DNA from: Tubiluchus corallicola
Taxonomy: Eukaryota > Priapulida > Priapulimorpha > Priapulimorphida > Tubiluchidae
DNA: 64,000 bases
Direction: 5' to 3'
Assembly (NCBI GenBank): GCA_030141605.1
Contig: JAQGDQ010000608.1
Location: forward strand, 52,501-116,500
A model generated the notes under the pieces. It did not search any database, was not told the origin of the DNA, and saw only the letters and a list, made by a program, of their open reading frames with translations. Positions 1 through 64,000 of this stretch are shown here, in pieces (positions within the stretch are counted from its first letter, which is position 1; each line of letters opens with the position of its first letter). Position numbers and translations under genes: made by a program.

Positions 1-22473
<22,473 letters not shown>

Positions 22474-22644
22474 GTCGACAAAATCTGGAACAGAATTTAA
22501 ATCAAATTATTAGCAGTTGATTTATTTGTAAAAACAGACATCAGTCGATCAGAAAAGTGAGTTTTAAGTTTTAATTTCAAAAACACGGGTGGGTCAAATA
22601 AAGTAATGACTCCAAAAAATTCTTCCAATGCCATGCGATTAAAT

Positions 22645-23125
22645 CAGGGGTGTGCAAATTGCGGCCCGCCGAGAGAATTTGTGCGGCCCGCGAAAAGATT
22701 TGTCAACCTAATGAAAGTGCGGCCCGGGCGATTAATTGAGTGTATCCAGCTGAAGTCCGTGCCACGATCCCAAAGATAGTGCGGGTAGTTTTTTCTACTA
22801 GATCGGATGCCATTAACCCTTACAAGACGGCTGTAGATTAATGTCACTGTACTACACAGACTGTGTGATACACATTACTAATATGCATTGTAATGAAATT
22901 ACCACTATCTGTCCTGAAAGTAGAAATATATGGTTTGTAATATAAGTTTTAATAACTTCTAAAATAGTTTCTTGAGTGTAGTAGTAATGATGTACGCAGG
23001 TCGGATGCAAAAAATCGTTATTAGGTCTTTCTGTACTTGGCTTCTTGATCAAACTGCCTGTGGCCCGCAGGAATTGTGGGAAAGTTTAATGTGGCCCGGC
23101 TAGTCAGATAATTTTCAAACCCCTG
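22645..23125 (+). mobile_element. hAT-type MITE, copy B
   Basis: Starts CAGGGGTGTGCAAATTGCGG and ends ATTTTCAAACCCCTG. Flanks GATTAAAT and GATTAAAA are an 8-bp target duplication with one change. It lies 160 bases upstream of the ELMO exon 1 acceptor. Confidence 0.9.
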
Positions 23126-23577
23126 GATTAAAACAATAAAAAAGAGATTAGACTTCTATCTAACAAATGAACTAAAGAGTTAAAAAAACTGTCGAAAAAG
23201 TGCCAATCTTGACAAAATTAGCTACAGCACTGATTGTCAAAAATAAACACAGTAAACAAAGCTCACCTGCTTGTTTAACAATTTCCTTATTTAGCCACAT
23301 TTCATTTTAATGATGTTGGGCTCTTAAAACGTTTTTCTCACACTAAGCAAAGTAACTTTAATGTTTCTTCTAATTCACTTTTTAATACAGCTTCTTTAAG
23401 AATTTTGCATCTTTTATTTCCACGACACCGAGTACCTTCACTTTGTATCTGTAGTTTTTATTATTAACGTATCTCTTCGGACAGCTGAGGACGTCTGTGA
23501 GAGACGAATGCTTTTAAAGAAAAAATGAAGAACTTTTGAGACCTAAAATGCATTTTGATTTCTTTTGCCATCTATGA

Positions 23578-23988
23578 CAGGGGTGTGCAAATTATCTGAC
23601 TAACCGGGCCACATTAAGCTTTCCCACAATTCCTGCGGGCCACAGGCAGTTTGGTCAACGAGCCAAATACAGTAGGACCTAATAACGATTTTTTGCATCC
23701 GATTTGCGCACATCATTACTACTGCACTACTATACTGAAGAAACTATTTTAGAAGTTATTAAAATTTATATTAAAAACCATATATTTCGTCACGTCCGAC
23801 AGTGACATTAAGTGACAACAGTCTTGTAAGGGTTAATGCCATCCGATCTAGAGGAAAAAACTACCCGCACTATCTTTGCGATATTGGCGCAGACTTCAGC
23901 TGGATCGCGTGGGCCGCACTTTCATTACGTTGACAAACCTCTTCGCACAAGATCTCTCTTGCGGCGGACCGCAATTTGCACACCCCTG
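23578..23988 (-). mobile_element. hAT-type MITE, copy C, inverted to copy B
   Basis: Ends CAGGGGTGTGCAAATTATCT and GCAATTTGCACACCCCTG, with perfect 8-bp flanks ATCTATGA. Interior order is reversed relative to copies A, B and D. Confidence 0.92.
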
Positions 23989-24443
23989 ATCTATGACCAT
24001 GGCTAATCTCAGAAGAGCGCTACCTTATTTGAGTTAAAGCAATACTTACTAACTGACTACTATCTGATCAAGCACGAACTCAGAATACAAATGGAGATTA
24101 CAATCAGAAACACGCATACTATCAAGAAAGCAGAACAAACATCAGAACATAAAATCTTGTATCTAATGAAAAGACGTCAGACAAAAATCAATTTAGAGCG
24201 CTTAGTCGTAAACTTCGTAACTTTTATGTGAAACCTAAAACGAACACATAAAACAAGAACAAAGCAAACAACTTCATATCTTTACATAAACAAAATCACT
24301 CCCGGAAGATCAATTCAAAGCAAACACAAACAAATATATATAAACGGGTAATAAAGATAACTCAGCACTCGAGCCAAAAATGAAGAATAAGCATCGTTAA
24401 CCAGGAACTTACTGTATTATTGAAATTTGTAATGATCTATTTT

Positions 24444-25067
24444 CTAGGCCTGTAATATCGACACACAGTGATATATTTTATTATGTTACACGTATTGTTC
24501 AAAGTGAACATATATCGGTATAATCTGAGTCAAAGATATTTAGCACATGCTTAATTGACTACTAACAAAAATAGTTTGAAATAATTCAAGCTACAGTAGT
24601 GTGTGCTGTTGATATACAACAATCAGTGCACTGAGCACAGCAGGCGCAAACTTGACCACAGCAGCGGTCATTGCTATTAGAAGATAAAGTGACTTAAAAT
24701 GCAACATGTTTATAATAATCTGTAGACAAATTACACAGTTTGCATACAAACTTCTGAAATGGCAAACATGAACCACAAAAAAAATGCATAAGCGCCTTAC
24801 AAATTTGAAGCATTGAAATGTTTTGCTGTTACGGTGGCTTGCAATGCAAACAATATACAAGGAGCAAACGAAATTAAATCAGTTTGTCATTTTATTTTAG
24901 CATTTGGCAGTCCCAAAATTGTTGACTGATATATATATATATATGATAGCTTCATCTAGTTTTTTTTACAAAGCCTGCAATCTCCAACTAAGGTGTATCG
25001 TGTTGTGACGTTAATATTGTGATATGTATCGCATCGTGATTTAGGCGTATCATTACAGGCCTAGTCA
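24444..25067. mobile_element. Probable MITE with CTAGGCCTGTAAT ends
   Basis: Inverted ends CTAGGCCTGTAATATCGACA at the left and CGTATCATTACAGGCCTAG at the right. The subterminal TGATATGTATCGCATCGTGA resembles hAT-type MITE termini. The target duplication was not resolved. The interior has no gene. Confidence 0.55.
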
Positions 25068-28000
25068 AGAAAGACCAAGACGGCTGATTTGTACTCCCCC
25101 TTTTTCACAGGATTTACATAAGACTACTTACACCTAGTCCACATGTTCTTTCAAAAGAACGACATTCAAAACACTAAACTCTGTCTACATGATCACTGAC
25201 AGTTACTACTTTGCACATAACAATCTGTCGAAGAAGTGTTCTCTAACTTTTAATCATTTCTGGAATGGCGCCAAAACGGCTTATATGAAAACGAACTTTG
25301 TTTTATGCCGTCATACAAAGGGAAAGCGAAATCAAAGAAAAAAGAACTTCGGCAAAGAAATGAACCAAGAAGTTATTATCAAATTTTTCGGTAATTAAAA
25401 GCAAAACTGCATATGAATTTTTAAATTATATTCGGATAACATCAATTGTGTTCATTTGCTGGCCAAATTTTTAACTCTAAATAGTGCAAAAAGAGTTCAT
25501 TGTCAATCCACCATAGTTGCCACAGTACAAGCGCAAGTTCATGTACTTTTCTCTCTACAAGTCTCTAAAACTTACGTACAATCACTCATACAAATTTCTG
25601 CAATTACAGAATATAGTTTATGAGCTCAGTTTCTCTTAATACTAGTCATTTTTAGTGAAACCGCATCGCTTACACACCTGCTACAAATGGACTCTTCTAG
25701 CCAATGCACTAATGCATATTATTATTGGCTGTTCATCCAGACAATGATGACCAACACTGACGAAAATCAAGACAAGGTCGATATCGCCAAATTTAAATAA
25801 CATTCTTGGTGTCCACACGGTCCTGCAACACTGTGTCCACACAGTCCTGCAACACTGCCAAACTCGAGAATGACAGCTTTTTGAATAACCGGGAAAACGG
25901 CCTATCACTCTTACTCTCAGGCCTGCTCTTACAGGCATAAGTTGATGCCAGAAATTTTTAATTTTCTTACTTGTTTTACTCTAATGATGCGTTGACTAAG
26001 GTCTTAGACCTGTGCAACGTTCTCGACCTCTCTATCAGTGATAAAATAAAGATATTCTGTGCGCACCTGGCGGAAGGATATACGCCTATTTTGATACCAA
26101 AATCTTGCCCAATACTGATCCAATCTGATCTTGAAAGGTTAAGTAATAGCGCAGCGAAAACATGATCTGACAATGAATTTCACAGATTAACAATCCTCAA
26201 AGAGAAATAATGTTGGCAAACAGATGTCCTACGGACCTACGGTGTGGTTTTTTTCAATTTCTTGCTATGCCCTCTAGTCCTACTCATGCAATCAAACTCT
26301 TTAATAGTACTTTTGCCTATTATAACTCACACAATTATGTGCCGTCACTGTTTCTGCCACACTGTTTTTTTTCGTAACTTTCGTGTTGTGCTGATATGGT
26401 TATTGCTGTTTTCTGAGTAAATTAACGATCAACCTAAACTCCTACGAACTAACACTACGGCTCTGGCGATGATAAAAGCAAAACTACACTTACAAATAGT
26501 AGATCACTTCCACAATTTTATGCCTCCAGAGGATAGTAAATCTCCCAAACAGTTTAATTTATGCTTGAAACATAGCAAAACGATCCAAAGAAAGCAAAGA
26601 AACCTTCCTTCCTCAATCCACACACGATGAGTAAATTTAGGACTTTCGTGAATACATATTCCGAAACAAAACAAAATACGGATGCATGATTTTTGCGCAG
26701 TTTGCACGCTCTATACACAAACTCTTGCATGAGATAGTTCGGTTAAGACGTTGTGTGCACTGTGTAGGTGAGAGCCGATTAATTGCGTCAGTCTAAGAAA
26801 ACATTTATTTTTGTTAAAATTTTATTTTTCAATGGCAAATAATAGCTGTTAATTAAGACTTCAATGATGCGAACTAAAGGATAGAAAGTTGTTTATTAGC
26901 CGCTGCTGCATACCAAATTTTCTAGATATTGATTTGACAAATGAGGTAGCCAGAAGCAATGAGGAAATACATTAACACTGAGCCTGACGCAATATTGGGT
27001 GACTCATCTGAACCTACTGATGGGAAGTGTTCTGTAGATCCATATAAAATCAATGCTGACCAAAACGTATGAAAAGCAAGTGACTTTTCATAATTTGTCA
27101 TGCACTTCTTTTTGTACGAGAGAGATGTACCAAGAGTGCCTATTTACTTATCTCTTTGCGATATGACCTTTTATCAAAAAATTTGCTTATACTTAGTCAC
27201 TTGTGCAGCTCAATGGCTCCTTAATACAAAGTCCTCAATACATATAATTACCTTAAAGTATATCAGCTTGTATGGTACCTGCTATGACCAAGAAAACTGC
27301 TGCACCAAAAGATTAGGTTAGGTCCAAAATTCCATGTTTATAATAAATGCCGAAAAATGTGCTCATTTTTGTAGTTTGACTGCCATATTAGTCGGCCATC
27401 TTGGATTTTACAATTTTGTAATCCCTTCACCATAATTTAATCATGCAATTAGGCACCAAAAACACTTACCAATAAGTAATAATGAATAATTTAATAAGTT
27501 AACAGCCATATCTTTCACGTCCACTTGAAAATTAAGCCTTTCGGGTGATCAAACATCGGAAAATTTGAATGTCCATTGACTGGAATATATTATGTCGAAC
27601 TGGTAATTGCACGTTGTAATTAACTAATTAATAGTGGTTAGTTGTAAATTATCGTGTTCTGTATTGTCAACGTAGTTTTCATTTTTGCAGGTGATTTTTT
27701 TAATTTTGTTTGCTCAATTTTCGTAAGTTGTAACAAGTCAACAATTACTATTTTTACTATTTTCCCATTTTGTAACTGGTTTATTTAATTTTGTTCATTT
27801 ATTGGTTATTTAGTGGTGTTCTTAATGCAATATACTTTATTATACACTAACAGCGGGAAGCTACATTCAGAAAAGCAGATGGTCTGTACATAAATCTTAT
27901 CTGTGGGCAAGTTCCAGTGCTCCAGCTAAAAATAATTACACTAAAAAATGTTCAGCTTATAAAAACGTTTAAAATTCTTTTTATTGGTCAAAGTTTTCAA

Positions 28001-28828
28001 ATGGCCTTATTTGTACAAAACCATAATTATCGTATATAGCAGCTACTGCTGGTTAATAACGTGTGTTGTAATTACTCCAGTAGTATCATGTTATTCAGTG
28101 TTGTCTGTAGGATATCCAGCCACATTTTCAACCATACAGTTTTTTGCGATTTTTAGACCACATTTTTTCAGATATTTATTGAAAAACAAGAGCACTAAAC
28201 TAACCATTTTCTACAAATACAACCAATATCACGTCGTAACATTGATATTTACTACACTACAAAAAGAAGTTATATTGGCGAATACAAACTCCCAACAATC
28301 CAACAATAACAAACTAGATGATCCAATAATAACAATAATAATAACAGTAAATTGATACTTAGCAACAAATGATTATTACAAGTGAGACCAATACCAACCA
28401 CTTTAACAATAAATTAAGATACGATAATATTCTAAGAAAGAAATGACTTTGGCAAATACAGCATCTTAAACCAGCCACTTATTAGATTTAAACATATAAT
28501 AACAATATAATGATAGTTACCCTTACATTAATAATAAATGATTACAAATGAAACCAACAGCAACCGTTTCTAACAATAAATTAAAATATGACAATATTCC
28601 AAGAATTCTAATAAAAAGTCTGCAAGATTACAACCTGGCGTGCCTAAATATAATCCAGCAAAATTGAAGTGCTGCTAAACCCACTGATGCCAATAACTTG
28701 TTTGCAAAAATTCTGGCTCTTGACTGCAAACCTTTCAATTCTAAACTGTACAGCTTAGCATGACAAAGGATTATCTGTATCCTTTGTTCTTTCTTTGTGA
28801 CAGCTTAGTGAAAACAGATCTTCGTAGT
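25068..28828. other. No gene recognised; upstream flank of ELMO
   Basis: AT-rich sequence with only short ORFs lacking codon or family signal. It contains a 26-bp two-copy repeat (25809-25860, GTCCACACAGTCCTGCAACA). A noncoding first exon of ELMO may lie here or nearer 22.5-24 kb but cannot be located by eye. Confidence 0.6.
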
Positions 28829-29149
28829 CTATCCCCTTCTTGCGAAATAAGTTTTTTTATCTGTCATGTTATCTGTTATCTTTCGACTGTCTCTGACCCG
28901 GTCTATTTCGCGATAAGTGAACTCGCTATTTGGCAGGACACAATTTGCCAAAGATGCTAATAATTCCAGTGCGTCAAAGAAAGACTCCCTCGTAGGGCAG
29001 AATGCTGGATCTTCACCAACATATGGGCAACTCGTCGGACTGCCAAAACTCACATCACCAATTGTTTGAATTGTATGTTTGTCCCAAGCTACAATATCGC
29101 CATTGTTGTCGTAGCATGTGCTGGCCAAATCTTCTAAACAATAAGAAAG
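28829..29149 (-). CDS. Candidate terminal exon of an unrecognised gene
   Basis: After a good acceptor (ctttcttattgtttag, ending about 29134) an open frame of about 100 codons runs to a TAG at 28829. The composition is protein-like: acidic, with several Cys, containing CYDNNGDIVAWDKH, GDVSFGSPTSCPYVGEDPAF and FFDALELLASLANCVLPNSE. I recognise no family, and no upstream exon was found. The dispersed repeat at 29272-29432 begins just upstream, so it may instead be captured or degenerate transposon sequence. Confidence 0.3.
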   Translation of the reverse strand, partial: LSYCLEDLASTCYDNNGDIVAWDKHTIQTIGDVSFGSPTSCPYVGEDPAFCPTRESFFDALELLASLANCVLPNSEFTYREIDRVRDSRKITDNMTDKKTYFARRG

Positions 29150-29271
29150 TATTATTGGTATAGGCAGGGCCTGTTTCAGCCTAAGCAAGGCCCGGGGAAG
29201 TGCGGTGAGTGAAGCCTCCTCGGGGGGGGGTCTTCTTTTGAAGACTGCTAGAAGCCCAAAAAAAATTTTGA

Positions 29272-29432
29272 ACTGCTAGAACGCCGGAGAAGCATTTTCG
29301 AAGAGAAAATATGGAGTTATACAATATGTTCGCATAAAGCCAAAAAAATAATGTTACCTCGGCACGAGGCCCCCTGGAGGGTAAGACCCCGGGGAAGTAT
29401 CCCCATCCCCCCTCTTGAAATAGGCCCTGTGT
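29272..29432 (+). repeat. Dispersed GC-rich repeat, copy 1
   Basis: Shares ACTGCTAGAACGCCGGAGAA, GAGAAAATATGGAGTTATAC and GAGGCCCCCTGGAGGGT with 32219-32545. The second copy is split by a 165-bp segment carrying (GA)n. Confidence 0.85.
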
Positions 29433-29784
29433 GTGTCAGCGACTGAAAAATTTTCAATTTGTTCATAGCGCTTTTTTCCATTTTAGATGTTAGAGAAATT
29501 GTATAACATAGACATATCTATGTTAGTTTATTCTGCAAAAATACAAATTTTCTGTAGTCTACAATTACTACATCTGCAAATCTACTGAAATAAGTGCAAA
29601 AAAATAAGTGCTACAGATTACTACGTTACGCTAAAATGCATACATACATTGTTGGTTCAATATTGAGTCGAGAAAAAGCCAGAATGTCAGTAAAAGGTAG
29701 CAGTATAATTATAAGTCAAATTTTAAATGTAACAGAGACGTGTGTACATAACAAGTTCCACCTATATAATGTCAGAGTAGAAAA

Positions 29785-29989
29785 AGTAGTCTAGCTTGTT
29801 GAGCTACAGTGTAATATATTGTGGCTTCTAATGCATATACTACCTTGAGAAGGGGTAGTCTAGCTTGTTGAACTACAGTCTAATATATTGTGGCTTCTGA
29901 TGCATATACTACCTTGGGAAGGGGTAGTCCAGCTTGTTGAACTACAGTCTAATATATTGTGGCTTCTAATGCATATACTACCTTGTGAA
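29785..29989. repeat. 68-bp tandem repeat, 3 copies
   Basis: Units contain AGCTTGTTGAACTACAGTCT and GCATATACTACCTTG, with few differences. Confidence 0.93.
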
Positions 29990-30444
29990 GAGGTAATGGA
30001 CCAAAACATTTGCACCTGCAACAATGAACAATTACATGAAGCAGATTCCAAAATAATGATGAAATACATTTCATACCGTGTATTACAGTAACTGGACCAA
30101 CAAAAGAGCAGAGACGACCGCTTTTATACAGGCCAGATGCATAACTTGGCTTCAACAGAAACTTACATTTTGCCTGAAAGGTGTTCAGTACACTATTTTC
30201 TGTATGACCATATATATATATGTGACAACATATGCATATTTTACTAGTAATTATAAATACGTTTTTTGTCCCTATAATGTACGTTCTTTTATATGGTACT
30301 TTTTGTGCAGAAATAAAGATATAAATAAAAAACAATAAATAAAGTTTTACGACATCATGAATTTTATTTGTAGCACTGAATAGACGACAAATTTTATTAA
30401 TCAGTTAGATCTTAGCTTACTTGTACTTGATCTTCCAGATCTGA

Positions 30445-30445
30445 A

Positions 30446-30540
<95 letters not shown>
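30445..30540. repeat. (GAT)n microsatellite
   Basis: About 32 uninterrupted GAT units. The poly-Met ORF read from it is an artefact. Confidence 0.98.
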
Positions 30541-31574
30541 GTCTTTATTATTCTCTGTTTGCAGGGAAAAATTTCTGTACAGATTTAAACAGTTTCACAT
30601 ACACACTAGATAGAGTGAATTATACAACATTACATGTTAAGCATTCTGTAATTAGCTTTTTTCATGATGCGTATAACATTATTTAGACTTCAGAGAATCC
30701 AATTATATGCATATTATATTAACATTAAACTAATAATCCACTGGAAATGAAGCAACACTTATTTTGAATTGGCGTTGGCGTGGTATTCTGGGCAATTCTG
30801 ACCATTTTACAGTTGTAACACTTTTCAGTGTGAAGTGGGACTTAATAAAGGATTTTCAATGGAGAATTGGCAAAGGACACCTTGCAGTTAGATAGGTAAA
30901 TTCAACAATTTCGACTGTCAAGCAAAAACAGCCTTTCATCTGAAAGTTTGTAATTAGATAAACTAAAGTTTTTTCGAAGGTCTGAAACATGTCAATGTAT
31001 ATGCGTATATGCATTATTTATGATATTAAACACGGAGTAATAAAGTAAGTGCTAAAATCAATGTTGTTAATGAAGCAAGTTTCCTATCTAGTAACATAAA
31101 AATGCAATTAAATTAAATAAACGAAAAATCACTTTTTTACAAAGTGTCGAAGTATCAATGTTACCCCGCTTTACCTTACCACTTAATAAAATCCATTTAC
31201 GGCATCATTATTTTTTTTTCATCAATAAACATACTTATGACATTTATCAGACTAATTTCAAATACTATAACAAACTAGAAAAATTACCAAAATTGTATTT
31301 CTTATGACTATCTTCAATTCTTTATCTGTATTTCGCTATCTACCTGTTGTAAGTTGACAGATCGCGAGTAAAAAGAATTTTAGAAGTCTTCATGCATCCA
31401 GGGACATTATTTTGTTCACCTCTGTTCTACTGGTTGTTGAATAGCTACTTTTTCACTGGACTACAATCAGGTAGTCTGTACACAAATGGCGCGTTTTATT
31501 TTCCTTGCTCATTTTAGAAGAATAATTTTATACTCGTTACCATGGGAATTAGTCTGCATCATCATCTCCTAAAA

Positions 31575-31660
31575 GTGCGTCATGACACATTACGTCATTG
31601 ATATGAAGATAACAATCGTTGCCATGGCAACGACTGTTCTTCTTTCTTGCAGTGACGTGA
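31575..31660 (+). promoter_or_regulatory. Candidate promoter: RFX X-box and CRE-like sites
   Basis: A perfect 14-bp palindrome GTTGCCATGGCAAC at 31618-31631 equals the RFX X-box consensus (GTNRCC, then RGYAAC). CRE-like TTACGTCATTG at 31591-31601 and GTGACGTGAT near 31653 flank it. About 150 bases downstream is an ORF with an excellent Kozak context. Function is inferred from motifs only. Confidence 0.4.
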
Positions 31661-31780
31661 TAGATGTCAGCCTTTGTTCGGCCTCATTTCTTTCTTAGCT
31701 GACGATGCGGAAAGAGCGATATACAGTGTATTATTATTATTATTATTTGCGAGTCATTTTGTGCGTTTTATTGGGCTACC

Positions 31781-32032
31781 ATGGGGTGTTTTAGTTTCTT
31801 GTGTAACCGCGAGCGCCGTGAGGACCGTGAGGACCAACCGGTGCCTAGACGCTGGAGGATCCGGACTATATGGTCTAGGACCCGGGGGCGCGTTGCTCCT
31901 ATACTCTCAGTCCAATCCTCGTCTGGGACATCCACGCGTTGTAGTGGTGAGGGAGAGTCTTCCGGGACAACCGTGGGGGCGGTTCGTCTTGGAAGCTCGA
32001 GTAGCATGGGTCTCCCTCTGGTTGAGTGCTGA
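31781..32032 (+). CDS. Candidate small gene or first exon, MGC-type acylated basic protein
   Basis: Eighty-three codons starting CTACCATGGGG, a near-ideal Kozak context. The N-terminus MGCFSFLCNRERREDRED has Gly2 and Cys3/Cys8 as in dual myristoyl/palmitoyl proteins, followed by an Arg-rich stretch (PVPRRWRIRTIWSRTRGR) and a Ser/Gly-rich tail. The segment is GC-rich in an AT-rich region. A possible internal donor (TGTAGTG|gtgagg, near 31948) means it could be a first exon. No family is recognised. It could be repeat-derived, since the next 200 bases hold a duplicated segment. Confidence 0.35.
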   Translation: MGCFSFLCNRERREDREDQPVPRRWRIRTIWSRTRGRVAPILSVQSSSGTSTRCSGEGESSGTTVGAVRLGSSSSMGLPLVEC

Positions 32033-32068
32033 ATGTCATTCTTAAGTACTAACCTTACCGTACCATGC

Positions 32069-32175
32069 TCTCACATCTGGGCTCTGGTCAGGACAGCCAC
32101 TATTGGACTGTCAGAGCCCAGTTGGTAGGCGGGGTTGAGCGGAAATCTGGGCTCTGGTCAGGACAGCCACTAAGC
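32069..32175 (+). repeat. Duplicated 27-bp segment
   Basis: TCTGGGCTCTGGTCAGGACA plus GCCACTA occurs twice (32078 and 32147), with a further inverted GTCAGAGCCCAG between the copies. Confidence 0.85.
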
Positions 32176-32218
32176 GCAGAGGGGCGGGCGCTACTGTGGT
32201 TGGCGGCCAGAAAGTTTT

Positions 32219-32367
32219 TGAACTGCTAGAACGCCGGAGAAGCATTTTCGAAGAGAAAATATGGAGTTATACAGTTGTTAAAGGAAAGAACAATTGAAAG
32301 AAAAACTGCTTTATTCTCAAGACCAGTCCTCAATACTTGTCAATGCTGGCAAACTGCGCGCCTGCGG

Positions 32368-32432
<65 letters not shown>

Positions 32433-32545
32433 AGGCAGTATGTTCGCATAAAGCAAAAAAATTGTTACCTTGGTGCGAGGCCCCCCTGGAGGGTGAGGCC
32501 CCGGGGAAGTATCCGCACTTCCCCCCCTGAAATAGGTCCTGGGTA
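32219..32545 (+). repeat. Dispersed GC-rich repeat, copy 2, interrupted
   Basis: Homologous to 29272-29432 at 32219-32273 and again from about 32440. The segment 32274-32439 between them is absent from copy 1 and ends in (GA)n (32371-32428). Either it was inserted here or copy 1 lost it. Confidence 0.8.
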
Positions 32546-32559
32546 TAGGCATACATAGA

Positions 32560-34690
32560 ACAGAACCAGACATATAAATCCATGTCAAAGGATTAGCTTT
32601 GAAGAGGGTTATGTCCAACTCTAAACTAGTTTGACGAAAGAACGACTAGAAGTGGAATATATTTGAGGTCAAATAGTAAGGGTCACGATCACTGATCGAG
32701 CTGTTGAATTTTACTTTATAGCACATATTAACAAATCATTATTGGACTTTTTTAATTTAGAATTTGTCTCTAGTGCAAATTATAGTATTTACTATCAAAC
32801 CTGGCAAGATGTGTATCGGGATCAGCATCAACCTATTTTGGTTTTGTGAATGAAGGAAAATCAAGTAAAGAAGATAGATAGATTTCGTACCCATTACTTA
32901 AGTTTAATTTATTTAGTGTGAAGATTATCTATCCAGCAAAATGTGGATAGTCAAACATAAAACTGATTTGAGACTGTTAAGTTTACAGCCCACCCACTGT
33001 TTACGTGCGTGCTAATTTTCCCACTGGACACAGCTAAATGCAATATTACTGCATTATAGACCATTTTGCGGTTGCTAGAAGCTATTGCTTCAAGCAAGTT
33101 CATCTCAAATTCGTGACTCATCATTTCACTACTACCGTGAAAGGGGATCAGGCCCCTTGGGGCCAACCACTAAATGCAGAAGTGCTGTTACAGTTAGCTA
33201 AAAACTGTCTACACAACGGAAATTGAAAAGAGAATCGACACTATGTAAGTGATATACGTAAACATAACTTCACTATGCAAATCAGCTGGCTGCTCCGTGG
33301 ATTGCGCAAACAAACAAGAGGTTGATGTGTGTCTTGGTTTACTGCTGAAAAACTTTATTTAGCCCTAAAAAGTTCTTACGAAATTCTGTTGGTGCACGTG
33401 CGTCAATGCGTCCACCTGCCGGCGACCATTAGTCATGAAATACAATTAGCCCACGTAACGTAAATTAATAATGGAAATTACATGTTTACGACACCCTATA
33501 TGGTACACAGTTAATTAATACTCCACAATTCTTCGCCTGAGATCATGTAAGGCCGATGGGCATTCAAGCAAATTATCTATGGCGTCTTTTTCTCTAAATT
33601 CACGTGCCCAACGTAAGTGTAATACAGAACAAATCAAAATAGTTAACTACCGGATTTCAGTATTCTTGAGCTGTGAGTCCAGGTCTTCAGCCTGATAACA
33701 ATTAGATTCACACCAAGATAATGTAAACTTTACCAATACTAACTAAAGCTTTTTTGATCTCAGTTCTCTAATACAATCTGTTGTGTAAAATCTAGATCGA
33801 TAGCAGCAGATATTGTTATCAAATATGGGTACTGTATCCACGTTGTTACAGGACTATTACCCGTCGAGATACAGCATAATTATAAATCTGTTCGACAAAT
33901 ATTCATGTACACCTATTTTTACCTTTACATACCAGAACAGCAATTTCAAATGCAATAATAGTTACAATATCTAAGCTTAAAACAATACAAAAGGAAATAC
34001 ATCGTGTTATAATCAAAACAGTAATATTAGGATTTACTAAAGCAATTTATAATCCACATTTAAACATATCATTAAATGTAAACAACCTAGTTACTGTTAC
34101 ATTGCCACTATTACAAAATAATACTGATATACCAGACCTCAACAGAAAGAAAAACATGATATACCAAAATACTATCACAACTAAGCAAATTTTAACACTA
34201 TCATACCTCTCGAGAAGAACACACCTCTGTGTCTCAAAAACCGATCTCTCTTCTCCCGAACAGTAGAGGTTGAGCGATTATATCCAAAATTCGCCCTAGA
34301 GTCACCGTGGTCGTGGTCGCTTGACTTAATGTTTTATAATAGGCCTAACACCGCCTTAGACAAGGGTCATAGGGGTTTGGAGTTCTGCAACTTGTTTCGG
34401 GTGTGTCCGCCCTATTATTTATCGTTTATCGACAGTGGTTTATTGTTCCTAAGGGCGTACCTTCCTTCAGGGCCAACTAAGACGAGCATATGCTTAGCTC
34501 TGTGAAATATAATGGTTTACCATTAATCAATGACAAACCACCGACCAGTTCCCAAGGCTTTCATGTATACTATTACTTAACTTCCTTATACAAACACCTG
34601 GCAGTTAATCAAGGATATTAAGATTAAGACATATTTTTATTGAGAAGGTGCATATTAGAAAATTGGCTGACTGTTACAAAATAAACTGTT
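32560..34690. other. No gene recognised
   Basis: AT-rich intergenic DNA. I see no splice-consistent coding segments and no recognisable element. Confidence 0.55.
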
Positions 34691-34839
34691 CACTCTACTT
34701 TGAATGAACAGAAACTGTTATACAAAATTTTGATCTAGTTGTGCGGTTTTTGAGAAACCCGACACGACACAGCACACAATTTCAACTTTGTGCAAAACGT
34801 TTCGCCATGCTTCTGTGTTGCTGATGTTGGTATTGTAGG

Positions 34840-35010
34840 TGTCGTCAACACCACTGTCATCATCGTCATGATCACCTTGTGATGTGATGGGTTTGGTGTA
34901 GTGTGGTGTGATGTAGTGGATGTGGTGTGGTTTAGTGGGTGTGGTGTGGTGAGAGTGCAGTGGATGGTGTGATGGGTGTAGCGTGGTGTGGGGTGGGTGG
35001 TGTGGGTTGT
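34840..35010. repeat. G/T-rich low-complexity tract
   Basis: Irregular GTGGTGTGGT repeats; minus-strand His/Thr/Pro-rich ORFs here are composition artefacts. Confidence 0.85.
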
Positions 35011-35497
35011 CATTGGTTTGTGTGCAAAATTCATTTGGCTTATATAAATAAATCCTGAAAACCACCAAAATTATAGATTAAAGTAGTGCTTGGGATTTGC
35101 TGTGTTTTTATCTTACCATCAACTGGATTAGTGTTACCTATGCAGAAATCAATTTTAACTGTTCTGCACTAAGTAGTTTTATAAAATTATTTTAATAATA
35201 ATTGTTCTGTTAGTAATCGATTAAATATCATTTGCTTTTGTTGGTTTTGCGATCTGTAAAAGGGATCTATTATTCTATCCCAGTCTGAGATGATTGCATG
35301 GGGCACGTAACAACACTCATTCAGCCACTTGACTGATGGATTGATTGACTGATTGATTGATGAATTCCCATTGTCATAAAAATATATATGCAATGTTTAC
35401 TTCGACAGACAACATGACAGCGCATCAGTGAGCCAGTATATGATAATGAGACTGTTCATTCATGATTAGATTGCTACTACAAAGGTACAACATTTCT

Positions 35498-35501
<4 letters not shown>

Positions 35502-35580
<79 letters not shown>

Positions 35581-35641
35581 CACACAAACACAACATTACA
35601 ATAAATGTTATTATTATAATATAAAATATTATAACTACACA

Positions 35642-35727
<86 letters not shown>

Positions 35728-35732
35728 ACACA

Positions 35733-35780
<48 letters not shown>

Positions 35781-35835
35781 CACACAAACACAACATTACA
35801 ATAAATGTTATTATTATAATATAAAATATTATAAC
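35502..35835. repeat. Duplicated (CA)n/(CACG)n microsatellite with a 50-bp unique tail
   Basis: Two blocks of (CA)n-(CGCA)n-(CA)n, each followed by ACAAACACAACATTACAATA and TTATTATTATAATATAAAAT then ATTATAAC (ends 35637 and 35835). The retrotransposon sits immediately after the second copy. Confidence 0.93.
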
Positions 35836-36338
35836 TGTGGATGCGCCCAGTCCAGGCAATAAAACGGCAAAAATCAATGTTGAACTGTGCGATAGACCTG
35901 CAATTTATTAAAATACAGGATTACAAAAGGTGCTTTGGAATGTGCAAAAGCTTATTACCATTTAGACAAAAAGTTTTAAGAAGTTTTAAGAAGACTGAAA
36001 CAAATTATTACTTTATGACTCTATGAAGCAATTTTAACCAATTTAAACGTTTAACTAATTATAAAGGTAGATGTGACTTACATTTACTGGTGACTTGGCT
36101 TGAAAATGCAACTAGTTAATAGACAAAAACAACGAAAGTATCACAAAACGGAATAAACAGTATAGCGGCAACAGAAAGTGTGACTACGTATAGAAACAAG
36201 TTTGATTGATAGGTGGCGTGTACTACTAAAAGCGTAAGTCACATGACTAAGGCTGGCTTCCTTTTTAAACAGTTTTGTAATTTGTAAAAAGAAAACAAAT
36301 AATGATAAAATTTTTGATTGAATTGCTTGACACCAACA
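35836..36338 (-). repeat. 3' LTR of the BEL/Pao element
   Basis: 503 bases. Read on the minus strand it begins TGTTGGTGTCAAGC and ends GGGCGCATCCACA. Differs from the other LTR at three bases. Confidence 0.96.
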
Positions 36339-36356
36339 TCTGGCTCCCCCAAAATG
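36339..36356 (-). promoter_or_regulatory. Polypurine tract
   Basis: Read on the minus strand, TTTTGGGGGAGCCAGA lies directly against the 3' LTR, the expected place for plus-strand priming. Confidence 0.7.
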
Positions 36357-36361
36357 TCTTC

Positions 36362-39300
36362 TTAAGAATTTTGACAAGTGGCTCCCTCGACGGGAATTGA
36401 ACCTTCATCATTCTCCACAAGTAGAACTAGTTTGGAGATCGGTCTGTCAAGTTCTGTATCCTGTGTTTTGACTCTCACGCTCCGGACTTGATCCTGACAG
36501 TCTGGATAGGTCCTAATAACGCGACATAATTTCCAAACGTTTCTAGGTTGATTGTCATCCATGATGAGGCAAATGTCACCGATCTTCAGTGAGCGCTTGT
36601 GATGAAGCCATTTGGATCTCGACTGCAGGCTTTGCAAATATTCTCTCTTCCACCGAGTCCAGAATTGTTCCATCAGATACTGGACTCTTCTCCATTGCTT
36701 GCGACAGTACAGGTCCGGTCGCTGGAAGTTTCCTGGTGGAGGAAGAACCACTCTTGTTTTCCCAGTCAAAATAGAATTGGGGGATAAAGGCAAAAGTTCC
36801 TGGTCGCTCAGTGCTTCAACTGTAATCGGTCGACTATTCATGACTGCCTCTACTTCGATCAACAGCGTCCTAAGAGATTCATCTGTGAGAAGTGCAGAAT
36901 TCTCTTGTAGCAAGGCTTCAAGAATGCGTCTCGAGGCCCCAATCAAACGTTCCCATGCGCCTCCATGGTGGCTGGCTGATGGCACATTGAATTTCCAATC
37001 TGCTCCATGCTGCAACAGATAATTGCGAATTTTTTCGTTGTCCATCTCTTTGAAGCATTCCTTTGTCTCAGTTATGGTTCCCACAAAGTTGGTACCGCAA
37101 TCACTTCGCATTTGCCTAATTGGACCCCTTCTGGCAAGGAAGCGACGTAGTGCCATAATGAAGGCATCTGTGTCTAGTGATGCAGCTAACTCTAAATGGA
37201 CAGCTCTGCTTACCAAGCAGGTAAAAATGATGCCGTAGCGTTTTAGAGTCTTACGGCCTTCTCGAACAAAAAACGGTCCAAACGCATCCGTGGCACAATA
37301 TGTAAATGGCGGTGATGGCGTGAGACGATCGACTGGCAGGACCGACATCTTTTGCTCTTCATGTGGGCGGCGTAACTTACGGCAAGTAATGCAGTTTCTG
37401 ATGACGTTGCGTACATTTGAATTGAGATTGATTATCCATAATCCTGCAGTTCGAATCGCGTTCATGGTTAGACCACGTCCAGAATGATGTACAATCTTTT
37501 CGTGAAACCATCTGATAATTAGCTTCGAAGTTGCCGTTTTAGGTGGAATTATGACCGGATGCTTCTCGCCAAATGTCAAATCGGATTGCTGTATTCTTCC
37601 ACCAACTCGCATTACTCCTAATTTGTCCACGAATGGGCTCAACGGTTTACAGTTTCTTTTAAAGGTTTCACCATTTCTCGACTGAAGAAGAAGGTATAAC
37701 ATATTCTCTGCGGCAAGTAATGACTCAACAGAAAATTGTCCATTCATTTCTACGTCATTCATTAAGGAGCTGGTAGTCGGCTTTGCAGTGGAAAGATTCG
37801 ATCTGAATACATTGCAAGCTCGCATAACTGTTGCAAGTGTTCTCTTCATCTTGTACCACGAAGAACAGCGTGATTCTAAAGTGTCAATAAGCCTGGTAGA
37901 GTCATGTGATGCAGCGCCAATTGTCCTGACTGATTTCAATTCGGGATCGGTCTCTGCAATGCTAAATGACTGCATGCCAGTTTTCTTCCAAAATTCATCT
38001 TCAGCATAAAGCATTTTCGGTCCACGAAACCAAATGTTGTTGTTGATAAACTGTTCTACTTGCTGACCTCGAGAAGCCACGTCACTCGGGTTTGATTTAG
38101 TATCAATATAGTGCCAATGCGTCGGGTTCGATTTGTCTAGAATCTGCTGCACTCTGTTGGCGACAAAAATCTTAAACCTCCTTGTTTGGTTTGCTATATA
38201 GCTCAACACTACTTTGGAATCGCTCCAATAATAATGCTGCGCGTTTTCATAGTCCAGCTCGTGGTCCAACATACTGGCAGTGTTCACTGATAATACTGCA
38301 GCTGTGAGTTCGAGTCTAGGCATGGTCACATGCTTGACAGGTGTGACACGAGCTTTACCTTGAATTAAGGTACAGTGTATCTGGTTGGTGCTATCAACAA
38401 GCCTTAGGTATGAACATGTACCATATCCGACCTCACTTGCATCAGAAAAGTGATGTATCTGGATGTCCTGTATTTCACCAAAATCATCTGGGTGAAAACA
38501 GCGAGGAATTCGTAACTGCTCTATTAAAGGCAAGCTTCGTCTCCAGATTTCCCAGCGTTGTCTAACATTTTCTGGTACTGACTCATCCCAACCAAGACGA
38601 TCACGCGTGAGTTCTTGCAGTATAATCTTTCCTATCAACAAGGCAGGTGAAATAAGACCCATTACGTCATAAATGCTGTGGATCGTTGAAAGTATGCCTC
38701 GTCGAGTCAAGGGTGTGTCATTCAGCCGTATGCGGAAACCAAAGGCGTCGTTTTGTATATACCATGACACGCCTAGGGCATACTCTATCTGTTCCTTGTA
38801 AGCGTTGATCGTTTTGCTTTCCCGGTTCGCACGATCTTCAATCGGAATGGCGGCTATGATCTCTGATTTGTTAGCAACAAACTGTGTTAATCTAAAATTT
38901 CCTTTCTGACAGAGATCCTTTAACTGTGTCGCTATAGCAGTGGCATCATGAGTTGTAGAAGCAAATTTACAACAGTCGTCCACATAGAAATTAAACAAAA
39001 TTGTTTGAGTCACATCGCGTGGGAAGGCAGTAACATTGTCTTTAGCTGTCTGCTGTAATGCGAAATTGGCACATACTCCTGATGATACTGCCCCAAACAA
39101 GTGGACTAGCATTCGGTAGTCACGCGGCGGATTTTTTGGGTCACCCTGGTCCCACCATAAAAATCTTACGTATTCTGCTTGGTGGCGTGGAATTGCAACC
39201 CTGTAGTACATCGATTGTATGTCGGCCATGAAAGCCGCTGGTCCTTGTCTAAAACGGCACAAGACTCCCAATAATGAGTTGGTTAAATTTGGCGCTTGCA

Positions 39301-40807
39301 AAAGTTCGTTGTTCAAGGAAGTTCCCATGAACACGGCGCTGCAGTTAAACACAACTCTGATTTTCTTCTTGCGCTTATGGTAAACTGGGTGGTGGGGTAT
39401 GTACCACACTTTTCCTGCATCTGGGTACGGCTCTGAGGGTGGCACCTTTTCGGCATATCCGTTTTCTAGCATCTTATTCATGAACGCAGTATATTCGTTT
39501 CTCAGCTCTTCAGCCTGAAACCTTTTGGCTAAACTGCGCATGCGCTGTTCGGCTTGTACCCTGTTATTTGGCATAACTGGATTATCCTTCTTGAATGGCA
39601 ACGGCACAACATATTTTCCATTCTTGTAACAAGTCTGCGCAGTAACTTTGTTCATGAAAAGCTTTTCCTCTTGAGAATCACCATAACCATTAGCGTCAGT
39701 TGCATTCTGAACGGCAGTAGGGATGCTAAACTGACAAGACGAAATTTCTTCGGTGGCGGCATCTGTGCATATCACCCGGCTATAGCTGGATCTAAGACCT
39801 TCGCGTGACGCTTTACCAATTACGCCCTGTACCGTCCAGCCTAAACGTGTAAGAACAGCATAACAATTAAAATCTGGGTGGCTAATGACTTGCAGAGGCT
39901 CCATTGCCTTTGGTGTGTTCATGCCTAATAGTAAACCAACTTCAACATTGTGCATTATAGGATGGAGTGATTTCGCTATGTCACTCAAATGCCTCAATTC
40001 TTCCACTTTGTTAGGATCTGGTATCTCGTTTCTATCAGCTGGAATTAACTCTTTCGTAAACAAACGTGGTAACTCAACGACGTTGCTACCATTCAAGCGC
40101 GAAACGCATAAACCATCAATTCCTTGTGATTTAATTAAATGAGTCCCACTAAGTGTGCGTAGGCGGATGTCAGTATACTGCCCGGTAGCCCCTAATTCTT
40201 CAGCTAGCTCTTCTGAAATGAAGCCGTCATTACTACCTGGGTCTAAGAAGCAGTAGGCTACGCGGCTGTTATGAACGTTATCTTTGTGAAAGATCTTAAC
40301 TGGGACTATTGCCATTGAAACTACGCTGTCGGCTGAAGTGACGTTACTAGTGTTTACGCGAGAAATTGAAGCAGTCGAAGTTGATTGATGTTGATTTGTA
40401 GGCTTAGCTTCACGTATTGCATCAGTTCGTAACTGTGAACTATCACCGCTTACACCTGACTGTGATTGCGTGTCGATATGAAGCACTGTGGGATGAGTGC
40501 GTTTGCATATATCACAATGTTTCTTAGATCTACAATCCTTATACGCATGAAAAGTCCCATTCAAGCATCCAAAACAAATTTTATTGTCTTTGACAAACTT
40601 TCTTTTGGCATCGTAGGAAAGCTGACTGAACTCTTTGCATTTATCTAAACGATGATTAGTAGCTGAGCAATAAAAACAAGGCCTTTGTTTTAGAGTTTGA
40701 CCCTTTGACATATTATTAGAGTCAATAGCGAATGATGACGATTTGCGACTACCACCTTTGGAAGTCTTAAATGTATGCTCTTCCCCTTTATCTGTAGATT
40801 TTGCCAT
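36362..40807 (-). CDS. pol: BEL/Pao Pol polyprotein (protease, RT, RNase H, integrase)
   Basis: 1481 codons from ATG 40807; the frame is open further upstream. Zinc knuckle CFYCSATNHRLDKC at residues 44-57 and a second Cys/His cluster at 78-110. Retropepsin-like FLDPGSNDG around Asp189 (family usually D-S/T-G). Reverse transcriptase with Asp529 and the YVDD box at 608-611. RNase H with Asp789, Glu833, Asp863 and Asp909. Integrase with an HHCC-type zinc site (His1102, His1107, Cys1139, Cys1142) and the D-D-E set Asp1174, Asp1236, Glu1286. A DUF5641-like C-terminus (WTRWKREYLQSLQSRSKW) follows. All catalytic residues I can check are present, so Pol looks intact. Confidence 0.96.
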   Translation of the reverse strand: MAKSTDKGEEHTFKTSKGGSRKSSSFAIDSNNMSKGQTLKQRPCFYCSATNHRLDKCKEFSQLSYDAKRKFVKDNKICFGCLNGTFHAYKDCRSKKHCDICKRTHPTVLHIDTQSQSGVSGDSSQLRTDAIREAKPTNQHQSTSTASISRVNTSNVTSADSVVSMAIVPVKIFHKDNVHNSRVAYCFLDPGSNDGFISEELAEELGATGQYTDIRLRTLSGTHLIKSQGIDGLCVSRLNGSNVVELPRLFTKELIPADRNEIPDPNKVEELRHLSDIAKSLHPIMHNVEVGLLLGMNTPKAMEPLQVISHPDFNCYAVLTRLGWTVQGVIGKASREGLRSSYSRVICTDAATEEISSCQFSIPTAVQNATDANGYGDSQEEKLFMNKVTAQTCYKNGKYVVPLPFKKDNPVMPNNRVQAEQRMRSLAKRFQAEELRNEYTAFMNKMLENGYAEKVPPSEPYPDAGKVWYIPHHPVYHKRKKKIRVVFNCSAVFMGTSLNNELLQAPNLTNSLLGVLCRFRQGPAAFMADIQSMYYRVAIPRHQAEYVRFLWWDQGDPKNPPRDYRMLVHLFGAVSSGVCANFALQQTAKDNVTAFPRDVTQTILFNFYVDDCCKFASTTHDATAIATQLKDLCQKGNFRLTQFVANKSEIIAAIPIEDRANRESKTINAYKEQIEYALGVSWYIQNDAFGFRIRLNDTPLTRRGILSTIHSIYDVMGLISPALLIGKIILQELTRDRLGWDESVPENVRQRWEIWRRSLPLIEQLRIPRCFHPDDFGEIQDIQIHHFSDASEVGYGTCSYLRLVDSTNQIHCTLIQGKARVTPVKHVTMPRLELTAAVLSVNTASMLDHELDYENAQHYYWSDSKVVLSYIANQTRRFKIFVANRVQQILDKSNPTHWHYIDTKSNPSDVASRGQQVEQFINNNIWFRGPKMLYAEDEFWKKTGMQSFSIAETDPELKSVRTIGAASHDSTRLIDTLESRCSSWYKMKRTLATVMRACNVFRSNLSTAKPTTSSLMNDVEMNGQFSVESLLAAENMLYLLLQSRNGETFKRNCKPLSPFVDKLGVMRVGGRIQQSDLTFGEKHPVIIPPKTATSKLIIRWFHEKIVHHSGRGLTMNAIRTAGLWIINLNSNVRNVIRNCITCRKLRRPHEEQKMSVLPVDRLTPSPPFTYCATDAFGPFFVREGRKTLKRYGIIFTCLVSRAVHLELAASLDTDAFIMALRRFLARRGPIRQMRSDCGTNFVGTITETKECFKEMDNEKIRNYLLQHGADWKFNVPSASHHGGAWERLIGASRRILEALLQENSALLTDESLRTLLIEVEAVMNSRPITVEALSDQELLPLSPNSILTGKTRVVLPPPGNFQRPDLYCRKQWRRVQYLMEQFWTRWKREYLQSLQSRSKWLHHKRSLKIGDICLIMDDNQPRNVWKLCRVIRTYPDCQDQVRSVRVKTQDTELDRPISKLVLLVENDEGSIPVEGATCQNS

Positions 40808-40866
40808 AGCTTGTCGGCTAAGAATAGGATGAGATAAACTTTTCGTCCTATCACTGATATGTTTAA

Positions 40867-41475
40867 CTACCTCGGTGAATTTCGGCGGTCTACCATAAGT
40901 TCATAACGCTTTTCTATTTTCTGCGCATGCTCAAGAACTTGATCTTGCATACGATAGGGTAGCTTAGAGCAAACTAATTGTATAGTACACGGGTCATCTA
41001 GCGATAACAAATATGCATTATCATGCATAGATGCTCCGCAATTGTTCAGAAAAGCAGAAAACTCTTCAACTGAATCGACGTCATCCATTTTTGTGATAGG
41101 CTTCCAAGATCTCAATTTAGTTTTAAATGCTGCAGCAGCGACTGACGAATTCCCGTATTTAGCGTGCAATGCGGCAACGGCATGATCGTACGGCTTCCTA
41201 TTATTCTCTGATGCTTCAACTAATGTCTGTGCCTTTCCTTCAGTGTACTGAACCAAATATCTGTACAACTGTAACTGATCAGTTATGCAAGTTTCAAATG
41301 TCTGTTTAAAAACTGTGATAAAGGCGTTATATTTTGTTACGTCATGTCCATTAAATTTCACCAATTCAGGCGGCGGTAATTTTTGCAAACTGACTATCTG
41401 GTTAAGACATTTCGCTTGATCTAGAAAAGCTTTAGCAATTAACTCGGGGTCGATGGCTACTGTAGTCCGGCATTC
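40867..41475 (-). CDS. gag: BEL/Pao Gag core (DUF1759-like), out of frame with both neighbours
   Basis: The Gag-typical region PELVKFNGHDVTKYNAFITV and VEEFSAFLNNCGAS is read in a frame offset by one base from the SAP segment and from Pol. The open frame extends upstream of any Met to about 41475, so no separate start is needed if the offset is a shift. It ends at a TAG at 40867; the Pol frame is open across the same bases. Because the two offsets cancel, two compensating small indels, or sequence errors, in what is normally one long Gag-Pol frame are the simplest reading. Programmed frameshifting is less likely. Confidence 0.85.
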   Translation of the reverse strand, partial: ECRTTVAIDPELIAKAFLDQAKCLNQIVSLQKLPPPELVKFNGHDVTKYNAFITVFKQTFETCITDQLQLYRYLVQYTEGKAQTLVEASENNRKPYDHAVAALHAKYGNSSVAAAAFKTKLRSWKPITKMDDVDSVEEFSAFLNNCGASMHDNAYLLSLDDPCTIQLVCSKLPYRMQDQVLEHAQKIEKRYELMVDRRNSPR

Positions 41476-41773
41476 TTTGCGATTGCTGTCGTGAGATGTC
41501 TACTAACGTGCGCTGCTGTAAGTCCGCAATAGGTAGTTGTTGACCTTGACCATCAGGTGTCTGGGATTCGCTTATCGGCTCAGGTAAATCTTCTATCATG
41601 GCGTCGCTTGTTCTCTCGGCTTCATGGCGGGCGTCTCTCGCGTCCTTCAGCATCCTGGCGATGAGTTGGTCCTTAGTGCCCTCCTCTGGTAGTCCATAGT
41701 CTATACATAAGTTTTTCAAATCGGCTTTGTGCATTTTACGTAAGTTGCTCTCCGTGAGTGCTAATTGAGCCAT
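41432..41773 (-). CDS. gag: BEL/Pao Gag N-terminal segment with SAP motif
   Basis: An ORF of 113 codons starting at ATG 41773, just inside the 5' LTR. Residues about 9-43 fit a SAP motif (LRKMHKADLKNLCIDYGLPE, then TKDQLIARML). SAP helices bind AT-rich DNA in chromatin proteins and occur at the N-terminus of some BEL Gag proteins. It ends at a TAA at 41432, while the Gag core continues in the next frame, which overlaps from about 41475. This segment and Pol are in the same frame (starts 966 bases apart). Confidence 0.85.
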   Translation of the reverse strand: MAQLALTESNLRKMHKADLKNLCIDYGLPEEGTKDQLIARMLKDARDARHEAERTSDAMIEDLPEPISESQTPDGQGQQLPIADLQQRTLVDISRQQSQRMPDYSSHRPRVNC

Positions 41774-41803
41774 CTCTACACCCCTAGCAGTAAATGTCTA
41801 TGA

Positions 41804-42306
41804 TGTGGATGCGCCCAGTCCAGGCAATAAAACGGCAAAAATCAATGTTGAACTGTGCGATAGACCTGCAATTTATTAAAATACAGGATTACAAAAGGTG
41901 CTTTGGAATGTGCAAAAGCTTATTACCATTTAGACAAAAAGTTATAAGAAGTTTTAAGAAGACTGAAACAAATTATTACTTTATGACTCTATGAAGCAAT
42001 TTTAACCGATTTAAACGTTTAACTAATTATAAAGGTAGATGTGACTTACATTTACTGGTGACTTGGCTTGAAAATGCAACTAGTTAATAGACAAAAACAA
42101 CGAAAGTATCACAAAACGGAATAAACAGTATAGCGGCAACAGAAAGTGTGACTACGTATAGAAACAAGTTTGATTGATAGGTGGCGTGTACTACTAAAAG
42201 CGTAAGTCACATGACTAAGGCTAGCTTCCTTTTTAAACAGTTTTGTAATTTGTAAAAAGAAAACAAATAATGATAAAATTTTTGATTGAATTGCTTGACA
42301 CCAACA
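41804..42306 (-). repeat. 5' LTR of the BEL/Pao element
   Basis: 503 bases, same termini as the 3' LTR. The first gag ATG follows only about 30 bases after its inner end, so the leader is very short. I see no TGG-initial primer-binding site there. Confidence 0.96.
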
Positions 42307-42311
42307 ATAAC

Positions 42312-44032
42312 TATAACTGACACCCATGCAATGTTAGCTCCTGTTTAAACTTTCGCAAGCTTAGACATACTTTGTCACCAAACTGCTTCAAAATTTAGAC
42401 CCCATTGAGTCGTATTAACTAAAGCTACTGCGACAAAAACTTGTCCATTGCAATGTTCTACAAACACAATTTAAAACTTTGCATTCTTAATTTTAACTGG
42501 AGCCAGGCGGCACACTGTCCTGTATACACTATGCACAAAGATGCAGGCTACGTGGAAAGAGGAAATAATAATCATATTAGTGAAATTAATAGTAGTGCAC
42601 GTGAGTGAAAAACTGTGTTACATATGTCTGCATCTTCAACATCGTTATTATAATTACTACCTTTGTATGTAAAGTGTAAAGCAAGAATACATTCATGACT
42701 GACTAGTACCTGAGCAGCACACATATAATTATGTTATAAATTCACATGAGCCGACATGACTTGCGTGCCAAGTAAAGAAAAAAAGTGAAACGACTTAAAT
42801 CGCTAATCAACTGAATTTATTTTGTTTCGCAATTTTACATTATAGACTAATTTTAACTTGGCGTTATTTTTAAACTAAATGGCTTGGAAATTTTTAGTTA
42901 ATTTAGTGTTATTCTGTTACCTCTAAATTGTGTTATAATTTATAAATATTACTTGGCGCGTAAATGATAGATATGTCAGGTAACAGTGCTGTAAAACTGG
43001 TGTTAGGCAATGGATGTGGGCTTTCACGTCCATAGCATGTCAACACTGTAGCAGTTTTTGTCAGAATTAGTACTATTTTGAGACTTCACCTACATTTGCT
43101 CTAATATTAACCCTTGCATAGTTGCAACATGTAAATAAATGTTCTGTTGTGCTTAATTCAATATTGCACATGGCATGATACCTTATAATTTGCTTTCACT
43201 TTGACCATTATAAATATAATTAAGGTCTTACCTCTAATTACCAAAATAGACTTTACCTCTACATGACAGAATTTTGCGATAAACTCCCGTTTCAGTTTAT
43301 TGCTTTACAGATATCTCAATTTTGTGTTCTTATCGCTTGTCTTGTATTACCGATGTCATTTTACTTTTAGATAACATGTTAATCTGTTCTGCTTTTTCTC
43401 TTCTCATATTCTTTCAATCTTTGTCTATAAGAATTCCATTTGTGTTTGCTAATTTTTTCATTGCGTTGTGATTAATACCAACTCGCATCACACTAGCATT
43501 TGATTTAGTTATTCCACGCTTAGCTGGCTAATCTTCTACTTCTTGATGAATAAAAGAAGTTCTGTAAAACTACATTTTCTATAACGGATACATTCTTCAG
43601 TTGGCCGTTCTTCAGTACGTTCAGTAATTTGCTTTTCTAGACATTCCCAATATAATTCTTACTGACTTGGCTCGAATGCGGTCCAATTCGTCTAACTCGT
43701 TTCTTTTTCATGTTTGAACAAGTTTCAGTATTATAGATTAACGATGGTATTGCCAGTGGTTCAAAGGGTTTTAATGTCATTTCTACTGACATTCTTTCCA
43801 CATCGCTGATGGTTTCATGGATGAACATGCTTTGGAAAAAAGCAATTCAATTCAAAAACAGCAGAATGCAGGACAACAAAGTTACGTTATCGTTGCCCTG
43901 ATTGTTGAATGCTATTATTTTTGTATTAAGTTATTTCAAAGTTGGTTTTAGTTTTCGTAGACTGTTTATTGCGAGTCTAACGTTTTGTTTGTTTGTATTT
44001 TATATTTTATTTTATTGTTCTTGTTGTTTTAG
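42312..44032. other. No exon recognised upstream of KIF15
   Basis: AT-rich DNA between the retrotransposon and the first KIF15 exon I can support. The ATG-bearing exon, which must end in phase 1, should lie here or further left. No ORF with a clear donor was found. Confidence 0.5.
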
Positions 44033-44084
44033 ACCTTGAGATTTCTTCTTGTTCGCTGTCAAGTACAAGCAGTGGGAGTGGCAG
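44033..44084 (+). CDS. KIF15: KIF15 exon 1 as numbered here (Ser-rich N-terminal exon)
   Basis: Fifty-two bases between acceptor tgttgttttag and donor gtaaag, encoding [16 protein letters not shown]. Phases fit exon 2 through a Ser codon. No Met, so an upstream exon must exist. Short and poorly conserved, hence less sure. Confidence 0.6.
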
Positions 44085-47000
44085 GTAAAGATAGCCACTT
44101 ATTAATTTATCTATGTTGTAAGCAGTGAGCTTAGCATCTTAAATTCCTACTTTTCAAAACTTACCCGACTGCTGTATTATATTTAATAAAATTGTGTTTA
44201 CTATTTGTAAACAAAATTGATATAATAATAAAATCAATATTGTATGAGCAGTGATTTCAAAACTACATGACTACAATTGCATGATAACCTTTTTACCTCA
44301 TTTTAATTTAGCACTTAATGTTAATAATGCTATTCGATAATGATCTACTAGTCAGTATACTTTAAATTTGTAATTAACATCACGCAATTAGAAGCATTTC
44401 ACTTGCTTGAGATCTTAAATTGTACTGAGGCTGATGTGTCACCTTTAATTGGTGAAGCTAGTGATTCTTCTTGTCAATGAAATATTACAGTACTTCCTAT
44501 ACACATGTTTATTTCACTCTCTTTGGCTAGTTTAACATTAATATATCAGGCCTTGACTTCTGTTCCTCATAATGTCTTAATGTAACAATATGTTATTCAT
44601 GGCATTTTGAAAATAAACGGAATTAAGCTAGACTAATTTAGGAGATTGCAAATTTAAAAACATTTTTGTTATTTATTTACTTATAAAATGCAAAAAACAC
44701 AAGTTTTTCAACAAAACTGTTTTTATGTCACAGCGAAAGGAATGCTATCAATGTTTACGTGCGAGTACGTCCTCCTGATTTGCCTTCTGGTAATGAGTTT
44801 GAGCGAAGAAGCTGCGTGGAGGTGACGAGCGATAGATCGCTGATGATGAAATGCAAGCCGGAAGCAAAAGTCTACACGTTTGATAAAGTTGCTGATACGC
44901 TAGTCACTCAGGTTTGAAATATTAAACCTTTTCACAGTTTCGTTGTGCGCACGTGCAGTTACTGCAGGTCATATGTTAAGTGTACCGCAGCAGCGCGTCT
45001 TAACTACAACTATCACGTGACATGTGGGTAAAGCAAAGCCGTCTTGCACATCAGTTAGTAACTTCAGTTATTTTACATGCAATTTACTTAATTATGCATT
45101 AGCCAGTGCATAGAGTGATCTACTACCAGGATCTTGCTTGTGAACAATACAAAATCAACTATATAAGGTTGTAGCTAGCTGTTAAAACGGTTACTATTAC
45201 AGCAGCATGGGCACAAATGCGTTGTCTGGCACACTCAACCTTTGACCTTTTCACGATCATCGTCAATCACTGGAACTGGAACTGCGAATGTAGATAGGTG
45301 TCATTAAATTGCCAGCTGTTTTACAAATTTGAGAAAAATATTTGAAACAGTTTTAAAGACATTTTGAACATTTCTCAAACATTATTTGTGCTGATAGATA
45401 GCGGGAATCATGGCATATACTATGCTCTCTAGTCCATGCTCTCTACTCCGTACTAGTTTTTCTAGAATGTCTTACGTGGAAGAATTATTGTGGCAGAAAC
45501 CTAGTTTCACGCTTGCGCGGTTATTTCTTCACTGTTAGATGCATTTTTGCCATTTGCTAGTTAGACGGACACTTGCACCACACGGAATGTTGTATAGCAG
45601 CACTGTACTTCAATTTTCGCTTTCGCAAACGCGTGCAATGCGCTCGTGGAATGTTTGTCGTGCTGTTGGAGATTATGTTCAGTTGTGATGTCATCCCTTA
45701 GTTGGGTAGCCTGTTATTTGGTTATCAGAAATGTCTTGGCCTTATTATAGGTGTTAAAATGTATGCTTATGGCCGTGCTACAAAATGGGGTAGGATGTGA
45801 AAAATCATCCTGTTTTCCTTTAAATGAAAAGCATATTTTTTCCTTGATGTTTTTTCAAATTTTACCTTGTTAGCCAGTTAACTTGGTATTAACGTAGTTG
45901 TAATTCTACGAAGCCGTGTTAACGTAGTTGTAATTCTAGGAAGCCGTGTTAAGGTAGTTGTAATTCTAGGAAGCCGTGTTAACGTAGTTGTAATTCTAGG
46001 AAGCCGTGTTAAGGTAGTTGTAATGCTAGGAAGCCGTGTTAACGTAGTTGTAATTCTAGGAAGCCGTGTTAACGTAGTTGTAATTCTAGGAAGCCGTGTT
46101 AACGTAGTTGTAATGCTAGGAAGCCGTGTTAACGTAGTTGTAATTCTACGAAGCCATGTTAACGTAGTTGTAATTCTAGGAAGCCGTGTTAACGTAGTTG
46201 TAATTCTAAGAAGCCGTGTTAACGTAGTTGTAATTCTACGAAGCCATGTTAACGTAGTTGTAATTCTAGGAAGCCGTGTTAACGTAGTTGTAATTCTAGG
46301 AAGCCGTGTTAAGGTAGTTGTAATTCTAGGAAGCCGTGTTAATGTAGTTGTAATTCTAGGAAGCTGTGTTAATGTAGTTCTAATTCTAGGAAGCTGTGTT
46401 AATGTAGTTGTAATTCTAGGAAGCCGTGTTAATGTAGTTGTAATTCTAGGAAGCCGTGTTAACGTAGTTGTAATTCTAGGAAGCCGTGTTAACATAGTTG
46501 TAATTCTAGGAAGCCGTGTTCGGTTCTGTGGGAAAACCTATAATTGAGAGCTGCATGGCAGGCTACAATGGCACCATCTTTGCTTAGTGAGTAGAAACCT
46601 CATTCAACTAATGAGTTTTTTTATCAAACTATTTGCGTCTTGAATTCTGTTCATTTTTGCTTTCATTTCAGTTCAATTCAGTTATATTTTATTATTAATT
46701 AATTTCCACTTTATTGATATATTGCAATTCTTTATTTTTCAGACTATATATATATATATATATCAAGGACTACTATACAACGCACTATTTATAGATTACG
46801 TTCATACAAGTATTGATCGCCTCCGCTAGCGGAATCAGAGATCTAAGCGTGCACATCCTGTTGTATAGTAGTCCTTGATATATATATATATATATATGTA
46901 TGTAGAAAATTTCTTTATACTGAATTTATGACTGAATTTAATTTGAATTTTTTTTAGTCAGCTCTTTTCCATTTGTTGACATTTGGTGATTTTTTTTAAG

Positions 47001-50000
47001 ATGCTTGTTTTGTTTCTAGTGGCCAGACAGGATCGGGCAAAACCTTCACCATGCTGGGACCGTCGGAGGAGTCGGACACGTTTCGACACGAACTGAGAGG
47101 CATCATTCCCCGTACGTTCGAGTACTTGTTCAATCTCATCAAGCGACAGCAGGATATGGTAAACACGAGTTCGTTATGTTGTACTTAGGAAATTAATTAA
47201 TGAAGGCAAGATACAGCGCAACTCAGCAAAGTATACGGTAGCAAAATTAACTGACAGTCGTGATGAAAAACATGACAACTGATGCTCATTAATTTAACAA
47301 GTTACATTCATCGATGTGGCTTGCAAAGACGTTACCGAAACGAAATTTTCGGTTTCGGCAAAATTTATTGAGTTTCGTTGCGGACGTTTTGGATAATTTT
47401 CGATAGCATTTTTCAGAGATTTTACTAGTATTTATCCAATTTGCCTTTTCTCCTAGATGTCAAAAACCGCCGAAAAATCTTGGTTGAGTTAGTTCAAATA
47501 AAGCAAAAATTTCGTTTACATAACAGTTTGTGACGTGCTTTTCACGGCAATGCGGCACTTTCTTCAGTGCTGACGTGCATTTCTCGGCAATGTGGCATAT
47601 CTTCAGTGCTGACCTCAGTGCTTGCGGTTGCCAAGCCCAATCAACTGAAATATCAAACCGCGTTTGAATTTATTTGAGCTAAATTGTGTTTAATTTCATA
47701 ATTTATGAAATACAGGCAACAAAATAAAATTTGTTTATTTTTAATGAACTTTAGACATTAATCATTAAGGATACTTAAATCCAAAAACATTATATCACAT
47801 TAATTTTTCTAATGTAAGCCACTGATACTTGAGGGTCTATACTATAAAATATTCTTGTGTTTCTATCAGTAATTTTATCACAGCAAATAAAAGCAGATAA
47901 ACAAAAAACAAATTTTTTTGGTGTGTAAATTCAGTTTCAGCACCATCCCTGATTGCGTGGCGCCATAATAATAATAATAATAATAATAATAATAGTAATA
48001 ATCTTTATTTAAGGTCTGCTTTTGGGTCACTATTATCGCCGACTGTAAATAACAACCTACAACTAGATAACAGAGACTATTATTACCCCACTTTTACCCT
48101 AAATACCACGTGTCAGGCAGGGTAACAGCAGGTACCATTTTTAAAGTCTTTGGTACGAACTCACGACCTCCCAGACGAAAAGCAGACGCATTACCACTAG
48201 ACTAAACCGTCTGGTCAAAACCTATGTAAATCATCGTTATGCAGTAAGAAAAGTAAACCTAAATACCTCTAGCAGGTGCTAAGATACCTCTAGTAGGTGC
48301 TAAAATACCTTTAGTAGGTGCTAAATTACTTCTAGTAGGTGCTAAAATACCTCTTGAAACAGTTTATTTATCAATACCATTACAAAAAAATATACAACCT
48401 AATTTCTGTGTGTTACTGTAAAAAAAGAAATCGTTGATATTTCCCTAATATTTAGAACAACTGATTTACTTTAAATACTGTAACACGGCTGTTGTTGATT
48501 CATCACTACGGCAGAGAACCCATCAATAAGCACCTGTTACTAGTCATTGATGTATCTAAGAAGGTGCTACGTGTTGTCAGAACTTACTTAGGTAGTCGAA
48601 ACTTGTACATGACACAATTGTTCTGAGAATGCAAGCATCAATCGCTATTCAAAAATAGAATGTCCATTTTGTAATAATGATGACACAAAGAAGCATTAAT
48701 ATTTGACATCTGACACGAAACTAGATAAAAGGTTTAAACGATTTTTTACGAGGAAAACATACAAAATTTCCTTTCTTTTTTATGTTGTATTTAGCGTCAC
48801 ATGCCGGGTAAGTACTAGAACAAAACCAGACCCAATGTTAAACTCTGGGTCAAAACAACCTATTCTTTACAATATAAACTATTTATTCAAAAATGACTTA
48901 CGTAAAAGAATTATTACCAAACAAACGCAATTTAGCATTCGCCGTAACTAGTTGTTCTCTGTTACATGCATTTCGCCATTCGCTAGTTAGACGGGCACTA
49001 GCACCTGCATTTTGGAAAGTGTTGCACAAAAAACATGTGCTGTTCCTTTCAATTCAGATTTATTAGTTTGTGACGAACTACACGTTCCACAGCTCATGCG
49101 TGAGTACCCCGTTAAATTTTAAATTTCAGTTTTTGTCTTAAAACTTGCCTGGTTTTAGTGCATAATACTAAATGTCTTACAGTACCACTGTACTTCAATT
49201 TTCTCCTTTACACGCTCGTGGAATATTTTTGCGGTCGAAAATCATGTTAGTTTGTGATGCCATCACTAGTTGGGCTCGTCTGCAGTTAATTAAGATTTTA
49301 ATCCATCATTTAATTATCAGATAACGCGAAGATTAATGCAGTTAAATTACTTAACATGAAGATGTTGATAAGCCGTTATAATTACCTCTTGATCCATAGA
49401 AACACGAAGCAGTGGAATTTCTTTGCAAATGCTCTTTCATTGAAATCTACAACGAGCAAATCTACGATCTTCTGGATGCCGCATCTCCGTCTCTTCAGCT
49501 AAGAGAGAATATAAAGAAAGGGGTGTTCGTTGATGGAAACATCGAAGTGGCTGTCAGTACAGCAAACGAAGCATATCAAGTAAGTTTGCTGTATCACAGT
49601 AAGTCCTCGCTTAACGACGCTAAGTTCTCGCTTAACGACGCTAAGTCCCCGCTTAACGACGCTCAGTCCTCGCTTAACGAAGCTAAGTCCTCGCTTAACG
49701 ACGCTAAGTCCTCGCTTAACGACGCCAAGTCCTCGCCGAACGATGCTAAGTCCCCGCTTAACGACGCTAAGTTCTCGCTTAACGACACTAAGTCCTCGCT
49801 TAACGACGCTAAGTCTCTGCTTAACGGCGCTAAGTCCTCGCTTAACGATGCTAATGCATTCCAGCAAAACGCCACTTAAACTTAAAGCTTAACTTCATTA
49901 AACGAAACCAAAACTTGCATAGAAAGTAATGTAAAAGAAGCGAGATACGTTCCAGAGGCAAAAATCAATGCTACTTAAATCACATAAATTAAATGTTTTA

Positions 50001-53000
50001 TGAGTTTCTTTATGGTTTCCACTAATTAATTTTTTTCTGCTCGTTTGATACCATCTTTCTTTCTTACCAATACGTACCTAGCTAGCGGTTTCTCTTTCAT
50101 TAAGGTTTAAGCCTAGGCAGCCATTAAACAATAAACGCTGTAGAGTCAAAGCCAAGCACTGCATCAGACGACCTTGGAAATTTTACCATACCAGAGCACC
50201 GTATATTTACTACCTAGTCTGGTTGCTATAGGAACAGGTTGCAGGTAGAATTCCTTCACACGACGTTTGTTCACAAGTCTCGCTTGATAGAAACAGCAGC
50301 TAGTATAATAGTCAGTCGGGACGCAAAGACATGTATAATAATTGCACCGCTTACATTACTAATGCACTTTTAAAACAGAATAACGCAATATGTGCCATTT
50401 TAATGGTTCATATTAAATAAATAAGATAAAATGAAAATTGCCTTTCAGCAAAGTAGAGAAATCGTCGTTAAGATGAAGTGTGTGTCATTTAGTGAAAAAA
50501 GGTGTCAATTGTTCAGCGTCGTTAAAACGAAAACATGGGAGTCATTAAGCGAGGACTTACTGTATTTGCGCCCGAGTAAGTTAAGAAATACATCCAGAAA
50601 ACACATCTGCATTCCGAGGCGTGATCCTCGTGTCATTGCTATGAATGCTTATGGTGTATTTTTCTAATGCCTTAAAGGGGAATATTAAGTCATGTCTCCC
50701 CCAAAAATACCATACTAAGTTATATTACTTAGAATTACGCTTACCTGTTTGAAAGACTCGTGTAATTGGAAAGGAAAATTCTTAGTAATTTTCAATGTTT
50801 GTGCCCTCACTAGTAAAATGTCACAGACTCACTAAAACGCAGGTATTACCTGTATTGATCTTATATGGACAATATCAAGTAATTCATACTTGCGTATGCT
50901 CTGATTATTTTTTCTAACTACACAATGTTATGTAAACCTTTTTCAAATGACTTGCCGTGGTTGCGCCTAACAGTCATCGATGAAGTTTACCGTATTTTCC
51001 CGTGTATAAGAGACCCTTGTGTATAAGAGACCCCTTCAATTTTTAGGCAAAAATTCTGGAAAAACGTTTTTTCAGACGGACATTTTTAGAGGGTAAAGTA
51101 CAACTTTTTTCAACTCAGTGCGGTACTGAAAACAAAATAAAACCAGTTAATGTGTTGTAGAAAAAGAGTACTGGTATATATTAAAGTGCGTACCTGCAAA
51201 CCTGTAACAGGAAAAGAGAAAACGAGGAGATAATGCCTGTGTCACGATGCTTGTATTGCTTACAACCGCTTCATAGTCGAACGCGACACGCAAAACAGTT
51301 GTAGAGCACTTATTTCTTTAAAATCATTAGTGTCACAATTTATGCATCTTATTGAAAAGACTTACTCCCATGTATAAGAGACCCCCTATTTTTAAAGTGA
51401 AAATTCTGAGCAAAAAAGGGTCTCTTATACACGGGAAAATACGGTAAATTTACAAGTTTTGCACAACTTTACTACCGGCGCAAGCTCTGTATGCAAAAAG
51501 ATGCCACGTAAGTGATATAAAGTTTTACGACGAATTTTTAAGCTTTGTTTATGATGGGTGTTTTTGTACTTTAGAATAAAGTTGCGTAAAATTTTGCTTC
51601 GTATGATATTTCGTTTTCTTGATTTCTTTACGCTTCTACTACACTTTCCAATCAACATTATATTATCACATATATTAATTCTACTGGCATTGGCTTAATA
51701 TATTTATATATATAGATATATATATATATAAGATTCAAGGCTACAGCTCGGACGACGGCGCCATTTGCGACGATCTATACATCAAACGAAAGGTCTCGAT
51801 CTAGTGTCGTCTCATTGGGGGTTTGTTTTTCGAATGGCCATTTTTTGAACGTTTTTCGCAAAAGTTATATGGCTGAGATCTGAAGAACGGGAACGGGCCG
51901 TGTCCACTGAGACGAGTTAATTAGATGTTCTATTTTCGGCAATTTTCACTTGGAAAACTGCTAACGCAAAGCTATTGTTGTGACGTCATCCATTATACAC
52001 TGCCTATAAACTTAGAGCTTTGATTCAGTAAAAGCTGCTGCTGGCTTTGTGTTAGGTAAGTAAACAAACACTAGGTAGGATGTTTGCGTATTTATGTGCA
52101 AAATTTTTTGCGGGGCCTTTGCTAGTCTTATAATTAATACACGCATTCAACATTCCCGGTAAATAGTTTTCAATTTCAAAATTTCGTCTCAACTGCATCG
52201 CAATCGACACTTTACGCATGTTATCTCGTGAATTTTTGCTTAAATTACCTATGTGTTTGAAGGTTTTACAATCTGGTTGGATTAATCGACGAGTCGCATC
52301 TACTTCCATGAACAGAGAAAGTTCGCGCAGTCATGCTCTCTTTACATTATGGGTTGAATCAAAGGTAATAATTTTTTTTTCATTCAATGACTATTATTTA
52401 CTACAAGAGGATTATATCTTTACTGCGAGTGTAATTTTATGTTATGCTGTATAATAGTTACGAATTTATCGTTTTATTATTGTTTCCTAGGAAACTAAAG
52501 ACGGAGTGAAAAATATCAAGGTGTCGCAGTTGAATTTAGTAGACTTAGCTGGCAGCGAAAGACAGAAGGACACACAGGCTGCAGGTATCAGGATAAAGGT
52601 AAGTCAAATTTAGCGTTTAATGTATCGTAAATTTGGTAGTTTTTGAAATCATTTTTTGTATGCTTTGTTGCAATGGTGGTGGATTGTAATATATAATATA
52701 ATATAATATAATATAATATAATATAATATAATATAATATAATATAATATAATATAATATAATATAATATAATATAATATAATATAATATAATATAATATA
52801 ATATAATATAATATAATATAATATAATATAATATAATATAATTAATATAATATAATATAAGTAATATATAAAGTAAACTAGATAAATAAGCATAGTTTTT
52901 TGAAAATGTATGAGCATTAATTAGTTCTTTTTAATTTTTGATGTTAACCTGTTTTCCAGGAGGCTGGGAAAATTAACCAGTCTTTGTCTACGCTTGGCAA

Positions 53001-56000
53001 CGTCATGAAGGCGTTAGTAGATATGGGTCACGGAAAGTCGAGATACGTTCCGTATCGAGATTCGAAGCTTAGCTTTCTTTTACGCGTAAGTGTGGTTTTT
53101 TTATCAAAAGAATCAAGCAGCGAAGTATCAAACAATTTGCCATGATTGTCACCGTGAGATAGCCTTCTTTCCTACTATTTTCATTATCCGGTTAATTAAC
53201 AGCCTTCATTTACCAGCTTCATACCTGCATCAGCATGGATGTGGAGATGAAATTATCTTCTAACTAAATTAAATGAAGAAGAAAAAATGCTACTGCAAAA
53301 TTGTTTTGCTCTATTCACTTACTGAGCAGGCAAACTCGTGGAAAAAATTGTCAGAAGCCATTATTTTTCAAGAAAGGCGTTCTATAATTTTTTTATGTGC
53401 AAGCTGACAGTGGTAAAATGCATTGTACTTTGCAATGGGTAAGAAGTAATGCTGTAAAAATGAAATGATTGAATGCTATATCAGATAACGTGTAAGTAAG
53501 TATATACGTTTGGTATATTTCAATACAGGAACTCATTATTAACCTTCTCTTTTACAATTTAAACCAACTTCCTTCTGCTCTTTTTTGGACGGTTTCGTCT
53601 TTTGTGTGAAGCCACATATTCTGTATAATCCTACATTTGTTGATCCAAAATAAATAAATAGATGGATAAACAAATAAACAAATAAACAAAAGTATTACGA
53701 GATAAACCTTCAGTAGTTTCTCTTCCTCTTTCTTTGTCTTAGTGCTTCATTTTGATACGACTGTTTTAGCTCGAGACTTTACCTTATCTACTATGAGCAA
53801 GCTTTTTTATTACTTAAGATTTTATTTTTGCAATTTTTATTACTTAAGATTAACTAAACTCACATGACATCAACACCACACACAAACAACAAAAAGAGAC
53901 AAACAACTGCAAATCATACAATCTGCAACGACACACATTGTAAGTAGTTTTCATTCAAACATTTGAAAGCTGCATGGGTGCATCTGCTTGTAACCTCAGA
54001 GCAAAATTAGACAACTTAATTGAAAGCCATACCCTTTCTTAAACTGCGACTGAAACCGTGTAACCTCTAAAATATTGAAAGACAGAGCTTTACGCTTTTT
54101 TAAGAATGTCTTACTTCTGGGGTGTGCAAATTGCGGCCCGCGAAGAGATTCGTCAACCTAATGAAAGTGCGGCCCGGGCGATTAATTGAGTGTATCCAGC
54201 TGAGGTCCGTACCATGATCCTAAAGATGACGCGGGTAGTTTTTTCTACTAGATCGGATGCCATTAACCCTTACAAGACGGTTGTAGCTTAATGTCACTGT
54301 ACTACACAGACTATGCATTGTAATGAAATTACCACTATCCGTCCTGAAAGTAGAAATACATGGTTTGTAATATAAATTTTTGTAACTTCTAAGATAGTTT
54401 CTTGAGTGTAGTAGTAATGATGTACGCAGGTCGGATGCAAAAAAATCGTTATTAGGCCTTTCTGTACTTGGCTCCTTGATCAAACTGCCTGTGGCCCGGC
54501 TAGTCAGATAATTTGCACACCCCTGTCTTACGTGAAAGAATTATTATTGTAGAAACGTTTGTGCAGTTAGTTCTTCGCTGTTACTTCGACGAGCGCTACT
54601 CCCTACTGCGCATAAAAAACAGATGCTGTACGTCTCTGTTCAGATGTGGTTCAGTTGTGACGGCAGGCACGTTCGAGAACTCGTGCATCAGAACGGCGAT
54701 AAGCTCGAAGTTTATAAATTATTAAACTTAAAATTTACCAATGTTCTCTACAGTAGCGCTCCACTTCAATTTTCACTTACGAAACACATTCAAGACGCTC
54801 ATGGAATGTTTGTACTGTGAGAAATTATATTCATTTGTGGTGTCATCAGTAGTTGAGTTCACTAACCATTAATTAAGTTTTTAATGCATTATTTAATTCA
54901 GAGAAGCGCTTTGGCATCTTTATAAGTGTTAAAATGTGTACTTTTTACCGTACTTTAAGATGGTATCTTCTTCTTCTTCCCAGCTTTTCCCTACGCGGGG
55001 TCGCCGTTGTGAATGAGTCTTCTCCACACATTTCTGTTGTTGACCATCTCTTCATTTATGTTCTTCTCTTTAAGGTCTCCATTAATACATTGAATTCATC
55101 TCCGCTTGGGTCGTCCTCTTCTTCTATTTCCCAGCACTTCCATTTCCATGACTTCCCTTCCCACAAGATCTTCACCGACTCTTCTTTTCAGGTGTCCGTG
55201 CCAATCTTGCGAGGCTTCCACTACTTTTACTGTTCCTCTGATATTATTATCTCTAATTTTATCTCTTCTTGTTATTCCCACCATCCATCTCAACATCCTC
55301 ATCTCCACCACACCCATTTTCTTCTCTGCGGTCTTCTTTAGAGAAGCTGCTTCCAGCCCATAGATTAGAGCGGGTCTGACCACTTCTTTGTGGACTTTAC
55401 CTCTAAGTCTCACCGACTCATTCAGAGAGGGTTTTGGCGCAGTTTTTACAGGCGGATGCCCTTCCTGACCCTAACCCTCCCTATTTATCCGGGCTTGGGA
55501 CCGGCACTGAGTTGGGCTGGCTTGCCCCTCCCCCCTAGTGGCTAGGTTGTAGTTTAAAATGGGGTAGAATGTGAAAAAATCATCATGTTTTCCTTTAATA
55601 ACTTTGGAATATTTCTACACAACAACCAAGTAGCAAAAAGCACGAATAAAGTATTACGATTTAAATAGTCAATTAACTGGCATTTGTTTAAAAATGTTTT
55701 CTATAACAAGCATTTTTATTCCAGGACTCCTTGGGTGGCAATGCTAAGACATTCGTAATAGCTTGTGTACATCCACATTTCAGGTATGTCGAATATATAC
55801 TAGATTTAGATCTAGTTTTATTTGTCTCGTTTCAAACACATACACGAAATTCACTCTTATTAACAGGTATGTCGAATATATACTAGATTTAGATCTAGTT
55901 TTATTTGTCTCGTTTCAAACACATACACGAAATTTGACCTTACAAAATTCACTCTTATTAAAGCAGTTACTATAGATACCTACTATTCAATACCAAATAT

Positions 56001-59000
56001 CTTATTAAAACTTCGAAATCTAAACTCTGCCTTTATACATTTATTTCATGACAAGGTAAGCTGGTTCATGCACAGTAATTCTTCACTTTTCTATGGTTTA
56101 TATGCTGTAGGGATAAAATATTAGCTTCTCTTGTAAACTTGTGACATCTTACATGTTTCCACTCCATTTTAACTCAATAAGCCTTTTGATAGTTCCAGCA
56201 ATTGATGATGATCGTGAAAAGGTCAAAGGTTAAGTGTACCAGACAATATATTTATGTACACTTGACAATGCCCCATCGCCTATGCTTTTGTAATAGTAAA
56301 AGTTTCAACAGCTAGCTAGAACCTTACCTAGTTCATTTTTTCTTGTTCCCAAGCAAAATCCTGCTAGTAAATCACTCTACGCACATACTGATGCATAACT
56401 AAGTAAAGTTCACCTAAAACAACTGAAGTTACTGAACTGATGTGGTAGATGCCTTTGTTTTATGTCTACGTGTCCATGTGACTGTTATAGTTAAAACACG
56501 TTGCTGTGATATACTTAACCTTTGACCTGCAGCAACTGCGCATGTGCCCAAAACTTAAATTTTACTTTTCGTCCAAACTGAATTCTGATATGTTTGTATC
56601 CAATTTTAATACATCTTTAATTTGAAAAATGTCATTCATATTCACTCCTTTCTCGTTGTTTAAACGGCGCAGATGTTTTGGAGAAACTTTGTCGACGCTC
56701 AACTTTGCCCATCGCGCAAAGATGGTAAAGAACAAAGCCGTGGTCAACGAAGACACCGTGGGCAATGTGGCAAATCTTCAAGCGGAGATTAAGAAACTGA
56801 AAGACGTCATCCAGCAGCTGAAATCTTCTGTGCACATCTCGCAAGATCTTCCTGGAACAGGTGCTTATTTGTTCTTATGTAGTGATGCTGGCTTGCAGGA
56901 AAAAATCATGCTTTTTTGTAAAGTGATGGCTTTTTTGAAGCCATTTGAGTAATTTGATAAAACTATATAAGTTGCTTAACTGAATGTAGTTCTGCTGTGT
57001 GTGGGTAAATGTATTTTAAGAAATTTCTGCATAAAATTTAATATTGTTGTGTAACAAAGTACATATAACTTAGTTATAGTAATAAACACTTGACATTTCT
57101 ACAATTTTTTTACGTCTTTGTCACGTAAATTCTCCCAAAACAGTGAAAAAACCTGCATTGGAATTTGCAAGTGACAAAAATGGCATATGAGCTTTTTGTA
57201 TTTAAATCTAACACATGGCTGTGACTTGTGCCAGTACAACAGGACTAATTTGTAAATAGTAATATGACCATATCATTGGCACTAAATAGTAATACGACCA
57301 TATCATTGGCACTAAATAGTAATACAATCATATCATTGGCACTAAATAGTAATACAATCATATCATTAGCACTAAATAGTAATACAATCATATCATTAGC
57401 ACTAAATAGTAATACAATCATATCATTAGCACTAAATAGTAATACAATCATACAATTAGCACTAAATAGTAATACAATCATATCATTAGCACTAAATAGT
57501 AATACAATCATATCGTTAGCGTAAATAGTAATACAATCATATCATTAGCACTAAATAGTAATACGACCATATCATTAGCACTAAATAGTAATACAATCAT
57601 ATCATTAGCACTAAATATAATGCCATATTTAGCACTAAATAGTAATACGACCAATCATTGCACTAAATAGTAATACACCATCATTAGCACTAAATAGTAA
57701 TACGACCATATCATTAGCACTAAATAGTAATACGACCATATCATTAGCACTAAATAGTAATACAATCATATCATTAGCACTAAATAGTAATACGACCATA
57801 TCATTAGCACTAAATAGTAATACGACCATATCATTAGCACTAAATAGTAATACGACCATATCATTAGCACTAAATAGTAATACGACCATATCATTAGCAC
57901 TAAATAGTAATACGACCATATCATTAGCACTAAATAGTAATACGACCATATCATTAGCACTAAATAGTAATACGACCATATCATTAGCACTAAATAGTAA
58001 TATAACCATATCATTAGCACTAAATAGTAATACGACCATATCATTAGCACTAAATAGTAATACGACCATATCATTAGCACTAAATAGTAATACAATCATA
58101 TCATTAGCACTAAATAGTAATACGACCATATCATTAGCACTAAATAGTAATACGACCATATCATTAGCACTAAAAACAACACAAAAAAACCCAACAACAC
58201 AAAAAAACACCAACAACACAAAAAAACAACAACAACACAAAAAAACACCAAAAACACAAAAAAACACCAAAAACACAAAAAAACAACAACAACACAAAAA
58301 AACACCAACAACACAAAAAAACAACAACAACACAAAAAAACACCAAAATTAGCACTAAATAGTAATACGACCATATCATTAGCACTAAATAGTAATACGA
58401 CCATATCATTAGCACTAAATAGTAATACGACCATATCATTAGCACTAAATAGTAATACGACCATATCATTAGCCTAAATAGTAATACGACCATATCATTA
58501 GCACTAAAAAAACACCAACAACACAAAAAAAAACCAACAACACAAAAAAACAACCAACCAACACAAAAAAAAACCAACAACACAAAAAAACAACCAACCA
58601 ACACAAAAAAACCCCAACAAACAAAAAAACAACACAACACAAAAAAACAACAACCAACACAAAAAAACAACAACCAACACAAAAAAACAACAACACACAA
58701 AAAAACAACAACCAACACAAAAAAACAACAACACACTAGTAATACAATCATATCGTTAGCACTAAATAGTAATACAATCATATCAACACAAAAAAACAAC
58801 AACTTAGCACTAAATAGTAATACAATCATATCGTTAGCACTAAATAGTAATACAATCATATCGTTAGCACTAAATAGTAATACAATCATATCGTTAGCGC
58901 TAAATAGTAATACAATCATATCGTTAGCACTAAATAGTAATACAATCATATCATTAGCACTAAACTGTAATACCGCAATATCATTAACACCTAGCTTTAA

Positions 59001-62000
59001 TGTTTTCTGAACAAATTTTCTGATCATAGATAGCTACGTGCAGTATATAAAATTCTGTGTATGATTCCTATGACAATAGCACATAATTTCAGCTGTTACT
59101 TCAGATTCGTCGGATGAAGACCACCTGCCCACATCGTGTGGCAGTGATTTCTGCACCTGGAGGAAACATTTTGTGGAAGCCATGCATCTGAGAGAGAAGA
59201 CAGATAACGAGAGGAAGGTATGAAAGTTAAAAGCTGCAATGAATATTGATTTTACTTCATAAATGTAAGTTGATGTATGAATCTGAGAGATTTCGCCTTG
59301 ACGACTTGGTGTCACGTACACGCTTACATATTATCTATAATACAACGTGCAAACTCGTTTATGTTTACAAACTAAACGTTATTTTTAGCCTTTAATGGTT
59401 TCATCTAAATCAGCAGTTCCTAACCTTTTACTACCCAAGTACCCTTTAGAAACTCAGCAACCTGCCACGTACCCTTAACATTTTTTAGCAATATGAGTTT
59501 CAAGAATGCGTTTTTACCACTATGATTTAACTATACAAATGTGATTTAATTATACAAGCAAAACAGATAGGCGAAACATCAAGTTCGAGAGCAAAATGCA
59601 AGAAAAAGACGGTCGGATGTCAGATCAGAAGAGGACAGAAGAGGAACTTGCAGTCGAACTGTGAAGTAGCCTCAATGGCCGCCTTGTTGGGGCGGGCTTT
59701 TCTGAAAATCACCAACCTCGCCTAGCGCTAACGCATATGCTGTGCCAAACGTCTATTTTACATATTAAATTAACCCCGTTGTAATGCCAGGTAGTGCACA
59801 GCGAATTACCCGAAAAATGCTATTTGTTGCAAAAACAACGACCTTTTAAAATGCAAACAATCGTGATGTTTAAGGATTTAAATCTTGTAATACTCTCTTT
59901 CCTCACACCATGAGGCCGTTACTCCCGTAAAATTCATACTCCGTACATGTAGTACGCTGTACTGCAAAAAAGAACATTCTGACATGTTACACGACCCAAC
60001 TTTCGCTAACCCTGGCTTAGCTGTAGCCTTAGCATTGTGTAAAGTGAGAAAATGCAAGGATTCCATTTATTTGTACTAAAACACCGCAGTTTAGTCAGTG
60101 GGTAACACGTATTTTGTTCTCGATTAATTGAATTACTGTTCAATCGCCGATTGTATCGATTTAAACATGGCTGTAATCTCGGTTAATTCGATTAATCTAT
60201 TAATCGCCCATCACTAGATATGAGTTTTGCAGAATTGAGTTACAAGCGTTTTTAGGTAACTTACTGCATTAAACTATTTCTAACTCATGCCCCGGGTTAT
60301 TTAATCGCTGATCTAAATTACATAAGTTCAATTTCGATTTTTAGGCCTTGGCCGAGAAGCTTAACAACCTAAAGAGGGCCATTTCGAAAAAAGAGAACAC
60401 GCTACAGTCCACTCGAATGATTCTCAAGTTTCGAGACAGCCGCATCGGTCAGTTGGAGAAAAAACTCAAGGACAGGGGAAACATGGACGCTGATAATCAT
60501 ATTGTAAGTAACAAATTTAAAGTAGTAGTGATGATTTCCGTTTTAGTTTTTTATCAAAAAAGATTTAAGCGAGGTCTTCATTTCTCTCTCAGTATTCATT
60601 AAAGCGATTAAAGAATATGTTATTTTGACCTACAGTTTAACATTGCATCCAACCGGTCACATAAAAGAATTATTACCACACAAACACAATTTCACGTTCG
60701 CGCCACTAGTTCTTTGCTGTTACATGCATTCGCCATTCGCTAGTTTGGCGAGCACTAGCATCTGCAGTTCGGAAACGCATTGGAAAAAAGCAGGTGCTGC
60801 ACCTTTCAGTTCAGTTGTGTTACTTTATGACGAACTTCACACTTTCGACAGCTCAGGTGAGCACAGTGGTGAATTTGAAATTTCACTTTTTATCTTAAAA
60901 CATGCCTAGTTTCAGTGCAACACACTGAATATCTTACAGTAGCACTGCACTTTAATTTTCGCTTTCACAAACACGTGCAACACGCCCGTGGAATATTTTT
61001 GCTCTTGAAAATTATGTTAGTTTGTGATGTAATGAATAGCTGGGCTCGCCCGCTATTACGTTTTTAATTTATAATTCAATTATTAGAAACACTTTTGCGG
61101 TATTACCGGCGTTAGATCGTATACTTTCTTTCTGATTTGAAAATGGGGTAGTATATGGAAAATCATACTGTCCTCCTTTGAAGCTGTTTTATGCCTGAAA
61201 TTAGAGCACAAATGATTTCAGATTTACTTAGATTTATCAATTTTTACCTTGCATTTCACTTTTAACCGAGTTTTCGATTCGATGACACTTGAGATGAGAG
61301 AAAACTTTAACGTACATAGTGTATTGTGTGCGCTTGCATTAACGATGTCGAAGTTGGTGCATCTAGCCAATTAAGCAGCAGCGCAAAGTTATCGGAAAAT
61401 CAATTTTTTTAAACGCAGCAGTAGTAGGCTGTTTTTTCAGTTTTGCATAGATTTTCACGAATCACGTGTTGGCGTGATATTTGCGTAATAATCGTTTGTG
61501 CGCTAACGAAAATGAAGAGCGTGTGAGATAGAATAGTAATATTCAAGTGGTTTAACAACACTATCACGAGTTTACAACCCGCATGTATGCGAAAATCAAT
61601 GGTACCCGCATTTCTGAAATATATGTAGTATATTAAAGGTCTATATAACCCCAACAAACGCTGAAGTCTTTTTAACGCATTACTATGATTTCACAAAGAA
61701 TTCATAGTTACTATTCAACAAAAGAGACTTATGAATTCAATAGCTTACCTTTTTCTGGCGAATTTCGAATGTGTGCATTGTCCGTAAAGATCATGCCATG
61801 TTTTGCGTTTTTGGCGCGAGTGAGCGAGAATGACGTACGAGGTACAGAAAGCATCTTTGGTTACCGACGTTTGTTTACTGATCTTTGCTGACTTCGTGAC
61901 TGTACTCATAACGTCTTTCGTCTTGCTCAACAAAAAATTGACCAGACGCTTTATTCTTTTGGTAATGCATCCGCTCTCCATCTGGGAGGTCGTGAGTTCG

Positions 62001-62651
62001 ATACAGCAGCCAGGTCATACCAGAGACTTGAAAAATGGTACCGCCTGTTGCCCTACCTGGTGCGTGGTATTTCTGGTAAAAGTGGGGTAATACTAGTCTC
62101 TGTTATGTAGTTGTAGGTTGTTATTTACAGTCAGTGATAATAGCTCTTTGAGCTAATGTTAATTGTTGATCCAAAAGCCGACTTTTAATAGAGATTATTA
62201 TTGTTATTCAAATTTAATACCGCTAACAACGAAGTGATAAAAAATTCAAAACAAACAAGTTTTACAGTAAGTTTATAATAAAATAAATTGAATTTTTGTA
62301 ATGAGAGTAGGATTTTAAGTTGTAAAAGCTTATAGTGAGAGTTCGGGTTGATTTTAAGTAACTAATATGCATTTATGGTTAAGCCTCCTCAGCTAAGATA
62401 TTTTATGAGGAATTGTTTTAATCTTTAATTCTTTTGACAGACGGCTTTGAAAGAGGAAGTGAAATTGCTAACATCTCAACTGGAGCAACATCCAATGTTG
62501 ACAAAATATGCCATAGAAAACAACGAACTGAAACGCGAGATTGAAGAAATACAGAAGAGCACATCTTACCAACAGTCTGTTCTCTACGATTCAGCAAAAA
62601 CCGAACAGCTTCTGAAACTTCTGAGGGACTTACTGGCATCAGATGAGAACG
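44033..62651 (+). CDS. KIF15: Kinesin-12 (KIF15-like) motor protein, 13 exons, both ends incomplete
   Basis: Exons: 44033-44084, 44734-44911, 46510-46586, 47020-47158, 49400-49579, 52263-52364, 52491-52598, 52960-53085, 55725-55783, 56673-56860, 59093-59217, 60345-60503, 62441-62651. Phases are consistent throughout, giving 568 codons. The motor domain is complete: P-loop GQTGSGKT, switch I NRESSRSH, switch II DLAGSE, and neck region [22 protein letters not shown]15-type peptides ([52 protein letters not shown]) separate it from other kinesins. Kinesin-12 is a plus-end motor that supports bipolar spindles alongside Eg5 and acts in neurites. The stalk starts in exon 11-13 and continues beyond the window; human KIF15 is about 1388 residues. 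Confidence 0.95.
44734..44911 (+). CDS. KIF15: KIF15 exon 2 (motor beta-1)
   Basis: Encodes [17 protein letters not shown] at the kinesin beta-1 strand and [14 protein letters not shown], as in KIF15 TFTFDHVADVDTTQ. Acceptor tgtcacag, donor gtttga. Confidence 0.95.
44954..45273 (+). mobile_element. MITE with AGGTCAAAGGTTAAG termini, copy 2
   Basis: Same order as 14774-15118: GCAGTTACTGCAGGTCATAT, ATGCAATTTACTTAATTATG, TAGCTAGCTGTTAAAACGGT, CTCAACCTTTGACC. KIF15 intron 2. Confidence 0.75.
45458..45830 (+). repeat. Dispersed repeat family F, copy 2
   Basis: Contains ATGCATTTTTGCCATTTGCT, CTGTACTTCAATTTTCGCTT and AAATGGGGTAGGATGTGAAA in the family order. KIF15 intron 2. Confidence 0.75.
45871..46520 (+). 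repeat. 30-bp array built from the KIF15 exon 3 acceptor, about 21 junction copies
   Basis: Twenty complete units in 45901-46500 plus the terminal one that is the real junction. Each unit is TAATTCTAGGAAGCCGTGTT plus AACGTAGTTG. TAATTCTAG is the intron end and GAAGCCGTGTT the exon start. A few units have lost the AG (tctacg at 45907, 46147, 46237). Read in the exon frame, each upstream unit meets an in-frame TAG at codon 6. Confidence 0.96.
46510..46586 (+). CDS. KIF15: KIF15 exon 3 (its acceptor is the last unit of a 30-bp array)
   Basis: Encodes [20 protein letters not shown] then GTIFAY, matching KIF15 [26 protein letters not shown]. Acceptor taattctag, donor gtgagt, phase 0 to phase 2. 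The acceptor and first 11 exonic bases are the terminal unit of the array at 45871-46520. Confidence 0.95.
46763..46878. mobile_element. 116-bp mini-MITE between (TA)n tracts
   Basis: Perfect 19-bp inverted ends TCAAGGACTACTATACAAC (46763-46781) and its reverse complement (46860-46878), embedded in alternating TATATA on both sides. KIF15 intron 3. The (TA)n could be the target or part of the element. Confidence 0.75.
47020..47158 (+). CDS. KIF15: KIF15 exon 4 (P-loop)
   Basis: Encodes [20 protein letters not shown], the ATP-binding Walker A loop, then [17 protein letters not shown]. Acceptor tgtttctag, donor gtaaac. Confidence 0.97.
47320..47965. other. Possible degenerate hAT-like MITE
   Basis: ACGAAATTTTCGGTTTCGGC near 47340 and TTCAGCACCATCCCTGATT near 47935 resemble the two ends of hAT-type MITEs. 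Weak; otherwise KIF15 intron 4 without a gene. Confidence 0.3.
47966..48216 (-). mobile_element. tRNA-derived SINE, copy 2
   Basis: Reverse orientation: (ATT)n tail at 47966-48001, body, then the A-box head CTAGTGGTAATGCGTCTGCT on the minus strand ending at GACCAG. KIF15 intron 4. Confidence 0.88.
48262..48356. repeat. 22-bp tandem repeat, about 4-5 copies
   Basis: Unit ACCTCTAGTAGGTGCTAAAAT with small variations. Confidence 0.9.
48880..49300 (+). repeat. Dispersed repeat family F, copy 3
   Basis: Contains ATGCATTTCGCCATTCGCTA, CTGTACTTCAATTTTCTCCT and CTAGTTGGGCTCGTC. KIF15 intron 4; ends about 100 bases before exon 5. Confidence 0.75.
49400..49579 (+). CDS. KIF15: KIF15 exon 5
   Basis: Sixty codons with [20 protein letters not shown] and IKKGVFVDG, diagnostic of kinesin-12. 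Acceptor gatccatag, donor CAA|gtaagt. The frame stays open for 100 codons past the donor through a 21-bp transposon-end array. Confidence 0.96.
49597..50562 (+). mobile_element. DNA transposon remnant (Tigger/pogo-like ends) inserted 17 bp after the KIF15 exon 5 donor
   Basis: Left end CAGTAAGTCCTCGCTTAACG, right end TTAAGCGAGGACTTACTG followed by TA: inverted ends of about 18 bp. The subterminal left motif CGCTTAACGACGCTAAGTCCT (given here as CGCTTAACGACGCTAAGTCC) has expanded into about 12 tandem 21-bp units (49604-49858). No transposase. Confidence 0.75.
50988..51446. mobile_element. MITE with CCGTATTTTCCCGTGTAT ends
   Basis: Inverted ends of at least 26 bp starting CCGTATTTTCCCGTGTAT at 50990 and ending ATACACGGGAAAATACGG at 51444. 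Flanks TTTA / TAAATTTA suggest a short target duplication. KIF15 intron 5, no ORF. Confidence 0.85.
51905..52136 (+). repeat. Dispersed repeat, second copy of 6590-6841
   Basis: Same blocks and same right end (GCAAAATTTTTTGCGGGG, TTTGCTAGT). Ends about 125 bases upstream of KIF15 exon 6. Confidence 0.8.
52263..52364 (+). CDS. KIF15: KIF15 exon 6 (switch I)
   Basis: Thirty-four codons [20 protein letters not shown] then [14 protein letters not shown]; contains the NxxSSRSH switch I. Acceptor tgtttgaag is an AAG rather than the preferred CAG/TAG, but codon phase and conservation place it here. Donor gtaata. Confidence 0.95.
52491..52598 (+). CDS. KIF15: KIF15 exon 7 (switch II)
   Basis: Thirty-six codons with [25 protein letters not shown] is kinesin switch II. 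Acceptor tttcctag, donor gtaagt. Confidence 0.97.
52690..52862. repeat. (AATAT)n microsatellite
   Basis: About 33 pentanucleotide units, KIF15 intron 7. Confidence 0.97.
52960..53085 (+). CDS. KIF15: KIF15 exon 8
   Basis: Forty-two codons: [20 protein letters not shown] then [16 protein letters not shown], the microtubule-binding helix alpha-4/alpha-5 region. Acceptor ttttccag, donor gtaagt. Confidence 0.97.
53100..54116. other. KIF15 intron 8, no element recognised
   Basis: AT-rich intron DNA; nothing beyond short simple repeats (AAATAAACAAATAAAC near 53660). Confidence 0.6.
54117..54525 (+). mobile_element. hAT-type MITE, copy D (internally deleted)
   Basis: Starts CTGGGGTGTGCAAATTGCGG and ends ATTTGCACACCCCTG, flanks TCTTACTT / TCTTACGT (7 of 8). 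It lacks part of the right interior (GTGGCCCGGCTAGTCAG directly joined). KIF15 intron 8. Confidence 0.9.
54526..54964 (+). repeat. Dispersed repeat family F, copy 4, left part
   Basis: Family F sequence interrupted at about 54965 by a LINE fragment and resumed at 55552-55605 (AAATGGGGTAGAATGTGAAA). The hAT copy D lies against its left end. Confidence 0.7.
54965..55548 (-). mobile_element. 3' end of a non-LTR retrotransposon (RT C-terminal tail)
   Basis: The minus-strand frame 55413-55096 encodes [44 protein letters not shown] and [10 protein letters not shown]. This is the typical tail after the reverse transcriptase of RTE/Jockey-like LINEs. The minus strand begins GGTCAGGAAGGGCATCCGCC near 55470, also typical of such 3' regions. 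It is 5'-truncated and disrupted, and is inserted in the family F copy. Confidence 0.75.
55725..55783 (+). CDS. KIF15: KIF15 exon 9 (donor duplicated)
   Basis: Encodes [19 protein letters not shown] and ends in phase 2 (AG|gtatgt), completing Arg with exon 10. The donor and following 80 bases are repeated 83 bases downstream. Confidence 0.95.
55781..55960 (+). repeat. 83-bp tandem duplication starting at the KIF15 exon 9 donor
   Basis: CAGGTATGTCGAATATATAC at 55781 is repeated at 55864. The copies are identical for about 70 bases, after which copy 2 carries 15 extra bases. The second CAG|gtatgt is a duplicate 5' splice site that would add 83 bases and shift the frame. Confidence 0.95.
56194..56540 (-). 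mobile_element. MITE with AGGTCAAAGGTTAAG termini, copy 3
   Basis: Inverted relative to copies 1 and 2: AAAGGTCAAAGGTTAAGTGT at the left, TACTTAACCTTTGACC at the right. KIF15 intron 9. Confidence 0.75.
56673..56860 (+). CDS. KIF15: KIF15 exon 10 (end of motor, neck)
   Basis: Encodes [40 protein letters not shown] and a short coiled segment. Acceptor ggcgcag, donor gtgctt, phase 1. Confidence 0.96.
57260..58985. repeat. Composite array: 30-bp units interleaved with (CAACACAAAAAAA)n blocks
   Basis: Units of ATCATTAGCACTAAATAGTA plus ATACGACCAT run from 57260 to 58172 and resume at 58347-58505 and 58735-58985. Between them are two blocks of irregular ACACCAACAACACAAAAAAA repeats (58173-58346 and 58506-58734), and a third tiny block at 58784-58803. 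Unit variants (ACAATC versus ACGACC) are regionally clustered. KIF15 intron 10. Confidence 0.95.
59093..59217 (+). CDS. KIF15: KIF15 exon 11
   Basis: Encodes [13 protein letters not shown] and [20 protein letters not shown], corresponding to the KIF15 region where YMEYFQEAMLFFKKSEQEK stands. Acceptor taatttcag, donor gtatga. Confidence 0.88.
59411..59620 (+). mobile_element. Possible hAT MITE remnant
   Basis: TCAGCAGTTCCTAACCTTTT and AAGTACCCTTT resemble the common animal hAT end CAGTGGTTCTCAACCTT...GTACCC. The other end was not found. Confidence 0.4.
60120..60217. mobile_element. Possible MITE end
   Basis: GATTAATCTATTAATCGCCC then ATCACTAG is a common right end of hAT-like MITEs (inverted CTAGTGATGGGCGATTAAT). 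Left end not resolved. Confidence 0.35.
60345..60503 (+). CDS. KIF15: KIF15 exon 12 (coiled coil)
   Basis: Fifty-three codons, [20 protein letters not shown] then [20 protein letters not shown], with heptads; equivalent to KIF15 IQSNKMIVKFREDQIIRLEK. Acceptor tttttag, donor gtaagt. Confidence 0.93.
60645..61190 (+). repeat. Dispersed repeat family F, copy 5
   Basis: Most complete copy: GAATTATTACCACACAAACA, ATGCATTCGCCATTCGCTAG, CACTGCACTTTAATTTTCGC, and AAATGGGGTAGTATATGGAA then AATCATACTG. KIF15 intron 12. Confidence 0.78.
61940..62208 (+). mobile_element. tRNA-derived SINE, copy 3
   Basis: Head GACCAGACGCTTTATTCTTT with B box GTGAGTTCGATACAGC (diverged), body GGTATTTCTGGTAAAAGTGG, end AAAAGCCGACTTTTAATAGA and a very short (ATT) tail. 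KIF15 intron 12. Confidence 0.85.
62441..62651 (+). CDS. KIF15: KIF15 exon 13 (coiled coil; donor begins a 23-bp array)
   Basis: Seventy codons with [20 protein letters not shown] and [14 protein letters not shown], equivalent to KIF15 EIQTLREQIEHHPRVAKYAMENHSLREENRRLR. Acceptor tttgacag; donor AACG|gtgagt is the first unit of the array at 62646-63249. Confidence 0.94.
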
Positions 62652-63249
62652 GTGAGTCGTTGTCCAGCTGAACGGTGAGTTGTTGTCCAGCTGAACGGTG
62701 AGTCGTTGTTGTCCAGCTGAACAGTGAGTTGTTGTCCAGCTGAACGGTGAGTTGTTGTCCAGCTGAACGATGAGTTGTTGTCCAGCTGAACTGTGAGTTG
62801 TTGTCCAGCTGAACAGTGAGTTGTTGTCCAGCTGAACGGTGAGTTGTTGTCCAGCTGAACTGTGAGTTGTTGTCCAGCTGAACGGTGAGTTGTTGTCCAG
62901 CTGAATGGTGAGTTGTTGTCCAGCTGAACTGTGAGTTGTTGTCCACCTGAACGGTGAGTTGTTGTCCAGCTGAACGGTGAGTTATTGTCCAGCTGAACTG
63001 TGAGTTGTTGTCCAGCTGAATGGTGAGTTGTTGTCCAGCTGAACGGTGAGTTACTGTCCAGCTGAACTGTGAGTTGTTGTCCAGCTGAACTGTGAGTTGT
63101 TGTCCAGCTGAACTGTGAGTTGTTGTCCAGCTGAACGGTGAGTTGTTGTCCAGCTGAACGGTGAGTTGTTGTCCAGCTGAACGGTGAGTTGTTGTCCAGC
63201 TGAACTGTGAGTTGTTGTCTCGCTGAACGGTGAGTTGTTGTCCAGCTGT
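62646..63249 (+). repeat. 23-bp array built from the KIF15 exon 13 donor, about 26 copies
   Basis: Unit GAACGGTGAGTTGTTGTCCA plus GCT, directly continuous with the exon: the last five exonic bases GAACG are part of the unit. Most copies keep GTGAGT. Skipping the first donor reads into an in-frame TGA at about codon 7 after it. Confidence 0.95.
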
Positions 63250-63704
63250 TTCAGTTTGCCCGTAAACATTTGGCACAGGGCAAACAGAACTTTGCAGACC
63301 AGTAAAACATCTAATGCCACGAGTTTGCCCAAGTTAACATTTCGACTTCATAAATCAGTTTTAAAAGCCTTGTTTGAAAACGTTTGTGAATTCAGACCCA
63401 ATCGAATTAAATTCACATCGTTTTATTGTCGTGATGTATTATTATTTTCGTACGTTAGTTTTTTTCTGGACTTACCCATTACAGGTAATCTTCGACTTAC
63501 CACCTGTGTGACTCATGACTATTCGTCTTTACGACCTTAATTAAGTAATTAATTAATTATACAAAACCAAATATAACTCATATTTATTTCTATTTCTTTA
63601 AACAAGTAAACTTTAAATCACTATATGTGTCGATAAATTCATCGTAGGTGTCACCATACATAGTGGCTGTACACACATAACATCTTGCGTGTGTGCACGT
63701 CAGA
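63250..63704. other. KIF15 intron 13 after the array
   Basis: AT-rich; no exon recognised. The next KIF15 exon is beyond the window. Confidence 0.5.
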
Positions 63705-64000
63705 TGTTGTTGTTGTTGGCATCCTTCTGTCTCGGAAGACAATGGAGTGTGCACCAAGAGAGTCAGTTATTGATCACATTGATGGAGCTCCAGCGTCGAC
63801 TGTGGTTGAGCAGTCCGATCCTTGAACCACTGGAGTGGCCTCTCCAGGGCGCACGCCTGGGCAAGGTGTATGGAGATCCTGATTTGCCCAGACAACAGGA
63901 ACCCCTTCTCTTCCTCCCTGGTGTAGTCTATAGGAAAACAGAGCGATACGTTTGGCACCAGGTTGGCTGCAGGAGCTGCCGGAGTCAGTGAGCATGCTGC
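63705..64000 (+). repeat. Dispersed repeat, reverse copy of 15712-15996
   Basis: Matches the reverse complement of 15712-15996 (GACAATGGAGTGTGCACCAA, GGGCAAGGTGTATGGAGATC). Continues past the window edge. Confidence 0.8.

Follow-up and report, generated by a model that had tools for sequence, protein, structure and literature searches.

A probable mirage-type minisatellite across the 3' splice site of a KIF15 exon in an apparent protostome

The analysed stretch of DNA (hereafter the window) is 64,000 nt long and corresponds to C828:52501-116500 in a 343.5-Mb assembly of 2344 contigs. It contains a KIF15 gene, identified by 222 residues assembled from the window that match KIF15 chains in the PDB with E values down to 8e-91. 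Exon matches to KIF15 proteins begin at 44723 and extend to 70638 in the window plus its continuation (tblastn with eight KIF15 queries, with matches listed for four: limpet, sea star, mussel and human), and no entry named as Priapulus occurs among the 120 KIF15 matches listed. A minisatellite lies across the acceptor of one short KIF15 exon (Table 1). The intron after this exon also holds an inverted-repeat element with TA-rich ends (~46745-46898), MITE-like by eye, and a large compound array, comprising 30 bp x 42 and other repeats (TRF), lies inside a KIF15 intron at 57253-58973. Elsewhere in the window, exons of ELMO (engulfment and cell motility) are found on the minus strand at 7767-8021 and 9776-10069, pieces of which match ELMO1/2 in the PDB, and by eye at ~1881-1992. 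Beside an opposite-strand ELMO frame is a 36 bp x 6 array (10190-10406) with TTTTTCAGG-like sequence in its units, at no visible junction. Long open frames on the minus strand at 36362-41797 resemble a BEL/Pao retroelement by eye.

Table 1. KIF15 exons, intron and arrays. Positions are those of the window unless a locus is named; a slash marks a splice boundary.
Feature	Position	Strand	Basis
Exon preceding the acceptor array, ending ADTLVTQ/gtttga	44732..44911 (start approximate)	+	tblastn of KIF15 proteins; donor position
Intron, 1598 nt, terminating within the array	44912..46509	+	
Acceptor minisatellite, 21 units of 30 bp, across the 3' splice site of the 76-nt exon	45889..46518	+	TRF
Last unit, authentic acceptor AG at 46508-46509	46489..46518	+	frame, homology
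76-nt exon, 25 residues then (Y), donor GTGAGT from 46586	46510..46585	+	tblastn
Exon ending NEAYQ/gtaagt	49400..49579	+	tblastn
Array, 21 bp x 12, 20 nt inside the intron past the donor of the preceding row; not junction-spanning	49600..49854	+	TRF
Coiled-coil exon ending LLASDENG/gtgagt, phase 1; next exon (L039) starts in phase 1	62441..62651	+	
Donor minisatellite, 23 bp x 26	62647..63248	+	TRF; frame
Donor array, 44 bp x 41.6 (~42), starting within the final coding nucleotides of the exon whose end reads NTIK	L039:2757-4583, directly downstream of the window		

The original prediction of a 3' splice site amplified about 21-fold at a KIF15 exon is borne out by TRF, which reports a 30-bp period at 45889-46520 with 21.1 copies, 95% matches and a score of 1131, well beyond chance. 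The unit consensus consists of 21 intron-type bases, TTAACGTAGTTGTAATTCTAG, followed by 9 exon-type bases, GAAGCCGTG, and departures from it total 19 positions over the 21 units, which bear distinct shared variants. The exon-type bases are present in 17/21 units. The acceptor AG is also kept in 17/21, being replaced by TAC in units 1, 9 and 12 and by TAA in unit 11. TTAAC opens 14/21 units, with TTAAG in 3 and TTAAT in 4, and its second A falls, by counting, 17 nt ahead of the G in the AG position; TTAAC and AG occur together in 10/21. The expectation that every unit would hold the intron end, the exon start and TTAAC describes most units but fails as a universal statement: 4/21 are without AG, 7/21 are without TTAAC, and the exact sequence TAATTCTAG is found in 15/21. 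An 18-base pattern, TAATTCTAGGAAGCCGTG, has 13 occurrences in the 343.5-Mb assembly, all of them within this array.

The last unit adjoins the coding sequence of the exon. Its junction, TTCTAG/GAAGCCGTGTTCGG, opens a 25-residue peptide that shares 68-72% identity with the four KIF15 proteins that have listed matches and is contiguous with the end of the preceding exon (tblastn), and KIF15 proteins align over it without an added stretch. Homology and frame therefore agree with the proposal that the last unit is the true junction. With a unit length of 30 nt, divisible by three, any upstream acceptor would join in frame, and each of the 16 upstream units that have AG reads EAVL(T/R/M) before a stop, TAG, at codon 6, as foreseen; the last unit alone continues into KIF15 without a stop. 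The stronger claim that the spliceosome must use the final unit holds for the reading frame and does not carry beyond that level.

Acceptor strength was compared using a weight matrix from 75 script-chosen sites of the same genome, a small set that serves as a rough guide. In this matrix the authentic site reaches 3.1 bits, within the range of -1.8 to 4.3 spanned by the 16 upstream units with AG, so that every AG-bearing array copy falls below the lower tenth of the training set (4.5; lower quartile 6.5, median 8.7). Several AGs upstream of the array outscore every array copy (for example, 9.6 bits at 45751), and another accepted KIF15 acceptor, that of the exon from 49400, scores only -1.2 in the same matrix. 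Because the array copies are similarly weak, strength cannot single out the last one and a positional rule is needed. Position, probably acting via exon definition, is the most likely selector of the last copy. In a transcriptome-wide study, long flanking introns were associated with a shift toward those sites that lie nearest across the exon; overall, upstream 3' splice sites were preferred, and exon definition significantly lessened this preference, with no reversal stated in the available text (PMC9225289). The 76-nt exon, lying between introns of 1598 nt upstream and 434 nt downstream, presents a setting that would favour the closest sites across the exon, in the terms of that study as available (PMC9225289).

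The acceptor array is one of three junction-spanning arrays in KIF15, the other two being donor-side. The array at 62647-63248 contains GTGAGT 25 times and GGTGAGT 15 times. Frame identifies the first copy as the authentic donor, read-through into the next unit meets TGA, and the next exon, in L039, begins in phase 1 (CTACTAG/GTGATGG), which fits that first copy. In the array immediately beyond the window, AAGGTAAG is present 37 times; the exon end at which it starts (exon L039:2618-2797) aligns with KIF15 of other animals, and read-through past the first donor meets TAA. Two arrays in other genes are built similarly. On C1314, a 71-bp x 10.9 acceptor array stands in a kinesin gene, and its last copy opens an exon read as GSEKVRESKGQGTLTEANNINRSLLVLG; AG is kept in 7/11 copies and lost in the four outermost. 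The second, a 36-bp donor array with 7 copies within the examined slice, belongs to a myosin gene on C2144. The anatomy of the KIF15 acceptor array thus recurs at four further arrays with supported exons (two in KIF15, C1314 and C2144), in each of which the exon-touching copy reads as the authentic junction, a status that is partly inherent in the way these arrays are identified. On C5, a 33-bp x 48.5 array lies behind an exon-like frame of 27 residues that ends at the first donor; the peptide had no PDB match at E 10, and the array was left out of the proven junction-spanning set.

The wider sample comprised 30 kinesin loci from a family search, some overlapping and five with a long single-frame match at the centre, plus 80 short slices at other kinesin or myosin exon matches; the two family searches reported 111 and 93 matches. 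Junction-spanning arrays number one among the 30 loci (C1314) and one among the 80 slices (C2144), where arrays were counted only at four or more copies and the other matches were short or of two to three copies. The C1314 array borders an exon next to the matched one, and the count over the 30 loci covers mainly the matched exons themselves, none of which is touched by an array of at least three copies; the nearest (L015) is 61 nt away and is not junction-spanning. Other candidates were also set aside. The array at 931-1754 lies some 120 nt beyond an exon-like frame on the minus strand, and the 72-bp repeats of L089 and L147 begin ~50-90 nt past the donor and run to the slice end. Several kinesins (L009-L012), including KIF3B-like and KIF2-like genes, have the whole motor domain in one open frame, and many further kinesin matches are broken up among short exons. 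On C917, several myosin matches occur twice in opposite orientation with identical scores, and the contig looks palindromic or duplicated.

We consider it quite probable that the KIF15 array is a mirage-type minisatellite in which the exon-touching copy serves as the working 3' splice site and the outer copies are weak decoys. A segment of ~30 bp straddling the intron-exon junction would have been tandemly duplicated and expanded into the intron, with the copy adjoining the 76-nt exon remaining the working site. The outer copies would be decoys of comparable weakness, whose use appends an in-frame stop and would probably lead to nonsense-mediated decay. Exon definition, by which the closest sites are paired across a short exon between longer introns, would pick the exon-proximal copy. 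The array would then be tolerated rather than functional, although its length may weakly tune productive splicing.

How such arrays arise is a separate matter. KIF15 has 41 junctions and 8 arrays, and 3 of the arrays span a junction, where placing one unit of each at random would yield a mean of 0.36 (P(>=3) = 0.004); the calculation uses our own list of exons and arrays, with exon ends partly approximate. Across the assembly, triple GGTRAGT at spacings fitting 15-45 bp repeats gave 3100 matches versus 983 for the reversed motif, and triple TTTCAGG gave 336 versus 120 for the control; these are counts of matches rather than arrays and are dominated by long arrays. Single motifs outside masked arrays showed ratios of 12:8 and 14:9 (68 kb, window plus continuation). 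The motif counts indicate an excess of splice-like motifs within arrays, and leave birth at junctions unproven. Together with the KIF15 figures they suggest preferential seeding at splice junctions by a splicing- or transcription-linked process rather than by chance, which we regard as possible but unlikely. That origin is weakened by the choice of KIF15 itself, which was picked because of the finding, and the 2 junction-spanning arrays at 110 loci elsewhere are close to the number expected from the general array density by rough, uncomputed arithmetic. Among seven donor-motif arrays with examined flanks, only the C5 array has an exon-like frame at the first donor; five (C12, C17, C19, C26 and C29) have no exon ending there and are not junction-spanning, and one (C21) was not counted, as the flank examined lay within the array. 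One acceptor-motif array among the matches listed (window 10191) likewise lies away from any visible junction. Among the matches listed, at least 8 arrays were found in C1-C29 for the donor motif versus at least 11 in C1-C229 for the control, with contig sizes unequalised, several of the 8 coming from two dispersed families and the C19 array falling in both sets. A glutamate-receptor-like frame was seen by eye upstream of the C19 array.

A broader proposal holds that junction-spanning minisatellites form a genome-wide class in scalidophoran ecdysozoans, that they arise with a preference for splice sites through a mechanism linked to splicing or transcription and shared with or convergent on that of amphioxus, and that copy number tunes productive transcripts; we view this as speculative and distinctly unlikely. 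Less probable again is a regulatory role, in which upstream units are used measurably and a length-tunable poison-exon extension sets the KIF15 level via nonsense-mediated decay. The uniform arrival of the upstream AG-bearing units at the same stop and an authentic site about as weak as the decoys would suit such a device, but AG has been lost in 4/21 units, as drift would give, and the amphioxus precedents are reported, in the text available, to leave splicing undisturbed (PMC3087553, PMC3902484). That the array was inflated or misassembled is very improbable: tandem arrays are assembly-prone, and one amphioxus mirage was apparently wrongly assembled in a draft according to the available text (PMC3087553), but the units here carry distinct shared variants, and unrelated arrays with other periods lie at junctions on other contigs and elsewhere in KIF15.

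An uninterrupted KIF3B from this genome has its best match in Priapulus caudatus (73% identity) and in a tree groups with Priapulus (100/100), beside a group of two chelicerates and three other proteins (91/92), with two Branchiostoma proteins apart. Thin as the evidence of a single protein is, it argues strongly for placing the genome away from lancelets. A KIF2-like protein has no clear relative; its first three matches listed are under the fish Lepidogalaxias, at 50-57% query cover, followed by others that include myriapod, chiton and hemichordate proteins. Mitochondrial COX1 gave no match in the assembly. With splice-junction minisatellites present in an apparent protostome, they would no longer be peculiar to lancelets; should mirages exist in ecdysozoans as well as cephalochordates, then either their birth at junctions or their tolerance needs a general explanation. 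Such arrays are natural constructs of 17 to ~40 near-identical competing splice sites, and a series of them directly tests spliceosome choice among equal sites, exon definition and the effect of copy number on gene output.

NAGNAG tandem acceptors have two AGs within a few nucleotides. The KIF15 array resembles them in that several AGs would compete for one exon, but its acceptors lie 30 nt apart, most have their own branch-like motif and the alternatives lead to a stop. It has tandem copies of splice signals in common with the Rogers model of intron gain via duplication of an AG/GT proto-splice site (as cited in PMC3087553), but the KIF15 copies add no recognisable new exon and appear to lie on the border of an intron that was already present.

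In amphioxus, tandem duplications of exon-intron boundaries at either intron end have been termed 'mirages' and are described as unstable in length and somatically, with cases in Adh3, the globins BflGb6 and BflGb9, and TnC, and similar repeats in PGBD5 (PMC3087553, PMC3902484, in the text available). Judging from Adh3 data and globin RT-PCR, mirages seem to leave regular splicing undisturbed (PMC3087553), and the same is said of the Adh and TnC mirages (PMC3902484). As in these cases, the tandem unit in the present genome spans an exon-intron boundary on the acceptor or donor side, and many but not all copies keep AG or GT. The KIF15 acceptor array is likewise a minisatellite (30 bp x 21.1) with the authentic boundary inside its unit and AG in 17/21 copies. 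Unlike amphioxus, where the two haplotypes of BflGb6 carry 6 and 3 units of 150-160 bp and Adh3 units measure 10-72 bp (PMC3087553), the apparently ecdysozoan genome examined here has three such arrays in a single KIF15 gene, with up to ~42 copies, known from sequence alone. No report of mirage-type arrays outside lancelets, including in ecdysozoans, was recognised among the matches listed in a literature search that covered few subscription papers. The KIF15 array is a genuine and large case of the known mirage kind in an apparently new animal branch, with companion arrays in KIF15 itself, and in the cell its last copy would be expected to act as the splice site.
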